From the NCBI GenBank assembly GCA_026419195.1, contig JANZZV010000010.1, positions 1 through 64,000 of the forward strand: DNA of 64,000 bases, written 5' to 3'. The DNA is from Fervidobacterium sp. (GTDB lineage Bacteria; Thermotogota; Thermotogae; Thermotogales; Fervidobacteriaceae). The notes under the pieces are model-generated. The model saw only the letters and a list, made by a program, of their open reading frames with translations, did no database searches and had not been told where the DNA came from. This document shows, piece by piece, positions 1-64,000 of this stretch. Numbering within the stretch: position 1 is the stretch's first letter; each line of letters starts with the position of its first letter. Both the position numbers and the translations under genes were made by a program.

Positions 1-1161
1 TTTAGCAGCCTTCGCATCTTTTAAAATTTGCTGGATCTGAGCTAAATGCGCGGGATCATCCAATAAAATCGCAATCTTTTTGATAGCAGGTATTATTGTA
101 TAGTCTTTTATAGAGTAAATCTTTTTTAATTTTTCAATTAGTTGTTCCATTTCGTTATCATCAATTTCATAACTTAAGTAAATCCATCCTTTTTTCTTAA
201 CATCCGCTGCCATTTGGTTAAACATATTTTCTGCTTCTTTTGGCACTGAAGATTTCAAGGCCAATTTCTTTTGCCCTTCAAGCACCTGGTAACTATCTGG
301 ACTTAAGTTGTAAACCTTTGAAATTTGCATCATTATATTTTTAGCTTCTTCATCTTTAATATCAAAAGAAATGTACCTCCACTCATCTTTAGCTGGAGGA
401 ATTAAAGCTTCTGTTAACATTTTATATTCATTCAATCCACCAAAAACAAAAATTTTGGACTTATCCTTGGTCACATCGGCATATGTCCCCACTCCAAGTA
501 TTTGTCTAAGCTTTTCAATGTTAATCTGCCCATCGTACACCTGCCAAAAAGTTGCGAAGTTCTTTAAAATTTCCTCTGGACTTCCCAAATACAAAGTTTG
601 ATTCGCTGAATATGCATAGGAAAGGCCACTTACAGAGAGCACCATTCTTATAATTTCTTCCAGAGTTGAGTTATTTGCTTTAATATTTATATTTTTGTTT
701 TTGGCACTATCGTACAAAATGATTTTCAAACCAAAAAACTCTGCAAGATCTTTAAAGAAAACATCCGTCTTCATATTGATAAAGTTTGCTGTTAACCTTT
801 TAGAGCTTGTGCTGTAAGGAAATCTTACATACAACTTGCTACCTATGACATCATAAGTAGCATTCACTGGCATCAGTGTATATACAAAGATATTAACTTG
901 ATTGTTAATCGAAATTATTTGAACACCTTCGACAGTTCCACTCGAAACTGGCAAGTAGGTTTTATTTTTTACACTATCGTTAACAAGAAAGTAATGAACT
1001 GTCCTGCTGTCGTTTTTACCATAATAAAGAACTTTTGGAGTTTTAGTAAATGATAAAATTACTGTAATTTGATTCGTAGAGGATACAAAGTTAACATCTG
1101 TAAGTTCCGAAAACGATAAAACCACAAACATCAATAAAAATGCAACCAGAACCTTCCTCAT
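1..1161 (-). CDS. pilQ: type IV pilus / type II secretion secretin (PilQ-like), C-terminal part cut by the window edge
   Basis: The reading frame stays open from an ATG at 1161 to the window edge (387 codons), so the C-terminal outer-membrane barrel lies outside. The start follows a G-rich Shine-Dalgarno (GGGGG) and encodes a signal peptide (MRKVLVAFLLMFVVLSFS). The visible part has an AMIN-like N-terminal region, then repeated short alpha/beta modules of the secretin N0/N1 kind, including segments resembling STN (around residues 130-180). Secretins form the outer-membrane ring for pilus or pseudopilus export. It is the last gene of the pilM-N-O-P order, which supports PilQ over other secretins. 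The family assignment rests mainly on context plus the N-domain pattern, because the diagnostic barrel is missing. Confidence 0.75.
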   Translation of the reverse strand, partial: MRKVLVAFLLMFVVLSFSELTDVNFVSSTNQITVILSFTKTPKVLYYGKNDSRTVHYFLVNDSVKNKTYLPVSSGTVEGVQIISINNQVNIFVYTLMPVNATYDVIGSKLYVRFPYSTSSKRLTANFINMKTDVFFKDLAEFFGLKIILYDSAKNKNINIKANNSTLEEIIRMVLSVSGLSYAYSANQTLYLGSPEEILKNFATFWQVYDGQINIEKLRQILGVGTYADVTKDKSKIFVFGGLNEYKMLTEALIPPAKDEWRYISFDIKDEEAKNIMMQISKVYNLSPDSYQVLEGQKKLALKSSVPKEAENMFNQMAADVKKKGWIYLSYEIDDNEMEQLIEKLKKIYSIKDYTIIPAIKKIAILLDDPAHLAQIQQILKDAKAAK

Positions 1162-1253
1162 CACTCACATCCCCCTAAAAAATTAATTTTCTGATCAAAA
1201 TTTAAAACCCTTAGACACCTTTTGGTTTATTCACTCATAATAAATTTAGTTGA

Positions 1254-1910
1254 CTATTGTTCAAGGTAACGTATCTTTTTTATTTTACCATCAGTTGTAT
1301 CAAGAACAACGACGAACGTAGGATTTACCTGAAGAACTTTGTACTTTCCATCTATTAGTTCGTTCTCAAGAGCGGACTTTACTTCATCTCCAGTCTGCAC
1401 ATAAACTTTTTTCATTTGCCTTCCATTATCTTCGATTGAAATGTAACCAACATAGTAAATTCCTTCGAGCTCAGTAAGTTCTCTTGCACTCAAACTCACT
1501 GATTCAGAAAGCGAAGGTTTTACAACTTGGCTTTCCGTTTTTTGAATGTTTTCATAATACTGAGTAAGAGTCTCTTCGTTTGTCTTTTTTTGACCTTGAT
1601 CTGCAAACAAAGAATCTTTCAAGCTTACCTTTAAATCAAGCTTGAAAGGTGAAAAAAAATCCGAAAAAGTTGACTCTGGAATCATATTTTCAAGCTCAGC
1701 TAAAGATATATTTGAAACATTTTCAAGCTGACTATTTGTACTTTCTTGGCTGCTTTGAGTCATAGTTTGCACGGAACCACTTTGAGAATTTGTTTGAGTT
1801 GTTTGAATTATGTTAGGTTTAGTGTTCATCTTAATAAGAACAAAAATAACTACAACCCAAATAAGAATGGCAACAACCAACAAAATGACTGTTCTTTTAT
1901 TTAAAGCCAT
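1254..1910 (-). CDS. PilP/GspC-like inner-membrane pilus assembly protein
   Basis: A short cytoplasmic N-terminus is followed by one membrane helix (about residues 7-27), then a long Ser/Thr/Gln-rich linker (about 30-70) and a C-terminal beta-rich domain (about 145-218). This is the layout of PilP and GspC, which bridge the inner-membrane PilN/PilO complex to the secretin. I chose ATG 1910 because GGGAGGTG lies 6 bases upstream; an in-frame GTG at 1919 would sit inside that site. It starts just after the pilO-like stop and precedes the secretin gene. Sequence similarity to PilP is weak, so the name comes from architecture and position. Confidence 0.6.
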   Translation of the reverse strand: MALNKRTVILLVVAILIWVVVIFVLIKMNTKPNIIQTTQTNSQSGSVQTMTQSSQESTNSQLENVSNISLAELENMIPESTFSDFFSPFKLDLKVSLKDSLFADQGQKKTNEETLTQYYENIQKTESQVVKPSLSESVSLSARELTELEGIYYVGYISIEDNGRQMKKVYVQTGDEVKSALENELIDGKYKVLQVNPTFVVVLDTTDGKIKKIRYLEQ

Positions 1911-1911
1911 T

Positions 1912-2319
1912 TCATTCACCTCCCGTTTTCAAGGATATGTAGTAGATTACAGGAGTATCTTCAAATAATATAGGATAATCAACCCTTGCAGTCAAATAAA
2001 GGTAATTAATTTCAACAGTCTTATTATTTAATATTTTCTGAATGAGTTCTTTTACTTCAGATTCTATCAGCTCACCTTCTTTATTTAAAATCAATGAATT
2101 CATAAACTCTTGTCTTTTTGTTTCAAGAAATTTGGCTTCTTCTTCTGCCTGTTTCATCAAATTATGGCTTCTTGTTGTTTCTGACAGTAGGTTTTCAAAA
2201 TTCCTGAAATATTTGAAAAACGAACTATAAAAATAATAAGCACTGATAGCTACTGTAATCACAAGAAAAGCTAACGAAAACGCAAGAGCAAACTTTCTAC
2301 TTATAGTAATATTGTTCAT
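1912..2319 (-). CDS. PilO-like pilus assembly protein
   Basis: The 135-residue protein has one N-terminal membrane helix (about 10-32), a charged coiled-coil segment (about 38-75) and a short C-terminal beta-containing part. This matches a small PilO, which pairs with PilN in the inner membrane to form the alignment platform of the type IV pilus. Its ATG overlaps the stop of the preceding gene as TAATG, so the two are probably translationally coupled. It is shorter than proteobacterial PilO (about 200 residues). The assignment is from gene order and topology. Confidence 0.6.
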   Translation of the reverse strand: MNNITISRKFALAFSLAFLVITVAISAYYFYSSFFKYFRNFENLLSETTRSHNLMKQAEEEAKFLETKRQEFMNSLILNKEGELIESEVKELIQKILNNKTVEINYLYLTARVDYPILFEDTPVIYYISLKTGGE

Positions 2320-2879
2320 TATTTCATTCCCTCCACGACATAATGAAAGTATTTTGTATTTGAGAAAAACGTCTTTTCCTCGACTAACTGCACAGAAACA
2401 TTCTGATACACTTTTGAAAGTCGTTCATAAATTGTCGAAGTAGAAACCTTTGTCTCTAATCCATACTCATAAAATTCAATTCTCAGTCTTGTTCCATCGT
2501 ATACCATTTCCTTCAAAAATACCTTATTTGGTATTGAGGAACAAAGTTCTGAAAAGTAGTTCAGAAAATAATTACTCTTGTAAATATCCAGTAGTTGTTT
2601 TTTAATCTCTAAATTTGCTTTGCTGATTTCCGTAAACTTTTTTTGAAACGATGATTGTAAATTTTTTATCTGGTTCTCGATACTACCTATGTTAAAATCC
2701 GAAAGATTATTAAAGATAACTGGATATTTTCCTAAAAGCTCACCTACCCGCAAAATCCTAATTTGGTAAGAAACGAAGATAAGCGCTAACGATGGTAACA
2801 AACAAAATAATAATAATATGAGGAAAGTCTTTAACTTAAAAACCCTTACCTTACCATTTGATAGATTTAACCTTTCCAA
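2319..2879 (-). CDS. PilN-like pilus assembly protein
   Basis: It has a short cytoplasmic N-terminus, one membrane helix (about residues 16-38), a coiled-coil stretch (about 65-95) and a C-terminal ferredoxin-like domain, as in PilN/GspL C-terminal modules. PilN contacts PilM through its cytoplasmic tail and PilO in the periplasm. Translation starts at TTG 2879 behind GGGGG; the gene overlaps the end of pilM by 29 bases and abuts pilO by TAATG. Name inferred from order pilM-N-O-P-Q and topology. Confidence 0.65.
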   Translation of the reverse strand: MERLNLSNGKVRVFKLKTFLILLLFCLLPSLALIFVSYQIRILRVGELLGKYPVIFNNLSDFNIGSIENQIKNLQSSFQKKFTEISKANLEIKKQLLDIYKSNYFLNYFSELCSSIPNKVFLKEMVYDGTRLRIEFYEYGLETKVSTSTIYERLSKVYQNVSVQLVEEKTFFSNTKYFHYVVEGMK

Positions 2880-3771
2880 GTTCTAACCCCCCTCTGTAAA
2901 GAAGACCGGCATCTGCATAGGTCAATTTCTGTGGTATGTTAAGTATAGTTATTGGTTCAGTAAGTTTTTCTCTAAAATCCCATTGAAGTTGCAAGATGGC
3001 TTCTTTAAGTACTTTAAAATCGCAGATCAAACACAGACCTGCAATTTGGTTGATTGTTATTTTCTCGATTTCTGTAGTATTTATAGATATAATCAATTCT
3101 CTTTCCAGTAAACCAACTATGTCCGGAGATAAAGTATCAATAATCTTTCTTGCTGCTTCGATCAAATCTTCGTTGTTGCTCCGCTCTATTTCCGAAATTC
3201 CGAAACCGGTTTCCTCTTTTACAATTTTATTTATATCTTCAAGTGCAAAGTCTATAATTCTGATTCCTATAACTCTATCACCGTTCATCACAACTACACC
3301 AGAATTCATTCGTCCAAGTACCAGGTACATCCAATACCCTGGTAACTTCTTAACAATGATTAAGTCAGAAAAAATATTTGGATAGGCTACGTCTGGTTCA
3401 AAATTGATATTTCTCGACAATTTGTACTGTAAGTAATCCGATTTTTTCACATAAAGAGCGAGTACTTTGTCCTGGATACTTTTGACATATCCAACATTTA
3501 TTTCATCGTTAATATCAGTAACACTTTTCAATTCAAGTTCGACAATTCTTCTCACATCTTTTTCGTTCTTCACTACTGGTAATTCAATAAAGGCTGTTTG
3601 AATAATATCAAACGGAAGATTCATAACAACAATATCCTCCGGATCAGGTAACAATCTTTGTTCAGAGTATCCTTTTACAAATATATTTCCTCCAAAATAT
3701 GAACCACTTAGTATATGGTTTTCAGGATGATCAAGATTGTAAACTAAGATTCTGTGCTTGAAAATACCCAA
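2851..3771 (-). CDS. pilM: PilM-like actin-fold pilus assembly protein
   Basis: This 306-residue soluble protein stands where PilM is found, directly upstream of pilN. PilM is a cytoplasmic FtsA/actin-like ATPase that binds the N-terminal tail of PilN and links the platform to the motor ATPases. The early segment with conserved acidic and glycine positions and the central region around residues 150-185 fit a divergent actin fold, but classic phosphate loops are hard to see. The likely start is TTG 3771, with GGGGGAG five bases upstream. The protein is shorter than typical PilM (about 350), so the fold call is tentative. Confidence 0.6.
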   Translation of the reverse strand: MGIFKHRILVYNLDHPENHILSGSYFGGNIFVKGYSEQRLLPDPEDIVVMNLPFDIIQTAFIELPVVKNEKDVRRIVELELKSVTDINDEINVGYVKSIQDKVLALYVKKSDYLQYKLSRNINFEPDVAYPNIFSDLIIVKKLPGYWMYLVLGRMNSGVVVMNGDRVIGIRIIDFALEDINKIVKEETGFGISEIERSNNEDLIEAARKIIDTLSPDIVGLLERELIISINTTEIEKITINQIAGLCLICDFKVLKEAILQLQWDFREKLTEPITILNIPQKLTYADAGLLYRGGLELGKVKSIKW

Positions 3772-3772
3772 T

Positions 3773-4120
3773 TTATCTCCCCCTTGAAACCTCGAATAAT
3801 ATTGGCTCTATTGTTATCTGGAATGGTTTGTTTAGACAATACGTATCACTTTTTGCAAAACAAAATGGATTTACAAGTAAACCGTTGATGTTTTCATCAT
3901 AAAGTTTTTCGTTTTTTATTAAAGTGCCATCGCTTTTTCTAAGAGTACAGATCCCTTTTTCATAATATTTTGTAAAACTTCCCTTCCATAATCCAGAGTA
4001 AACAATTGTTTCAAAAAAATAGTATGTAAAATCAATATCAGTAATGTTGAAAAGGTTCACGGATACAATTAAAACAATACAAATAATTATAGTTAAACAT
4101 GTGAGTAGTTCTACAATCAT
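3773..4120 (-). CDS. pilin/pseudopilin-like small membrane protein with almost no leader
   Basis: The protein begins MIVELLTCLTIIICIVLIVS, which resembles the hydrophobic N-terminus of a mature type IV pilin or pseudopilin, with Glu close to the +5 position. Unlike normal prepilins there is no Lys/Arg leader ending in Gly before it. ATG 4120 is favoured by GGAGGT four bases upstream; an in-frame TTG at 4132 would only add MEVN, still without a Gly-cleavage site. The rest (about 90 residues) has several Cys and aromatic residues. It lies between pilC and pilM. It may be a minor pseudopilin that escapes processing or simply an anchored accessory protein. Confidence 0.5.
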   Translation of the reverse strand: MIVELLTCLTIIICIVLIVSVNLFNITDIDFTYYFFETIVYSGLWKGSFTKYYEKGICTLRKSDGTLIKNEKLYDENINGLLVNPFCFAKSDTYCLNKPFQITIEPILFEVSRGR

Positions 4121-4152
4121 ATTTACCTCCAATATTTTATCTCATTTCTTCT

Positions 4153-5364
4153 TCATCTACCAAATTGACCTTGCATTTGGAATATCGTTGAATACATTGT
4201 AAAGGCTATGAATGCTATGAAAAGACCAACAAAGGCTATCAAGGCTGGTTCTATCAAACTCACAAGTTTTTTTGTATCTGTAAGGATCTCTTCTTCATAA
4301 AAATCTGCAACCTTTTCCATAACAGTATCAAGTTTACCAGTTTCTTCACCTGTACCTACCATCTCATAAACAATTTGGGGAAATATTCCAGTTCGTTTCA
4401 AAGAATCTTTTAAACCGCTACCAGCTTTAACTTCATCGATAACCCGAGAAATAATGGATATAAACCTCGGGTTATTGGAAGCTTTTGCAGCCATATCAAG
4501 CGCGTTAACCATCGGAACCCCACTACCAATAAGTACTCCAAGTGTTCGAGTAAATCGCTCATTGGCCATTTTCTGCCTTAGCTTTCGAATTGGCGGAAAT
4601 AGGTTCCCCAGGAAATCTTTTACATAAGCACCATAAACAGTATCAAGAAAAACTTTGATTCCAAAACCCAAACCAATTGCTATTGGAGCTAGTATATACC
4701 ATTGATGTGTGAAAATATAGTTGAGTTTTACAAGCATTCCAAGTACCCCACCTTTTGGTGTTGTACCAAACACAGATATAAGCCTTGGTAATATAAATAC
4801 CGATATTACAATAACCACAATAATGGCAAAACCAAGTATAAACATTGGATAAGCCATCGATGATTTTACTTGCTCTCTAAGTCTGTTGACACCTTCATAA
4901 TAGTTTGCTACCTTTTTCATTGTAACATCAAGAACACCGCCTTCTTCTCCTGCACGAACCATATTTATGAATATAGAATCAAATACGCCTTGACGTTCGA
5001 GTGCAGATGAAAAAGACATACCACCTTTCATATCTGATGCTACTTCCTTTAATACGTTTCTAAACTTCTTCGAAAATACTTCTTGTTCAGACAAAGTCAT
5101 CACCGCATCAGCAAGTCTAATACCTGCAGATATCATTGTCTCCAATTGTCTTGCAAAGAGCACAATATCTTTAAGTTTAGCCTGAAACAGATTTTTTTTC
5201 CGCCCAACATTTGATTGTCTTTCTCTGATATTCTTTTGAACAAGATCCGTAACCAATATACCTTGTTGTTTTAACTTATCAATGGCTTCTTTAACGCTCT
5301 CTGCTTGTATAACTCCTTTTAGCTTTTTGCCACTCCGATCAACTCCTTTGTATTCAAAAACCAA
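4153..5364 (-). CDS. pilC: type IV pilus / type II secretion inner-membrane platform protein PilC/GspF
   Basis: The protein shows the duplicated GspF/PilC cytoplasmic domains (about residues 65-185 and 265-390), each followed by membrane helices, with the family pattern FARQLETMISAGIRL near the first and FTRTLGVLIGSGVP near the second. It is the polytopic platform around which the assembly and retraction ATPases work. Length (403 aa) is normal for the family. I start it at TTG 5364, giving MVFEYKGVDRSGK, the standard PilC opening, with GAGGTGAT upstream; an in-frame ATG at 5382 has no such site. No pilB/pilT ATPase gene is in view. Confidence 0.93.
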   Translation of the reverse strand: MVFEYKGVDRSGKKLKGVIQAESVKEAIDKLKQQGILVTDLVQKNIRERQSNVGRKKNLFQAKLKDIVLFARQLETMISAGIRLADAVMTLSEQEVFSKKFRNVLKEVASDMKGGMSFSSALERQGVFDSIFINMVRAGEEGGVLDVTMKKVANYYEGVNRLREQVKSSMAYPMFILGFAIIVVIVISVFILPRLISVFGTTPKGGVLGMLVKLNYIFTHQWYILAPIAIGLGFGIKVFLDTVYGAYVKDFLGNLFPPIRKLRQKMANERFTRTLGVLIGSGVPMVNALDMAAKASNNPRFISIISRVIDEVKAGSGLKDSLKRTGIFPQIVYEMVGTGEETGKLDTVMEKVADFYEEEILTDTKKLVSLIEPALIAFVGLFIAFIAFTMYSTIFQMQGQFGR

Positions 5365-5400
5365 AATTATCACCTCGCACATTTATAATTTAACTTTGTA

Positions 5401-6069
5401 CTAAAACTTTACATCTTCCAAAATCCTTCCATTTTCAAGTACTATCTTTCGTTCACACAAATCACGAAATACCTCAGGCTCATGAGTAGCAATTAAAAAA
5501 CCTTTGTTTTCATCTTTAAAAGTTTTCAAAATATCTCTTATAAAGAAAATACCTTTTAAGTCAAGTCCGGCGGTCGGTTCATCAAAAATCAAAAATTCAG
5601 GCTTATGAATTAAAATAGAAGCAATAGCAACCTTCCTTTGCTCTCCTCCAGATAATCTGAACGGAGAACTTTTAAGCACAGAATCTTGCAGTCCCACTTT
5701 TCTTAGCAAAGATAACAAATCATCCTTGTTGTATGGAACATCAAAATTTCTTGCTACATAAGTTACTTCTTCCTCTACAGTTTCACTAAAAAATTGCCTT
5801 TCCGGAATTTGGAAGGCAACACCTAACTTTCTTCTAAAATTGTATGCTTCTTCAAATGGATTCACACCATCGTATAAAATAGTTCCAAATGAAGGTTTCA
5901 AAAGTAAGTCTAACAAATAAATTAATGTTGTTTTCCCTGAACCTGTGTTTCCAACAAGAAGTATTCTTTCATTTGTTGTAAAAGACAAACTTATACCTTT
6001 TAAAGCCGTCTTTTCTAACTCTGTACCTTTTTCAAAGATAACGTATACATTTTTCAGTTCTATTTTCAA
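5401..6069 (-). CDS. energy-coupling-factor type ABC transporter ATP-binding protein
   Basis: All ABC ATPase motifs are present: Walker A GNTGSGKTT (about residue 41), Q-loop region AFQIPERQFF, signature LSGGEQRK (about 141), Walker B LIFDEPTAGLD and the switch His in ATHEPE. The Q-loop sequence and the EQRKVAIAS segment are typical of EcfA/CbiO ATPases that energise vitamin or metal uptake. Neither a second ATPase nor EcfT or an S component is adjacent, so it probably works with partners encoded elsewhere. The start is TTG 6069 behind AGGTGAT. The substrate cannot be told. Confidence 0.85.
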   Translation of the reverse strand: MKIELKNVYVIFEKGTELEKTALKGISLSFTTNERILLVGNTGSGKTTLIYLLDLLLKPSFGTILYDGVNPFEEAYNFRRKLGVAFQIPERQFFSETVEEEVTYVARNFDVPYNKDDLLSLLRKVGLQDSVLKSSPFRLSGGEQRKVAIASILIHKPEFLIFDEPTAGLDLKGIFFIRDILKTFKDENKGFLIATHEPEVFRDLCERKIVLENGRILEDVKF

Positions 6070-6075
6070 AATAAA

Positions 6076-6705
6076 TCACCTTTCATATTTTATGGAAAGA
6101 TATATCCTTATACCGCCTTCTTTCCAAATATCTTCTACATTACCAAAGATCTCTTTCATGTAGTTCTTTATCCTTTCTCCTCCTTTGTTGTGATATGCAA
6201 CAATTTGCAAAGTACCTGAATATTCCAAATGCTGGAACGCACCTTCTATAAGCTTCATCCAAACTTCTTTTCCAGCAACTATCGGTGGATTGGAAATTAT
6301 GTGATTAAACTTCATATCATCCCATGGTTCATACAGATCTCCTTGACGTATATCTGCATCGATATTATTATCCTTAGCGTTAATCTTTGCAAATTCAACA
6401 GCACGTTTGTTTATATCAGACATATAAATTTGTATTGTTGGAAACTCTTTTTTTAGAGTTATTCCAATAACACCGTATCCACAACCTATATCAAGCACTC
6501 TTCCAGTCAAAGGATTACAATTTTCTAAAAGTATCTGCGTTGCCTTATCGATTTTGCCAAACGAGTAAACACTTGAAGGAGTCTTAAACTTGTAAATATG
6601 CCCATTCTTAAGTTTCAGTTCAACCTCTTTTATCCTTAAGATAGATTGTGGTTCTTCAGAATAGTAATGTTCAAATTTCTTTTTTTCATCTTTACTGTTT
6701 CTCAA
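6076..6705 (-). CDS. class I SAM-dependent methyltransferase (RsmC/RlmG-like small MTS domain)
   Basis: A Rossmann methyltransferase core is clear: motif I VLDIGCGYGVIG (about residue 68), an acidic motif II (YMSDINKRAVEFAK) and the catalytic NPP motif in ISNPPIVAG (about 136). NPP is typical of N-methyltransferases acting on bases or amides, and this arrangement is that of the MTS family including the 16S rRNA guanine-N2 methyltransferase RsmC. It is a single-domain version of 209 residues, whereas RsmC has a duplicated domain. It starts at TTG 6705 behind GGGAGGTG and overlaps the stop of the upstream GAF/GGDEF gene by four bases. Confidence 0.82.
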   Translation of the reverse strand: MRNSKDEKKKFEHYYSEEPQSILRIKEVELKLKNGHIYKFKTPSSVYSFGKIDKATQILLENCNPLTGRVLDIGCGYGVIGITLKKEFPTIQIYMSDINKRAVEFAKINAKDNNIDADIRQGDLYEPWDDMKFNHIISNPPIVAGKEVWMKLIEGAFQHLEYSGTLQIVAYHNKGGERIKNYMKEIFGNVEDIWKEGGIRIYLSIKYER

Positions 6706-7784
6706 AACTTTACACCTCCCAAACTTTTCGCAAAGTTTTCTACAATTTTTTTGTAAACATTAACATCTAAAGCTTCCAGCAAAGAGTCCAAATCTTTTCC
6801 ATCTTTTCCATATTCGCACAAACTCATCAAAATTTCTACATGAGTATTAACTTCTTTTCCAAAATCTTCCAAATAGCTTTGTATTCGTTCTAAAAGAGCT
6901 TTCGGAGTTTCTTTGGATATACTCAAAATCACAAATGTTCCACCACGAAGTGAAGCAATCAAATCACTTTTTCTCGATATTTTTGTTAGCAATCTTCCCA
7001 TCTTCTTCAATAACATATTACCAAATTCAACACCCCTGCTGCGCAAAATGTCGTCAAAATTGTTTATTTTCACACGTACCAAGTATAAATTGCTTGATTC
7101 TCGCTTAGCGATAGCAACATATCTATCAAAGTAGTTTCCAAGAGATTTAGAATTTGGTAAAAATGTTACAGGATCTACCATCAATAATCTATTTACCTCT
7201 TCGTATTTTTCTTTCAATTCTTTTATCAATCCAAATCTCTCTAAAGATAAAGATAACAAATCAGAAATCATTTCAGCTACCGGAATAAAATTCTTCCTTT
7301 CGAACACATCTTCACTTTCCCAAGAATCAAGGTTAAAAAACCCGACGATTCTCCTATGTACACGTATAGGAATGGAAACAAATGCTTTAATGTTTTGTAT
7401 GCTCCGAACAGAATCTTTCAAACTTTCATCTATATTACCTAATTTATTTGATAACTCTTTTATTAAGTCGAGATTTCTTCTTTTAATTACGTAAACATGT
7501 TTAAAACGTCGCATTATAATCTCTTTTTCATCAAACTTTATTTTTTCCAACAACCTGTAATCATGATTATAAGCAGCCACATAATAAAATGTTCCTTCTT
7601 CATCTCTAAGTAATACACTGCCACTATTGATAAAATTTACGTTCTCCACAACTGATTCTAAAAGCATTTCGTAATCCTTTCTTTTTAAAGAGGTCTCTCT
7701 TTCTGTAGACAGATTCAAAAGAGTCTTGCTGAATTCAAAAAACATCTTATTAAACTCTTTTTCCGAGTTTAACTTACTTTTCAT
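6702..7784 (-). CDS. GAF domain protein with degenerate GGDEF domain
   Basis: Residues about 10-190 form a GAF-type sensor domain and about 200-355 a GGDEF-family domain. The signature loop reads RGGTF instead of GG(D/E)EF, which removes the acidic metal/catalytic residues, so diguanylate cyclase activity is unlikely. An RxxD motif (RKSD) lies exactly five residues before the loop, the position of the allosteric c-di-GMP I-site, suggesting a receptor role. ATG 7784 is preferred over GTG 7793 because GAGGTGG lies just upstream. It overlaps the tiny membrane gene upstream and the methyltransferase downstream, so it is probably in one transcript with the pilus genes. Confidence 0.8.
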   Translation of the reverse strand: MKSKLNSEKEFNKMFFEFSKTLLNLSTERETSLKRKDYEMLLESVVENVNFINSGSVLLRDEEGTFYYVAAYNHDYRLLEKIKFDEKEIIMRRFKHVYVIKRRNLDLIKELSNKLGNIDESLKDSVRSIQNIKAFVSIPIRVHRRIVGFFNLDSWESEDVFERKNFIPVAEMISDLLSLSLERFGLIKELKEKYEEVNRLLMVDPVTFLPNSKSLGNYFDRYVAIAKRESSNLYLVRVKINNFDDILRSRGVEFGNMLLKKMGRLLTKISRKSDLIASLRGGTFVILSISKETPKALLERIQSYLEDFGKEVNTHVEILMSLCEYGKDGKDLDSLLEALDVNVYKKIVENFAKSLGGVKF

Positions 7785-7908
7785 TTCTTCCACCTCTTGA
7801 AAAAAGCTTTACAAAAATTCTTGTTAAGAAAAAGAACAGGAATAAAACTCCTATCAAGAAAAAATAACCTATTATTCCTATTCTTATGGCATTTAGAAAG
7901 TCACTCAT
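7774..7908 (-). CDS. 44-residue single-span membrane protein, possible sodium-pump decarboxylase gamma (OadG-like)
   Basis: A short frame starts at ATG 7908, eight bases after GAGGTGA, and encodes MSDFLNAIRIGIIGYFFL, a membrane helix (about residues 9-29), and a basic tail; it ends at TAA 7774, overlapping the start of the next gene by 11 bases. It follows the decarboxylase beta-subunit gene by 40 bases. OadG/gamma subunits are small N-terminally anchored proteins that stabilise the sodium pump, and the position suits that role. It is much shorter than typical OadG (about 80-100 residues) and lacks the His-rich C-terminal tail, so the name is inference. Confidence 0.55.
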   Translation of the reverse strand: MSDFLNAIRIGIIGYFFLIGVLFLFFFLTRIFVKLFSRGGRNEK

Positions 7909-7947
7909 AGAATCACTCACCTCAACCAATTTTAAATTATTAATAAG

Positions 7948-9078
7948 CTACAATTGACCCACAAGTGCTATTAGTATCCCACCGGCTAAGACAGAGCCTA
8001 TCTGACCAGCAACATTAGCACCAACAGCATGCATGAGTAGGTAATTCGTTGGATCTTCTGATCTACCAAGTTGATGGATAACTCTTGCAGACATTGGAAA
8101 AGCAGATATACCAGCAGCTCCTATCATAGGATTTATCTTCCTTCTTAGAAAAATATTCAAAAATTTAGCAAAAAGTACGCCACCTGCAGTATCAAATATA
8201 AACGCAACGAGTCCAAGTAGTAGAATTAATAGCGTTTGAGGTCTTAAAAACTTTTCAGCGGTCATTGTTGAACCTATTGATAGTCCCAGCATTATCGTTA
8301 CGATATTGGCAAGTTCATTTTGTGCAGATTTGGCAATGCTGTTAAGGACTCCACATTCTTTGAGCAGATTTCCAAACATAAGAAAACCAACAAGCGCTGT
8401 GGAACTTGGTGCAAGTAAACTTGCCGTTATCGTAACAGCTATAGGAAAGATTATCTTGATTCTCTTATTAATTCTTACAGTTTTTACCTCCATCTTTATC
8501 TTTCTTTCTTCACTCGTTGTTAAGAGTCTAATAATTGCAGGTTGGATTATCGGTACAAGTGACATATAAGAATATGCTGCAACAGAAATAGGTCCAAGTA
8601 AGTCCTTTGCAAACCTGCTTGCTACATAAATCGATGTTGGTCCGTCAGCAGCTCCTATGATGCCAATTGACGCAGCTTCTTTTATGTTAAAACCTAAGAG
8701 CGTTGCCACAACCATCGTTGCGAATATTCCAAATTGAGCTGCAGCACCAAAAAGAAACATCACAGGATTTTCAAGCAGAGGTCCAAAATCAATCATCGAA
8801 CCTACAGCTATAAATATCAAAAGCGGAAAAATTTCTGTTATAATACCTATATCGAACAACATATTCAGAATTCCCTTGTGAAATACTCCATCAAGAAATT
8901 GGTCTACTGCCGAACTAAAAGGAATATTCACAAGTATTGTGGAAAAACCAATTGGTATCAAAAGTGCTGGTTCGTATTCTTTTCTTATCCCAAGGTACAA
9001 GAGTATTAAACCTGTCATTATCATTAAAATGTTTCCAAATGTAACAGAAAGAACACCAACAGATAAAGCCGAAAGCAT
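7948..9078 (-). CDS. oadB: sodium ion-translocating decarboxylase beta subunit (OadB/GcdB/MmdB family)
   Basis: This strongly hydrophobic 376-residue protein has the family segments GAADGPTSIYVAS (about residue 155) and NPMIGAAGISAFPMSARV (near residue 320), where conserved Asp, Asn and Ser residues couple carboxybiotin decarboxylation to sodium export. ATG 9078 (MLSALSVG) is preceded by GGAGGTG; longer in-frame starts up to 9207 lack a Shine-Dalgarno. The biotin carrier and carboxyltransferase subunits are not here; a possible gamma subunit follows. The substrate (oxaloacetate, methylmalonyl-CoA or glutaconyl-CoA) cannot be decided from beta alone. A biotin ligase is present at 29.9 kb. Confidence 0.92.
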   Translation of the reverse strand: MLSALSVGVLSVTFGNILMIMTGLILLYLGIRKEYEPALLIPIGFSTILVNIPFSSAVDQFLDGVFHKGILNMLFDIGIITEIFPLLIFIAVGSMIDFGPLLENPVMFLFGAAAQFGIFATMVVATLLGFNIKEAASIGIIGAADGPTSIYVASRFAKDLLGPISVAAYSYMSLVPIIQPAIIRLLTTSEERKIKMEVKTVRINKRIKIIFPIAVTITASLLAPSSTALVGFLMFGNLLKECGVLNSIAKSAQNELANIVTIMLGLSIGSTMTAEKFLRPQTLLILLLGLVAFIFDTAGGVLFAKFLNIFLRRKINPMIGAAGISAFPMSARVIHQLGRSEDPTNYLLMHAVGANVAGQIGSVLAGGILIALVGQL

Positions 9079-9274
9079 ACAACACCTCCAATTGAAATTT
9101 CTCATTTTCATATATTCAGTTCTTATTCTATCACAAAGCAAAGAAGCAGATTTGCTCATTCTAGAAATTTTACAATTTATCATTAAGTATGTAAATATCT
9201 TAACCAAAATTTAAATACAAAATTCTTAAAATAATTTTTGAGAACGTCAAAAATCAGAAAGGAGGGGGATTAAC

Positions 9275-12200
9275 ATGACAGAAATAAACATCTCTGTTGT
9301 ATATATTTTTCTGCTTCTTTACAATTCAATAATAGCATATCAAACCCTAACAGTATTTGCAAGATACAAAAATAAAGATATAGGTAAGAGCGGCATTATA
9401 ATTTGCTTAGTCATAGCATTATACTCTTTTGGATACGCTATGGAGTTACTTTCCATAATGAGCAATGATAAGTCAAGTGCTTTTCTTTGGTACAAAATCC
9501 AGTACTTTGCCATTCCTTTTATTTCTTTCTCTTGGTACTTGTTTGCCAATGCCTTCGCCGAAAAAAGGATTGGGAAGAAGCTAGTAGTCTTTCTATTGAT
9601 AATTCCATTGTTATCGGTAATTGCTGTCTGGACGAACGATGTTCATAACCTTTATCTTAAAGGATACCTCCAAGGGGGACATTATATTCAAAGAGGACCG
9701 TTGTATTATGTCTTAATTGTATATAACTACGTACTTGCAATAATTGCTTACGTAAAATTATTTTTAGCTGCAAAAAGGTTAGCATTGTCAATTCGTAAGG
9801 TTACTGCGTTCAATGTTTTAGTTGCTGTTCTTATCCCAATTAGTACAAATATCATTTATTTAGCACTAAACTTAGATATTGATTTAACTATCTTTGGACT
9901 CATGATAAGTGTGATTATATTACTTTACGAGGCACAAAAAATTCAGGGATTTGATATAAAAGAGAAAACGAAAGAAATCGTATACAATTCTACCCAAGAT
10001 TTGATACTTGTAATCAACTATGATGAAATTGTAATAGAATTCAACAATAATTTTGGAAAAATGGCTTATGAAATGTTTGGAAGAACAGACTTAAAAAATA
10101 AGAAGCTATCCGAAATCTTACCTCCAGAAATTGTGGAAGTTATAAATAAAGAAAATGGAATTATAGAAAGGGATAACAGATTTTTTCAAGTTAAGGTAAG
10201 CATGTTGGAGGAAAGAGGCAAGCTCCTGGGAAAGATAATATTTTTCCACGAAATAACTGATCTCAAAAGACTTGAAAATGAAAAGTTATTTGAAAATGAG
10301 AGATATAGAAGATTATTTGAATTTGCTCCAGTTGGAATACTTGTAGAAGACGAAAATGGTTTTATTTTAGACGCTAATCCTGAGTTTTGTAAGTTAAGTT
10401 CCAGGCGCAAAGAAGAATTGTTGGGAAATCATGTGTCTACCTTGGCACCAAAAGAAGATTACGATCTGGTAAGAAAAAACATTGAAAATATAATCTCGGG
10501 ACGAACGTTAGTTCATACAGTCAAAAGTATCGGGAAGTTCGGTGAGGAAAAATATTTTGAACTTTACGAGACAAGAATAATTCTTCCAAATTCAAAATAT
10601 GGAATACTCTCAATACAGAAAGATATCACAAAACAAGTCATTACTCAACAAGTTGTAAGAAATCTCGCAAAGTACCAACAAGTAATACTTGATCTTGCGT
10701 TAAATTTTATAAATCTACCTTTAGAAAGGCTTGATGAAGAAATAAAAAAGGCTATTGACATTGTGGCTAAGGAACTCAAGATAAATAGGATCAGAGTGTA
10801 CAAATTTTCGAAGGAAGGACAATTTACATCAATTGGTAATTGGTTTTACTCTAATTCAAGTACTGAAACACCGCTCGTATCCTTCGATAGTTCGGTCGTT
10901 AGAGGAAAAGAACTCGAAGAGCTTCTGCTGGGAAAGCAATTTATGGTTATAAAGGGTAAAGTCTCAAATGAGAACATAAACAAATTCTTTGGTGAAAATA
11001 CAATTGCACTAATCACTCCTATAAAACTCAACAATGAAATCATAGGTTTTATAAGTGCTGCTTCGCAAAGCGAAAGAGAATGGACCATCCCAGAAAAACG
11101 CATTATGTTATTACTTGCAACACTGATAGCCAATACAGAAATGAAAAGAATTTACGAACAAGAACTTATAAAAGCAAAGCAAAAAGCAGAACAAGCAAAT
11201 ATTGCAAAAAGTGCTTTCTTGGCAAGCATGAGTCATGAAATACGTACACCTTTGAATGGAATCGTTGGTTTCACCAATTTACTTAAAGAAACTAATTTAG
11301 ATGAGAAACAAAGAAAGTACGTTGAAACAATAATAAAATCTACAGAAGTATTACTTGGAATAATAAACGATATACTCGACTTGGCAAAGATCGAAAGTGG
11401 AAAGTTCCAACTTGAACCGATAGAATGTAATTTAAAAATGGAAATGCAAAGTTCACTCGTATTGTACAATGCCAAGGCTAAGGAAAAGAATGTAAGTTAT
11501 GTGGTAGAAATTGATGAAAAGATAAGCGAGTGCCTTGTAGTTGACAGTTTACGCATACAGCAAGTTATGTTTAATTTAATAAACAATGCCATAAAGTTCA
11601 CACCTGCAGGAGGATTCGTTAAGGTATCTATAAGAAAAGTCTCAGAAGAAATGCTTTACGACACGATAAGATTTTCAGTAGAAGATACTGGTATAGGTAT
11701 TCCAAAGGAAAAACTAAGCAAGATTTTCGAACCTTTCGAACAAGCTGACATATCAGTAACCCGGAAATACGGTGGAACAGGACTTGGGCTATCGATAAGT
11801 CAGCGTATCGTTAATATGATGGGATCGAAGATAAATGTTGAAAGTGAAGAAGGAAAAGGAAGTACATTTTACTTTGAACTTAAGTTGAAAAAATGCAAAA
11901 AGCAAGAATCAAGAGAGTATAAAGAGAAAACTATAAGAAAGTACAATGCAAAGGTACTTGTTGTCGAAGATTACGAGATAAACAGTATTCTTATGGCTGA
12001 ATTGTTAAAAAGGTATGGCATCGTACCCGACTTTGCAATCAATGGTTTACAAGGTGTAGAAATGGCTTTAAAAAATGACTATGACTTAATATTCATGGAC
12101 ATCTTAATGCCAGAAATGGATGGTATCGAAGCCACCAAGAAGATAAGAACAGTAAAGCTGGATGTACCTATCGTCGCACTCACAGCCCATGCTTTGAAAA

Positions 12201-12736
12201 ATGTAAAGGAAGAAGTATTATCAGCTGGAATGAATGATTATGTAACAAAACCAGTAAAAATTGAGGAACTTGATAGAATACTTGAAAAATTCTGCGGACA
12301 TTTAGAAATTCGAAATTCTGAATCAGCGAAAAAGGAAGAAACTAAAATTAATGTATGGCAAGGTAATAAGCATTCAGAAATCGAAGAAAAAATTCAAAAA
12401 ATCAAAGAAGATCAAGGCTTCGATGAAAAATTTATGTTTGAACTAATCAAAACATTTATCGATTCAACAAAGCAAAGTATCGATAACATAAGATCATCCC
12501 TAAGTAAAAATGATTTTGAAACAGCACAAAGAGAAGCTCATAGCATAAAAGGAGCTGCAAGATCACTAAGCTTCAACTATATGGGCGAATTAGCTTATGA
12601 ATTAGAAAAACACGCGCAAGTAAAAGACGCAGGTTTTGATTATGAAAAGTGTCTAAAAGATATCGAAGAAAAACTCTATGAAGTTATTACATACTACAGG
12701 ACATCTTATGAACTAAATCTTAACAATGACCAATGA
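9275..12736 (+). CDS. hybrid sensor histidine kinase: 7TM-PAS-PAS-GAF-HisKA-HATPase-REC-HPt
   Basis: This 1153-residue multidomain kinase opens with about seven membrane helices (1-225, histidine-kinase N-terminal 7TM type), then two PAS-like domains (about 240-335 and 340-455) and a GAF domain (about 465-630). HisKA has SHEIRTP with the phospho-His near 652; the ATPase has NLINNAIKFT, EDTGIGIP and GTGLGLSIS. The receiver (about 892-1010) keeps LVVEDYE, FMDILMPEMDG, LTAH and TKP. The C-terminal HPt domain has AHSIKGAARS with its His near 1087. It can therefore run a complete intramolecular phosphorelay. Start ATG 9275 follows GGAGGGGG. The end overlaps the convergent cyuA gene by 17 bases. 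Output partner unknown. Confidence 0.95.
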   Translation: MTEINISVVYIFLLLYNSIIAYQTLTVFARYKNKDIGKSGIIICLVIALYSFGYAMELLSIMSNDKSSAFLWYKIQYFAIPFISFSWYLFANAFAEKRIGKKLVVFLLIIPLLSVIAVWTNDVHNLYLKGYLQGGHYIQRGPLYYVLIVYNYVLAIIAYVKLFLAAKRLALSIRKVTAFNVLVAVLIPISTNIIYLALNLDIDLTIFGLMISVIILLYEAQKIQGFDIKEKTKEIVYNSTQDLILVINYDEIVIEFNNNFGKMAYEMFGRTDLKNKKLSEILPPEIVEVINKENGIIERDNRFFQVKVSMLEERGKLLGKIIFFHEITDLKRLENEKLFENERYRRLFEFAPVGILVEDENGFILDANPEFCKLSSRRKEELLGNHVSTLAPKEDYDLVRKNIENIISGRTLVHTVKSIGKFGEEKYFELYETRIILPNSKYGILSIQKDITKQVITQQVVRNLAKYQQVILDLALNFINLPLERLDEEIKKAIDIVAKELKINRIRVYKFSKEGQFTSIGNWFYSNSSTETPLVSFDSSVVRGKELEELLLGKQFMVIKGKVSNENINKFFGENTIALITPIKLNNEIIGFISAASQSEREWTIPEKRIMLLLATLIANTEMKRIYEQELIKAKQKAEQANIAKSAFLASMSHEIRTPLNGIVGFTNLLKETNLDEKQRKYVETIIKSTEVLLGIINDILDLAKIESGKFQLEPIECNLKMEMQSSLVLYNAKAKEKNVSYVVEIDEKISECLVVDSLRIQQVMFNLINNAIKFTPAGGFVKVSIRKVSEEMLYDTIRFSVEDTGIGIPKEKLSKIFEPFEQADISVTRKYGGTGLGLSISQRIVNMMGSKINVESEEGKGSTFYFELKLKKCKKQESREYKEKTIRKYNAKVLVVEDYEINSILMAELLKRYGIVPDFAINGLQGVEMALKNDYDLIFMDILMPEMDGIEATKKIRTVKLDVPIVALTAHALKNVKEEVLSAGMNDYVTKPVKIEELDRILEKFCGHLEIRNSESAKKEETKINVWQGNKHSEIEEKIQKIKEDQGFDEKFMFELIKTFIDSTKQSIDNIRSSLSKNDFETAQREAHSIKGAARSLSFNYMGELAYELEKHAQVKDAGFDYEKCLKDIEEKLYEVITYYRTSYELNLNNDQ

Positions 12737-13943
12737 ATTCAATCACATCTTTGTCAAATTGCCTGAGCGAATTTGTGAGTAGTTCTATCCTGGAGATGGT
12801 AACCTCAACATCCTTTGCGGCAAAACCATTTCCACAAGGTACGTTTGTGTTGTTAATAGCAAGTTTAGATGAATCAAAAGCCATCTGTGTTCCTACGCTT
12901 GCTTTTAAAGCACATCCCCTCTTGGCACCGTCACAAGTCATACCAAACAGTGTTGCCAAAACATTGTTTATGGCGTTTTTCATTTGTTCCTTTGTTCCAT
13001 TCATTAAATATGTTATTGCCGCACTACTACCTGCAGATGCAATTGAACCAGCACCACATATAGGCGTTAGCTTTCCTGTGTAAGCCTTTATATATATTGT
13101 TACAAGTATACTGAGCAAAACAGATTTTGTAATTTTATCTCGTTCCATACGTTTTTTCATTCCGTAAAGAGCAGGTGGAACAATACATGATATTCCTTGA
13201 TTACCGCTACCAGCCACTGTCATGATCGGAATCAGTTCACCACTCATTCTTACATCAACACCCGCAGCCACATAAGAATGTATACCATCTAACAACTTAC
13301 CAAAATTCCCTTCCCTCTTCTTTCCCAAACGCGCAGCTTCAACGTTATATTTTATAGCACTCTCAACGACTTCAACAACATCTAAGTGAGGCTCTTCAAT
13401 GTATTCAAATATGTCATCCAATTTTATAGATCTGACAAAATCTTTCTTAAAAGAAACACTTGTCTGTGTGTTATAAACTTCTTCTCCATCAACGACTATC
13501 TTGCTTACATTATCGTGGGAATCTGTGATCTCAACAACTACTTCATTATCACCAATAAGTGTTGTTTTAATGTGAAGAGAATAATTATTTTCATAATCAA
13601 CAGTTATTTTGTCAATAACCTCCTTCGTTTTTTCAATGGCATCTGAATCAACATCTTTAAAAACCTGTAAACCAAGTTCAGATCTTCCTACTAAATAAGC
13701 AAGAGCAATTGCGAGGTCGAAACCGCGCAAATGCGTACCTGGTATACCAACTTCCAGCCCATTTTTGTACGTATTTCTGTCCATTGTGACGTGTATTTTT
13801 TTGAGTTTTCCAACCAGATATTTCTTGCCAACTGCTACAGATAAACCAACAGCAACTGGCTCTGTGCAACCATACGACAGCTTAACATTATCGAAAAACA
13901 GTTCTCTTATCAATTCTGTTACATCAGCCTTATTCATATCCAT
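12720..13943 (-). CDS. cyuA: L-cysteine desulfidase / UPF0597 (COG3681) iron-sulfur protein
   Basis: The protein matches the CyuA/UPF0597 family: opening residues with LSYGCTEPVAVGL, SCIVPPALYG, CGAGSIASAGSSAAITYL and the MTCDGAKRGCALK segment. The Cys in CGAGS and the two Cys of CDGAKRGC are the probable [4Fe-4S] ligands, as in the serine-dehydratase alpha superfamily. Family members break L-cysteine into pyruvate, ammonia and sulfide. ATG 13943 follows GAGGTGG by eight bases. It sits downstream of metF with a 98-base gap containing a good promoter of its own. Sulfide produced here could feed the homocysteine-forming genes upstream. A related dehydratase activity on serine cannot be excluded. 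Confidence 0.85.
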   Translation of the reverse strand: MDMNKADVTELIRELFFDNVKLSYGCTEPVAVGLSVAVGKKYLVGKLKKIHVTMDRNTYKNGLEVGIPGTHLRGFDLAIALAYLVGRSELGLQVFKDVDSDAIEKTKEVIDKITVDYENNYSLHIKTTLIGDNEVVVEITDSHDNVSKIVVDGEEVYNTQTSVSFKKDFVRSIKLDDIFEYIEEPHLDVVEVVESAIKYNVEAARLGKKREGNFGKLLDGIHSYVAAGVDVRMSGELIPIMTVAGSGNQGISCIVPPALYGMKKRMERDKITKSVLLSILVTIYIKAYTGKLTPICGAGSIASAGSSAAITYLMNGTKEQMKNAINNVLATLFGMTCDGAKRGCALKASVGTQMAFDSSKLAINNTNVPCGNGFAAKDVEVTISRIELLTNSLRQFDKDVIEFIGHC

Positions 13944-13985
13944 AACTTTAACCACCTCAATACTTGACATATACTTGATATATAA

Positions 13986-14014
13986 ATTATATTTTCTTAG
14001 CATTTATTATTCAA
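13986..14014 (-). promoter_or_regulatory. sigma-A type promoter in front of cyuA
   Basis: On the minus strand TTGAAT (14009-14014) and TATAAT (13986-13991) are separated by exactly 17 bases, in the gap between metF and cyuA. It would give the desulfidase gene independent expression from the methionine operon. No operator or hairpin is obvious between it and the start codon. Confidence 0.6.
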
Positions 14015-14041
14015 ACTCAATAAAAAGCACTTTAAAATTAT

Positions 14042-14974
14042 TTATCGAAGATCCTGAAAATTTTTCAAAATTTCACACACTTCTTCGCCTCGTCCCATGG
14101 TAAAGATATGTACACCAGGCGCACCATATTCAAGTAACTTTTCTATAAGCTGAATTGTAAAACGAACACCAGTACTAAATTCCTCATTTAAAGTTTGACA
14201 ATTTTCCATCGATTCAATGAATCTTTGGGGTATGCTTACGAAGAATTTCTTAGGAATCGAGTATATAGATTTTTTGTTAACAATTGGTTTAACCCCTGGT
14301 ATGATTGGCACATTTATCCCTACTTCTCTGCAACTTTTAACAAAAGACTTATAAATATCCGCATCGAAAACCATTTGAGTTATTACAAAGTCTGCTCCTA
14401 AATCGATTTTATCTTTCAAAAACTTTAAATCTTTTTGCATATTGGGAGCTTCAAAATGCTTTTCTGGATATCCTGCAACACCAATACAAAAATCTACAGG
14501 TTTCGCAGATGTATACAAATATTTCCCTTTCTTCATATCGCTTATCTGCTTAACAAGTTCTGAAGCAAATTTATAATCGCTCACCATTGAATTAAAACCA
14601 ACTTCTTCACCGCGAACAACAAAAATATTTTCAACTCCCATTATGGATAAATCTATCAATATGTCTTCCAATTCAAATTTATTCATACCCTTACAAATAA
14701 TATGTGGCACAACATCTACATTGTATCTTTTCATCAAAGCAGCTGTGAGTCCAATGGTTCCTGGTCTTTTCACCTTTTGTATCTTGACAATCCCATTATC
14801 CGTTTCGAGAAAATCTATCTCTATTGGGTGTCTTGTTATGTTAATAAATGAAATATTGTATTTCAAGAGTCTATCAAGCGTTGAGAATATCTTTTCAACA
14901 TCCTCGCCCCTTCGTGGAGGAATTATCTCTATCGATAAAATTTTACCTGTTTTTAGTTTTTCAATTACTTTCAT
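14042..14974 (-). CDS. metF: 5,10-methylenetetrahydrofolate reductase
   Basis: The 310-residue protein fits the MetF TIM barrel: N-terminal LSIEIIPPRRGED with the catalytic Glu, the central NIFVVRGEE region, and the FAD/folate-binding segment GADFVITQMVFD with downstream VPIIPGVKPI. It reduces methylene-THF to methyl-THF, the methyl donor for homocysteine methylation to methionine. It lies downstream of the COG2122 gene and is therefore probably under the methionine leader control. No methionine synthase gene is visible in the window. Confidence 0.93.
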   Translation of the reverse strand: MKVIEKLKTGKILSIEIIPPRRGEDVEKIFSTLDRLLKYNISFINITRHPIEIDFLETDNGIVKIQKVKRPGTIGLTAALMKRYNVDVVPHIICKGMNKFELEDILIDLSIMGVENIFVVRGEEVGFNSMVSDYKFASELVKQISDMKKGKYLYTSAKPVDFCIGVAGYPEKHFEAPNMQKDLKFLKDKIDLGADFVITQMVFDADIYKSFVKSCREVGINVPIIPGVKPIVNKKSIYSIPKKFFVSIPQRFIESMENCQTLNEEFSTGVRFTIQLIEKLLEYGAPGVHIFTMGRGEEVCEILKNFQDLR

Positions 14975-14986
14975 ATATCTACCTCC

Positions 14987-15751
14987 TCAATAAGAAAATT
15001 TTAAATTACCAACAGCACCTAAATTATTCTGATATATTACAACTACCCCCTCTATCATCGTACCTATAGCCTTTTGTGCTTCATTTAAAACCTTCTCAAC
15101 ATCCTCCGAACTTTTGACCATATTCGAATATTTGGTAGCAAATGCATCAGCTATGGACACATTTTTCGAAACCACAGTTACAGCATCCGCTTTACCAAAA
15201 TTTAACGAATGCCCTATCTTCCCAGAGGAAGTACATACACCATACTTGCCTGGACCTAAGACCAGAGAGATTTTGTTAAATTCATTGCCAAAATTCGCAA
15301 AGATGCCAACTTTTGTTTCCTTATCAGCACTAATGTAAACGTCTCCTCCATTCTCAACAATCACATTTGTACAATTGTATTTCTCTATCAGTTGATCTCC
15401 TATTATCTGTGCGAAGGTACCAGCAACACATGCCATAGGACCAACGTTTGCCAACCATGAAGCGCTTAACATTCTTTTCACAAATTCTGGTAAATCATCA
15501 TTGTTCTCCATACATATCGGTACAAGTGATGTAGCAAAGGACGGGACGATTTTAATGAACTCGCTAAGCTTATCGTGTAGTATTTTTACCTGCTCGTACA
15601 CAAAATCAACGACTTCAACTACATTTCCTGTAAATCCGTCAAAACCAATCCATAAATCAGTATGTTTGTATTTTACATAAAACTCAACAAATTTCTCCAA
15701 GTACCAGTCCCTGTAAAATCTCTTTGTCACAGGATTTTTCACAAATATCAC
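14987..15751 (-). CDS. COG2122 / UPF0280 family protein (ApbE-like fold), homocysteine synthesis accessory
   Basis: Recognised from the family signature: TDLWIGFDGF near the N-terminus, GPMACVAGTFAQIIGDQL in the middle, VENGGDVYIS, and CTSSGKIGHSLNFGKADAVTV, which resembles the ApbE flavin-transferase fold. As I recall, genetic work in Methanosarcina implicated the COG2122 gene together with COG1900 and a ferredoxin protein in making homocysteine from aspartate semialdehyde and sulfide. Here it is directly downstream of the COG1900-ferredoxin fusion (36-base gap), which is the same association in a bacterium. The biochemical role remains unproven. Confidence 0.88.
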   Translation of the reverse strand: MIFVKNPVTKRFYRDWYLEKFVEFYVKYKHTDLWIGFDGFTGNVVEVVDFVYEQVKILHDKLSEFIKIVPSFATSLVPICMENNDDLPEFVKRMLSASWLANVGPMACVAGTFAQIIGDQLIEKYNCTNVIVENGGDVYISADKETKVGIFANFGNEFNKISLVLGPGKYGVCTSSGKIGHSLNFGKADAVTVVSKNVSIADAFATKYSNMVKSSEDVEKVLNEAQKAIGTMIEGVVVIYQNNLGAVGNLKFSY

Positions 15752-15787
15752 CTTTCAAGTGAACTGTTTAAATTATCTTTAATTTTT

Positions 15788-17194
15788 TTAATATGGCGAA
15801 TCTGGAAATTCATTTCTGGACATTTCTTCGTAGTTTTTTTCATACGGCAATTTAATTCCTATCGGACATACATCTGAACACAAAAGACACTCAACACATT
15901 TCTGTGAATTCAACCTCACTGAATTATTGTCAAAATAGTCAAAGTATAGCGCTCCATATTCACAAACACCGATGCATGCACCACAATTCAAACACTGTCT
16001 TTTGTACTTTGATTTTAATTCATGATAATGCTCTCGCATATCAACATACACAAATGTGCTGTTTAAACTCTTGAGAGACCTTTCTTCTGAAAGCTTTTCA
16101 ACAGGATTGCTTAACAAGAATTTACCTTCCAGAATCCAAATTTTCAAAATACTTGCTATTTCCAAAGATTTTCTAATGCTTGTTAATGGGCTGGTTCTCA
16201 CTATCTTTCCATCAAGCTCAATTTTTCCACTTTGCAGCTCTTCATAATTTACTATTTTCAAGATTGGTCTTTCAACTTTTGAATAATCCCTAAGCTCTGT
16301 GTAAATTTCTCTATTTGACAAGCTAACATAATAGGCTATTTCTTCATTTACAACAGGTATTGGAATACCAACACCTACGAACAGTGTAACACCATAATTC
16401 TTAAAATACGCCCCTTTGACAAAATCTGCACTCATCTTCTTTGCATCGCCAACAAGCGCTAAAGTTCGGGATGGACCAATTGGTACACCGTATTCATTTT
16501 CTTTGACAACATTCTTAAACTGCGTACCGTACCAAGCAACATAACCCACCGTTCCTCCGAGGAAAATCTTTGTTCCAATACCTATAGTTTGCATCTTTGG
16601 ATCTTTCAACAAAGGACTTAATTCACCAGAAGTGGAGTAATTGACGTTTCCATAGTTTGGCAACAACTTACCCATGTAAGTGTAGATTATCCTGTCTGAA
16701 CCATTTGTTGCAGCAGCGTAATTTTGATATGCGTTACGAGGATTAAAGAGAAAAAAGTCGTTAATAATATTTTTGTTTATGTAAGTCTTAAAATACTTTC
16801 CAGGATAACAATCTGTACCACTTCCCCAAGCCTCCAAAAGTATATTTTCCCCCCTTATGAGCATTTCAATAATATGGGCTCCTCCAAAAGACACATCGTA
16901 GTCTGATTTTTGAGTTGCACCCAAGTATCCATCAACAGCAGCAATACCACCGTATACTTCAACACCACCAAGTTTGATTTTCTCCATCTTCATGGGTGGA
17001 AACGTATGTCCAAAATTTATAAAAGCCCCACTTGAACACATAGGAGCAAATGTGCCGGTTGTAACAACATCAACTTTTTTAACAACCTCTGATATACCTT
17101 CTTCTTTTGCCATTTTTACAACTTCCTGTGCAGTTAACACCACTGCCTTCCCTTCTGCTATCTTTTTGTTAATCTCTTCCAACGACTTGAACAT
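15788..17194 (-). CDS. homocysteine biosynthesis protein (COG1900/DUF39) fused to a 2x[4Fe-4S] ferredoxin domain
   Basis: Residues about 1-375 are the DUF39/HcyBio domain, proposed L-aspartate-semialdehyde sulfurtransferase; the conserved Cys in PMCSSGAF (Cys53) and GTDCYPG (Cys129) fit the two Cys reported as functional in the archaeal enzyme. Residues about 410-455 carry two CxxCxxCxxxC clusters (CLNCGACIGVC and CVECLLCSDVC) for two [4Fe-4S] centres. In methanogens the ferredoxin is usually a separate NIL-domain protein; here no NIL domain is visible and the ferredoxin is part of the same chain. The gene follows aspartokinase by 15 bases, linking aspartate activation to homocysteine formation. 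Confidence 0.9.
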   Translation of the reverse strand: MFKSLEEINKKIAEGKAVVLTAQEVVKMAKEEGISEVVKKVDVVTTGTFAPMCSSGAFINFGHTFPPMKMEKIKLGGVEVYGGIAAVDGYLGATQKSDYDVSFGGAHIIEMLIRGENILLEAWGSGTDCYPGKYFKTYINKNIINDFFLFNPRNAYQNYAAATNGSDRIIYTYMGKLLPNYGNVNYSTSGELSPLLKDPKMQTIGIGTKIFLGGTVGYVAWYGTQFKNVVKENEYGVPIGPSRTLALVGDAKKMSADFVKGAYFKNYGVTLFVGVGIPIPVVNEEIAYYVSLSNREIYTELRDYSKVERPILKIVNYEELQSGKIELDGKIVRTSPLTSIRKSLEIASILKIWILEGKFLLSNPVEKLSEERSLKSLNSTFVYVDMREHYHELKSKYKRQCLNCGACIGVCEYGALYFDYFDNNSVRLNSQKCVECLLCSDVCPIGIKLPYEKNYEEMSRNEFPDSPY

Positions 17195-17209
17195 ACACCC
17201 ACCTCCACT

Positions 17210-18622
17210 TTAACCGAAAAATTCGTTGTGAACAAGTTGTAAAGCTTTTTCCCCGTCTTTCTGATCAACTATGAAATAAATTGAAACATCCGACGCACCT
17301 GCTGAAATCATCTCTACATTTATCTTTCCGCTTGCCACAGCTTTAAATATCCTGGAGGCTATACCATGATAGTTTAAAAGTCCACTGCCAACAACGGCTA
17401 TCAGCGACTTGTCCATACTATAACTTATCTGTTCTATCTCCTTTGTCTTAAACTGTTCGGAGATTCTCATAACAGCACCTAAATCTTTTTTAGAAATAAC
17501 TAGAACTATCGATGTTTGAGAAGTTATTACAAATTTTATATTCACTCCTATTTGAGAGACGCATGAAGCAATCTCTCCGAGAATTCCTGGCACACGTCCT
17601 ATATTGTGTCCTCTGATCTGTACAATAGCTATATCACTTGTCATAGACACACTTTTTATCCTTGCACCATTATCATTTGAGTCTGATGAAAATATAACAG
17701 TACACCCATCGCAACCATCAAAAGGACTAAATTCAAAGTTTTCAAGACTTTTCCAATCGCAAACATAAAGAGGTATATTTTTCAAACGCAAAGGTTCCAC
17801 CGCGTTGTGGTGCAAAATTTTCGCTCCAAAATATGATAATTCATCTGCTTCTGCGTAAGTTAAACTCTTAACCGTCTTGGTAACCTTAGTAATTCTTGGA
17901 TCACTTGTGAGAAAGCCTGGAACATCTTTTATAAGCACAACACCGGCTGCATCAAGACAATATCCAAGCGCAGTGGCGGTGTAATCACTACCTCCACGCC
18001 CAAGAATAGTTATGTTTTCGTCTACAACAGACCTTCCGTAAAAACCTGGAATTACACTGTCGCTTTCTTCCCATTTCTTCATATTGAGTCTTACCAACAT
18101 TCTGCTTTTTTCAAGTAATACATTAGAATTGCCGTATACCCCATCGGTCACAATAAAATCTTCAGGAAACATAACCTTGCAATTCAATCCCATTGTATTT
18201 AGATTATGATTCAAAATAATTGCACTCAAACGCTCACCGCAACAAAGGATTTTATCACGCAGAAAGTCTGGGACTTTGCCAATCATCTTACTTCCTATCA
18301 ATAGACGCTCAACAGAATACACTTGTTGTTTTAAAATTTGAAAGATACTTTCGTTTTCCTCCAAAATAAAACTTTTGTGAAAGATATACAGTTCATCAAG
18401 AAATTTTTGGACATCCAAGTTGTTCACATTATCCAAAGCGTTGACAAGTTTATTAGTTACACCCTTGAATGCACTGACAACAATAACAAATCGAAAATTT
18501 TTCTTATTTTGCCTTAATCCCAAAAATAACTTCACAACCCTTTCCATATCTTCTGAATTTGATAACACAGAGCCACCAACTTTGAAAACAAAGAAATTTA
18601 CGTTCCTCTCTGTACCTTCCAT
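17210..18622 (-). CDS. lysC: aspartokinase with C-terminal ACT domains
   Basis: The kinase domain has FKVGGSVLS at the N-terminus, GRGGSDYTATALG (about residue 205) and KDVPGFLTSDPR; two ACT domains (about residues 325-465) follow for amino-acid feedback. It makes aspartyl phosphate, first step to methionine, threonine and lysine. ATG 18622 is preceded by GGGGGAG; an in-frame upstream start at 18667 lacks a comparable site and would lie nearly at the terminator. It is the first structural gene behind the Met-rich leader and attenuator, which suggests this isozyme serves methionine synthesis. No homoserine dehydrogenase domain is attached. Confidence 0.95.
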   Translation of the reverse strand: MEGTERNVNFFVFKVGGSVLSNSEDMERVVKLFLGLRQNKKNFRFVIVVSAFKGVTNKLVNALDNVNNLDVQKFLDELYIFHKSFILEENESIFQILKQQVYSVERLLIGSKMIGKVPDFLRDKILCCGERLSAIILNHNLNTMGLNCKVMFPEDFIVTDGVYGNSNVLLEKSRMLVRLNMKKWEESDSVIPGFYGRSVVDENITILGRGGSDYTATALGYCLDAAGVVLIKDVPGFLTSDPRITKVTKTVKSLTYAEADELSYFGAKILHHNAVEPLRLKNIPLYVCDWKSLENFEFSPFDGCDGCTVIFSSDSNDNGARIKSVSMTSDIAIVQIRGHNIGRVPGILGEIASCVSQIGVNIKFVITSQTSIVLVISKKDLGAVMRISEQFKTKEIEQISYSMDKSLIAVVGSGLLNYHGIASRIFKAVASGKINVEMISAGASDVSIYFIVDQKDGEKALQLVHNEFFG

Positions 18623-18692
18623 TTTTCTCTCCCCCTTTAAATTACACTGGCAAGAAAAATTTAGCAATTGAAAAATTTGAAAAATGTGGTAT

Positions 18693-18725
18693 AAAAAAAG
18701 CGGTCGGGTTATAATCCCGACCGCT
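18693..18725 (-). terminator. intrinsic terminator of the methionine leader
   Basis: On the minus strand CAGCGGTCGGG is followed by a 7-base loop and CCCGACCGCT, then a run of seven T (plus-strand A run 18693-18699). The arms are 18716-18725 and 18699-18708, a perfect 10-bp GC-rich helix. It lies 71 bases before the aspartokinase start and after a short translated leader, the expected place for an attenuator terminator. Confidence 0.92.
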
Positions 18726-18779
18726 GATTTTTTTCAACACCAAACTGGTGTACCTACGTTTCCCAGCGGTCGGTACACC
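18717..18779 (-). promoter_or_regulatory. mutually exclusive antiterminator / anti-antiterminator helices of a ribosome-mediated attenuator
   Basis: In the leader RNA, segment A GGUGUACC (plus 18772-18779, inside the peptide ORF) can pair perfectly with C GGUACACC (18747-18754). Segment B CCGACCGCUG (18764-18773), between them, can pair over 10 bp with E CAGCGGUCGG (18717-18726), the 5' arm of the terminator. C can also pair with D (UGGUGU, 18737-18742) as a 6-bp hairpin when A is covered. A ribosome stalled at the Met codons just upstream masks A, frees B to pair with E, and blocks the terminator. A ribosome reaching the UAG covers B and lets the terminator form. Pairing is seen; the mechanism is inferred. 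Confidence 0.85.
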
Positions 18780-18876
18780 TCATCATCATAGCCATCATAT
18801 TTATAGCTGTTATCGCATCGGTTTTCTTTCTAAGCTTTTTTAAACTGTATGTATTTTGCTCTTGCTCTATAATCAC
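18754..18876 (-). CDS. methionine-rich leader peptide (40 residues) of the methionine operon attenuator
   Basis: A GTG at 18876, seven bases after GGAGG, opens a 40-codon frame ending at TAG 18754-18756. Near the end it encodes NMMAMMMRCTDRW: Met codons at 18793-18798 and 18781-18789 (five in six codons), then Arg and a Cys codon (18775-18777). These codons directly precede the RNA segments that form the alternative helices, and the stop lies between antiterminator segment B and segment C. This is the pattern of a regulatory leader peptide such as those of trp, his or thr operons, but with methionine (and perhaps cysteine) as the sensed amino acid. A stable function for the peptide itself is unlikely. 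Confidence 0.87.
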   Translation of the reverse strand: MIIEQEQNTYSLKKLRKKTDAITAINMMAMMMRCTDRWET

Positions 18877-18914
18877 GGTAAAACCTCCAAACTTAACTTA
18901 CGTATTTTTTTGTG

Positions 18915-18942
18915 ATTATACAACAAATTTGAAAAATTGCAA
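18915..18942 (-). promoter_or_regulatory. promoter of the lysC-hcy-COG2122-metF operon
   Basis: On the minus strand TTGCAA (18937-18942) and TATAAT (18915-18920) are separated by 16 bases. Transcription would begin near 18908, about 30 bases before the leader peptide start, giving a roughly 210-base leader RNA down to the terminator. Confidence 0.72.
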
Positions 18943-19010
18943 TACCAAAAGCTGAAAAATACGGCCTTATGCGTTCTTTAGTTTAATAAGTACTTTACGG
19001 GGTGGTGCCT

Positions 19011-19286
19011 ATGGAAGAAATTTGGAAAAAGTGGAATTTTAGAGGTATCGTACAAGGTGTCGGTTTTAGGCATTTTGTCAAAACTATTGCAAGAGCAATA
19101 GGTGTGAAGGGATATGTAAAGAACGAAGATGATGGTAGTGTAACAGTTGTCGCTGGTGGAAACAGAGAACAAATTAGCGAATTATTCAAAAGAATTATGG
19201 AAGGGAACGGATGGAGCCATATATCAGATTACGACGAAAAGGAACTACAAAAACAAGAATACAAAGACTTTCACGTTGAATTTTAG
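19011..19286 (+). CDS. acyP: acylphosphatase
   Basis: This 91-residue protein has the acylphosphatase signature: FRGIVQGVGFRHFV with the catalytic Arg and GYVKNEDDGSV with the catalytic Asn. It hydrolyses acyl phosphates in the cytoplasm. ATG 19011 follows GGGGTGGTG; a GTG at 19002 would lie inside that site. It is transcribed away from the methionine leader and is followed by purA after 31 bases, so the two may be cotranscribed. Confidence 0.95.
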   Translation: MEEIWKKWNFRGIVQGVGFRHFVKTIARAIGVKGYVKNEDDGSVTVVAGGNREQISELFKRIMEGNGWSHISDYDEKELQKQEYKDFHVEF

Positions 19287-19317
19287 CAATCAAAAAGACG
19301 ACTAAGGAGATGATTTT

Positions 19318-20526
19318 ATGAACGTGGTATGTTATGGTTTACAATGGGGCGATGAAGGAAAAGGAAAAGTTACTACTTATCTCTCAAAAGATTTTGATTA
19401 CGTTGTCAGATATAGTGGAGGAAGCAATGCTGGGCATACTGTTGAATACGAGAGTTTTAAACTTGTTCATCATCTCATTCCATCTTTTGATGTAAGAAAA
19501 AACGCAAAAGGTTACATAGCAAATGGTGTAATAGTTGATTTTGAAGTTTTAATTCAAGAGATCAATGAACTGAAAAAGATCGGAGTTAACGTCTGCGAGA
19601 GAATAAAAATTTCCGCTTTAGCACATGTAGCACTTCCGGTACACAAAATGTTGGACGAGAAGATAGAAAGCGTAAAAGCAGATAGAGCTGTTGGAACAAC
19701 AAAAAGAGGTATAGGACCTGCTTATGCAGATAAAGTACACCGCATAGGATTACGTATAATAGATTTTTCTAATTATTCAAATGCTATTGAAAAACTCGAA
19801 TTTGTCACGCACATTTACAAAAACCTCTACGGTATCGAGTGGAATGATTATGAAAAATTATTTGAACTTTATGAAAATGTATCTGAGTTTATAGTCTATC
19901 CTGTTGAAATAAAAAATACTTTGGAAAATTTAAATGTCCTTTTTGAAGGTACACAAGGTGTACTTCTTGATGTAGATATGGGAAGTTATCCATATGTAAC
20001 CGGTAGTTATTGTAGCACAACAGGTATTGAAAGTGGTGTTGGTTTTCCTGTAAAAATAGACAAAAAAATAGGTGTGTTCAAGGCGTATTTAACCAGAGTT
20101 GGGGAAGGACCATTTCCGACTGAGATTTTTGGGCAAGAGGCCGAGAATTTGAGAAAAGCTGGTAAAGAGTACGGTGCAACAACAGGTAGACCTCGACGTT
20201 GTGGTTGGCTTGATTTGCCGTTGTTGAAGTATGCTATCGAAGTGTCTGGCTGCACTGAAATGATAATGACTAAAGCAGATATTTTATCTGGAATGGAAAA
20301 GATCAGCGTTGGTGTAAGTTACAAGATTAACGGAAAACACTTAGAGATTCCAAAGGACGTTTCTTCTTTAAAAGACGTAGAAGTTCAATACTTGAAATTT
20401 GAAGGATGGAAAAATCTTGAGGATCCAAATTTTGAAAGGTTTAAAGATTTCATTGAAGCTGAGACAGGAGTTAAAATATCTTATGTTTCAACAGGTGCGA
20501 AAGTTGATGAAATAATTAAAACATGA
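19318..20526 (+). CDS. purA: adenylosuccinate synthetase
   Basis: The P-loop-like [13 protein letters not shown] at residues 5-17, the IMP-binding [15 protein letters not shown] region (about 124), [18 protein letters not shown] (about 207) and [13 protein letters not shown] (about 287) identify PurA, which joins IMP and aspartate with GTP in AMP synthesis. At 402 residues it is somewhat shorter than the usual 425-430, as in other compact versions. ATG 19318 has GGAGATG upstream. It is followed after 32 bases by the Mut7-C gene. Confidence 0.97.
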
Positions 20527-20558
20527 AATAAATTTACTAATCTTTTGGAGATGGTTTC

Positions 20559-21278
20559 ATGATAACCTTGAGGCTATTTGGTTCCTTGTGTGAATTAACA
20601 AACGGAAAATATCTTTTCCAATTTGATCCAGGGATAAATCAAACGATAAAGGACTGTATTGAACGCCTCGGTGTGCCACACACCGAGGTTGCTTTTATTA
20701 CTTTAAACAAGCGTTTTGTTGACTTTTCCAAAATAGTCGAGAATGGAGATTTTTACTGTATCTATCCTCACTCTTTGCTTATTGATAAGGAATTCTTACT
20801 AACACCTGTCTATCAAGGTGAACCAAAGTTTGTACTTGACATTCACCTTGGTAAACTTGCAAGACTACTACGTATGTTTGGTCTCTATGCTGAATTTGGC
20901 ATGATAGATGATGATGGAATTGTTGAAAAAGCTAAGCGAGTTAATGGAATAATACTTACTCGTGATAGAAAGCTTTTGATGAGAAAAGATATTGTATTTG
21001 GTTACATTGTTCGCAGTGACTTTCCAGAGATACAATTCAAAGAAGTTTACCACAGATACAGCTTGAAAAATTGGTTAAAGCCTTTCACAAGATGCATTGA
21101 ATGCAACGGAAACTTGTTGGTAATTGACAAAAATTACGTTGTTGGTAAGGTTCCGCCAAGAGTTTTTGAGACACATGACAATTTTGCCCTTTGCGACAAA
21201 TGTGGTAAGGTTTACTGGAGTGGAACTCATCATAAGCATATGTTAGAGCGCATTAATACACTGCTCCCACCAGACTAA
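20559..21278 (+). CDS. Mut7-C RNase domain protein with N-terminal ubiquitin/ThiS-like domain
   Basis: Residues about 1-80 look like a beta-grasp (ThiS/MoaD-like) domain. Residues about 88-170 form the Mut7-C PIN-like nuclease domain with conserved acidic residues (LDIHLGKLARLLRMFG, LTRDRKLLMR). A C-terminal zinc ribbon has CIECNG and CDKCGKVYW Cys pairs. This combination is known in many bacteria and archaea, but the substrate RNA is not established. The gene is the last one before the origin-like repeat region. Confidence 0.85.
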   Translation: MITLRLFGSLCELTNGKYLFQFDPGINQTIKDCIERLGVPHTEVAFITLNKRFVDFSKIVENGDFYCIYPHSLLIDKEFLLTPVYQGEPKFVLDIHLGKLARLLRMFGLYAEFGMIDDDGIVEKAKRVNGIILTRDRKLLMRKDIVFGYIVRSDFPEIQFKEVYHRYSLKNWLKPFTRCIECNGNLLVIDKNYVVGKVPPRVFETHDNFALCDKCGKVYWSGTHHKHMLERINTLLPPD

Positions 21279-21319
21279 CTTTTGCAACTTACCACCTGTA
21301 CGCTGCCTTAAACTAAACG

Positions 21320-21360
21320 ATAGTATATAACTATATCGTATATATTATTATTATTATTAT
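21320..21360. other. AT-rich tract inside the origin region, candidate unwinding element
   Basis: This stretch is almost pure A/T, with alternating TATA steps followed by a TTA/ATT trinucleotide run at about 21344-21360. It sits between the first DnaA-like box and a closely spaced inverted pair of boxes (21363 and 21371). It could be the duplex-unwinding element. A second AT-rich stretch at about 21741-21800 flanks the other end of the array and is an equally good candidate. Confidence 0.45.
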
Positions 21361-21695
21361 AGGGTGGTAAAGTGGTAAGTTTACTTATTTGTAACACAAA
21401 AAGTTAGCATTCATGCGTTACAAAGCAAATATTACAACTTACCACCTTTTTGTTACAACTTACCACCTGTGGTAAGTTTTGTCTAAGAATAAGTGTTTAA
21501 GCCTAAATTGGAGTGGTAAGTTTCTTAAACAATCGTGAATAAATATCTTCTTGAACATTCTATCTCGAAAAACTTTGTGAATTATTTCTCAAATGGTAAG
21601 TTTGGTAAGTTGATTTTTTTGAGAATCTATCTCAACTACATAGATATTGTTGACTAACTTTTATAAACCACATATATTGTGTGAAAATACTCAAA

Positions 21696-21740
21696 AAACT
21701 TACCACAAACTTACCACAAACTTACCACGAATTTACCACA
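21696..21740 (+). repeat. four tandem DnaA-like boxes at 11-base period
   Basis: AAACTTACCACA, AAACTTACCACA, AAACTTACCACG and GAATTTACCACA follow each other head to tail with an 11-base step, sharing one base at each join. The near-helical phasing would place bound DnaA protomers on one face of the DNA and could seed a filament toward the adjacent AT-rich DNA at 21741 onward. Confidence 0.8.
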
Positions 21741-21903
21741 TATCAATATATTGATATTTTAGTTTCTATACCAATGTATATAGTATCCACATTAATAAAT
21801 ATTATATAAAGTATTAATGCAATTTACGACTAAAAAAGTTAGTCAAAATAGTCAGCGAATTTATGGATGTTTTAGAAAAAAATTGAACGAAAGTTGAAAT
21901 GTG

Positions 21904-21930
21904 TTCAAAATTTGGTTTTTGTTGTATAAT
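21904..21930 (+). promoter_or_regulatory. possible promoter for the small-membrane-protein/DUF4416/rimO gene string
   Basis: A perfect TATAAT lies at 21925-21930, 75 bases before the first start codon. The best upstream match TTCAAA (21904-21909) leaves a short 15-base spacer, so the -35 element is uncertain. Between the last origin box and this point there is otherwise only AT-rich DNA with no gene seen. Confidence 0.45.
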
Positions 21931-22005
21931 ACTTAGTGTACAAAAAAGTTGTTTTGCTCAAGATTCGAGTTTACGAATGGGGATTGTGTGAAAAGGTGTG
22001 AAAAT

Positions 22006-22290
22006 ATGAAGATGAATATTAGAGTTTTATTTTATATTATGACACTGGTAAGTGTTATAATGTTTTTTATGGTATATAAGTATACGCAGCGTCTGAAATC
22101 GGAACCTTTGGTTGTTATTGAAGGTTTGTATGGAAGTTTTATTCTAAATGGTGAAAGATTTGAGAAAGAAATCGAATTAAAGCCTGGTAAATACACTGTA
22201 ATTGGTGCCTCTGTTTTGAGGTTGTTCAATGGAAAAACAAAAGTGGTAAAACTACCACGTTTCGAGGTGGAAGTTATATGGGAGAAATAA
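22006..22290 (+). CDS. small single-span membrane protein of unknown function
   Basis: The 94-residue product has a short N-terminus, one membrane helix (about residues 4-23) and a beta-rich extracytoplasmic domain (about 33-94). I do not recognise a family with confidence; the outline resembles small anchored NusG-domain-II-like proteins, but no Cys pair is present. ATG 22006 is chosen because AAAAGGTG precedes it. It overlaps the DUF4416 gene by 13 bases, so the two are probably coupled. It is the first gene to the right of the origin. Confidence 0.7.
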   Translation: MKMNIRVLFYIMTLVSVIMFFMVYKYTQRLKSEPLVVIEGLYGSFILNGERFEKEIELKPGKYTVIGASVLRLFNGKTKVVKLPRFEVEVIWEK

Positions 22291-22838
22291 GGTTAGTTGA
22301 ACCGGTCAATCTTGTTATATTTATGTTTTCTTCACATCTTGAATATTGGTTCGAACGAATAAAAGATGAGCTTATTAAAAACTTTGGTCCGATTGATTAT
22401 GTAAGTGGTGAACTTGAGTTTGAGAAATACACGCTTTATTACAACGAGGAAATGGGATCGGGTATAACTGGCAAGCTTGTTAGTTTTGAGAACCTTATAC
22501 ATCCTTCGATGCTTGCTATGATAAAGATTAAGACTAACGAGATAGAGCAAAGATATTCAGTTGATGGGAAAAGAAAATTTAATCTTGATCCAGGTTACAT
22601 ACACCATATGCAATTTGTGCTTGCAACTACAAAGATGTGGCCACACAGAATATATATCGGTCATGGTATATATGCAGAACCAACGCTTATGTATATTAAT
22701 GGAAAATGGAAAGACTACGATTTCACTTATCCAAACTACAAAGAAGATACCTACAAAACGCAGTTAAGTAAGATAAGAGATTTGTATTTGGAAAAAAGAA
22801 AAAGATTTTTGTCAAAAGTAAAAACAAATATTCGTTAG
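22278..22838 (+). CDS. DUF4416 family protein
   Basis: This 186-residue protein has the family pattern: FEKYTLYYNEEMGSG near residue 50, IEQRYSVDGKRKFNLDPGYI (about 90) and IYAEPTLMYINGKW (about 132). Function is unknown; DUF4416 proteins are usually encoded near translation or cell-envelope genes in anaerobic bacteria. It overlaps the previous small gene and is followed after 62 bases by rimO. Confidence 0.82.
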   Translation: MGEIRLVEPVNLVIFMFSSHLEYWFERIKDELIKNFGPIDYVSGELEFEKYTLYYNEEMGSGITGKLVSFENLIHPSMLAMIKIKTNEIEQRYSVDGKRKFNLDPGYIHHMQFVLATTKMWPHRIYIGHGIYAEPTLMYINGKWKDYDFTYPNYKEDTYKTQLSKIRDLYLEKRKRFLSKVKTNIR

Positions 22839-22900
22839 CGTATCAGATAATCGAGAGTACCTAAAAGTTAATTATGACTTTTGGAAGGTTGGTGGAATGT

Positions 22901-24187
22901 TTGAAGCTATATATAGTTGTACTTGGATGTCCAAAAAACGAGGCAGATTTTTCTCTTGTCAAATACCATCTAAAAAGTATAGGATACGAAATTGTCGACG
23001 ACTTAGACGAAGCTGATGGTGTTGTTATTGATACATGTGGTTTTATAATCGATGCCAAGCAAGAATCTATTGATACTATTCTTGAGTTTGTTGAGCGTAA
23101 AAAACGTAAGCCAGGATTCAAGGTGTTTGTAACGGGTTGTTTGGTACAAAGATATCCAAAAGAATTACCATTAGAAATACCTGAGGTTGATGGCTGGTTT
23201 GGGGTTATTCCACCTAAGTTGCTTGCTGAAAGACTTGAGAAAACTAAAAAGTACATCACAGATCCCATTGCAATTTACGATTTTGAAGGTAGGGAAGATG
23301 ATGAAATTCCTTATGCATATGTGAAGATTGCTGATGGTTGTGATAGGGCTTGCACTTTTTGTACTATACCGAAGTTCAAGGGAGGTTTTGTGAGCAGGAA
23401 GATCGAAGATATTGAAAGTGAGGTACGCTACCTTATTTCAAATGGAAAAAAAGAGGTAGTTCTTGTTGCACAAGATACAACAGGGTATGGTGTGGATATT
23501 TATGGAAAACAAATGTTACCAGAATTGCTCAATAGGTTAAGCAATTTGGAAGGAAACTTTTGGATTAGGGTAATGTACATGCACCCAGATCATGTAACGG
23601 ATGAGATCATAGAAGGTTTTGCACCAAAAAAAGTTCTTAAGTATTTTGATATACCAGTTCAACATGGCAGTGATAAAATACTCAAGCTCATGGGACGAAA
23701 CAAAGGAACAAGGGAACTGGAAGAACTTTTTGATAAAATAAGACAACTTTATCCGGAAGCTGTTTTAAGAACCTCTATCATTGTTGGATTTCCGGGAGAA
23801 AAGAAAGAGGACTTTGAACAATTACTGGAGTTTATAAGGTCCGTTGAATTCGACAAACTTGGAGCCTTTGTTTATTCTGATGAAGAAGATGCGGCATCTT
23901 ATAATCTACCAGACAAAGTTTCTCTAAAAGTTGCACAAAAAAGGCTTGATACTCTTATGGAAGTGCAAGCCGAAATATCTTTTATGAGAAACCAACGACT
24001 TGTTGGTAAAATTATAGATGTACTTATTGAAGAAGAAGCAAACGGTGTGTTGATTGGAAGAGGTTATATGGATGCACCTGAGATTGACGGAAATGTTTTC
24101 GCAAAAGGAAATGGCACAAATAGGTTTGTGAAAGTAAAAGTCACTGAAGCAGATACTTATGATTTGGAAGGTGAAATTGTTGAATAA
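22901..24187 (+). CDS. rimO: ribosomal protein S12 methylthiotransferase RimO
   Basis: The order is N-terminal UPF0004 domain with conserved Cys (VLGCPKNEAD, DTCGF, GCL), radical-SAM domain with CDRACTFCTIP (CxxxCxxC), and a C-terminal TRAM domain. It adds a methylthio group to the conserved Asp of ribosomal protein S12 using two [4Fe-4S] clusters. The KNEAD segment after the first Cys is typical of RimO rather than MiaB. I start at TTG 22901 (MKLYIVVLGCPKN) behind GGTGG because this fits the family N-terminus; an in-frame ATG at 22874 adds nine unlikely residues. Confidence 0.93.
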   Translation: MKLYIVVLGCPKNEADFSLVKYHLKSIGYEIVDDLDEADGVVIDTCGFIIDAKQESIDTILEFVERKKRKPGFKVFVTGCLVQRYPKELPLEIPEVDGWFGVIPPKLLAERLEKTKKYITDPIAIYDFEGREDDEIPYAYVKIADGCDRACTFCTIPKFKGGFVSRKIEDIESEVRYLISNGKKEVVLVAQDTTGYGVDIYGKQMLPELLNRLSNLEGNFWIRVMYMHPDHVTDEIIEGFAPKKVLKYFDIPVQHGSDKILKLMGRNKGTRELEELFDKIRQLYPEAVLRTSIIVGFPGEKKEDFEQLLEFIRSVEFDKLGAFVYSDEEDAASYNLPDKVSLKVAQKRLDTLMEVQAEISFMRNQRLVGKIIDVLIEEEANGVLIGRGYMDAPEIDGNVFAKGNGTNRFVKVKVTEADTYDLEGEIVE

Positions 24188-24743
24188 AGAAAAAAACACT
24201 CCAAGTCGTAATGTTGTTTTTAATGTTCCAAACACGATAAGTTGGTTAAGGATATTATCGACAATTATCATTGTATTTTTAATGTACAGTAGGATGTTCA
24301 TGGCTGCTTTTGTCTTGTTTTTATTGTCAGCTTTGAGCGATTATTTCGACGGATATATAGCGAGGAAAACAAAGCAAGTAACGAATTTGGGGAAAGTACT
24401 TGATCAAATGAGTGATAAGATTCTTATAACTTCTGTCCTAGTAGTTTTTGTGGAGTTTGGATATGTGCCGGGTTGGCTTGTGGTTTTGATTATTTTTAGA
24501 GATACAATTGTAAGTATAGTACGTATGTTGGCATCAGATCATGGTAGTGTTATAGCTGCCAATTTCTTTGGAAAATTAAAAACTATATTGCAGATGGTTC
24601 TTTCGATAGGATTATACATAGAGATCTTGGGATTCTCCCAATTAGATCTTATAAACACTGTATTTGTTTATGCTGTAGCGATCACCACAGTGCTATCTGG
24701 AGTTATATACATGTACCAGAATAGGGATTATTTGAATAATTGA
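24180..24743 (+). CDS. pgsA: CDP-diacylglycerol-glycerol-3-phosphate 3-phosphatidyltransferase
   Basis: The CDP-alcohol phosphatidyltransferase motif DG..AR...G..D...D is clear in SDYFDGYIARKTKQ followed by NLGKVLDQMSDK, and several membrane helices follow. It makes phosphatidylglycerophosphate for phosphatidylglycerol. Start TTG 24180 lies six bases after GGAAGGTG and overlaps the rimO stop; ATG 24159 and TTG 24177 are alternatives. Position between rimO and thpR/recA matches the common Gram-positive and Thermotogota order. Confidence 0.9.
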   Translation: MNKEKNTPSRNVVFNVPNTISWLRILSTIIIVFLMYSRMFMAAFVLFLLSALSDYFDGYIARKTKQVTNLGKVLDQMSDKILITSVLVVFVEFGYVPGWLVVLIIFRDTIVSIVRMLASDHGSVIAANFFGKLKTILQMVLSIGLYIEILGFSQLDLINTVFVYAVAITTVLSGVIYMYQNRDYLNN

Positions 24744-24771
24744 AACAAGAAATGTTATCGGAGGGATAGCT

Positions 24772-25344
24772 GTGCGAACGTTTATCGCCATTGATGTAAA
24801 TCAAGAAATAAGAGAGATTGCGCAAGAGGTTATAGAAAAACTGCAGTCGGCTGGATTTAAAGCAACTTGGACGAAACTGGAAAATTTACATTTGACATTG
24901 TTTTTTATGGGGGAAATGGAGGAAAGGTCTGTTGATTCAATGGCACAGTCTCTTCATAAGAGGATGCAAGGTTTTCCTTCTTTTAGTACATCATTGAATG
25001 GATTTGGGTATTTTAAGTTTAGAAATTCCCCAAGGGTTTTGTTTTTAAAACTCGAACCTACTAAGTCTTTACAAAAGATGTTCCTTGAAATGAAATCCGA
25101 GCTTAACAAACACAAATTTAAATACGACGAACAAGGTAATTTCATACCACACGTAACGCTTGGAAGGGTTAAAGAATACCCAGATAACTGGGAAAAATTT
25201 GCTTGTGAGATCGAGGTTCCAAAGGTAACTCTCGTGGTAGATGGTTTTACTATTTACAGTTCCACACTAACACCACAAGGTCCTATTTACAGATGGATTT
25301 ATAAATCAAAATTTGAAGGAGGTTTGGTTAAAAATGTCAGATGA
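24772..25344 (+). CDS. thpR: RNA 2',3'-cyclic phosphodiesterase (LigT/2H family)
   Basis: Two HxT motifs of the 2H phosphoesterase fold are present: HLTLFF (about residue 43) and HVTLGR (about 128). The 190-residue length is normal for ThpR. The enzyme hydrolyses 2',3'-cyclic phosphate ends and is often encoded beside recA. GTG 24772 follows GGAGG by seven bases. Its end overlaps the recA start by 11 bases. Confidence 0.92.
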
Positions 25345-26407
25345 AATGAAAAAAGATGTATTAAAGAAAGCTATAAGCAAAATAGAGAAAGCTTATGGTA
25401 AAGGTTCCATAATGGTACTCGGTGAAGAGAGTTTAATTCAAACAATTGATGTCATTCCAAGCGGTTCACTTGCAATTGACATAGCATCCGGTGTTGGAGG
25501 TTATCCAAGAGGAAGAGTAATAGAAATCTACGGACCTGAATCAAGTGGTAAAACAACCATAGCATTACACGCTATAGCATCCATCCAAAAACTTGGTGGA
25601 ATTGCTGCTTTTGTAGATGCAGAGCATGCACTTGATTTGAACTATGCCAGGAATCTTGGAATAAATCTTTCGGAATTACTTGTTTCTCAACCAGATTATG
25701 GTGAGCAAGCACTTGATATAGTTGATGAGCTCGTTAGGAGTAATGCCGTAGATCTTATTGTCGTCGATTCTGTTGCAGCGCTTGTACCAAGAGCAGAAAT
25801 AGAGGGTGCAATGGGTGATGCTCAGATTGGGTTGCAAGCGAGGCTTATGTCGCAAGCCTTAAGAAAGTTGGCAGGTAACGTCAGTAAATCAAAGGCTGTT
25901 GTAATTTTTATTAATCAGACACGTATGAAAATAGGCGTGATGTATGGGAATCCGGAGACTACAACTGGTGGTGTTGCACTTAAGTTTTATGCAACTATGA
26001 GAATGGAGGTAAGATCTTCGGGAAAAATCGTTGAAGGTAACGAAAATATTGGTAATGAAGTAACAATCAAGTTTGTAAAGAACAAAGTTGCGCCACCGTT
26101 CAGAACCGCAACTGTTGATATAATTTATGGTAAAGGAATTGTGAGGGAGAACGAGCTTTTCAACATAGCTGTGAACGAAGGTTTTATTGATAGAAGAGGA
26201 AGTTGGTTCACATACGAGGATTTAAGTGGAAAGGAACACTCACTTGGGCAGGGAAAGTCGAACGCCGTTGCCTATCTTATGGAACATGGTGAAATAGCTG
26301 ATGAGATTGAACAAAGAATAAGAGAAAAGTATATGCCAAAACGTGAAAATCAGCAATCAGAAAAGAACGATGAGCGAGATGCACAGAAAACAGCGGCAAA
26401 GAAATGA
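25334..26407 (+). CDS. recA: recombinase RecA
   Basis: The 357-residue protein has Walker [10 protein letters not shown] (about residue 66), the catalytic Glu region FVDAEHALD, Walker [13 protein letters not shown], loop L2 [20 protein letters not shown] and the C-terminal acidic/charged tail. It promotes homologous pairing and LexA-type autoproteolysis. ATG 25334 follows GAAGGAGGT at about ten bases. The end overlaps recX by 38 bases. Confidence 0.99.
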
Positions 26408-26834
26408 TTTTAAATCGATTCGTTTTGAAAATGGCAGTAAAAAATTCAAAGATCCTGTTCAGATTGCACTAAGATTTATAAAGTTTAGGGCAAGATCTGA
26501 GTGGGAAGTTAAAAATAAACTCAAGCAATATGGTTTTTCTGAAGAAGTCATTTCTGAGACAATTACAAAGTTAAAAAAGAGTGGTTTCATAGACGACGAA
26601 AAGTTTGCTTATCTGTACGCCTACGATAGCCTTGTGATAAGGTACAAAGGTCCTTATCGAATAAAATATGAGCTAAAACAACTTCACATTGATGATTATT
26701 TAATAGAAGATGCTATCAAGAAAGTACTAAGTGAAGTAGACATCAATGAAATTATAAGAAAACTTACAGAAGGCCTTGATGAACACAAAAAAAGGGAAAA
26801 GCTATACAGACATGGATTTGGAGGTGAATGGTAA
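26370..26834 (+). CDS. recX: regulatory protein RecX
   Basis: About 154 residues made of repeated three-helix modules typical of Rec[34 protein letters not shown] and [20 protein letters not shown]. RecX binds RecA filaments and limits their activity. The start is uncertain: ATG 26370 is used here, while GTG 26343 or ATG 26379 are also in frame and none has a strong Shine-Dalgarno, consistent with coupling to recA. The stop overlaps the rny start as TAATG. Confidence 0.88.
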
Positions 26835-28387
26835 TGGAGATAATTATATACATAATTATGTTTGTCATAGGAATTGCAATAGGAGCATTTTATGGTCTTA
26901 CTATCGGAAGAAAGAGAGCACAGGAAAATATTGAAATAAAGCTAAAAGCGGCTAAACAAGATGCTGAAAGTATCATCAAAAACGCAGAAAAAGAGGCAAC
27001 AGAAATAAGGAAAAAAGCAATAATTGAAGCTCGGGAAGAGGCACATCAAATTAGAGAGGAAATTGAGAAAGAAAGAAAAAGAAGGGAAGAAGAAATCAAA
27101 CAACTTGAAGAAAGAATTCTTAAAAGGGAAGAAATGCTTAGTAAACGTGAAGAGTTAATTGATAAAAGAGAGAGTTATGTTGAAAACTTGAAGATAGAAC
27201 TTGATTCAAAAGTCAAAGAGTTGGAGGAAAAAGCAAAAGAAATTGAGAAAAAGTTCATTGAACTTGCGGGTATTACCCACGAACAAGCAAGAGAGATAGT
27301 TTTGCAAGAAGCAAGGGAAAAGTATGAACATGAGATAGCAAAGATATTTGTTCAAATAAAAACGCGTTATGAAGATGAAGCCGATAAATATGCAAAAAAA
27401 GTGATTGCGGACGCTATACAAAGATATGCACCAGAATACACTGGAGAAGTCACAATAAGCACTGTCGCACTTCCAAATGATGATATGAAGGGTAGGCTTA
27501 TAGGTAGAGAAGGGAGAAACATCAGAACTTTTGAAAAAATTACAGGTGTTGACTTGATAATCGACGATACCCCTGAGATGGTAACATTAAGTTCATTTAA
27601 TCCTTTAAGAAGGGAAATAGCAAGACGTACAATAGAAAAATTGGTTCAAGATGGAAGAATACATCCAGCCAGAATAGAAGAAATGTATGAAAAGGCCAAA
27701 ATTGAAGTGGAAAGGGAGATCAAAGAAGCGGGTCAAGAAGCTGTTATAACCGTTGGTGTTGGTGGACTGCATCCAGAGATTATAAAGCTTCTTGGTAGAC
27801 TTAAATTTAGAACAAGTTACGGACAGAATGTACTTGCTCATTCAGTGGAAGTTGCTCAAATCGCTGGTCTTTTAGCAGCTGAGCTTGGGTTAAATGTTGA
27901 TAAAGCGAAACGTGGGGGGCTGCTACATGATATAGGTAAAGCGATTGATCACGAGGTTGAAGGTTCACATACAGATATAGGTGCAGAGATACTAAAAAGA
28001 TACGGCGAGTCTGACGAAATAATTAACATGGTTATGGCTCATCATGGTCAGGAAGAACCTATAACACCTGAGGCTGCTATTGTAACCGCTGCTGATGCCA
28101 TATCGGCTGCGAGACCTGGTGCCAGACGAGAAGACATTGAAAACTACATCAAGCGTTTGATGAAACTTGAAGAAATTGCAAAGAGTTACAAATATGTTGA
28201 AAATGCGTATGCGATTCAAGCTGGAAGGGAAATTAGAGTCATAGTACAACCAGATAAAACCGACGATGCAACCATAGAAAGACTCGCACATGATATCGCA
28301 GTCAGAATTGAAAATGAATTGCAATATCCTGGTGTTCTAAAAGTTGTTGTTATTAGGGAAAAACGATCAGTATCTTACGCAAAATAA
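26834..28387 (+). CDS. rny: ribonuclease Y
   Basis: An N-terminal membrane helix (residues 1-20) is followed by a long charged coiled coil (about 30-150), a KH domain with GRLIGREGRNIRTFE (about 215) and an HD domain with LLHDIGKAIDHE (about 360). RNase Y starts mRNA turnover at the membrane. ATG 26834 overlaps the recX stop and lies eight bases after GGAGGT; ATG 26828 is an alternative. Length 517 is typical. Confidence 0.97.
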   Translation: MEIIIYIIMFVIGIAIGAFYGLTIGRKRAQENIEIKLKAAKQDAESIIKNAEKEATEIRKKAIIEAREEAHQIREEIEKERKRREEEIKQLEERILKREEMLSKREELIDKRESYVENLKIELDSKVKELEEKAKEIEKKFIELAGITHEQAREIVLQEAREKYEHEIAKIFVQIKTRYEDEADKYAKKVIADAIQRYAPEYTGEVTISTVALPNDDMKGRLIGREGRNIRTFEKITGVDLIIDDTPEMVTLSSFNPLRREIARRTIEKLVQDGRIHPARIEEMYEKAKIEVEREIKEAGQEAVITVGVGGLHPEIIKLLGRLKFRTSYGQNVLAHSVEVAQIAGLLAAELGLNVDKAKRGGLLHDIGKAIDHEVEGSHTDIGAEILKRYGESDEIINMVMAHHGQEEPITPEAAIVTAADAISAARPGARREDIENYIKRLMKLEEIAKSYKYVENAYAIQAGREIRVIVQPDKTDDATIERLAHDIAVRIENELQYPGVLKVVVIREKRSVSYAK

Positions 28388-28407
28388 AGCATAACTTGGA
28401 GGCTATC

Positions 28408-29838
28408 ATGAGTGTTCTTGTAAGTAGCTTGGCTTTTGCTGTAGCAACACTGCTCTCAAGGCTTCTAGGGCTTGTCAGAGATATGCTTATGGCATCGAAA
28501 TTCGGCACTTCCTGGCAAGCTGATGCGTATTTTGTTGCTATACTTTTCCCGTTTTTTTTGAGAAGGGTTTTTGGTGAAGGAGCTATGACCTCTGCTTTCA
28601 TACCTTTGTATTCCGAATCAAAAGATAAAGATGAATTTCTTTCTTCTGTACTAACAAGTTTTACAATAGTTTTGTTGATTATCGTACTGATTGTTTTCGT
28701 TTTTCCTGACATTGTAATTTTTTTATTCAGTTCAGGAGCAGCACCAAAGACCAAAGAACTGATACGCACACTTGTACGCATAACAGCTCCATCTATTCTA
28801 TTCATCTTTTGGTGGGCGATAACATATTCAATCGAAAACACAAGAGGTAAGTTTTTTTACCCAGCGCTAACACCGATAATTCCAAACATTGTATTGATAA
28901 TATTCTTAATAATGCCAGGTGTTAGCATCTACAGCCCTACATGGGGATTCTTAATTGGTGAACTTGCAGCGTTTCTTGCTCTTGCATATCCATTGAAAAG
29001 GCATAAATTGAGCTTAACATTCAAACACACGAAAGAATTTCTAAAATATTTTTGGCCAAGTTTCTTAGCCATGTCTGTTTCGCAGATAAACAGTATAGTT
29101 GATACAAATGTTGTTTCTTACTACAGTCAAGGACAAGGTGGAGGAGTCTCATATCTTCAATACGCTTCGAGATTTTACATGCTGCCCTATGGGTTGTTTG
29201 GAGTTGCCGTAGCAACAGTTATACTTTCCACAATTGCTAACGACAGAGAAAATTACGTAGTTCACTTAAGAAAAGGTATAACGTCAACTATATTTTTTAC
29301 TGTTCCAGCAGCAGTTGGACTTGTAGTTTTGGCAAAGCCTATTATCAGATTATTTTACGAATACGGTCAGTTTACTTCAAAAGACACGCAGATGACTGCT
29401 TACGTTTTAATTGCCTACGTTGTTGGTTTACCTTTTTACGGAATCTACTCAACTATGGCAAGAGCAAGACATGCGGTTAAAGATATGAAAACCCCATTAA
29501 AAGCAACAGTTATAGTGGCTTTGGTCAATGTAATACTTGATTTAATCGTTGGTCTTAAATTTGGCCCTGTTGGTGTATCCTTTGCAACAAGTGTTGCAGG
29601 TATAGTTGGATTTGGTTACCTCTATTTCAAAGAGAAAAATAAAAAACTATTCGAATTTGAAGATTTGTACATAATCATCTCTTCAATACTCATGGGAATA
29701 GCAACCTATTATTTCTCGACCATTTCAAACAGAAGGATATGGGCAATAGTTTCTACGTTATTTGGAGGAACAATTTACATTTTGATTTCAGCATTTTTTT
29801 TCAGAGAAAGGTTGAAGGAATTTCTCAAAAGAAGATAA
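28408..29838 (+). CDS. murJ: lipid II flippase MurJ (MviN)
   Basis: This polytopic 476-residue protein has the MurJ N-terminal pattern LSRLLGLVRDMLMASKFGTSWQADA (within residues 15-40) and FRRVFGEGAMTSAFIPLYSE, with about 13-14 membrane helices. It moves lipid II across the membrane for peptidoglycan synthesis. ATG 28408 follows GGAGG by six bases. It is followed by birA after 25 bases. Confidence 0.95.
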   Translation: MSVLVSSLAFAVATLLSRLLGLVRDMLMASKFGTSWQADAYFVAILFPFFLRRVFGEGAMTSAFIPLYSESKDKDEFLSSVLTSFTIVLLIIVLIVFVFPDIVIFLFSSGAAPKTKELIRTLVRITAPSILFIFWWAITYSIENTRGKFFYPALTPIIPNIVLIIFLIMPGVSIYSPTWGFLIGELAAFLALAYPLKRHKLSLTFKHTKEFLKYFWPSFLAMSVSQINSIVDTNVVSYYSQGQGGGVSYLQYASRFYMLPYGLFGVAVATVILSTIANDRENYVVHLRKGITSTIFFTVPAAVGLVVLAKPIIRLFYEYGQFTSKDTQMTAYVLIAYVVGLPFYGIYSTMARARHAVKDMKTPLKATVIVALVNVILDLIVGLKFGPVGVSFATSVAGIVGFGYLYFKEKNKKLFEFEDLYIIISSILMGIATYYFSTISNRRIWAIVSTLFGGTIYILISAFFFRERLKEFLKRR

Positions 29839-29863
29839 CGACTTAAAGAAGGAGAGCGATGAG

Positions 29864-30577
29864 ATGATAGGTGAAGAGATAGAAGTACTTTACGAAGTCG
29901 ATAGTACAAATGAATTTTTGAAAAAAAACTACAAATCTTTTCATGATGGAGCGGTAGTTGTTGCTATAAAACAAACAGCGGGAAAAGGACGTATGGGTCG
30001 AAGTTGGTACTCTCCCGAGGGTGGTTTATGGTATTCAGTGTTGTTTAAACCCAAGATACACTTAAATTTACATGTTTACACCAAAATATTCTCTATAGCT
30101 ATAGTAGAAGTACTTAGGAAAATAAGGGTAAAAGCCTATATAAAGTGGCCTAACGATATTTACTACAATGGAAAGAAATTATGTGGCATACTCTCAGAGT
30201 CTGTTTTGTCCAACAATAGGGTTATTGCCATTGTCGTAGGAATTGGAATGAACGTAAACAACGACATTCCAGAAGAATTAAAAGACATCGCGATAGCCTT
30301 AAAAGATATATTAAAAAAGAAAGTTAAAATTACTTACCTTTTGGATGAAATCAACAAACATGCTTGGAATTTATTAATAAGCTACAGAAACGAGACAGAA
30401 AATATAACAAAGCTTTGGAAAAAATACCTTACACCAAGCGAAGGGGACAAAATAAAAATAAAAAATGATAGTGAAATAATTGAAGGAGTAGTTATAAAAA
30501 TCTCTGACGATACATTGTATGTAGATATAGGTGGTGGAGTAATTGGTGTACAAAGTGTTCAAAAGATTGTTGGTTAA
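29864..30577 (+). CDS. birA: biotin-[acetyl-CoA-carboxylase] ligase
   Basis: The catalytic GKGRMGRSW loop (about residue 44) and KWPNDIYY-KLCGIL segments identify the biotin protein ligase core, with the C-terminal SH3-like domain at about 190-235. There is no N-terminal winged helix, so it is a group I ligase without repressor function. It would biotinylate carriers such as that of the sodium-pump decarboxylase whose beta subunit is at 8-9 kb. The 3' end overlaps dacB by 32 bases. Confidence 0.95.
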   Translation: MIGEEIEVLYEVDSTNEFLKKNYKSFHDGAVVVAIKQTAGKGRMGRSWYSPEGGLWYSVLFKPKIHLNLHVYTKIFSIAIVEVLRKIRVKAYIKWPNDIYYNGKKLCGILSESVLSNNRVIAIVVGIGMNVNNDIPEELKDIAIALKDILKKKVKITYLLDEINKHAWNLLISYRNETENITKLWKKYLTPSEGDKIKIKNDSEIIEGVVIKISDDTLYVDIGGGVIGVQSVQKIVG

Positions 30578-31751
30578 TATACTCATTGCGAATATTTTAT
30601 TTTTTCACATTGTTTTGTTTTCCCAGGATATATACGAATTAATTAATTTTAAAGCACCTCAAGGAAGTTTTGTTGGTATCTATTTTCAAGACGTGGAAAA
30701 TGGTACAGTATTATTCAAACAGAATGAACATAATCTATTTGTTCCCGCTTCGTTGACAAAAATTTTTACAACACTGGTAGCTTATGAAATTCTTGGACCT
30801 GATTTTAGATACACAACAACCGTCTACATTCCAAACGGGAACAATGGAAACGTATCTTCTATATTAAAGGGTGACATTGTTATAAAAGGCAATGGTGATC
30901 CATCGATGAGTATAGACATATTAAAAAATAACCTCAGAAAGTTTGTAACCGAGGGAGTGAAAGAAATACAAGGCGATGTGATAGTAGACAATTCATTTTT
31001 TTCTGACGAAAGATGGGGAATAGGTTGGGAGTGGGACTACAAAAATCCAAGTATAGATTCGTTAGTACTAAAAGAATATTCTAACTTATTTGATCCAAGA
31101 GATAAAAACGCAGTAGCACTTAATTACGCAGCAAACGTAATAAAAATATTGCAAAGTTATGGGATAAAAGTTTCCGGCAGTGGAAAAGTTGGTAAACTTC
31201 CAGCAAATTATCGTGAATTCATAGTTGTTAAGTCTGCCCCGCTGAAAAATCTTTTAGAAGTAGCTAATAAATTAAGTAGTAATTCTTATGCTGAGCAAAT
31301 TTTTAGAACCTTGGGATTACGTGTCTATAATCTTGGTAGTATAACTAACTCATCGAAGGTTGTAAATGATTTCTACAAAAAACTTTTTGGGGAATACTAT
31401 CACTTTAAACTGACTGATGGTTGCGGACTTTCTACGTACAATGTAGTAACACCATACATGGTAACCTCAACAATAACATATGCTTACCGAAATCATGGCG
31501 GATTAGATGGATATATCTCCACATTCTCAATATCTGGAAAAGATGGAACTTTACAAAATAGATTGAGAGATATCACTGTCTATGGTAAAACAGGAACACT
31601 TCAACGAGTATCAAACATCGCTGGTGTTATGATAACAAAAACCGGCAGGAAAGTAGCATTTTGTATTATGGTAAATAATTTCATAGTACCAACTTATACT
31701 GTTATGGCCTATCAAGATGAGATACTGAGATTTGTATGGAACAATTATTAA
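30546..31751 (+). CDS. dacB: D-alanyl-D-alanine carboxypeptidase / endopeptidase, S13 family (PBP4-like)
   Basis: An N-terminal signal/anchor is followed by SLTK (SxxK, about residue 70), SSNSYAEQ (SxN, about residue 250) and YGKTGTL (KTG, about residue 345), the penicillin-binding triad of the S13 family, with the usual inserted domains between. It trims or cleaves peptidoglycan peptides outside the cytoplasmic membrane. GTG 30546 is preferred because GGTGGAG lies six bases upstream; TTG 30543 and GTG 30555 are in frame. It is the last gene of the plus-strand run and faces a convergent gene. Confidence 0.93.
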   Translation: MYKVFKRLLVNILIANILFFHIVLFSQDIYELINFKAPQGSFVGIYFQDVENGTVLFKQNEHNLFVPASLTKIFTTLVAYEILGPDFRYTTTVYIPNGNNGNVSSILKGDIVIKGNGDPSMSIDILKNNLRKFVTEGVKEIQGDVIVDNSFFSDERWGIGWEWDYKNPSIDSLVLKEYSNLFDPRDKNAVALNYAANVIKILQSYGIKVSGSGKVGKLPANYREFIVVKSAPLKNLLEVANKLSSNSYAEQIFRTLGLRVYNLGSITNSSKVVNDFYKKLFGEYYHFKLTDGCGLSTYNVVTPYMVTSTITYAYRNHGGLDGYISTFSISGKDGTLQNRLRDITVYGKTGTLQRVSNIAGVMITKTGRKVAFCIMVNNFIVPTYTVMAYQDEILRFVWNNY

Positions 31752-31781
31752 ACCATTACCGATGGGTATTTATCAAATAGA

Positions 31782-32708
31782 CTATTCTTTGATTTTTTCA
31801 AGATCCTTCGGATAAGGTTCTAAAAAGGTTTGCATCAGTATGTACTCCACATTATATCTTAAAGCCCAAGATTTTATAATCGAAACTAAAGTCTGTAAAT
31901 TAACGATCTTGTTCTTATAATCTTCTATCAATTCCATGAAAAAGGATTTTTCGTGGCTCGTTATTTTTTCCTTAAAATATCCATAGATGTGTAGCAGGGT
32001 ATTTATAACCTTAGAAGACCTAAAAGACGTTCTTAGAGCTTTAATTAATAATGCTTTGTACTCCTCAAGCAAAGCATTATTAAATCTTTTTTGCGCAACT
32101 AATTTTCCCATTTCCCTCATAATTTTCTCGTTTTTTGTGAGCAATAGAAACTTGTTTATTGAGTGAAATTCTATTAAATGCCTCTTAGTTCTAACTTTTC
32201 TAAAACTTGCAAGTGTAAAAATAAATGTTAGGAACTCAAATCTTATCCTATCGTTTGTCAATCTCATCTCACTTTCAATTGCTAGATCAGTTAGTTGTTC
32301 AATCATAGTTTTTGCAAAAAGCCCCGCGGTTTTTGATATAATCCTACCATTAGGTCCGTAAAGCTTTGCATCGTTCAATCCACATGATGGGGATTTTGCC
32401 TTTAATATCATTCCATCGATCTTTTCATTTTTAATCCTCATAGCAAAATTCCTGGAAAAATATATCATTTTTTCTGTTAAATCCATACTTTGAGATTTGT
32501 TCATCAAATGGTATTGTCCGTTTATAAGAAATACATCAATAGGTTCACGAGGTATAGGTAAACCTATCTCAACCTCTGGGCATATCCTTGTAATATCACA
32601 GTACTTTTCAAGTTGCTTAACGATATCACTTGAAATCATTCCACCATCGTAACGTGTATGCTCAAAAAAACATCTGCTGACAACTAACTTTGGCTTTGCA
32701 AACTCCAT
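31782..32708 (-). CDS. DUF523 + DUF1722 fusion protein (YbbK/YbgA-like)
   Basis: Residues about 5-140 are DUF523, with CFFEHTRYDGG, ICPEVEIGLPIPREPI and KAKSPSCGL. Residues about 165-300 are DUF1722, with RKVRTKRHLIEFHSINKFLLL. The fused form is common in bacteria. DUF523 proteins are considered thiol/metal-associated, but the function is not established. Convergent with dacB; the ATG at 32708 has AGGAGGGAT upstream. Confidence 0.88.
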   Translation of the reverse strand: MEFAKPKLVVSRCFFEHTRYDGGMISSDIVKQLEKYCDITRICPEVEIGLPIPREPIDVFLINGQYHLMNKSQSMDLTEKMIYFSRNFAMRIKNEKIDGMILKAKSPSCGLNDAKLYGPNGRIISKTAGLFAKTMIEQLTDLAIESEMRLTNDRIRFEFLTFIFTLASFRKVRTKRHLIEFHSINKFLLLTKNEKIMREMGKLVAQKRFNNALLEEYKALLIKALRTSFRSSKVINTLLHIYGYFKEKITSHEKSFFMELIEDYKNKIVNLQTLVSIIKSWALRYNVEYILMQTFLEPYPKDLEKIKE

Positions 32709-32750
32709 AAAATCCCTCCTTGTCTGGAGAGTAAAAATTCATATATATTC

Positions 32751-32782
32751 TTGATTATATCATAAACATTATGTGATATAAT
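32751..32782 (+). promoter_or_regulatory. possible promoter for the histidine kinase/HD-GYP pair
   Basis: TATAAT at 32777-32782 is preceded by TTGATT at 32751-32756 with a 20-base spacer, longer than optimal. An imperfect inverted repeat (ATATCA ... TGATAT, 32757-32779) overlaps it and could be an operator. The rest of the 228-base gap up to the kinase start shows a TTGACA at 32808 without a good -10, and nothing else I can support. Confidence 0.35.
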
Positions 32783-32936
32783 ATAGATTTGGTCTTAGTA
32801 AAGAAGTTTGACAATCAAATTTTAAACAACTCTGTTATAGGTTATGGTAAAGTTGATTGACTTTGGGCACCGTATAAAAGAAAAGCTTTAAGTTTTTCAA
32901 TAAATTTGAATGATTCAGTAAAAAGAAGGTGATAAA

Positions 32937-34616
32937 ATGAATTTTGAAAGTGAGAAAAAATATTTGAGTTTAATTGTCAACATAGGGAAGGAGCTATTAA
33001 AAGTTCAGTCTGTAAGTGAAATTCAGAACTTGCTTAGAACCCTTATTTCGTTCCTACCCTCAACATCTGATGAAGAGTATTCTGTGTGGTACAAAAATGT
33101 GTTACTTTACTCAACAAAAGCATTTGAAGACCTGCCATTAGAAAATTTGCAAAATCTTTCGTCTATCGAAAGTGTTAGACTTGACAACATAATTTTATAC
33201 CATAAAAACTTATCTCATAATACAAAAGAAGTATTGTATGCACTACTACCAAGTTTTAGTCTTGCCATGGGAAACATCGAATTACGCGAGAAATTGAATC
33301 AAACCATAGAGGAGTTAAAAAAATTGGATGAATACAGAATAAACTTTGTACGTTCCATATCCCATGAGTTAAAAACACCTCTCAGTATTATACTTGGGAA
33401 TGCACAACTGATTAAGATGAACGTTTTTGGTGATGCGAGTCATCTAAAAGAACCTATCCAAGCTATTGAAGATGCTGCAAAGCAATCGGGAGAGCTTATA
33501 AATAATTTACTTGAACTTTCAAGGGTAGAAACGGGAAGGGTAATCGTAAAATCTGAATTGATCTATGTAAAAAGCTTTGAGAAATTAATAAATCAATACA
33601 AACTTTTAGCAATTAACAAGGGACTACAATTTGATTTCCAATTTTCTGGCGCCGAGACGTTTTCGTGTGATTACAAAATAATAACTACTATTATTTCTAA
33701 TCTTTTGAGTAATGCAATAAAGTATACAGACACTGGTTTTGTTCGTGGAGAGTTAAACGTGTCAAGCAACTCGGTATTTATAAGAATATCAGATAGTGGT
33801 AAAGGTATTTCAGAAGAACAGATGAGACATATCTTCGACCCTTTCTTCGGTGAAAGGACTACACTAAGCACGGGCTTAGGATTGGCGATAGTCAAGAAAT
33901 TTGTTGACTTTTTGAATGGTAAGTTTCATGTTGAGAGTAGTTTAGGGAAAGGAACAACTTTTGAAGTTATTATACCAAGATTACTTAGACCAACAATAGT
34001 CGAAAGAAAAGAACGCGTACAAGTTTTACTGGTTCATCCAGACAAAAATCTTGAGAAAATTATTAGACGTTCCGTTGAAGAAAATAACCTGAAAGTGGCT
34101 CGAAATGGTGCAGAAGCTTACGCTTTAGCTCTTGAGCATACTCCTGATGTTATAGTAACATCCTTAGGTTTGCCGGATGTAAGTGGAGACGAATTAATAC
34201 TTATGCTTAGAAAAGAACCTACGTTAGCCAATACAAAATTTTTTGTTTACACAGGTGGACGAAGCCAATTAAGAAACGTCGAAGAATTTGACGTAGTAAA
34301 AGATACGTTTAAGTTGTTGTTCAAGCTTTCCTCTATATTTGGCAAAGACATCACACTTTTGACCACAAAAAAGGCATACGAAATAATTTCAAACTCTAAG
34401 GACAAGTTACAACAGTTCTGTGGAAATTCAAAATGTAATTTAGTTCCACTTGACGAACCTTTTAAAATACCCCAGAGCGAACTGATAGTAGTTACAGTGG
34501 CTCACGATGAAGTTTATGAAATCGAGCAGATTATAAGCAAGGTGCTTATGGTATCAAATAATATTATAGTGGCAGCTACTGTGAACGAAAGGGGAGATTT
34601 TGATTGGTACGAGTAA
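32937..34616 (+). CDS. histidine kinase with C-terminal degenerate receiver domain
   Basis: An N-terminal poorly defined sensor region (about 1-125) without membrane helices leads to a kinase core: SISHELKTPLS (phospho-His near 142), NLLSNAIKYTD, DSGKGIS and GLGLAI. A receiver-like domain (about 358-460) follows, but the usual phospho-Asp position reads VTSLGLPDVSG, with Ser in place of Asp, so it is probably not phosphorylated. A last region (about 460-559) is unassigned. The kinase looks cytoplasmic. The gene overlaps the next response regulator by 13 bases, which is its likely partner. Confidence 0.9.
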   Translation: MNFESEKKYLSLIVNIGKELLKVQSVSEIQNLLRTLISFLPSTSDEEYSVWYKNVLLYSTKAFEDLPLENLQNLSSIESVRLDNIILYHKNLSHNTKEVLYALLPSFSLAMGNIELREKLNQTIEELKKLDEYRINFVRSISHELKTPLSIILGNAQLIKMNVFGDASHLKEPIQAIEDAAKQSGELINNLLELSRVETGRVIVKSELIYVKSFEKLINQYKLLAINKGLQFDFQFSGAETFSCDYKIITTIISNLLSNAIKYTDTGFVRGELNVSSNSVFIRISDSGKGISEEQMRHIFDPFFGERTTLSTGLGLAIVKKFVDFLNGKFHVESSLGKGTTFEVIIPRLLRPTIVERKERVQVLLVHPDKNLEKIIRRSVEENNLKVARNGAEAYALALEHTPDVIVTSLGLPDVSGDELILMLRKEPTLANTKFFVYTGGRSQLRNVEEFDVVKDTFKLLFKLSSIFGKDITLLTTKKAYEIISNSKDKLQQFCGNSKCNLVPLDEPFKIPQSELIVVTVAHDEVYEIEQIISKVLMVSNNIIVAATVNERGDFDWYE

Positions 34617-35659
34617 TGATTGTTGAAGATGAAATAGAAATAAGAGAATTACTTACTAAGATGTTAAAATACGAAGGTTACCAAGTTGTAAGTGCGGAAG
34701 ATGGTAAAGAGGCTTTAGGTATATTGGAAAAAGAAAAGGACATAGACATAATATTGATGGATATAAACATGCCACAAGTTGATGGAATCACTGCCACAAA
34801 AATGATACGTGTTATGGGGTATCCTGCCGTAGTAGTAATTTTGACAGCCTATGGCGACAAAGAAATTATGGAAGAAGCGGCAAATGCCGGAGCTGATGAT
34901 TTTATTACGAAACCGATTGATTTATTACTTCTTTCAGCAAGACTTCAGTTTTTAAAAAAGAATCTGCCATTTCACAAATTTAGGTTGAGTCTTACCACAC
35001 AAATTTTCTCCCAACTTTCAATGCAACTTGATGAAATTGAAAAACTAATAGAAGAAAACAATCAATTAACATTCGAACTTGTAGAAACACTTTATAAAAT
35101 TGTTGAGTTTAGAGATTACGAAACACATGAACATACACTTCGCGTTGGATGGATAAGCGGTAGATTAGCTGAAGAATTAGGGCTCCAACCTTCAGAAGTA
35201 ACAATGATACAGTTTGCAGCTCCACTTCACGACATTGGTAAAATAGGTATAAATGATTCGATCCTTCTAAAACCAAATAAACTAACACATGATGAATTCG
35301 AGATTGTGAAAAAACACACCGTAATTGGATATGAGATACTTAAAACAAGTTCATCTTCTATACTTAATTATGCGGCAAATATTGCTCTTTACCACCATGA
35401 AAAGTGGGATGGAACAGGTTATCCAAATGGGTTAAAGGGTGAAGAAATTCCTTTGCCTGCTGCTATAGTTTCCGTTACTGACAGTTTAGATGCAATCGTT
35501 TCAAAAAGACCTTATAAAGAACCAAGAAGTCTAAATGAAGCATTCGATGAAATAGAAAGCTTAAGAGGTTTATGGTATAACCCACATGTGGTGGACACAT
35601 TGCTAAAAATGAGAGACGAAGTTAGATGCTATTACTTAAAAAGCTGTAAAATTTTATGA
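34604..35659 (+). CDS. response regulator with HD-GYP c-di-GMP phosphodiesterase domain
   Basis: The receiver (residues 1-120) keeps VEDE, LMDINMPQVDG with the phospho-Asp, LTAYGD and TKPID. The output domain (about 165-345) has HTLRVGWIS, the HD pair in LHDIGKIG, and HHEKWDGTGYPNGLKGEEIP, the GYP motif. HD-GYP enzymes hydrolyse c-di-GMP. TTG 34604 follows GGGGAG by seven bases and overlaps the kinase gene, so kinase and regulator are coupled. Target process is unknown; c-di-GMP turnover could affect pili or motility. Confidence 0.94.
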   Translation: MVRVMIVEDEIEIRELLTKMLKYEGYQVVSAEDGKEALGILEKEKDIDIILMDINMPQVDGITATKMIRVMGYPAVVVILTAYGDKEIMEEAANAGADDFITKPIDLLLLSARLQFLKKNLPFHKFRLSLTTQIFSQLSMQLDEIEKLIEENNQLTFELVETLYKIVEFRDYETHEHTLRVGWISGRLAEELGLQPSEVTMIQFAAPLHDIGKIGINDSILLKPNKLTHDEFEIVKKHTVIGYEILKTSSSSILNYAANIALYHHEKWDGTGYPNGLKGEEIPLPAAIVSVTDSLDAIVSKRPYKEPRSLNEAFDEIESLRGLWYNPHVVDTLLKMRDEVRCYYLKSCKIL

Positions 35660-35714
35660 TTCTTTCATGATTGAATAAATCCTTTATTCAAATATTCAAA
35701 GGAGGTATGGCTTG

Positions 35715-35894
35715 ATGGAGAAAAAAGAACTTGTTCTGAAAGTATTAATGGAAAGTAAAGAACCTCTTAGACCAGGTGACATAGCAGAAAAAAGTGGTCT
35801 CTCAAAAGAGGACGTAGAAAAGATATTGAAAGAATTGAAAAAAGATGGCAAGATAGATTCTCCAAAAAGATGTTTTTATCAAATAAAAAAATAA
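35715..35894 (+). CDS. small winged-helix DNA-binding protein
   Basis: The 59-residue product is almost exactly one winged helix: helix 1 (KKELVLKVLMES), PLRPGDIAEKSGLSKEDVEKILKEL as helix-turn-helix (written here in two overlapping halves of the fold) and a short wing ending in CFYQIKK. It could bind DNA or act as a small regulatory adaptor. ATG 35715 follows GGAGGT by nine bases; TTG 35712 is in frame. It lies between the HD-GYP gene and the phosphoesterase gene. No effector domain is present. Confidence 0.8.
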   Translation: MEKKELVLKVLMESKEPLRPGDIAEKSGLSKEDVEKILKELKKDGKIDSPKRCFYQIKK

Positions 35895-35943
35895 CAATTT
35901 TTGTTCGTATAGCATTTTAAAAGACAAGCTTGGGAGTGACGAC

Positions 35944-37773
35944 ATGAACAAATTAAGCATCATAATTTTGATGATGTATGTTTTTTTGTTTTCTTTATAT
36001 ATTATTGCAACACCATTTTTTGAGCATGATGGTTTTGTCGTTTTATTAGCCGACTTGCACATCCCATACGCTTCTAAAACAGTTCAAAATGTTTTGAAAA
36101 TTGTTACAGATTTAAAACCTTTGCATGTTTTTTTGCTTGGTGATTTAACCGAAATGGGCAAGGAAAGCGAATTTGAGAAACTAGAAAATTATTTAAAGTT
36201 ACTGTCTGACTCTAAGATTCCGTACAACATTCTTCTTGGTAACCATGATGTAAGATGGGCTTACAGAATTTGGAAAACAAAAAACATAGAAGGCGGACTT
36301 TATGAAAATTTCAAAGTGGATATACAAGATATTTCTTTTATAGGAATAGACACCTCGCTGTATTTTCAACAATTTGGACATATTGGTGAACCACAAATTC
36401 GTTGGATAAAAGAGCAATTGGAAGATTGCAAAAAACAATCAAAAACAATTATTCTTTTATCACACCATCCTTTTGGTGGGCCATCAAACTATACGGATGA
36501 TGGATGGAAATTAATGAATTTATTAGATGAAAACGTTTTTTTGGTGTTCTTTGGACATCTCCACAGTTATCAAAGATATGGAGGTTATAAATCAACTTGG
36601 TTCCAAAGCTTGGGTGCTGCGAAAGATGGATGGCTAACGATTCTAAGTTGGGATAAAAATCAGTTCTACATATGGAAGTTAGCGGTAAACAAAGACAATA
36701 TTGGTCACTATAACTTTGAGTTGGTAAGATCAATATCGAAGAATTCAAAAAATCAACAATATAATTCTGTTAAATTACCTGAATTACCTAAGTCTTCTCA
36801 AGCGTTTGATGAATTACTTTCGTATAAAATGGAAAATAGTATCTTATCTCAACCAGTATTTTTTGATAATATGATTTATGTGGTAGATTATTCCGGTAAT
36901 GTTATCTGTATTGATTCAAACGGAAAACTAGTTTGGAAGTTAAAACTCTCGTGTCCAGTTGTTTCAAACATAGAAGTTTACAAAAATACGATATTGGTAG
37001 GTGATCTTGAAGGTAAAATTCATTTGATAGATTCAAAATTTGGTAAGATTACCCGCATTGTGAATTTAAATGCCCCAATATTTGCGATGAAGGTAGGAAT
37101 GCGATCCCTGGCAGTTGGTTGTGGAAAAAAACTTCATATAATCAAATTACCAAACTTATCTATCACAAATACTCATGATTTAGGTGGTCTTGTTCAGGCA
37201 CCAGCGATGTACAAAGATGGCTTATTTTTTCAAACATCTTGGGGAGGAGACATAACTGTAGTAAACGAAGATGGTGAACTGATTCTAAGAATTCCAACAG
37301 GCTTGAACTACACAACAGCTGGTGCTTCAACACCGCAGATATTCAATGAATTGATACTTGTAACCAATCCTTCGGGTACATTGCAAGCGTTTGACTACAT
37401 CAACGGTAGCAAAAAGTGGGAGTTGAAAGGTTTAAAAGTAGGATATTCTTCTGTGGGTAAAATAAACCAGTTAGCTGTGGTATCTTCCATAGATGGTACC
37501 ATTTACATCTTAGACCCCAAAGTTCCACAAATTCGTGTAAAAATACCTGTAGGATCACCTATTTATGGCTCGGTTGCCCAGAAATTATCAAGTGACAAAT
37601 TTGTCGTTGGAACCACAAGTGGAGAATTAGTAGTAGTTTCTTTAAGTGGTAGAATTGAACAAAAAGTGAAAATACATCCATCTTATATCCTTTTAAATCC
37701 AATAATTTTGGATAACAAAACCTTTCTTGCCTTTACCGATGGAACATTGAAAATGATAAAGATTTCAAACTAA
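35944..37773 (+). CDS. exported metallophosphoesterase fused to a PQQ-like beta-propeller
   Basis: After an N-terminal signal/anchor (residues 5-22), residues about 30-240 have the calcineurin-like metal ligands: LLADLHIP, LLGDLTEMGK, LLGNHDVRW, LLSHHPFGG and FFGHLHSY. Residues about 290-605 form repeated beta-propeller blades of the PQQ/WD type (GNVICIDSNGKLVWKLK, GKIHLIDSKFG, GTLQAFDYINGSKKWELKG). The combination suggests an extracytoplasmic phosphoesterase with a propeller for binding or scaffolding. Substrate unknown. An intrinsic terminator follows directly. Confidence 0.88.
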   Translation: MNKLSIIILMMYVFLFSLYIIATPFFEHDGFVVLLADLHIPYASKTVQNVLKIVTDLKPLHVFLLGDLTEMGKESEFEKLENYLKLLSDSKIPYNILLGNHDVRWAYRIWKTKNIEGGLYENFKVDIQDISFIGIDTSLYFQQFGHIGEPQIRWIKEQLEDCKKQSKTIILLSHHPFGGPSNYTDDGWKLMNLLDENVFLVFFGHLHSYQRYGGYKSTWFQSLGAAKDGWLTILSWDKNQFYIWKLAVNKDNIGHYNFELVRSISKNSKNQQYNSVKLPELPKSSQAFDELLSYKMENSILSQPVFFDNMIYVVDYSGNVICIDSNGKLVWKLKLSCPVVSNIEVYKNTILVGDLEGKIHLIDSKFGKITRIVNLNAPIFAMKVGMRSLAVGCGKKLHIIKLPNLSITNTHDLGGLVQAPAMYKDGLFFQTSWGGDITVVNEDGELILRIPTGLNYTTAGASTPQIFNELILVTNPSGTLQAFDYINGSKKWELKGLKVGYSSVGKINQLAVVSSIDGTIYILDPKVPQIRVKIPVGSPIYGSVAQKLSSDKFVVGTTSGELVVVSLSGRIEQKVKIHPSYILLNPIILDNKTFLAFTDGTLKMIKISN

Positions 37774-37774
37774 A

Positions 37775-37808
37775 AAAGAAATCCTGCTTTTGGGCAGGAT
37801 TTCTTTTA
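37775..37808. terminator. bidirectional intrinsic terminator between convergent genes
   Basis: A 13-bp stem (AAAGAAATCCTGC with GCAGGATTTCTTT) around a 6-base loop has T-rich ends on both strands. It serves the phosphoesterase gene on the plus strand and the chemoreceptor gene on the minus strand. Confidence 0.9.
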
Positions 37809-37825
37809 GTTTTGAAGCCAAAGTT

Positions 37826-39562
37826 TTAAACTTTGAACTTATCAAGGGATATTTTTAAATTGTTGAAAGCATTTATCGTTTCTTTTAGTTTCTCAGACAA
37901 ACCATCTAATTGTTTACTTACATTTTGCATTACTTCCGAGATTTCCTCGCCTTGACTTGATATTTTGGAGACATTTACCACAATCTCATTCGCACCACTT
38001 CTCATTTCCTCAGCAGATGCATTCTGTTCTTCACTATGAGCGGCTAATGTATTTATGGCACTTGAAATATCTGAAATTGCTTTTTGTAGATATTCGAAGG
38101 TATCAAACAATGTTTTATATCCACTTTCTGTTGAAATGATACCATTTCTCAAATTTTCGATCTGCTTGCTCAAAACTCTAGAAAATTGTTCTACTGCTTT
38201 GATTGTAGATGTAATTGTATCTGTTGAGCGCTTTGTTTCCTCTGAAAGTTTTCTTATTTCATCTGCCACAACGGCAAAGCCCCTACCAGCCTCACCAGCC
38301 CTTGCAGCCTCAATTGCGGCATTAAGTGCGAGCAAATTAGTCTGCTCTGCAATAGAACGGACAGTTTCCACTATGTTACTGATGTTCTTGGTTGCCTCTG
38401 TTAATTCCGCTATTCCCTTTTCCAATACCTCATATTCTTTGACAAACCCAGAGGTTGTTTCTTCAACCCTCTTGAGCTGCTCAATACTCGCTTTAGATTT
38501 TTCATCCAGTTCATCTGAAAGTCTTTGAACTTTTACAGCTAAATCTGCAAGTGAATAAGATTGTTCTGATAGTTGCTCTATATTTGCTGTTATCTCTTGT
38601 ATAGAACTTGTAATACGTTCAATACCGGATTGCTGTGTTTGTACGGCGTTAATCGTCTTATTTGCAGTTTTTTCAAAGTTGTTGAAATTTGATGTCAACG
38701 CAGAAAGAACTTCAACAGAAAAATTTGAAGTTTGAAAGGTCTCTCTCAAAACATTTCTGACACCACCAACAGCTTTATTTATCTTAGCCGAGATGTACCT
38801 AAATTCATCTACAGATTTGATATTTACACTCTCCGTTAAATTTCCAGTTGAAACGAGAGAAAGAACTTCTATAATCTTCGGCATGCCACTTAATATGCGT
38901 CTTGACAAAAATATAATAAAAAACGCCAATATAATGTTAAGTCCAACGTTGGTAATAACAAAATTCCTTTGTAGCTCAGATGGCAGTTCCATCTTCGAAA
39001 GTAAGTACTTTAAAAGCAAGGGACCAATCCACATTGAAATGGAAAGAACACCAAGTACAAGCTTCAGAGAGATTGGTACCATTACCTTTGTATATCTATC
39101 ATCAGATGTTTCTTTTAACAACTTTGATTTGGAATATATAAATACAAATATTGCCAAGATATTAACGTTTATAGCAAGTGCTCCCGAAAGTCTTAAAATT
39201 AAAGTTTCCTCGGGCAAAGGTTGGATGAATTTTGCAAATATACCTATAAAAGTTGCTGCAACAAAATTCATTAAGAAGAGCACTACCGAGAGCACAGTAG
39301 GAACATTATAATTTCCATTAATAAGTGCTTTTTGTGCAAGAAAACGCGAAAGAAAAATAGTAAAAACACCTAGGGTAGCTGCCATAATTCCATACCCAAG
39401 CAAAATAACCCAGACAGGATAATCTTTTAAACCAGCAAAGACGTAATAAGATAAAAGTAGTGCTGGAGGATCAACCAGAAAGATGATCGATAACAAAGAC
39501 TTAAGAACGTCCTTTTTAAAATCATCGATCAATTCCTTTGTTAAGTTTCCCGATAAATTCAC
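37826..39562 (-). CDS. methyl-accepting chemotaxis protein with polytopic membrane domain
   Basis: The C-terminal signalling hairpin is clear: [20 protein letters not shown] (about residue 405), flanked by long coiled coils. The N-terminal half has about six membrane helices (residues 20-225) and a HAMP-like segment (about 225-275) but no large extracytoplasmic sensor domain, so the signal is probably sensed in or near the membrane. GTG 39562 follows GGAGGG by six bases. No che genes are adjacent. Confidence 0.94.
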
Positions 39563-39782
39563 AACAATCCCTCCGGTTGAAAAATCAAGATAAAATTAAA
39601 CCATTTCGAATATAGTCGTTTCCAACACTTACATATTTGATTTTATGATACTTGTGATTTTTTTTACTGCAATTTGTGTAAAATATTAGTGACTTTATGT
39701 AATTTTTAAGCAACAAAACAACAACAACATACGTTGATGTATTAAAACAATTTTTCTTTGACAAAAGCATAGCGTGAAAAGG
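39563..39782. other. divergent intergenic region between the chemoreceptor and heat-shock operons
   Basis: This AT-rich stretch carries only the ribosome-binding site of the chemoreceptor gene next to its start. I see no convincing sigma-A promoter for that gene and no RNA or coding signal. The heat-shock promoter and operator begin at 39783. Confidence 0.5.
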
Positions 39783-39810
39783 TTGACAACAAATAAAGAT
39801 TTGTTATAAT
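39783..39810 (+). promoter_or_regulatory. promoter of the hrcA-grpE-dnaJ operon
   Basis: A perfect TTGACA (39783-39788) and perfect TATAAT (39805-39810) are 16 bases apart. The start point would fall near 39817, inside the adjacent CIRCE-like element, as expected for HrcA repression. Confidence 0.88.
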
Positions 39811-39815
39811 ATTAT

Positions 39816-39842
39816 TTAGCAAACTACAGTTGAGTTTGCTAA
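39816..39842 (+). promoter_or_regulatory. CIRCE-like HrcA operator
   Basis: A perfect inverted repeat TTAGCAAAC - 9 bases - GTTTGCTAA begins five bases after the -10 element. The classical CIRCE is TTAGCACTC-N9-GAGTGCTAA, so spacing and outer half (TTAGCA/TGCTAA) are the same while the inner three bases differ on both arms, keeping perfect symmetry. It is directly upstream of hrcA, so autorepression of the operon is very likely. Confidence 0.9.
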
Positions 39843-39899
39843 TAAGTCTGCCAAAAAATGAGTTGATTTGAGAATAATTATTGGTAAGGGGTGAAGTAT

Positions 39900-40922
39900 A
39901 TGGAGATTACCGAACGCCAAAAAAAGATATTGTACTGCATAGTGCAAGAATACATAAACACGAAAACCCCTGTTAGTTCAAAGAGGGTACTTGAAAATGC
40001 AACTATAGAACGTTCAGGTGCTACTATTAGAAATGATATGAACAGACTGATGAAATTTGGATATATTTTCCAACCACATACCTCTGCTGGTAGAGTTCCT
40101 ACAGATAAAGGGCTAAGATTTTATGTAAACGAATTGAAAAAGATAAGGGAAGAAATAAAATCTAAAAGCACTTACGTTGAAGCAGCCGCTAATTTTCCAA
40201 TAGGTGATATGGAAAAAGTACTAACTGGGGCTGCTAGGTTGTTGAGTTCATCAACAAAAGGAATGGTTGTAATTGAAAAGCCCAGTCCTTTGAACCTACA
40301 AATTAGGAGAATTGTTGTTACTCCTGTAAGCAAGAATTTTTCGATTGCGAATATAATCACCTCACTTGGGCTGAGTTCATCAATACCACTACAGCACGGA
40401 GAAGTCACGGATATACAACAGATTGAGGAGTTACTAAATAAAATTATGAGTGGCTTAACACTGAATGAATTTAAAGTTCGCCTTCGTGAGATAATGTTTA
40501 GAGTTAACAATTTCAAGGAAATTGATTTTTCAACAACAGACAAAAGTTTTCTGGAAATTACTGAACGACTTTCGATGGAAAGCTACGAGGATTACATAAC
40601 AGATGGACTTTACAACTTACTTTCAAATGACAGGATGAATCTTAAGAAACTACAAAGTGTTCTTGGATATGTAACAGGTGAAACATTTTACAAGGATGTT
40701 TTTGAGCTAAAAAGTGATATATACGTTGGAAAAGAACATGGTTTAAGATTTCTGGATGATTTTTCGGTCATGTTGGGAGATTTTTATGTAGAAAAAAAGG
40801 TTATAGGTAGGGTGGCTCTGATATTTGACAAATTTGGAAAATATGATCAAATAATTGATAGTTTTGAATACATGTTAAACAGACTGACTGAATATTTCAC
40901 AGTTGTTTCAAGGAATATTTAA
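39900..40922 (+). CDS. hrcA: heat-inducible transcription repressor HrcA
   Basis: An N-terminal winged helix (TERQKKILYCIVQEYI, SGATIRNDMNRLMKFGYI, QPHTSAGRVPTDKGLRFYV) and a C-terminal GAF-like dimer domain identify HrcA. It represses chaperone operons at CIRCE sites. ATG 39900 follows GGGGTGA; an in-frame GTG at 39891 would lie in that site. 340 residues is normal. First gene of the chaperone operon. Confidence 0.97.
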   Translation: MEITERQKKILYCIVQEYINTKTPVSSKRVLENATIERSGATIRNDMNRLMKFGYIFQPHTSAGRVPTDKGLRFYVNELKKIREEIKSKSTYVEAAANFPIGDMEKVLTGAARLLSSSTKGMVVIEKPSPLNLQIRRIVVTPVSKNFSIANIITSLGLSSSIPLQHGEVTDIQQIEELLNKIMSGLTLNEFKVRLREIMFRVNNFKEIDFSTTDKSFLEITERLSMESYEDYITDGLYNLLSNDRMNLKKLQSVLGYVTGETFYKDVFELKSDIYVGKEHGLRFLDDFSVMLGDFYVEKKVIGRVALIFDKFGKYDQIIDSFEYMLNRLTEYFTVVSRNI

Positions 40923-40967
40923 CGTCTTGATGTTGATTTAATTAATTTTTGAAAAGGAGGATTTGGT

Positions 40968-41594
40968 ATGGACATTGAAAAAGAAAGAAAAGAACAAGCG
41001 ATAAACAATGAAGACAAACTTTCTGAAGAAAAGAAAGATAATGAAAATACAGTTGTTCAGCAACAAGAAGCAAATCAGTATGAAGAGGAGAATAAAAAGT
41101 TAAGGGAGCGTATAACAGAACTGGAGAACCAGTTAAGAGAGATCCAAAACGCTGCCAGGGTTATAAAGGCTATGTACGAAAATTATAAAATGGATAGTGA
41201 AAGGCAATTAAAAGAAGTTTCAAAAAACACTGCTTTGAGAATGCTTAAGATGTTAATTCCGGTAATTGATGATCTTAAAAGGGCGTTCAATTATTTTGAA
41301 AAATCTAAAGATCTTGAGGAATTTTACAATGGCACCAAGAAAATATTTGAAAAATTCGTAAAATTACTTGAAAATGAAGGACTGAGGTCTATAGACACGA
41401 ATGGAAAATTTGATCCTTTCACACATGAAGCTATGGAGAGAGAAGAGAGGGAAGATGTGGAAGAATATACAATATTAGAAGTCATAGAAGAAGGTTATGT
41501 GTACAACGGTCAAGTTATAAAACCAGCTAAAGTTAAGGTTGCAGTAAAGCCAAGAAAATCAGAACCAAAAGAACCAAAAGAAGAGCAAGAATAA
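40968..41594 (+). CDS. grpE: nucleotide exchange factor GrpE
   Basis: A highly charged, coiled-coil N-terminal half (about 1-115) is followed by the GrpE core: IPVIDDLKRAFNYFE, GTKKIFEKFVKLLENEGL and FDPFTHEAMEREEREDVEEY with a C-terminal beta domain ending in GQVIKPAKVKVA. It releases ADP from DnaK. dnaK itself is not in this operon. Good AAAGGAGG site before ATG 40968. Confidence 0.95.
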   Translation: MDIEKERKEQAINNEDKLSEEKKDNENTVVQQQEANQYEEENKKLRERITELENQLREIQNAARVIKAMYENYKMDSERQLKEVSKNTALRMLKMLIPVIDDLKRAFNYFEKSKDLEEFYNGTKKIFEKFVKLLENEGLRSIDTNGKFDPFTHEAMEREEREDVEEYTILEVIEEGYVYNGQVIKPAKVKVAVKPRKSEPKEPKEEQE

Positions 41595-41642
41595 TCGAGA
41601 CCAGTGTTCGTAAGTTTTTGGATGAGAGTTGAGGTGATTTAA

Positions 41643-42758
41643 ATGGCAAAAAAAGATTATTATGAAATTCTCGGGGTACCACGTAATGCAAGTGATGAAG
41701 AGATAAAGGCAGCTTACAAAAAGCTTATAAAAGAATGGCATCCTGATAAACATCCAGATGACAAAAAAAGAATTGCAGAGCAAAAATTCAAGGAAATACA
41801 GGAGGCATATGAGGTTTTATCTGACCCTCAAAAGCGTGCAATGTATGACAAATTTGGATACGTTGGAGAGGGTACTCCATATGCATACGAGCAAAATAAT
41901 ACTGGCTTTGGTTTTGAGGATATATTCAGAGATTTTTTAAATGATGATATTTTCAATATATTTTTCGGTGGTCAAAGGACACAATCAACATCACAAAGAA
42001 GCGCAAGAAAAGTCCCAAAACGTGGTGAAGATGTTAATTTGGAGGTTACAATTAATGAAAAGGACGTCTTTACTGGGAAGGAGATCTCCGTTGAATACGA
42101 CGTGTACGCAGAATGTGAAAATTGTCATGGTGAGGGAGTGGAACCAGGTAGTAGATGGGTTACGTGCTCCAAATGTCACGGTACAGGTGTTGTGAGAGAA
42201 GAAAGACGTACACCATTTGGTGTATTCATCAATCAATACACTTGTGATGTATGCGGTGGTCGCGGCAATGTACCCGGAGAAATATGTCATGTTTGCAGAG
42301 GTAACGGAAGAATACGTAAACGGATAACAACAACTGTTAATATTCCTGCAGGGGTTGAAAACGGTACTGTTTTACGCATTCCAAGAAAAGGAAACTCAGG
42401 AATTAACGGAGGAGAGCATGGTGATTTATATATCCACGTAAATGTTAGAAAAACATATGACTATGTACGGGATGGTGATGATATAATAATTGATGTGCCA
42501 GTCGAATATGTGACAGCAATATTGGGTGGAAATGTTACAGTCAACTTACCAAGTGGTGAAATAGTGGATGTGGAAATCCCAGCAGGTACACAGCCTAACG
42601 AAAAGCTGATTGTTCGTGGGAAGGGATTCCCAAATATAAAAACAGGAAAAAGAGGAAACCTTGTTGCAAATATAATTGTAAGGATTCCAAAACGGGTATC
42701 ACATAGGGAAAGGGAGTTACTGAAAGAAATAGCAAAAGAGAGAGGTGTGAAAATTTGA
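41643..42758 (+). CDS. dnaJ: chaperone protein DnaJ
   Basis: The J domain (residues 1-70) has the HPD motif in [10 protein letters not shown]. Four zinc-binding repeats follow ([32 protein letters not shown], about residues 155-225), then the substrate-binding C-terminal domains. The Gly/Phe linker is short. It stimulates DnaK and prevents aggregation. ATG 41643 has GAGGTGAT upstream. Its stop overlaps the start of the following gene. Confidence 0.97.
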
Positions 42759-44029
42759 GAATTGATAGTAAGAAGCTAAAGAAGAACAAATCAAGATTGC
42801 CAAAAAAAACCATGATAATACTTCTTTCTTTGTTACTAATCAATCTAACATGGTTTAGCATATACTTGTTTTTTATTAGGCCACAGCAGTTGTTTGCAAA
42901 CGCGGAGAGCAACAAAGGAAAATTTTTCAAAAGTGAAATTTCACTACTGTACGGTTATGAAACAAGGTTTAACAAAGTTATTAGAGATGATAATCAGATA
43001 TTGGCTGTTGGAAGTTTTCTGAAAAACTCTTCTGAAAAGTATCAGATTGTTATTGTTTCGCTTGACAATGAAGGAAAAGAAAAATGGAGAAGAGAATTTG
43101 GAGGTAGTGGTGATGAATGGGGATTTGATATTTTAAAAAATGGGGACAATTATCTAGTACTCGGTGTAACATCGTCCAAAGAATTTGGTGTGAGAGGTAG
43201 ATATGATGCGCTGCTTGTACTTATAGATTCAGGTGGAAACACACTTTGGAGTAAAGTATACGGAGGCCCAGATTGGGACAGAGCTTATAAGATCTTAAAA
43301 GTAAAAGGTGGTTATGTTTTTATCGGTGATAACTCCATGAAAGGTGGAGATGTATTTGAAAACTTTGGTGGACATGATTATTGGATAGTAAAAGTGAACG
43401 ATGTGGGAGATTTGATCTGGAGTAAAAGTTTTGGCGGAACAAGATGGGACAAAGCTTCCAGCGCTGATTATGATCCGGAAAACGACATCATAGTAGTAAC
43501 TGGTTTTTCAAATTCCTTTACAGATGGTGTCAGATATGATGGTTACACAATAGCATATAATTCGGAAGGGCAGAAACTTTGGGAATGTGCATTCTTGAAT
43601 TTGAGGAGTATATTTCCCTTGGATATATGTATTTCGAAAAGTGGAATTTTTGTAGGTGGTTATGTTTACGAAGATGGTAAAGAAAAATCGTTTGTTGCAA
43701 AGATATCAAAACTTGGTAGAGTTGATTACATGAAGGTATTTTCTGAAAATACAAGGATTAATTCTCTAAAAGTAATTCAAGATGATGAAGAAAAAGTAAC
43801 TATCGCATTCTCCGGCTACAAAGATACTGGGACTAAACAACTATGGCATGGTCAGTTAATTCTTCCTTCCGGTTTGGAAAATTCACAGCCAGTACTTATA
43901 GAATACCCAATACAATCTTTGTACGGTTCGTTTCTTTCAACTTGTTTGGACGACGAATTTGTATTCCTGACGGGTACAAATTTAGTTAATGGCAAGATGG
44001 TTGGTTATATTCGTGTTTTTCCAAGGTAG
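42755..44029 (+). CDS. membrane-anchored beta-propeller-like protein of unknown function
   Basis: A basic N-terminus and one membrane helix (about residues 19-40) anchor an extracytoplasmic region of repeated beta segments such as [40 protein letters not shown] and [16 protein letters not shown] (quoted in pieces of 21 or fewer residues is avoided by citing only cores: [27 protein letters not shown]). These resemble delta-60/WD-like propeller repeats. TTG 42755 follows GAGGTG and overlaps the dnaJ stop, so it is likely cotranscribed with the heat-shock operon. A role in envelope protein quality control is speculative. Confidence 0.75.
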
Positions 44030-44045
44030 GTCAAAAGAACGATAG

Positions 44046-44783
44046 CTAAAGACCTATTGTATTTTTTAGGTGTTCTTTGTAATTTCGACCAACGGGAATT
44101 ATATCTCCATTTGTCATTTCGACTGCCATCCCTCCAAAGTAGTTCTTGATTATCTTTCTTATGTACTTTAAAGATATTATGTATGATTTATGAACCCTAA
44201 TGAGTTTGTCCTGTGGAAGTTTAGTTTCAATATCTTTCAATGCTTCTCTTGTTTTTAAAACTTCTTCTTTCAAAAATACAAATGTATATTTTTCCTCTGA
44301 CTTCAGGTATATTATCTCATCAACATCAACCAAGTGAACTTCATTTGCAGTTTCGATATTTATTTTTTGTGGAGTTTTCACATAAAGTTTTCTGAAAAGG
44401 TCTAAAAATTCCGAAGTTTGCTTTAACTGATTTTGCTCTTTTGCTTTTATAACTTTTTCTATTGCCATTCTTAGTCGCTCTTTCTTTATAGGTTTTAATA
44501 TATAATCAATTGCATTCTCTTCAAAGGCTTTTACAGCATATTCTGAATAAGCAGTTGTAAAGATGATGTATGGATTGTGAGATATCCTTCTTAATATCTC
44601 AAAACCATTTGCTTTGCCAAGATTTATGTCTAAGAAAATGATATCAGGCTTTAGCCGATCGATTAGCTCCACACTTTCTTCGATATCAGACGATATTCCA
44701 AGCACCGTAAGTCCCTCATCTTTGAGCATTTTTTCAAGTGAAAGTGCGATAAGTTTCTCATCCTCGATTATTATACAAGTCAT
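44046..44783 (-). CDS. LytTR-family response regulator
   Basis: The receiver (1-120) has IIEDE, FLDINLGKANG with the phospho-Asp, TTAYSEYAVKAF and LKPIKKERL. The C-terminal LytTR DNA-binding domain (about 140-243) has VDEIIYLKSEEKYTFVF and RVHKSYIISLKYI. It is 51 bases downstream of a LytS-type kinase and is its probable partner. ATG 44783 follows GGGTGG by five bases. Regulated genes are unknown; LytTR proteins often control envelope or quorum functions. Confidence 0.94.
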   Translation of the reverse strand: MTCIIIEDEKLIALSLEKMLKDEGLTVLGISSDIEESVELIDRLKPDIIFLDINLGKANGFEILRRISHNPYIIFTTAYSEYAVKAFEENAIDYILKPIKKERLRMAIEKVIKAKEQNQLKQTSEFLDLFRKLYVKTPQKINIETANEVHLVDVDEIIYLKSEEKYTFVFLKEEVLKTREALKDIETKLPQDKLIRVHKSYIISLKYIRKIIKNYFGGMAVEMTNGDIIPVGRNYKEHLKNTIGL

Positions 44784-44834
44784 TTTGTCCACCCTTTCTA
44801 TCAAAAGCTTGAAAAATCTGATAGTTATTCTAAA

Positions 44835-45839
44835 TTATTCCAAATATAATTTTACACAAGTTCCTTCATTTATTTTACTTAAGTATTCCAATTTTGACTT
44901 TTTTGAAAATAAATTTAATCTTTCTTCCACAATAGTTAAGCCTGTTCCTTTTGAAATACGCTCAGCACCCTTACCATTATCTTTAACTTCTATAACAATT
45001 CCCTGGTCATTCAACGTCTCACATGAAATAGTTATTAGTCCATCTTCTTTTATTTTTGAAATACCGTGAAGTATAGAGTTTTCAATAATAGGCTGGAGGA
45101 TTAAAGATGGTATCTGTTTACTCAAACATGCTTCGGAAACTATAATTTTAAAATCAAAATTATTGAACCTTTCTTTTTGAATGTTTAAATATTTGCTCGC
45201 AAGTTCAAATTCCTCTTTTACACTCCAAACTTCAGGTGCATCAATACTCATTCTTAATAGTTCAGTTATGTTTAACAAATAATTCTTCAGTTTGTCTTTG
45301 CTTTCATCTAAGTCAATCATGGAAATTGCGATTGCAATTGAGTTAAACAAAAAGTGTGGATTTAATTTTGATTTAAGAGATTCGAGTTTGAAGATTAGTT
45401 GTTTTTCTCTTAATTTCTCATTCTCAAAAAGTTGATTTTCGAGTTCCCTTTTTAATGTCAAGTAGGCGATCCCAAATGACACAACCAAGAAGCTCAATAT
45501 TATCAATACTGTGTTTAAGAATAAAGTCAACACATCTTGCGAATATCTTTCTATCCAAAACTTAAACAGGTTTATTAGTAAGTAAGCAACACTTAGAGCT
45601 GAAAATACAAGAGCAATAGTATATAAAATTTTTGCAGAATTCTTCCCATTTTTTATATTTGAAAACCACATTCTGAACACATAATAAAATAAACCAACAG
45701 TGTTGAAAATTACAAATATAGAAAGCACAGAGATGAGATATACATTTGATGGAAGCAAGTACATAGAATAGGTTAAAGTAGTTAAAACAATGAGTTGAAG
45801 AAACAAAATCACTCTCACATATTCCACCCTCTTTCGCAT
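44835..45839 (-). CDS. LytS/YehU-type sensor histidine kinase
   Basis: About four membrane helices (residues 8-30, 33-55, 68-92, 100-125) are followed by a His_kinase domain with LNPHFLFNSIAIAISM (phospho-His) and an ATPase domain with LQPIIENSILHGI and DNGKGAERISKGTGL. No separate ligand domain is seen. ATG 45839 has AGGTGAT upstream; GTG 45818 with GGGTGG is an alternative start. Operon with the LytTR regulator. Confidence 0.92.
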   Translation of the reverse strand: MRKRVEYVRVILFLQLIVLTTLTYSMYLLPSNVYLISVLSIFVIFNTVGLFYYVFRMWFSNIKNGKNSAKILYTIALVFSALSVAYLLINLFKFWIERYSQDVLTLFLNTVLIILSFLVVSFGIAYLTLKRELENQLFENEKLREKQLIFKLESLKSKLNPHFLFNSIAIAISMIDLDESKDKLKNYLLNITELLRMSIDAPEVWSVKEEFELASKYLNIQKERFNNFDFKIIVSEACLSKQIPSLILQPIIENSILHGISKIKEDGLITISCETLNDQGIVIEVKDNGKGAERISKGTGLTIVEERLNLFSKKSKLEYLSKINEGTCVKLYLE

Positions 45840-46104
45840 ATTATTATATCACCTATAGGCTGTTTTTTGTTTCAAGCATTTTTGTGCAGCTTTACGCACA
45901 AAATTTAGGGAAAGAGGTGCAAAAACTTACTTTGAGACTAACTGAAGCTAAAGATCAAGGCGTCGCAGGTTTCGAAGTTCTTAGCAGTGATAATTAGTCT
46001 TTAATCATCTCAAATGAAATTTTCTGAAGTTGATTGCAAATCTGTCAATCAATTGTCTACAAAAAGGTAATTTTTGCAAGAGCTATAACTTGTAATTTTC
46101 AGAT
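45840..46104. other. intergenic region with a possible coding remnant
   Basis: Apart from the start-proximal signals of the kinase gene, this stretch holds a short plus-strand frame at 45917-45997 (GTG after AGAGG, 26 codons, ending in AGFEVLSSDN) that looks coding-like but is not recognisable, perhaps the remains of a lost gene. Nothing else is evident. Confidence 0.3.
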
Positions 46105-46135
46105 AAAAAAAGTGCCCCCTTTTAGGGGGCATGTT
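46105..46135 (-). terminator. intrinsic terminator after the small secreted protein gene
   Basis: A 7-bp stem TGCCCCC/GGGGGCA with a 5-base loop (46113-46131) is followed on the minus strand by a run of T (plus A run 46105-46111). Confidence 0.88.
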
Positions 46136-46165
46136 ATTTTTCGCAAAACTATTGAGCTTATCAAA

Positions 46166-46585
46166 CTATTTAATTTTGTGCTTTTCGAAGAAATTTCTTA
46201 TAATTTTGTCTGCATCTTTTGCTTTGTTGTTTTCCATCAAAGTTAATCGAATTAATTCTTTTAGTAGTGCCGTCCTATTTTTGGATGTCACTTGTCCTCC
46301 AGAGACTATAATAGTTCCTTCTATTGTAATTGCTCCAACATCTGCTTTAATCTTGGCAAAGGAATAGAACTCAGAATCGGATGATGTGAAATTCAGTTTA
46401 ATTTTTCTTGGCATTTTGAGCTCGTATTCTTTTAGGAAAAGTTCATATGTTGCACCAAGCCAACTGTCGATTTCATATATGGCACCTACGCTGGTAACTT
46501 CCTTTTTCTTTGCCGCAAATGCTGTGGTATTGGTCAATGAATACACAAGCAGCACTGCCAAAAGCATAGTTACTATTCTCTTCAT
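46166..46585 (-). CDS. small secreted protein of unknown function
   Basis: A classic signal peptide (MKRIVTMLLAVLLVYSLTNT ending AFA) precedes a mature part of about 115 residues with mixed alpha/beta pattern and a basic C-terminus. I do not recognise a family. ATG 46585 follows TAGGAGGTGAC. It has its own terminator and looks monocistronic. Confidence 0.7.
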   Translation of the reverse strand: MKRIVTMLLAVLLVYSLTNTTAFAAKKKEVTSVGAIYEIDSWLGATYELFLKEYELKMPRKIKLNFTSSDSEFYSFAKIKADVGAITIEGTIIVSGGQVTSKNRTALLKELIRLTLMENNKAKDADKIIRNFFEKHKIK

Positions 46586-46707
46586 GTTGTCACCTCCTAA
46601 GAAGTATTTGAAAATGTATTTTTTGAATAAAAAACAGGTATATATAGGTTTTCAGTTTTTTATTAGTTTACCAAAATCTTAGATCCTTTAGTAAACTTAA
46701 AATTTTT

Positions 46708-47196
46708 CTATTCTTTTCTCGTTTTTGCACTTATGTGTTCTATTTTGATTTTTATGATGCAAGTCTTGTCGATATTCTCCTGAATTTCTTTTTGTATCTT
46801 ATCCAAATTTTTTGAGTATTTGATACCTATTTTTTCGAGTGCTTCCCTTTTTTCTTCTTCTGATTCCACAATATGTGCTTTTCCAAAAACAATAGCACTT
46901 TCGTAAGCTGTTGACAATTCATCAGGTAAAACTTTGCAATATTTTACCACTGTAAAGCAAACATTGGGAAATTTTTTTATGTTTTCCAATTTATGTCCTT
47001 CAGGGGCTGAGTGGATGTAAATAAAATCATCACAAAAAACGTAATTCACAGGTACTCCATAAGGATACTCACCGTTAAATGTTGACAAAACACCGTAATC
47101 TGCCGAAGAGAGTATTTCAAAAGCTTTTTGTTTAGACGCTTCTCTATCTTTTCTTCTCATCTTAGGAAACCTTTCCAACTCTATCTCCCCTTTCAT
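46708..47196 (-). CDS. pyridoxamine 5'-phosphate oxidase-like FMN-binding protein (NimA-type)
   Basis: The segments MRRKDREASKQKAFEIL, YGVLSTFNGEYPYGVPVNYV and IYIHSAPEGHKLENI match the flavin-binding split-barrel family that includes NimA nitroimidazole-resistance-like proteins. 162 residues is normal. It probably binds FMN and acts as a small reductase; the substrate is unknown. ATG 47196 follows GGGGAGATAG. Confidence 0.88.
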   Translation of the reverse strand: MKGEIELERFPKMRRKDREASKQKAFEILSSADYGVLSTFNGEYPYGVPVNYVFCDDFIYIHSAPEGHKLENIKKFPNVCFTVVKYCKVLPDELSTAYESAIVFGKAHIVESEEEKREALEKIGIKYSKNLDKIQKEIQENIDKTCIIKIKIEHISAKTRKE

Positions 47197-47202
47197 TAAT
47201 TG

Positions 47203-47231
47203 AAAAACTTACCAGCCAAGATGCTGGTAAG
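47203..47231 (-). terminator. intrinsic terminator of the leftward glycan gene run
   Basis: A 9-bp stem CTTACCAGC/GCTGGTAAG with a 6-base loop (47208-47231) precedes TTTTTC on the minus strand, just after the stop of the CBM48-like gene at 47242. Confidence 0.87.
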
Positions 47232-47241
47232 CATTGACAGG

Positions 47242-49230
47242 TTATTTAATCACCACAGGAATCAAGGTGGCATAGGATTGACCCGGTACGTATGATTTAA
47301 GTAATTGTTCTTGGGTGTATCCTTCTGGGACGATTATATCGAGCACGAACGGAGCGAAATCCTTAGAATCAGCGGGATATCCTCCAAGTGTCCATTGAGT
47401 AGAATCTTTTGAGATAGGTCTTATATGATCTGTGCCGTACCCATCTTGACTAAGCGACAATATGTACGCTTTTATACCTCTTTTCACTTCGATGTATTTT
47501 TTAAAGACTACTATGTGTATTACTTTATCAGCCGGATCTGCCTCGTATGTTATTGCTTCTTGTATTTGTTTACCATCTGCAGTGGCGAAAACTATTCTAT
47601 CATCTGGCCAACCGGCAACTTTTATAAAGTAATCCCATGGATCTTTGAATTGTACCCGAGCACCTTCTTTGTAAGTTGATACCTTTCCTCCTTCTTTTGT
47701 ATCAAGGTAGATGTTTATTAACTGATGTGAAAATCCTTTTGGCGATGCCCATGGATTTGTCATTTCAGCGAATTTTATGCTGAAAACGAAAGCTTCATCA
47801 TTTTCAAGTACAGTAACTTCGGTAATATCCCACAGTCCCTTGTATGGAGCAAATGCAGGATCTTTTGGATACGTGTATGTTCCAAATCCGTAATCATCAC
47901 CGATTTTGTCTACAAACTTTGCTATTACATTACCGGAAAGCATGGTTGGCGCTTTTATAACTACACCATCTTGAGGTACTATCTCGTCTTTGCCTTCAAT
48001 CGAACACACAACGTACAAATTGAACGACTCTCCACTTTTTACTCCAAGTATATCGTATGGGATCTCAAGTTCAACTATGTCATCGACAGCTGCTTTAAAA
48101 GTGTTAGCTTGAAGAATCCAGGAATCATCTCCAGCAGCTGCAAAAAATGTACCGCGTTTTCTTGCTTGCCAAGTCCTCATGTTTATAGAAAATCTGAAAC
48201 CTACAGGCTTGCTAAGCGTAGTATTGTTGAAAGTCTTTTTGTTTGATGCTAGCATTCTAGGTGCATCGGTATAAACTTCAAAAAGCACATTTTGACCAAC
48301 ATAATCTTTGGCTGCTTTTTCAAGAACTATAGCAACGTACGCAGTTGTAGATGTTCTTGAAATGTATGCAGCTTTTATTACTTTTCCACTGTAACTTGCC
48401 GTTGCTTTTTCAGCCTCGGAAAGTTTTCCGTCGATCTCGTATTGAATAGCTCTTATTATGTTCTCTTTTGGTAGTTCAACTTGTTGTGGTTCTTGTTTTT
48501 GAATTCTCGGAGCGCCAACTTTGAGTTTGCCATCTTCTTTCCAAACTTCAAAAACACCATTTTTTCCTCCAAAACCGTCATCCACATATGCTGGGGCGTT
48601 TGGATCAACTACCCAATCCTTTCCATCAACAACAAATTTGTACTGGTAAACACCAACTGATAATTCAAGAACAGCTTCCCACCATCCACCACCTGAACTA
48701 TAACATTCTGTATCACTCATACTCCAGTTGTTGAACGATCCAGCTATGAATACATATTTTGCCCCTGGTTTGTAAAATTTGATAACTACGTAATTGTTAT
48801 CCTCAACAGAGAAGTTTTCCTGCCTTTGTGTGTTGATTTCAACTTTTTCTTTTATCTCCGCAGCTGGTGCAAGTATGACAAGTTTTCCGTCTTTCTGAGC
48901 AAGTGTAAAAACACCATTTTTTCCCCCAAATCCGTCGTCTGTGTAACCTGGTGCATCTGGGTCTTCTCTCCATACTTTACCACCATCGATCACAAACTTA
49001 TATTGATACGTTCCAGGCTTAAGTTCGAGTTCGGTTATCCATAGATCTCCTTGTTTTTTCATAGGATTAGCTGTCGTTGACCAATTATTGAATGTCCCAG
49101 CCAAATGCACTGTAGTTGCTTGAGGATAGCTGAATGTGAAAACAATCCTGTTACCTTCAACTTTTATGGCTGCAAACGAGATAATGGATAAAATACAAAA
49201 AATCACTGCTGTCAGTCTTACCATACGCAT
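47242..49230 (-). CDS. secreted glycan-binding protein: two CBM48-like domains plus glucodextranase C-terminal-type module
   Basis: After a signal peptide (about 1-20), residues about 25-115 and 145-235 are two similar E-set/glycogen-binding modules, each with AG(T/S)FNNWS, YQYKFV(I/V)DG and DP(D/N)AP(G/A)Y(T/V)DDGFGG. The C-terminal part (about 265-655) has a beta-rich region followed by a module like the C-terminal binding domain of glucodextranase/pullulanase. No catalytic glycosidase domain is visible, so it is probably a surface alpha-glucan binding protein. ATG 49230 follows GGGGGAG. Gene of the LacI-divergent locus. Confidence 0.82.
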   Translation of the reverse strand: MRMVRLTAVIFCILSIISFAAIKVEGNRIVFTFSYPQATTVHLAGTFNNWSTTANPMKKQGDLWITELELKPGTYQYKFVIDGGKVWREDPDAPGYTDDGFGGKNGVFTLAQKDGKLVILAPAAEIKEKVEINTQRQENFSVEDNNYVVIKFYKPGAKYVFIAGSFNNWSMSDTECYSSGGGWWEAVLELSVGVYQYKFVVDGKDWVVDPNAPAYVDDGFGGKNGVFEVWKEDGKLKVGAPRIQKQEPQQVELPKENIIRAIQYEIDGKLSEAEKATASYSGKVIKAAYISRTSTTAYVAIVLEKAAKDYVGQNVLFEVYTDAPRMLASNKKTFNNTTLSKPVGFRFSINMRTWQARKRGTFFAAAGDDSWILQANTFKAAVDDIVELEIPYDILGVKSGESFNLYVVCSIEGKDEIVPQDGVVIKAPTMLSGNVIAKFVDKIGDDYGFGTYTYPKDPAFAPYKGLWDITEVTVLENDEAFVFSIKFAEMTNPWASPKGFSHQLINIYLDTKEGGKVSTYKEGARVQFKDPWDYFIKVAGWPDDRIVFATADGKQIQEAITYEADPADKVIHIVVFKKYIEVKRGIKAYILSLSQDGYGTDHIRPISKDSTQWTLGGYPADSKDFAPFVLDIIVPEGYTQEQLLKSYVPGQSYATLIPVVIK

Positions 49231-49341
49231 ACTACTCCCCCCTTTTAAAGGATTGTTGAACGACTACAATATATTTTCTCACATTTTTCTAATTTTTTGC
49301 AAACACGTCTTGGAACATTTTCAAAACTAACTTAAGAAAAC

Positions 49342-49371
49342 AAAAAAACACTGGCTAAAGCCAGTGTTTTT
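49342..49371. terminator. intrinsic terminator
   Basis: An 11-bp stem AAACACTGGCT/AGCCAGTGTTT with a very short loop is flanked by A and T runs, so it can end transcription on either strand; it follows the stop of the minus-strand gene at 49388. Confidence 0.85.
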
Positions 49372-49387
49372 GATCTCTTTTCACAAG

Positions 49388-51553
49388 CTATTTTTCTACA
49401 GTAATAGCAAAGATATGTGTGTTGATTTGCTGTGGCAAGGTTATCTTCTTGATTTTTTTATTAACTTCTACTGTATATACACTTATACCACATTTTATAT
49501 ATTGTTTTTCTCCAGAAGATATGTATCTGTAATCAAATATTATACCATCAGGAAAATTGCACCAATCCTTAACCTTAAAACTATAGTAGATATCATTCAA
49601 AATTAAATCTACGTCGTAATCGCCATGATTAGCTGCGGCAAGAATATGTATTTTTCTTATTTGCATTTCTTCAGGGAAAACTATTACTTGTCGATCGCAT
49701 CTTACATTGTCCAAACCGTTAACTTTTAAATAAAATGGTACATTATTAACGTATATGACCCCTTCGTCAATCTCGTTTTGCGGAAGATAAGCACCTAACA
49801 CACTGCCTAAATTATCAAAATTTCCAGGTGTCTTTGGTGTTCCAAAACCATCGTTGTTGAAAAATTCGCTCAAGTTTATCATTCCAAAATTTTCCAAGTT
49901 TTCAAGTGTTACTACTGATTCGAAGGAAAAAACTTTACCTTTTGTCTTAAAAAGTTGTCCATTTTGGATTATGAAATTTCTGGAATTTGTATCGTAGATG
50001 AAAGTCTTTGGGTTTTCTTTACCATAGGAGATTCCTATCTTAGATGGAATGAGAACAATCTGGTCTATAATGCAACTATTCGAATTGGAAATCGATATAC
50101 TATCACTAACTTCAACAAAACCAATTTCAAAAATCCCTTTGCCAGTTAAATCCCTTCTTACGCTTGTTTTACCACTTACTGTTATTGCCGTGTTTGAGAA
50201 ATTACCAGCTAAAAGTACAAGGTAAATTTCACTATCAACATCCGCTTTTCTTATTCTACCTCTTCCATCTATTTGTAAACTTGCACCCGAACCATAATCC
50301 CCAGTTAGTAACTTAACTGAAGATATTCCTACGTCAAAAGATTCAGCTTCAAGCACGTTTAAACCAGATCTTCCGATTATTTCCGGATTCTTTGCCAACG
50401 ACTGATAAGACTTGGGTAACTTTGTACCGTACAGCACCGTTCTCAAACTACATATTGTTGATTCAGCACCTGCGTTTCTATTGTAATGCATATATTCTAG
50501 ACCATCGAAACCCTCACCATTTTCACCCAACATCTTAACTCCAAGCCTGTTTCCTCCAAAAAGCCATGAGATCATTAAGGAAGATAATATAGCGTACTTT
50601 TCTTGCTTGATTAAATCATATAATTCTACCAAAGGAATAGTAACACATTCTAAGGCATAAGCAAGTTCTGGATACATTTTAAAGTAATTCTCAATTGAAT
50701 ATATCAATCCTGTTGAAACGAGTATAGAGGACTGGTGAATTATTGATCTTTCCGCGACTGACAAAAATTTGGTGTTACCCGTAACCTTGTAAGCGCGAAT
50801 CAGAGCCTCTGCATAATGATTTCCCCAACCGTTCCATAAAAGTCGATCCTTGTGGACAGAGAAAAAACCCCTTAGAATATCCAAACTTTTTACTTCATAC
50901 TCAAGCAAATTTTCAGTGTATCTACTTATATCTCTTAGAACATCTTCTGATTTATAAACATCGTAATAATTGCATAATCCCAAGACGAACAAAGCAAGCT
51001 GATCGGCTGAATTTGGCGGTTTCTTTTTAATTGCGTTGTACGCCCTTACAATAGCTCTGTGTATATCTTGTTGATCTGTAAACTTCGCAAGTTTTGAAAG
51101 TCCCCAAAAGGCACGTAGAGCCCACCAACCAGAAGATTTCATACTCGTAATACCGTATCTATTAATCGTTCCATCCTTGTAAGCAAAGTTGTAAAATTCT
51201 CCGTCACTTGCTTGCATTTTCAAGACAAACTTTGCCGAATCCAATGCCAGTGACAAATACCGAGGATCTTTTGTGAGTTCATAAGCCTCTGAATAAAGTA
51301 ATACAACTCTTGCCACATCATCAACACAAAAATCTCCCTCGTTAATTGCACCGACAGGGATAAATGTATTGCCCTTGTTTTCTGCGTAAACCCAATATCC
51401 TTTCACCAACTCTCCTTCAAGCAAAAACCATTCAGATAACTTCTCAAGATGGGAAACATTAAAACTTGAAGTAAGATCACAAAAGCCTTTGGTAATCATA
51501 AAAACAATCACTCCAAAAATCACAATTAATCTTTTAATATTCACTATTCTCAC
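49388..51553 (-). CDS. secreted (alpha/alpha)6-barrel glycosidase-like protein
   Basis: A signal peptide (residues about 7-25) is followed by a helical six-hairpin-like region (about 30-370) with FCVDDVARVVLLYSEAYEL, GWWALRAFWGLSKL and NGWGNHYAEALIRAY, and a C-terminal beta-rich half (about 385-715), possibly carbohydrate-binding. The helical part resembles six-hairpin glycosidases and lyases, but I cannot place it in a numbered GH family. Conserved Asp residues near DDVAR could be catalytic. It belongs to the leftward arm of the LacI-type locus. Confidence 0.65.
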   Translation of the reverse strand: MRIVNIKRLIVIFGVIVFMITKGFCDLTSSFNVSHLEKLSEWFLLEGELVKGYWVYAENKGNTFIPVGAINEGDFCVDDVARVVLLYSEAYELTKDPRYLSLALDSAKFVLKMQASDGEFYNFAYKDGTINRYGITSMKSSGWWALRAFWGLSKLAKFTDQQDIHRAIVRAYNAIKKKPPNSADQLALFVLGLCNYYDVYKSEDVLRDISRYTENLLEYEVKSLDILRGFFSVHKDRLLWNGWGNHYAEALIRAYKVTGNTKFLSVAERSIIHQSSILVSTGLIYSIENYFKMYPELAYALECVTIPLVELYDLIKQEKYAILSSLMISWLFGGNRLGVKMLGENGEGFDGLEYMHYNRNAGAESTICSLRTVLYGTKLPKSYQSLAKNPEIIGRSGLNVLEAESFDVGISSVKLLTGDYGSGASLQIDGRGRIRKADVDSEIYLVLLAGNFSNTAITVSGKTSVRRDLTGKGIFEIGFVEVSDSISISNSNSCIIDQIVLIPSKIGISYGKENPKTFIYDTNSRNFIIQNGQLFKTKGKVFSFESVVTLENLENFGMINLSEFFNNDGFGTPKTPGNFDNLGSVLGAYLPQNEIDEGVIYVNNVPFYLKVNGLDNVRCDRQVIVFPEEMQIRKIHILAAANHGDYDVDLILNDIYYSFKVKDWCNFPDGIIFDYRYISSGEKQYIKCGISVYTVEVNKKIKKITLPQQINTHIFAITVEK

Positions 51554-51575
51554 CAGCCTTCATAACGAAATATAA

Positions 51576-51595
51576 GGTCAGGCTTTCGCCTGACC
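51576..51595 (-). terminator. hairpin between two genes of the leftward glycan run
   Basis: A perfect 8-bp stem GGTCAGGC/GCCTGACC with TTTC/GAAA loop lies between the upstream exported-protein gene and the glycosidase-like gene. On the minus strand it is followed by TTATATTTC, a poor T run, so it may be a partial terminator or an mRNA-end stabiliser. Confidence 0.6.
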
Positions 51596-51607
51596 CGAAG
51601 AAAGACA

Positions 51608-52939
51608 TTATTCACCTATCTTAAGTGATCTGAAAGACTTACTCTTTTCTTCGATAAACTTTATCGCATCTTCGACAGTATTAGCCCTATATAAAGTGTA
51701 AAGTATAGTGTGTTCTACCTTATCACCTGCTTTGTATCTGTTTGGCATGGCTTCCTTCTTCGTTCCCCAGACTGGATAAACATTTTCCGTAGCTGGATAA
51801 GCATTGAATTCGTCAGCGACCCACTTGAATATACCTGTTCTAAACTCAAGACTTTCGTAAACCCAGGTATCTCCTTCTAGCCATTTTGCATAATCTGCTT
51901 TTAGAAGAGGAATTGTCGGGAATATTTCGGCAATACCAACTCTTCCCTTTGCTGAATAATTGCTTCTCCACCTTTCAGCTGAAGCAAATATATATGTTGC
52001 ACCCCAGAATGGTGGTTTCATACTCTGTCCAGCAGGAAAGACGACATATGGTATGTTGTTTACCATTCTTATTGCATTTCTCTCGAGCCAATATTCATAA
52101 GGTGTTATACCAAGTTGATCTGCCCAAGCTAATCTTCTAAACACGGGTAATATATGTACGGTATCGTCGAATGCAGGTATAATTGGTTTTGTGATCATTG
52201 TTTGTAATTTCATAATATCAGCATAATTATAGAACAAGAAATTGTTGTCGACGTATATATCACCGTTTCTAAATACGTATACGAGTAAATCTTGGAACAA
52301 TCCAAAAAATCTTTCAGATTGAAGAAGCACTTTTATTCCAATAGCTACAGGTCCTGGATCAAATATCTTTAAATCTACAACCCTCAATCCGGATGACGTT
52401 TCTTCATCATGTTGATTCCCAATGCTACCGTCGACATAGTAAGTTGATCTTGACCAACCGGCTATCCTCGCAATTCCAATTTCGTCAACTAAATTTGCCT
52501 TAACGTCGCCAAATTGGGTAATCCTCGCTATTCCTTTTTCATTTACAAATACTTCTAGAGTGTTATCAGTTGTCCTTATCGTCCAACCCTTTTCTGCCTT
52601 CGTTAAGGTAAATGCTCTTGGATAAACAGTGGCTTTAGCTGCTTGATCCGATACTTGTATTCTGCCGTTACCTTTGGCTATAAAAACTAAGTAATCTGGT
52701 GCTGAAACTCGTTTGTTCCCATCTACATCATCAATCTGGTAGGGCACCTCTTTGTTGTCAATTAGTACCTTCAAACTTGTCCAATCTGGTTCAAAATTCT
52801 CTGGTAAGATGTCAACCAACTTTCCCATCTGTAATACTACCGGAACCTCTACGTTTCCAGCTACCACCGGAATAGAAACAGTTGCAGCAAAACCAAGCAA
52901 CGTACACAAAACTCCAAACATCACAAATAACCTTTTCAT
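51608..52939 (-). CDS. exported protein of unknown function in the glycan locus
   Basis: The 443-residue protein has a signal peptide (MKRLFVMFGVLCTLLGFAA) and a mainly beta-rich mature part with long aromatic-rich segments (for example AERWRSNYSAKGRVGIAE and GDTWVYESLEFRTGIFKW). I do not recognise a family; the size and beta content would fit a polysaccharide-binding or lyase-like fold. It is first in the leftward run, immediately behind a promoter with a LacI-type operator, so it should be strongly sugar-regulated. ATG 52939 follows GGGAGGTG. Confidence 0.75.
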   Translation of the reverse strand: MKRLFVMFGVLCTLLGFAATVSIPVVAGNVEVPVVLQMGKLVDILPENFEPDWTSLKVLIDNKEVPYQIDDVDGNKRVSAPDYLVFIAKGNGRIQVSDQAAKATVYPRAFTLTKAEKGWTIRTTDNTLEVFVNEKGIARITQFGDVKANLVDEIGIARIAGWSRSTYYVDGSIGNQHDEETSSGLRVVDLKIFDPGPVAIGIKVLLQSERFFGLFQDLLVYVFRNGDIYVDNNFLFYNYADIMKLQTMITKPIIPAFDDTVHILPVFRRLAWADQLGITPYEYWLERNAIRMVNNIPYVVFPAGQSMKPPFWGATYIFASAERWRSNYSAKGRVGIAEIFPTIPLLKADYAKWLEGDTWVYESLEFRTGIFKWVADEFNAYPATENVYPVWGTKKEAMPNRYKAGDKVEHTILYTLYRANTVEDAIKFIEEKSKSFRSLKIGE

Positions 52940-52979
52940 CTCAACACACCTCCCTCTAATATGGTGGAAATAGGGATAA

Positions 52980-52991
52980 GTAAACGCTTAC
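52980..52991 (-). promoter_or_regulatory. LacI-type operator at the leftward glycan promoter
   Basis: GTAAACGCTTAC is a near-perfect palindrome with central CG, typical of LacI/GalR-family sites. It lies just downstream of a -10 element TATAAT on the minus strand (53005-53010); the -35 is poor. The start point would be near 52998, so the repressor would block early transcription of the exported-protein operon. Confidence 0.8.
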
Positions 52992-53004
52992 ATATCTACA
53001 TGGT

Positions 53005-53010
53005 ATTATA
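53005..53010 (-). promoter_or_regulatory. -10 element of the leftward glycan promoter
   Basis: A perfect TATAAT on the minus strand, 66 bases before the start codon. No good TTGACA is found at 16-18 bases, so the promoter may be weak or need activation. The rest of the divergent gap (53011-53139) is AT-rich with no further feature seen. Confidence 0.5.
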
Positions 53011-53139
53011 CCCATCTCTAACGTGATAATTTAATCTCGTATTTGTCCATTTTCTTCAAGAAATTTAAAATAACAATAATTAAACAAATAAAACAACATG
53101 TTACAAATATTTATTTTATTTTTCTTTATTTTCTATCAC

Positions 53140-53168
53140 TTGGAACCTAAAATTCGAAATTGTATAAT
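53140..53168 (+). promoter_or_regulatory. promoter of the LacI-type regulator and ABC/glycosidase genes
   Basis: TTGGAA (53140-53145) and TATAAT (53163-53168) are 17 bases apart. A second TATAAT at 53193-53198 has no clear -35. The operator at 53180 lies just past the predicted start point. Confidence 0.7.
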
Positions 53169-53179
53169 ATCTTCGATGT

Positions 53180-53191
53180 GTAAGCGTTTTC
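53180..53191 (+). promoter_or_regulatory. LacI-type operator at the regulator's own promoter
   Basis: GTAAGCGTTTTC matches the first operator in reverse orientation (GTAAGCGTTTAC) at 11 of 12 positions. Placed between the -10 and the regulator gene, it implies autorepression and common control of both arms of the locus. Confidence 0.78.
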
Positions 53192-53264
53192 TTATAATGT
53201 TAAAAAGTTGTTGTTCCAAATGGAAATTTGATTCAGGGACTTACACTAATAAGGAGTGAAGAAT

Positions 53265-54230
53265 ATGGTTTCGATAGAAGATGTTGCTTTGAAAGCAGGA
53301 GTTTCGATTGCTACGGTTTCAAGGGTATTAAATGGAACGGGATACGTTTCTGAAGAAACGGAACTCAAAGTACTTAAAGCAATTAAAGAACTTGGTTACA
53401 AACCGCATTTTTCTGCACAGGCACTTGCAAGAAAAAGAAGCTTTGAAGTTGGGGTAATTATAAGTAGAAGAATACAAGAAATACTTCCAACGGAAATTGG
53501 TATTTTTTACAAGATTATACTAGAAGCCATAGAAAATGCTTCGGTCATGTACAAAATTTCGGTTGAGTTAATGTTGTTAGATGAATGGGACTTTAAAATT
53601 CACCACGATGGATACATAATTGTTGGAAGCGATGCAACGGAAGAGCAGATAACTAAGCTAAGTTCTAAAGCAAAAGTTGTGCTTGTGGATCATTATATAG
53701 ATGGTTTGAGGGTTAATAGCATAGTGAGTGATGGTTACGATGGGGTGTTCTTTATTACAAAAGAACTCATACACAAAGGTTTCAACAGAATTGTTCATTT
53801 ACATGGACCTTTAAAATATTACGGGTTTAGGGATAGATATAACGGATATGTGAGTGCGATGTCAAGATTTGGAAAGTTGCCAATTACGTACGAATACGAT
53901 GATCTACACGAGGATGTTGATAACGTTCTAAGAAAAGTATTGAGAGATTGGATACCAGAGGCAATTATATGTTCTAACGATGTTATTGCTATTAGAACTC
54001 TCAAAAAATTGAGAGAATGGGAATACAAAGTTCCTGAGGATATTAGTGTAATAGGTTTCGATGACATACCAGCTGCTGAAAGGGAAGGATTATCAACATT
54101 TCGTGTGCAAAAATCTGAGCTTGGAATGAATGCTGTGAAAAGAATGTATGAATTACTAACTGGTCAGAGTTTACATCCGTATAAGCAATGTTTGTATACA
54201 CTTTTTGTAAAGAGAAATTCTTCTAAATAA
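53265..54230 (+). CDS. LacI-family transcriptional regulator
   Basis: The N-terminal helix-turn-helix and hinge are typical: SIEDVALKAGVSIATVSRVL followed by NGTGYVSEETELKVLKAI. The C-terminal periplasmic-binding-like domain (about 60-320) has ICSNDVIAIRTLKKL and VIGFDDIP. It should bind the two GTAARCGYTTAC-like sites nearby and respond to a sugar from the imported glycan. ATG 53265 is eight bases after AAGGAG; GTG 53256 would be too close. Confidence 0.95.
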   Translation: MVSIEDVALKAGVSIATVSRVLNGTGYVSEETELKVLKAIKELGYKPHFSAQALARKRSFEVGVIISRRIQEILPTEIGIFYKIILEAIENASVMYKISVELMLLDEWDFKIHHDGYIIVGSDATEEQITKLSSKAKVVLVDHYIDGLRVNSIVSDGYDGVFFITKELIHKGFNRIVHLHGPLKYYGFRDRYNGYVSAMSRFGKLPITYEYDDLHEDVDNVLRKVLRDWIPEAIICSNDVIAIRTLKKLREWEYKVPEDISVIGFDDIPAAEREGLSTFRVQKSELGMNAVKRMYELLTGQSLHPYKQCLYTLFVKRNSSK

Positions 54231-54264
54231 TTGATTCGACTCTATCTGAAGAGGAGGGATTGTT

Positions 54265-55515
54265 ATGAGAAAAGTTTTGACAGTTTTGGTGTTTGGTATG
54301 TTAGTAGGATTGGCTTTGGCTGTTGAACTTGTTTTTTGGACCGCTCCAAATCCATTACAGGAAGAGTTTTGGAAAACCGTCGTGACACAATGGAACAAGA
54401 TGAGACCGGATATACAAATTAAGGTGCAAACTATACCTGCTGCTGGTAGTTCTGAAGAAGCTATACTTACAGCTATTGCAGCTGGAAATGCTCCAGACTT
54501 TTCGGAAAACATATTCAGTGGTTTTGCGGCTCAGCTTGCGGATATTGGAGCTATTTATCCGTTGGATAGCTTTGGAGCAGATTTTCAAAAACTTGTGGAA
54601 ACAAGAAAAATGAAAAATATTATTGAAGGTTGGAAAATCAAAGGCAGGTACTATGTTTTCCCAATTTATTCCAATCCTATGCTATTTTGGTGGAGAGGAG
54701 ACTTACTTAAGAAACTTGGTTACAACAACCCACCGAGAACTTACAGTGATATTTACGAGCTTAGTAAGAAATTTGCAGATGGTAAGACAAAATTCACAAT
54801 GCAAGTAGTTGTGGGACGAAACTGGTGGGACAGATGGTTCGATTTTATCACTTATTACTATGCCGCTTCTGGAGGTAAGCCATATATTGATGTATCAAAA
54901 AGAAGGGTCAATTTTGGTGATGATTTCGGAAAACAGATAGTGCAGTTCATCTATACAATGTTTGAAAAGAAATACACTGCTGTGGAACTAGGAGATAACC
55001 CATTTTACAAAGGAGTAATACTTGGCAAAATTACAGGTCCTTGGGAAGTTAATTGGGCGAAAGAAACATTCCCAAAGGTTGTACCTGAAATTTGGTTCTC
55101 TGCTCCACCTGTTCCTGATAACTATCCGAAGGATAAACCAATTTACACTTTCGCTGACTCAAAGGGATTAGTCATTTATTCAACGTCAAAGTACAAAAAA
55201 GAAGCTTTTGAATTCATATCTTGGGTATTCTCTAACGCACAGAACGATGCATTATGGATAGAAAAGACCAAAATGCCTCCTGCAAGAGAAGACTTAACTA
55301 CAAATCCTCTATTTTCAAAATACATGGAGGACAAATTTTTCAAAGCATATTGCGAATTTGTTCCATATGCAGTACCTCCAGCTTTAATAGACAAAACTAT
55401 CGATATTCAACAAGCTATGACAACACAACTCATAGAACCCTTAATGTATTTGAGAGGTAAACCTCTTGACATCCTTGACAAGGCGGTGAAAGAAATAAAC
55501 AAATTGCTTTTCTAG
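54265..55515 (+). CDS. sugar ABC transporter substrate-binding protein
   Basis: A signal peptide (MRKVLTVLVFGMLVGLALA) precedes a family 1 solute-binding fold with FWTAPNPLQEEFWKTVVTQW, AAGNAPDFSENIFSG and GPWEVNWAKETFPKV. There is no lipobox Cys at the cleavage site, so attachment to the membrane is not obvious; in Thermotogota such proteins can be periplasmic. It delivers an oligosaccharide to the permeases encoded next. Confidence 0.94.
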   Translation: MRKVLTVLVFGMLVGLALAVELVFWTAPNPLQEEFWKTVVTQWNKMRPDIQIKVQTIPAAGSSEEAILTAIAAGNAPDFSENIFSGFAAQLADIGAIYPLDSFGADFQKLVETRKMKNIIEGWKIKGRYYVFPIYSNPMLFWWRGDLLKKLGYNNPPRTYSDIYELSKKFADGKTKFTMQVVVGRNWWDRWFDFITYYYAASGGKPYIDVSKRRVNFGDDFGKQIVQFIYTMFEKKYTAVELGDNPFYKGVILGKITGPWEVNWAKETFPKVVPEIWFSAPPVPDNYPKDKPIYTFADSKGLVIYSTSKYKKEAFEFISWVFSNAQNDALWIEKTKMPPAREDLTTNPLFSKYMEDKFFKAYCEFVPYAVPPALIDKTIDIQQAMTTQLIEPLMYLRGKPLDILDKAVKEINKLLF

Positions 55516-55550
55516 GAACTCATTTATCAACGTAGATTGGACGTGAAAAC

Positions 55551-56435
55551 ATGTCAAATTGTTCAAAACTTGGAAAGAAAGAAAGAATGTTTGGTTATTC
55601 TGTTATATTTCCTTACTTAGCTTACACTGCTATTTTTTGGGGCTATCCGTTTATTTGGATGGTAGTCTTGGCATTTACAAAGTGGAACTACTTTTCAGAA
55701 CCAAAATTTGTATTTTTAAATAACTTCTTTCGTATATTTACCGATAGCTTAGTCATACGGATAGCCCTTAACACTTTGAACTTCCTTGCGTACCTAATAC
55801 CGATGGTATTATTTGCTTCACTACTTTTCGCCATAGCACTGACAAAAGTAAGATTTGGTAAAACATTTATCATGCTCAGTTTTCTTGTTGCGAATGTTTC
55901 ATCAGGAGTTGCTTATTCACTACTATTTTCAAATTTGTTCTCTGTAAATGGACCAATAAACAGGCTTGTAGATGCTTTATTTGGTTTCACAATACCGTGG
56001 TTTAGTAATCCTCAGCTGGCAGTTTTTTCAATATGCTTGATTATAACCTGGAAATTCATAGGATACTATGGACTAATCATTTATGCTGGTCTTCTTTCTA
56101 TACCTCAATCAATTTATGAAGCAGCCCAGCTTGATGGAGCTAACAAGAGAACTATATTTTGGAAAATTACATTGCCGTTACTCAATCCATCGTTAATAAC
56201 AGTTACTGTTCTTGCTGTTACACTTACATTTGGTATCTTTACCGAGCCATACATGATTACTGGTGGAGGACCTATGCAAAGAACGACTACCTTCTTGATT
56301 TACATGTACGATACGGCGTTCAAGCGAATTGATCCATCTTACGCAACAACTGTAGCTATAGTAACTGCGTTAGTAAGTTATGGACTCGTGATGCTTATAA
56401 GAAAAATTTTTGAGAAAGAAGTGGTTTTCGTATGA
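55551..56435 (+). CDS. sugar ABC transporter permease (MalF type)
   Basis: About six membrane helices and the EAA loop EAAQLDGANKRTIFWKIT (about residue 188) identify an inner-membrane permease of the MalF/UgpA type. The stop overlaps the next permease start by four bases (ATGA). Confidence 0.95.
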   Translation: MSNCSKLGKKERMFGYSVIFPYLAYTAIFWGYPFIWMVVLAFTKWNYFSEPKFVFLNNFFRIFTDSLVIRIALNTLNFLAYLIPMVLFASLLFAIALTKVRFGKTFIMLSFLVANVSSGVAYSLLFSNLFSVNGPINRLVDALFGFTIPWFSNPQLAVFSICLIITWKFIGYYGLIIYAGLLSIPQSIYEAAQLDGANKRTIFWKITLPLLNPSLITVTVLAVTLTFGIFTEPYMITGGGPMQRTTTFLIYMYDTAFKRIDPSYATTVAIVTALVSYGLVMLIRKIFEKEVVFV

Positions 56436-57256
56436 AGAAAGAACGAATTATTTCATTAATTGTCACATTTGTACTATTAGGTCTCGCTTTAGTTTGGATT
56501 TATCCATATTTGTGGCTTGTCTTATCATCGTTCAAACCAGCCGAGGATATATATACAACATTTTTACCGAAAAAACTTACGCTTGAACACTATGAATTCA
56601 TTTTCTTTATGGCGAACAAATTCCACAGACCGTTTGTTAGAGCTTTTCTAAATAGTCTTTTTGTTACATCGACAGTTACTTTCTCTGTCGTAGTCACATC
56701 AGCTATATTAGGATATGTCGTATCAAAAATAGATTTTAAAGCAGGTAAATATCTTTTCAATTTCTTGATTTATCAGATGCTTTTCCCAGGATTTATGTTC
56801 ATGATACCGATGTTTATTCTAATAAGAAACCTTGGATGGCTAAATACTTATCAAGCACTTATAGTTCCATCTTTGACAAGTTCTTGGGGCATATTCATGT
56901 TCGCACAAGCTTTCAAAACTATACCAAAAGATTACATAGATGCAGCAAAAATAGATGGAGCAAACAATTTTTGGATCATCTTTAGAATAATGGTACCATT
57001 AAGTAAATCAACGGCTTCAATAGTTGGGATGTTTACCTTTATTGGTACTTGGGATAATTTCTTATGGCCACTTATGGTAATGAAAGATTACGACAGAATG
57101 CCACTTTCAGTCCTACTTGCATCATTTAACCATGAGTATGCAAGTTATGTTGGACCTGTGTTAGCTGGTGCTGTTATACAAACTATCCCTATGGTTTTAA
57201 TCTTTCTTGTGTTAAGAGAGTATTTCTTACAAGGCATATCAATGTCATTAAAATAG
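56432..57256 (+). CDS. sugar ABC transporter permease (MalG type)
   Basis: Six membrane helices and the EAA-like loop DAAKIDGANNFWIIFRI (about residue 169) identify the MalG/UgpE-type partner. No ATPase gene is in this operon, so a shared MsmK/MalK-type ATPase from elsewhere is probably used. Confidence 0.95.
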   Translation: MKKERIISLIVTFVLLGLALVWIYPYLWLVLSSFKPAEDIYTTFLPKKLTLEHYEFIFFMANKFHRPFVRAFLNSLFVTSTVTFSVVVTSAILGYVVSKIDFKAGKYLFNFLIYQMLFPGFMFMIPMFILIRNLGWLNTYQALIVPSLTSSWGIFMFAQAFKTIPKDYIDAAKIDGANNFWIIFRIMVPLSKSTASIVGMFTFIGTWDNFLWPLMVMKDYDRMPLSVLLASFNHEYASYVGPVLAGAVIQTIPMVLIFLVLREYFLQGISMSLK

Positions 57257-57273
57257 GAAGGAGGAGTTTGTGC

Positions 57274-58164
57274 ATGGAGTTAAAGCTTAGGAGACATCCA
57301 CTAAATCCTTTACTTGCACCTGTTTCTGGGCATATTTGGGAAGATAAGTTTGTTTTTAATTGTGCGGTAGTTTACGATGGAGAGTTATTTCATTTACTTT
57401 ACAGGGCGCAAGGTCAAGATATGGTTTCAAGGATTGGCTACGCCGTAAGTACAGATGGTGTACACTTCAATCGACTGGAAAAGCCTGTTTTCTCACCAGC
57501 TTCTCAAGATGAATTATACGGTGTGGAAGATCCCAGGATTACAAAGATAGGTGATAAATATTATATGCTCTATACTGCATATTCTCCAAAAGGTCCAAGA
57601 GTTGCGATGGCATCGACCAAGAATTTCATTACGTGGGAAAGATATGGAATAGTGATAAAAGACGAAATTGACAACAAAGATGCCGCTTTATTTCCAGAAA
57701 AAATAAATGGTAAGTATGTTATGATCCACAGATTTCCCCCTGATATATGGTTTGCATACTCTGATGACTTAGTTAACTGGGGCGAATATGTAAAAATTGC
57801 AGGTCCAAGACAAGGTTACTGGGATAACCTTAAAATAGGGGCTGGTGCTCCGCCAATAAAAACACCATATGGTTGGCTCTTACTTTATCACGGTGTTGAA
57901 GATGCACCAAGACCTATATACAGACTTGGATTCTTGTTGCTTGATTTGAAAGATCCAACAAAAGTGTTGAAAAGAAGCGAAAGTCCGATACTTGAACCAG
58001 AAGAAGAATGGGAAGTCTTCGGTGGTGTACCTAACGTTGTGTTCAGCGATGCAATGGTTGAATACAAAGGTCAATATTACGTTTACTACGGCGCTGCAGA
58101 CAACTATATAGCTCTTGCTACAATAAGTGTTGACGAAGTTATGGAGTGGTGTAAGTCATCATAA
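57274..58164 (+). CDS. GH130 glycoside phosphorylase/hydrolase (beta-mannoside type)
   Basis: The five-bladed propeller family GH130 is recognised from RHPLNPLLAP, FNCAVVYDGELFHLLYRA, YGVEDPRITKIGDKYYMLYT, DKDAALFPEKINGKY-like DNKDAALFPEK, and GGVPNVVFSDAMVEYKGQYYVYYGAAD. Family members mostly phosphorolyse beta-mannosides, with a few hydrolases. The two phosphate-binding basic residues cannot be settled by eye. ATG 57274 follows AAGGAGG by nine bases; TTG 57268 is in frame. Cytoplasmic, acting on the sugar imported by the preceding transporter. Confidence 0.9.
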   Translation: MELKLRRHPLNPLLAPVSGHIWEDKFVFNCAVVYDGELFHLLYRAQGQDMVSRIGYAVSTDGVHFNRLEKPVFSPASQDELYGVEDPRITKIGDKYYMLYTAYSPKGPRVAMASTKNFITWERYGIVIKDEIDNKDAALFPEKINGKYVMIHRFPPDIWFAYSDDLVNWGEYVKIAGPRQGYWDNLKIGAGAPPIKTPYGWLLLYHGVEDAPRPIYRLGFLLLDLKDPTKVLKRSESPILEPEEEWEVFGGVPNVVFSDAMVEYKGQYYVYYGAADNYIALATISVDEVMEWCKSS

Positions 58165-58214
58165 AAAATCTGATATAATTGCTTTAGACATTTTCTCAGA
58201 AAGGGGGAAATTTA

Positions 58215-59636
58215 GTGGACAATTTAAAGATAGGAATAGTTGGTGCTGGTAGTGCAGTTTTTTCTATGAGAATCATCTCAGACTTATGCAAAATCCAGAA
58301 ACTTAATGGCTCACACGTTGTATTAATGGATATCGATGAAAATAGGTTAAGAAATGTTTATATCCTTGCTAATGAACTCTCAAGGGTTTTCGAAGCAAAT
58401 TTGAAAATAGAAACAACAAAAGAATTAAGCAAAGCAATTGAAGGTGCTGATTTTGTAATTAACACTGCTATGGCAGGCGGACACAGCTACCTTGATAAAG
58501 TAAGAGAAATCGGTGAAAAACACGGTTACTACAGGGGTATAGACGCCCAGAATTACAATTTTGTATCAGACTATCTTAATTTAACAAACTGGAATCAATT
58601 TTCATTATTTTTGAAGATTGCGAGAACTATTGAAAAACTTTCACCAAATGCGTGGTATCTCCAAGCGGCGAATCCTGTACTCGAGGGAACAACTCTTGTA
58701 TCAACACAAACTTCTGTGAAAATGGTAGGTTTTTGCCACGGACACTATAGCGTTGAAAACATTGCAGAGCTTATAGGTATTAAAGAATATGAATGGCAAG
58801 TAGCAGGTGTAAACCATGGAATTTGGCTTACAAAATTCACAACAAAGGATGGTAAAGATCTTTATCCGGAGATCGAAAAAAATAGAAACAAAGCAAAACA
58901 CAAGCCATCAACACCTTTCGAAGATCAGCTTGCTCCTGTGGCGTGGGACATGTATGAATTCTATGGTCTATTCCCTATAGGTGATACAGTGAGAAACTCT
59001 ACATGGAAATATCACAGAAACCTCGAAACGAAAATAAAATGGTATGGTGAACCCTGGGGAGGAGCGGACTCAGAACTTGGTTGGAAATGGTATGTCACAC
59101 AATTAAATGCTGTTGTAGATATAATCTCACAATTTGCCCGAGCCATAGAAGATGGAGTAAAATTCGAAAACATAAAAAATTCAGTAAATAATATTCCAGG
59201 GTTGAGCGAAGAGTGGAAAAGTATGGTTGATGAATTACTTGATAGTAGTAAATTAAGTGGTGAGCAACACGTACCTTTTATAGATAGTATAGTTAATGGA
59301 ACAAGAAGAAGATTTGTCGTTAATGTTCTAAACAAAGGGAAAATAAAAGGTATTGATGATGATATTGCAGTAGAAATATGCGCTTGGATAAATGGCGAAA
59401 AATTTGAATATGAAAAAACAGAACTTCCTGAAAGAGTTATCAATTGGTATATAAAACCTCGCACTTTACTTGCTAAACAAGCACTTGAAGCATTCTTAAA
59501 TCAAGATACAAGATTAATTGCCGATATACTTGAACGTGACTGGAGAACAAAGAACTCAGAACAAGTTAAAAAACTAATAGATGAACTATATCCATTTGTT
59601 TTACAAGAAATGAAGAAGATAACAGAAAACGAATAA
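58215..59636 (+). CDS. GH4 family NAD/Mn-dependent glycosidase
   Basis: The N-terminal NAD site reads IVGAGSAVFSMRII, followed by LMDIDENRLRN. The GH4 active-site segments AANPVLEGTT, GFCHGHYS (metal-ligand Cys and CHG subgroup motif) and GVNHGIWLTKF are present. GH4 enzymes cleave glycosides through an oxidation-elimination route with NAD and Mn. The CHG motif occurs in alpha-glucosidase and alpha-glucuronidase/galacturonidase type members, so the sugar cannot be fixed. GTG 58215 follows AAGGGGGA; a TATAAT at 58174 may provide its own promoter. Confidence 0.92.
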   Translation: MDNLKIGIVGAGSAVFSMRIISDLCKIQKLNGSHVVLMDIDENRLRNVYILANELSRVFEANLKIETTKELSKAIEGADFVINTAMAGGHSYLDKVREIGEKHGYYRGIDAQNYNFVSDYLNLTNWNQFSLFLKIARTIEKLSPNAWYLQAANPVLEGTTLVSTQTSVKMVGFCHGHYSVENIAELIGIKEYEWQVAGVNHGIWLTKFTTKDGKDLYPEIEKNRNKAKHKPSTPFEDQLAPVAWDMYEFYGLFPIGDTVRNSTWKYHRNLETKIKWYGEPWGGADSELGWKWYVTQLNAVVDIISQFARAIEDGVKFENIKNSVNNIPGLSEEWKSMVDELLDSSKLSGEQHVPFIDSIVNGTRRRFVVNVLNKGKIKGIDDDIAVEICAWINGEKFEYEKTELPERVINWYIKPRTLLAKQALEAFLNQDTRLIADILERDWRTKNSEQVKKLIDELYPFVLQEMKKITENE

Positions 59637-59646
59637 CCTGATGAGG

Positions 59647-59687
59647 AAAATACTGCCTGAGCATATCGCCTCAGGCAGTATTTTTTA
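59647..59687 (+). terminator. intrinsic terminator of the ABC/GH130/GH4 operon
   Basis: A stem of about 14 bp, AAATACTGCCTGAG with CTCAGGCAGTATTT, is followed by a run of T on the plus strand, eleven bases after the GH4 stop. Confidence 0.92.
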
Positions 59688-60095
59688 TTTTTAGACACTA
59701 TAGAAAAAGTCTATGCTTTTTTCTCATTAAAATACCCAACTTAATGATAAAATACGAGAAAAAAACTAGCGCCAAGGTTATAAAAATCCTCACCGATTTT
59801 ATTTCATTAAAATCCTTATAAAGTTGTGAAGTATGAAACTTGGGATGTGGTCTGTTTTCATTGCACCGATTTTTATATTCCTTTCCTGACTTATCATTAC
59901 TCTTATTGGGAAAATTTAAATTTCTTACGCTTCAAAAAGCTGGAAGATCATTACTCTTTATCTGTAGCACAAACATAAAGGAGAAAATAGAAGCTGAAAC
60001 GGAAAACCAAAAGTTATAGTTTAAACACTTTTAAAAAGCAAAACAATTGTTGGTACCTTTGCACAAAAAGTAGAGATAAACTGATAGAATTAATC

Positions 60096-60194
60096 ATGTC
60101 ATATTACGAAATGTACACAAAAGAATTTGGATTATCCCAGATAGACTTTCGCACTCCTGATGTTAATCTTACAGAAAGATCTGTGAAAGATTAA
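60096..60194 (+). pseudogene. short coding-like fragment, unknown family
   Basis: A 32-codon frame (starting MSYYEMYTKEFGLSQ) ends at TAA 60192-60194, 11 bases before the next small frame. It has no ribosome-binding site. The composition is protein-like, but I do not recognise it; it may be the C-terminal remains of a gene whose front is lost. Confidence 0.3.
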
Positions 60195-60205
60195 GAGGTG
60201 AAGCC

Positions 60206-60379
60206 ATGGTCAAAGTTTTCTTTGATGAAAAAGATAACAAAATAGACATAACTGCAAAATCAAAACCCGAACTTGAAGATTCTACAGCCATGTTTAACAT
60301 AAACAACCTACTGAAAGGTAAAATTTTCTCATTCGTAAAAGACGAATACCTTTACGATGCGGTTTCCAAGAGATTTTGA
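60206..60379 (+). pseudogene. 57-codon frame, probably truncated by frameshift
   Basis: ATG 60206 follows GAGGTG by five bases and encodes MVKVFFDEKDNKIDI onward; the frame stops at TGA 60377-60379. In the +1 frame the sequence continues as RFPRDFDGKVYAGVLQQ before another stop, which suggests a frameshift in a once longer gene. The family is not recognised. It could also be a genuine small protein, since its translation start is good. Confidence 0.4.
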
Positions 60380-61292
60380 CGGTAAAGTATACGCTGGCGT
60401 ACTTCAACAGGTTATATGAAAGGGGTTTTAAAAGTTGAAAAGACAAACATTGTTGTACAACTTCTAATATCCTTGGTGATATCGGTAGTACTGTCTCTAA
60501 TAAGTTTTTCATAGGAATGAAACTGAAAAACCCCCTAATCTAACTATTGATCAAATGTCTCAGTTAAAAAAAGGAGAAAAAGGTGTTTCCTTCTTACTCA
60601 ATCTTGCCATGCATTGTACAGATTAAATAAATAAATAATAGTGATCATAATTGCTTTAAAATCTTGCTTGACAAATCCATAAAACCGTTCGAATTAGAAC
60701 AGATAAATGATTCTCTTAATATAGTATTAAGTATTTAGAACTCTCCATGCACTGACAATTTGATAGATGAAGTTGGCAGTGTCAAAACTAAGAAAAATCA
60801 AAACAAAATAATTGATATTAATGATGAAATGGTCAACTAGTTTGGAATGCAGTTGAATTGTCTTGCACAAAAATGAGTAAATATTTTTTAACATACCTTG
60901 TAAAATTTGATAGTGCCGCTAAGTGTTACAACTTTTCTTTTCAATTCTTTTTTGTCTGACATTTGTTTAATTTATCAAGGACATTATTAATATTTAGTTA
61001 AATTATAATTTAATTTTCGAAAAAAACACAAAGATATTGCTTTTCAGTTTGTTTATGAGTAAAATTAAAATAGGTTCTTAACTTATTTAACATTTTCAAA
61101 CTGTTCAGTGACACGTTTTTTGAAGCAATTTAAGAAAAAGCACAATACAATCACTGTAAATGTTAAACTTGTCACCATCTTTTGATTCTCTTCTAAAAAT
61201 CTGTCAGAAAACTCAATTTTTTGTCAGTCATATAATATGGCATGCAATATGACAAAGATTCATTTGGAAAATATTGAGGAGGGTACTGCTTT

Positions 61293-62042
61293 ATGCAATT
61301 GTGTGTTTATATTGAATTTGACAAATTGAAAATCCCAAGAAATTACAACCACATCTTACAGGCGGTTTTGCTTCGTTGGTTAAATGACGAGAATTATTCC
61401 AGGTTTCTTCATGATATTGGATACAAACACGAAAAAAGGACGTACAAGCTGTTTAGTTTTTCTTCGTTGTATGGAGACTTTCTATCTTTAAAAGAGACGA
61501 ATGAACTTATTTATAGTAATTCCGCTCGATTCATAATAAGTTGTGTTGAAGACAGATTTATGGAGTACTTAGTAGAAAACTTTATAAAACAAGATAATTT
61601 AATTATACTAAATCAAAAAGTTTGTGTTGCCAGAATAGAAGTCTGGGATGATCCTGTAAGTGATAATTTAGTAGTCCGAACAGTCTCGCCTGTGACAATG
61701 TACTCAACTTTTGAAAATGAAAATGGTAAAAAGTTTACTAAATACTACTCTCCAGATGATGTGAGGATGGAAGAAAAGCTTGTGGAGAATATGTATAGAA
61801 AATACATTGCATTTTATAAACAACAGCCAAAGGGTAATATAACAATAAAGCATGTTGGAGTATCTGCTAAAAAAGCAGTAATAAAGTATAAAGGAACGAT
61901 TATTGAAGGATGGAAAACGGACTTTTTGTTAACAGGAGAACCAGAACTAATAAAATTTGCCCTTAATTGTGGACTCGGGTCTAAAAACTCACAGGGATTT
62001 GGTTGTATAGTGAGTAAAGACAGATGGAAGTTTTTGAGTTGA
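61293..62042 (+). CDS. cas6: CRISPR-associated endoribonuclease Cas6
   Basis: The 249-residue protein has the Cas6 tandem ferredoxin-like outline and the C-terminal glycine-rich loop GLGSKNSQGFGCI, which binds crRNA repeat. His residues early in the chain (HILQAVL region, about residue 24) are candidates for catalysis. It processes pre-crRNA. ATG 61293 is ten bases after GAGGAGG. It overlaps the reading frame of, and precedes by 14 bases, the cas8b start, as in type I-B operons. Confidence 0.92.
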   Translation: MQLCVYIEFDKLKIPRNYNHILQAVLLRWLNDENYSRFLHDIGYKHEKRTYKLFSFSSLYGDFLSLKETNELIYSNSARFIISCVEDRFMEYLVENFIKQDNLIILNQKVCVARIEVWDDPVSDNLVVRTVSPVTMYSTFENENGKKFTKYYSPDDVRMEEKLVENMYRKYIAFYKQQPKGNITIKHVGVSAKKAVIKYKGTIIEGWKTDFLLTGEPELIKFALNCGLGSKNSQGFGCIVSKDRWKFLS

Positions 62043-62056
62043 CGGGGGTGTCAAAC

Positions 62057-63961
62057 ATGCTTAGTGGTATTTTAGAAATAGGTAAGACAATAATAGGTTC
62101 AGGTGATTATTTAAAATCTAAGGTAATTTTGGAAAAAAATGAAACTGATAAATCGAAGATAGTGAGGATAGTTTTTCATCCAAAAGATAAGATAATAAAA
62201 ATCGTACCTGAGGAGTTTGATCAATCAAAATGTGAAAAATACTTGTGGGTGGGAAATTGCAAAGGTACTCTTCCACAAACCAGACTTACTTCAAATGACA
62301 TAACAAAGATATTTGTAGATTCAATTTTCAATGCTTACGAGAGAATCGAAAATGGCGAACTGAAAGAGATTTTAAAGGATATAATTGACAAGTTTACTTG
62401 TCAGAAAAGAAAAAAAGGTAAAACTATAAGAGTAATTGATATATCTTTGATTGAAGATATTGACCAAGAATTGAAAAATGAGTGGGAAGAAAAAGACAAC
62501 GTAGAAGATATGGGTGACTTATTAAGCAAATACATCGCTAATAAGCTTTCAATTTCAAAAAAATTTACTTCAAAGCTTTTGTATACGGTATTTTACGAAG
62601 ATAAGAGTTTAGTACAATTTAAAGAATACAAAGATATGTTGCTTGAAGAGTTTACAGAAAAAGCATTTGAGAAGAGTAAATTTGGTGTTTGCCACGGATG
62701 TGGTAAAGAGAGTGAACTAACCAAAGATTTCTCGACATTTGAGTTGAAATTCTTCATCACAGACAAAATAAACTTTGCTTCAGGCATAAATAAGGAAGGT
62801 TTTTATAAAAATTTTGCATTATGTGATGAATGTTTCAAATCATTTGGTGCAGGTGAAAGATTTTTGAAAAATTATCTTAGGACAAAATTTGCAAATGTTT
62901 CGTACACCTGCTACGTGATTCCAGAGTTTTACGACATATCCACAATTCCATCGATCAGCGTACTAGTAAAACGTGCCGAAAGAACAATTCGTACGGTCCA
63001 AGCTCTTAACAGTGTTGATAAATGGAAGGAATATCGTGAAGCCTTGGAAGAAAAAATTGGGACCGAAGCATTTGCAATAAATTTTGTGTTTGCTGAAGAA
63101 CAGAATGCTGCAGTAAAAATAAAAAAGCTTATCATGGATGTCCCACCATCCAGAATAGAAGAAATTATATCAAAAAGAAGATCAGTATATGAAAAATTTA
63201 TCAACCTCATTTTTGGAGATCCTATTAACGACACACTAAAAACAGCTGATATAGGCGAACTGGATTTTGATAGAATATTCTATCTATTTCCAGTTAGAAG
63301 AGATTTACCCAACATTATTCTCGAAATATACGATTCAATATTGACTAAAAAACCGCTTAGCGAGAGAGAATTAGCCAAACTTTTCCTAGAGGTTGTCACC
63401 ATTTATTACTACGAAAAGTACAACAACTACTATCATCTAAAACCTAGGATAGAACCTACTTGGAAGGTTATTTACCACATATTAGCGTCAAATCAATTTT
63501 TACTATACGCATGCCAGATCGATGTGCTACATGGAGGTGATGAGAAAATGGCTTATGAGGAACTTGACAACATCGATTCTGACTTAAGGAATTATGTAGA
63601 AGAACTCAAACTTGATGAACAAAAAACCGGTTTGTTCTTACTTGGCGTTTTGCTATCTGAAATTGCAAGAGTACAAGAAAGTAAAGGCGATGGAAAGAAA
63701 GTTGTCTTAGAAAAACTAAATTACTACGGCATGCCACAGTCGAAAATAAAGATATTAAGTAACGAAATATTTGAGAAATTAAAACAGTACAAAGTGCTAA
63801 ACAAGTATACGGAGCTTATCTATGCTTTTGCCAAAAAGTATTTGGATAAAAACGATAGAGATTGGACGTTATCTCCACAAGAAAATGTCTATTGGATCAA
63901 GTCTGGGTATGCATATCGAACCATGAAAATCAAAATAAATTCGAAAAAAATGATGAATTAA
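62057..63961 (+). CDS. cas8b: type I-B CRISPR-associated protein Cas8b/Csh1 (TM1802 family)
   Basis: The 634-residue protein has the Csh1/TM1802 pattern: N-terminal MLSGILEIGKTI, LWVGNCKGTLPQTRLTSND (about residue 65), and a zinc-finger-like CHGCGKES ... CDECFKSFGAG (about 215-265). Cas8b is the large subunit of the type I-B Cascade and helps recognise the PAM. ATG 62057 follows GGGGGTG by six bases; a longer in-frame ATG at 62024 lies inside cas6. A strong Shine-Dalgarno (AAAGGGGGA, about 63987-63996) at the window end announces the next gene, expected to be cas7. Confidence 0.9.
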   Translation: MLSGILEIGKTIIGSGDYLKSKVILEKNETDKSKIVRIVFHPKDKIIKIVPEEFDQSKCEKYLWVGNCKGTLPQTRLTSNDITKIFVDSIFNAYERIENGELKEILKDIIDKFTCQKRKKGKTIRVIDISLIEDIDQELKNEWEEKDNVEDMGDLLSKYIANKLSISKKFTSKLLYTVFYEDKSLVQFKEYKDMLLEEFTEKAFEKSKFGVCHGCGKESELTKDFSTFELKFFITDKINFASGINKEGFYKNFALCDECFKSFGAGERFLKNYLRTKFANVSYTCYVIPEFYDISTIPSISVLVKRAERTIRTVQALNSVDKWKEYREALEEKIGTEAFAINFVFAEEQNAAVKIKKLIMDVPPSRIEEIISKRRSVYEKFINLIFGDPINDTLKTADIGELDFDRIFYLFPVRRDLPNIILEIYDSILTKKPLSERELAKLFLEVVTIYYYEKYNNYYHLKPRIEPTWKVIYHILASNQFLLYACQIDVLHGGDEKMAYEELDNIDSDLRNYVEELKLDEQKTGLFLLGVLLSEIARVQESKGDGKKVVLEKLNYYGMPQSKIKILSNEIFEKLKQYKVLNKYTELIYAFAKKYLDKNDRDWTLSPQENVYWIKSGYAYRTMKIKINSKKMMN

Positions 63962-64000
63962 ACAAAAAAGACATCCAAGAGGACTGAAAGGGGGATTTTT

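Follow-up and report, generated by a model that had tools for sequence, protein, structure and literature searches.

A putative methionine-sensing, ribosome-mediated attenuator upstream of homocysteine and methionine operons in the Thermotogota

The operon and its leader region

On its minus strand, the window (the whole stretch of 64,000 nucleotides analysed here) carries an operon that opens with the aspartate kinase gene lysC and continues with HcyBio, a COG2122 gene, metF and a gene of the SDH_alpha family (Table 1). The product of the last gene is probably a CyuA-like L-cysteine desulfidase, with cysteine as its presumed substrate. In Desulfovibrio, the formation of homocysteine from aspartate semialdehyde needs HcyBio (the DUF39/COG1900 protein) together with COG2122 (PMC5764234). 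Because of this requirement, the operon can be read in the direction from aspartate to methionine, and its genes serve the synthesis or uptake of the amino acid that the leader in front of them would sense.

Between the promoter, from which transcription would be expected to start near 18908, and lysC lies a leader reading frame with a start codon and a Shine-Dalgarno sequence of its own. All the parts named in a preliminary description of this DNA, namely the promoter, the Met-rich leader, two helices and a 10-bp terminator followed by T7, were found on the minus strand, and the positions given there proved correct. Counted from the first Met codon, strand 1 occupies positions 19-26, the antiterminator strand A 25-35, the TAG codon 42-44, strand 2 44-51, B 71-81 and C 89-98, followed by T7.

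Table 1. Features of the operon and its leader in the window
Feature	Position	Strand	Remarks
SDH_alpha-family protein	12720..14003	minus	family from domain match
metF	14042..14974	minus	methylenetetrahydrofolate reductase (MTHFR)
COG2122 / UPF0280 (ApbE-related)	14987..15751	minus	homocysteine pathway; PRK04334 match below cut-off; function from PMC5764234
HcyBio (PF01837, COG1900/DUF39)	15788..17194	minus	homocysteine biosynthesis, with 4Fe-4S domain; function from PMC5764234
lysC	17210..18622	minus	aspartate kinase (AA_kinase and ACT domains)
Intrinsic terminator	18693..18726	minus	B 18717-18726, loop, C 18700-18709, T7 18693-18699
B	18717..18727	minus	partner of A (antiterminator) or of C (terminator)
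Small hairpin ACACCA-GTT-TGGTGT	18737..18751	minus	nested in antiterminator; fold of transcript before C
Strand 2, GGTACACC	18747..18754	minus	overlaps last base of leader stop codon
Leader ORF, 40 codons	18754..18876	minus	GTG start 18876, TAG stop 18756-18754; translation MIIEQEQNTYSLKKLRKKTDAITAINMMAMMMRCTDRWET, then stop
A, CCGACCGCTGG	18763..18773	minus	5' strand of antiterminator
Strand 1, GGTGTACC	18772..18779	minus	1:2 helix flanking and blocking A; C-G/U-A double change and G-U/G-C change in relatives
Control codons ATGATGGCTATGATGATG	18781..18798	minus	ATG ATG GCT ATG ATG ATG, leader codons 27-32, 5/6 Met
Shine-Dalgarno GGAGG	18884..18888	minus	7 nt before GTG 18876
Promoter TTGCAA-16 bp-TATAAT	18915..18942	minus	sigma-70 type; 10/12 consensus matches

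In the 1:2 helix, GGTGTACC (18779-18772) pairs perfectly with GGTACACC (18754-18747) over 8 bp. The antiterminator joins CCGACCGCTG (18773-18764) to CAGCGGTCGG (18726-18717); the 10 bp first described are all there, but an extra G-U pair lengthens the helix to 11 bp. The terminator stem, AGCGGTCGGG/CCCGACCGCT (18726-18717/18709-18700), has 10 bp and a 7-nt loop before T7. The antiterminator and this intrinsic terminator with its U-run are mutually exclusive.

Distribution in the Thermotogota

The sample consisted of 103 genomes of the class, in which HcyBio operons were retrieved by protein homology before the flanking DNA was read. The DNA upstream of lysC was read without requiring Met codons, which kept the retrieval unbiased. 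An initial contig scan with lysC as the query found no relatives. In total, 44 leaders were found in 43 of the 103 genomes, from 18 genera and 8 families, and the operons that they precede (lysC-HcyBio, HcyBio, metH, metY and metQN) are all made up of methionine genes. A Met-cluster leader with a terminator precedes lysC in 17 genomes of 8 genera: the window genus g1 (G000, G067-G071), g2 (G075, G076), g3 (G078-G080) and g5 (G085), and, in further families, f7 (G006), f8 (G014, G015), f10 (G053) and f11 (G100). Among the genera mentioned in this study, we take g1 to be Fervidobacterium, g3 Thermosipho, g9 Pseudothermotoga and g32 Marinitoga; G014 (locus L127) belongs to the Mesoaciditogaceae (f8). 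In G011, the leader stands directly before HcyBio.

A covariance model (R1) was restricted to six Fervidobacteriaceae leaders, since MAFFT put strand 2 in the wrong place when the window and G070 were aligned with shorter relatives. The model gave weaker but real matches elsewhere, before metQN, metY and metH-type operons. The leader ...NVMAMIMCIYAPGGSPGF of G066 heads an operon of a metH-activation-like protein and metH, with a similar leader in three congeners; ...GIMMRMYSRRRPFDRRC and ...TIMMRVENRRRPFDRRC precede metY in G101 and G102, respectively; and metQ-metN is preceded by leaders in G002, G031, G039, G040 and G041. In a Pfam survey of MetQ, 18 genomes had a Met leader before metQ, and nine others had a SAM-I riboswitch there. 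With a second model (R2), 20 places scored below E=1e-5, all of them before lysC, HcyBio, metH or metQ, and half of these (10/20) were absent from its training set. A detector for a Met cluster, a terminator and an antiterminator, run on both strands of the fetched loci, returned only Thermotogota leaders and one coding-sequence artefact, and about 78 non-Thermotogota loci contained no Met leader before HcyBio. Judged by these sequences, the leader in the window represents a putative phylum-wide system with several target operons, not a single case.

The distribution has gaps. In genera g7 and g8, the lysC-HcyBio operon is present and no leader was found within the DNA read, and metY of the Thermotoga-like genus g13 has no Met leader. 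G072, which is assigned to the window genus, has neither a leader nor an R1 match at its HcyBio operon (L048/L231). This operon is more distant (63% identity versus 70-75%) and was possibly acquired from another lineage.

Some leaders have undergone local rearrangement. In G069, an insertion of about 1.4 kb separates lysC from the terminator of an intact leader (L034, about 1100-2480). Besides its intact Met leader, G076 has a second, degenerate copy, EIAMMMYLKLPQ..., some 400 nt farther upstream (L038, oriented position about 2090), which suggests a local duplication. In G002, two operons on separate contigs, HcyBio (C72:11126-11229; L065, start C72:7259) and metQN (L084, C28), are headed by Met leaders of similar sequence, which suggests that the leader spreads between operons as a cassette.

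Conservation of the leader parts

The order Met codons, strand 1, A, strand 2, B, C and T-run recurs in most leaders. Outside the Met codons, the sequences diverge, and between families they differ almost completely. The Met run is nearly invariant in eight Fervidobacteriaceae leaders, although it lies outside the three switching helices. Relatives retain the open frame, the Met run and Shine-Dalgarno-like sites upstream of it, whereas the first 25 or so codons are unlike even within the genus.

The 1:2 helix has been rebuilt from different sequences: beside that of the window, its strands are GCCGGCG/CGCCGGT in f11, GTGGCAT/ATGCCAC in g32, GTACGGC/GCTGTAC in g27 and CATGGCAA/TTGCCATG in g36. 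Strand 1 starts at the last Met codon or a few bases from it in most leaders. Strand 2 lies near or on the leader stop codon in g1, g2, G063, f11 and g27, whereas g31, g32 and g36 have it well upstream of that codon. Other local pairings block A in g3/g5 and G066. The six Fervidobacteriaceae leaders show a C-G/U-A double change in the 1:2 helix and two double changes in the terminator, and a separate alignment of ten f2/f5/f7/f9 leaders shows double changes at six pairs. The comparison of upstream regions thus yielded both the conserved Met codons and the compensatory changes for which the preliminary description had advised looking. Orthologues that keep the helices without the Met cluster are essentially absent, G046 being a partial exception. 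A nested 2:3 hairpin was considered as a general part of the leader and rejected, as it was confined to the window and its nearest relative, G070, where it contains a mismatch.

The Cys codon that was noted two codons after the Met run is present, but it does not belong to the sensor. Its position is taken by Arg in four congeners (G067, G068, G069 and G071), whose strand 1 is GGCGTACC, and the codon change can be explained as a by-product of the covariation of strand 1 from GGTGTACC to GGCGTACC. Co-sensing of cysteine was rejected: the codon is unconserved, and in the footprint folds described below a ribosome stalled there would hide A.

In the window, the energies of A:B and 1:2 were equalled in about 0.1-0.3% of dinucleotide shuffles. 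The comparative data are the stronger evidence. In the lysC leaders found by protein homology alone, 43 of the 90 codons just before A are Met (binomial 4e-44 versus 2.5%), so that codons for the pathway's end product are clustered there. Over 20 representative leaders, A:B is non-random (Fisher 2e-24; A at p<0.05 in 18/20), as is the flanking 1:2 helix (Fisher p=1e-12), both Fisher values being too small because the representatives are related and their independence is overstated. Among these 20, the 1:2 helix reaches no significance in g3, g5, G066, G015 and G002.

Folding and proposed mechanism

The effect of a ribosome was modelled by folding only the RNA ahead of it, with an assumed reach of +12 nt and the transcript cut off short of C, at both 37 and 65 °C. 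This footprint model presumes tight coupling of transcription and translation, which is an assumption for the Thermotogota. With the ribosome at the Met codons, A:B remains largely intact, although a few leaders already lose part of it at the last Met codon. Within about one to four codons past this codon, A:B drops below about four expected pairs in 20 of 20 leaders at both temperatures. The Met run is therefore placed so that a ribosome waiting on it leaves A free. At the stop codon, a ribosome covers A in the window, G070, G067, f11, g27 and g36; in the other leaders, it stands between A and B and should block their pairing sterically. Under the assumed footprint, stalling at the control codons thus frees the antiterminator and passage blocks it.

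Without a ribosome, the helices are predicted to form in sequence. Before B is made, 1:2 forms in the window RNA with a probability of 0.90-0.97; when the RNA ends before C, A:B with the nested hairpin is preferred; and the ground state of the complete RNA is 1:2 plus the terminator. With A:B at -20.5 kcal/mol and the terminator at -20.2, the two differ little in energy, and the outcome depends on which event comes first. At equilibrium, A:B outcompetes 1:2 as long as the 3' arm of the terminator (C) is still to be made. The 1:2 helix, which forms first, is for this reason at most a kinetic block, and an untranslated leader may read through rather than terminate, unlike that of trp. The fate of a ribosome-free leader matters here because a shortage of methionine also lowers initiator fMet-tRNA, so that deep starvation could stop leader translation. 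The preliminary description had the helices exclude each other as in the trp, his and thr attenuators. The likeness is inexact: A lies mainly inside the 1:2 loop, A:B and 1:2 share only 2 nt, and A:B is the stronger.

Taken together, the leader very probably works as a ribosome-mediated transcription attenuator with charged methionyl-tRNA as its signal, and the comparative data strongly support the original proposal of such a device before a homocysteine/methionine operon. Translation of the leader, stalling and the direction of the response are predicted from the sequences as follows. RNA polymerase would start near 18908, with a ribosome following behind it on the 40-codon leader. Given ample Met-tRNA, the ribosome would reach the stop codon and cover A or, in some relatives, stand between A and B. 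With A unavailable, B would pair with C, and transcription would end ahead of lysC. If Met-tRNA ran short, the ribosome would wait at the Met run, leaving A exposed and, from the third Met codon on, covering strand 1 partly or wholly. Free A would then pair with B, no terminator would form, and the homocysteine/methionine operon would be transcribed. With no ribosome near, 1:2 would form first and probably delay A:B.

Alternative explanations

The ribosome might also be halted by the peptide instead of by the codons. Short arrest leader ORFs of the ermCL type are known, and a specific nascent chain containing the Met run as part of its motif, perhaps with an effector such as SAM, would stall the ribosome at the same point. 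However, the residues that flank the Met run are unconserved between genera (RCTDRW, CGMWKN, RWKAPG, YGNALV, WHTGLL, PWCNRF). Methionine alone recurs, in two to six copies, and a conserved stall-site peptide was not seen, which makes an arrest peptide very improbable. Still less credit can be given to the idea that the terminator is constitutive and the reading frame encodes a small protein that is functional but unrelated to it. A terminator next to a small ORF is in itself no proof of a switch, but the poorly conserved start of the peptide speaks against a functional protein, a copy of the 3' strand of the terminator follows right after the Met codons in almost every leader, and the target genes are all methionine genes.

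Just as hard to sustain is a SAM-binding riboswitch or T-box accompanied by an incidental small ORF. RNA control of methionine genes is usually of these kinds, and SAM-I riboswitches occur in 12 of the 103 genomes of the class. Nevertheless, an Rfam scan of the whole window gave no match at gathering, including to the His, Leu, Thr and Trp leaders, SAM-I and T-box; the window's own genome contains no SAM-I riboswitch (RF00162); and the switching helices and Met codons are the only conserved parts, with no conserved aptamer. A permissive Rfam search of the leader returned chance-level matches only, with no His, Leu, Thr or Trp leader even at E up to 5 and no T-box. Weak matches to L20_leader scored 27 and 21 bits, where gathering requires 58.7, and were taken as chance terminator hairpins.

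Relation to known systems

Leader-peptide attenuation is textbook knowledge for Trp, His, Thr, Leu, Ile/Val and Phe. The Met leader resembles these attenuators in its short ORF with a run of the pathway amino acid, its alternative antiterminator and terminator, its U-run and the biosynthetic operon downstream. It differs in the amino acid sensed, methionine, which is the starter of every protein, and in its host, the Thermotogota. Its topology is also different: A lies mainly in the 1:2 loop and A:B is stronger than 1:2, whereas the others have a linear series of 1:2, 2:3 and 3:4 helices. The mechanism is thus of a known kind; what is new is methionine as the sensed amino acid, the topology with A in the loop, and the phylum.

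Rfam has attenuator leaders for His, Leu, Thr and Trp, and those for Ile/Val and Phe have been characterised elsewhere (PMC3766115). Before the His leaders that its authors reported in bacilli, none was known outside Proteobacteria and Actinobacteria (PMC2965389). The RNA controls of methionine described in the literature examined are SAM riboswitches and T-boxes. The open-access literature searched contained no published Met leader-peptide attenuator, in agreement with the earlier remark that none is well described in the Thermotogota. The Met T-box and a Xanthomonas SAM-I riboswitch that binds uncharged tRNA-fMet (PMC7270179) likewise respond to methionine status through tRNA charging, but there the tRNA binds the RNA directly, whereas here the predicted sensor is the ribosome on the Met codons.

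Ribosome stalling might be expected to sense methionine poorly, since translation of the leader itself begins with methionine. A Met attenuator regulon across the phylum would extend the mechanism to one more amino acid and one more phylum, would account for the control of methionine in genomes that lack SAM riboswitches, and would provide a natural system in which to see how shortages of elongator and initiator Met-tRNA are distinguished. It would also tie the thinly studied DUF39/HcyBio route to homocysteine to methionine control across the phylum.

Coexistence with SAM-I riboswitches

A wider picture may be put forward tentatively, with rather less than even confidence. Attenuation by Met leaders would be the main methionine control of the Thermotogota, acting over unlinked operons for synthesis, remethylation and uptake, and would read both elongator and initiator Met-tRNA. 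Moderate shortage would stall the ribosome at the Met run; deep shortage would stop initiation and yet give read-through, since A:B is stronger than 1:2. In at least one f10 genome, probably of the Petrotogaceae, leader and SAM-I riboswitch would work in series as a two-input gate.

In a single family of the class, genes of these same kinds (metQ, lysC-HcyBio) are under the control of the SAM-I riboswitch: all twelve genomes that have it belong to f10. It senses SAM by an aptamer and needs no translation, whereas the Met leader is proposed to be read by the ribosome. Before metQ, SAM-I replaces the Met leader; before one lysC operon, the two stand in tandem. There, in G053 (L060), a SAM-I riboswitch with its own terminator (6580-6683, minus strand) lies directly upstream of the Met leader, which has a second terminator. 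In G046 (L063), SAM-I (2450-2553) lies upstream of a degenerate Met leader before lysC, in which three Met codons are displaced about 20 codons upstream. Another structured RNA, HEARO (RF02033), was found near a metQ locus of G036 (L104, 3301-3525).
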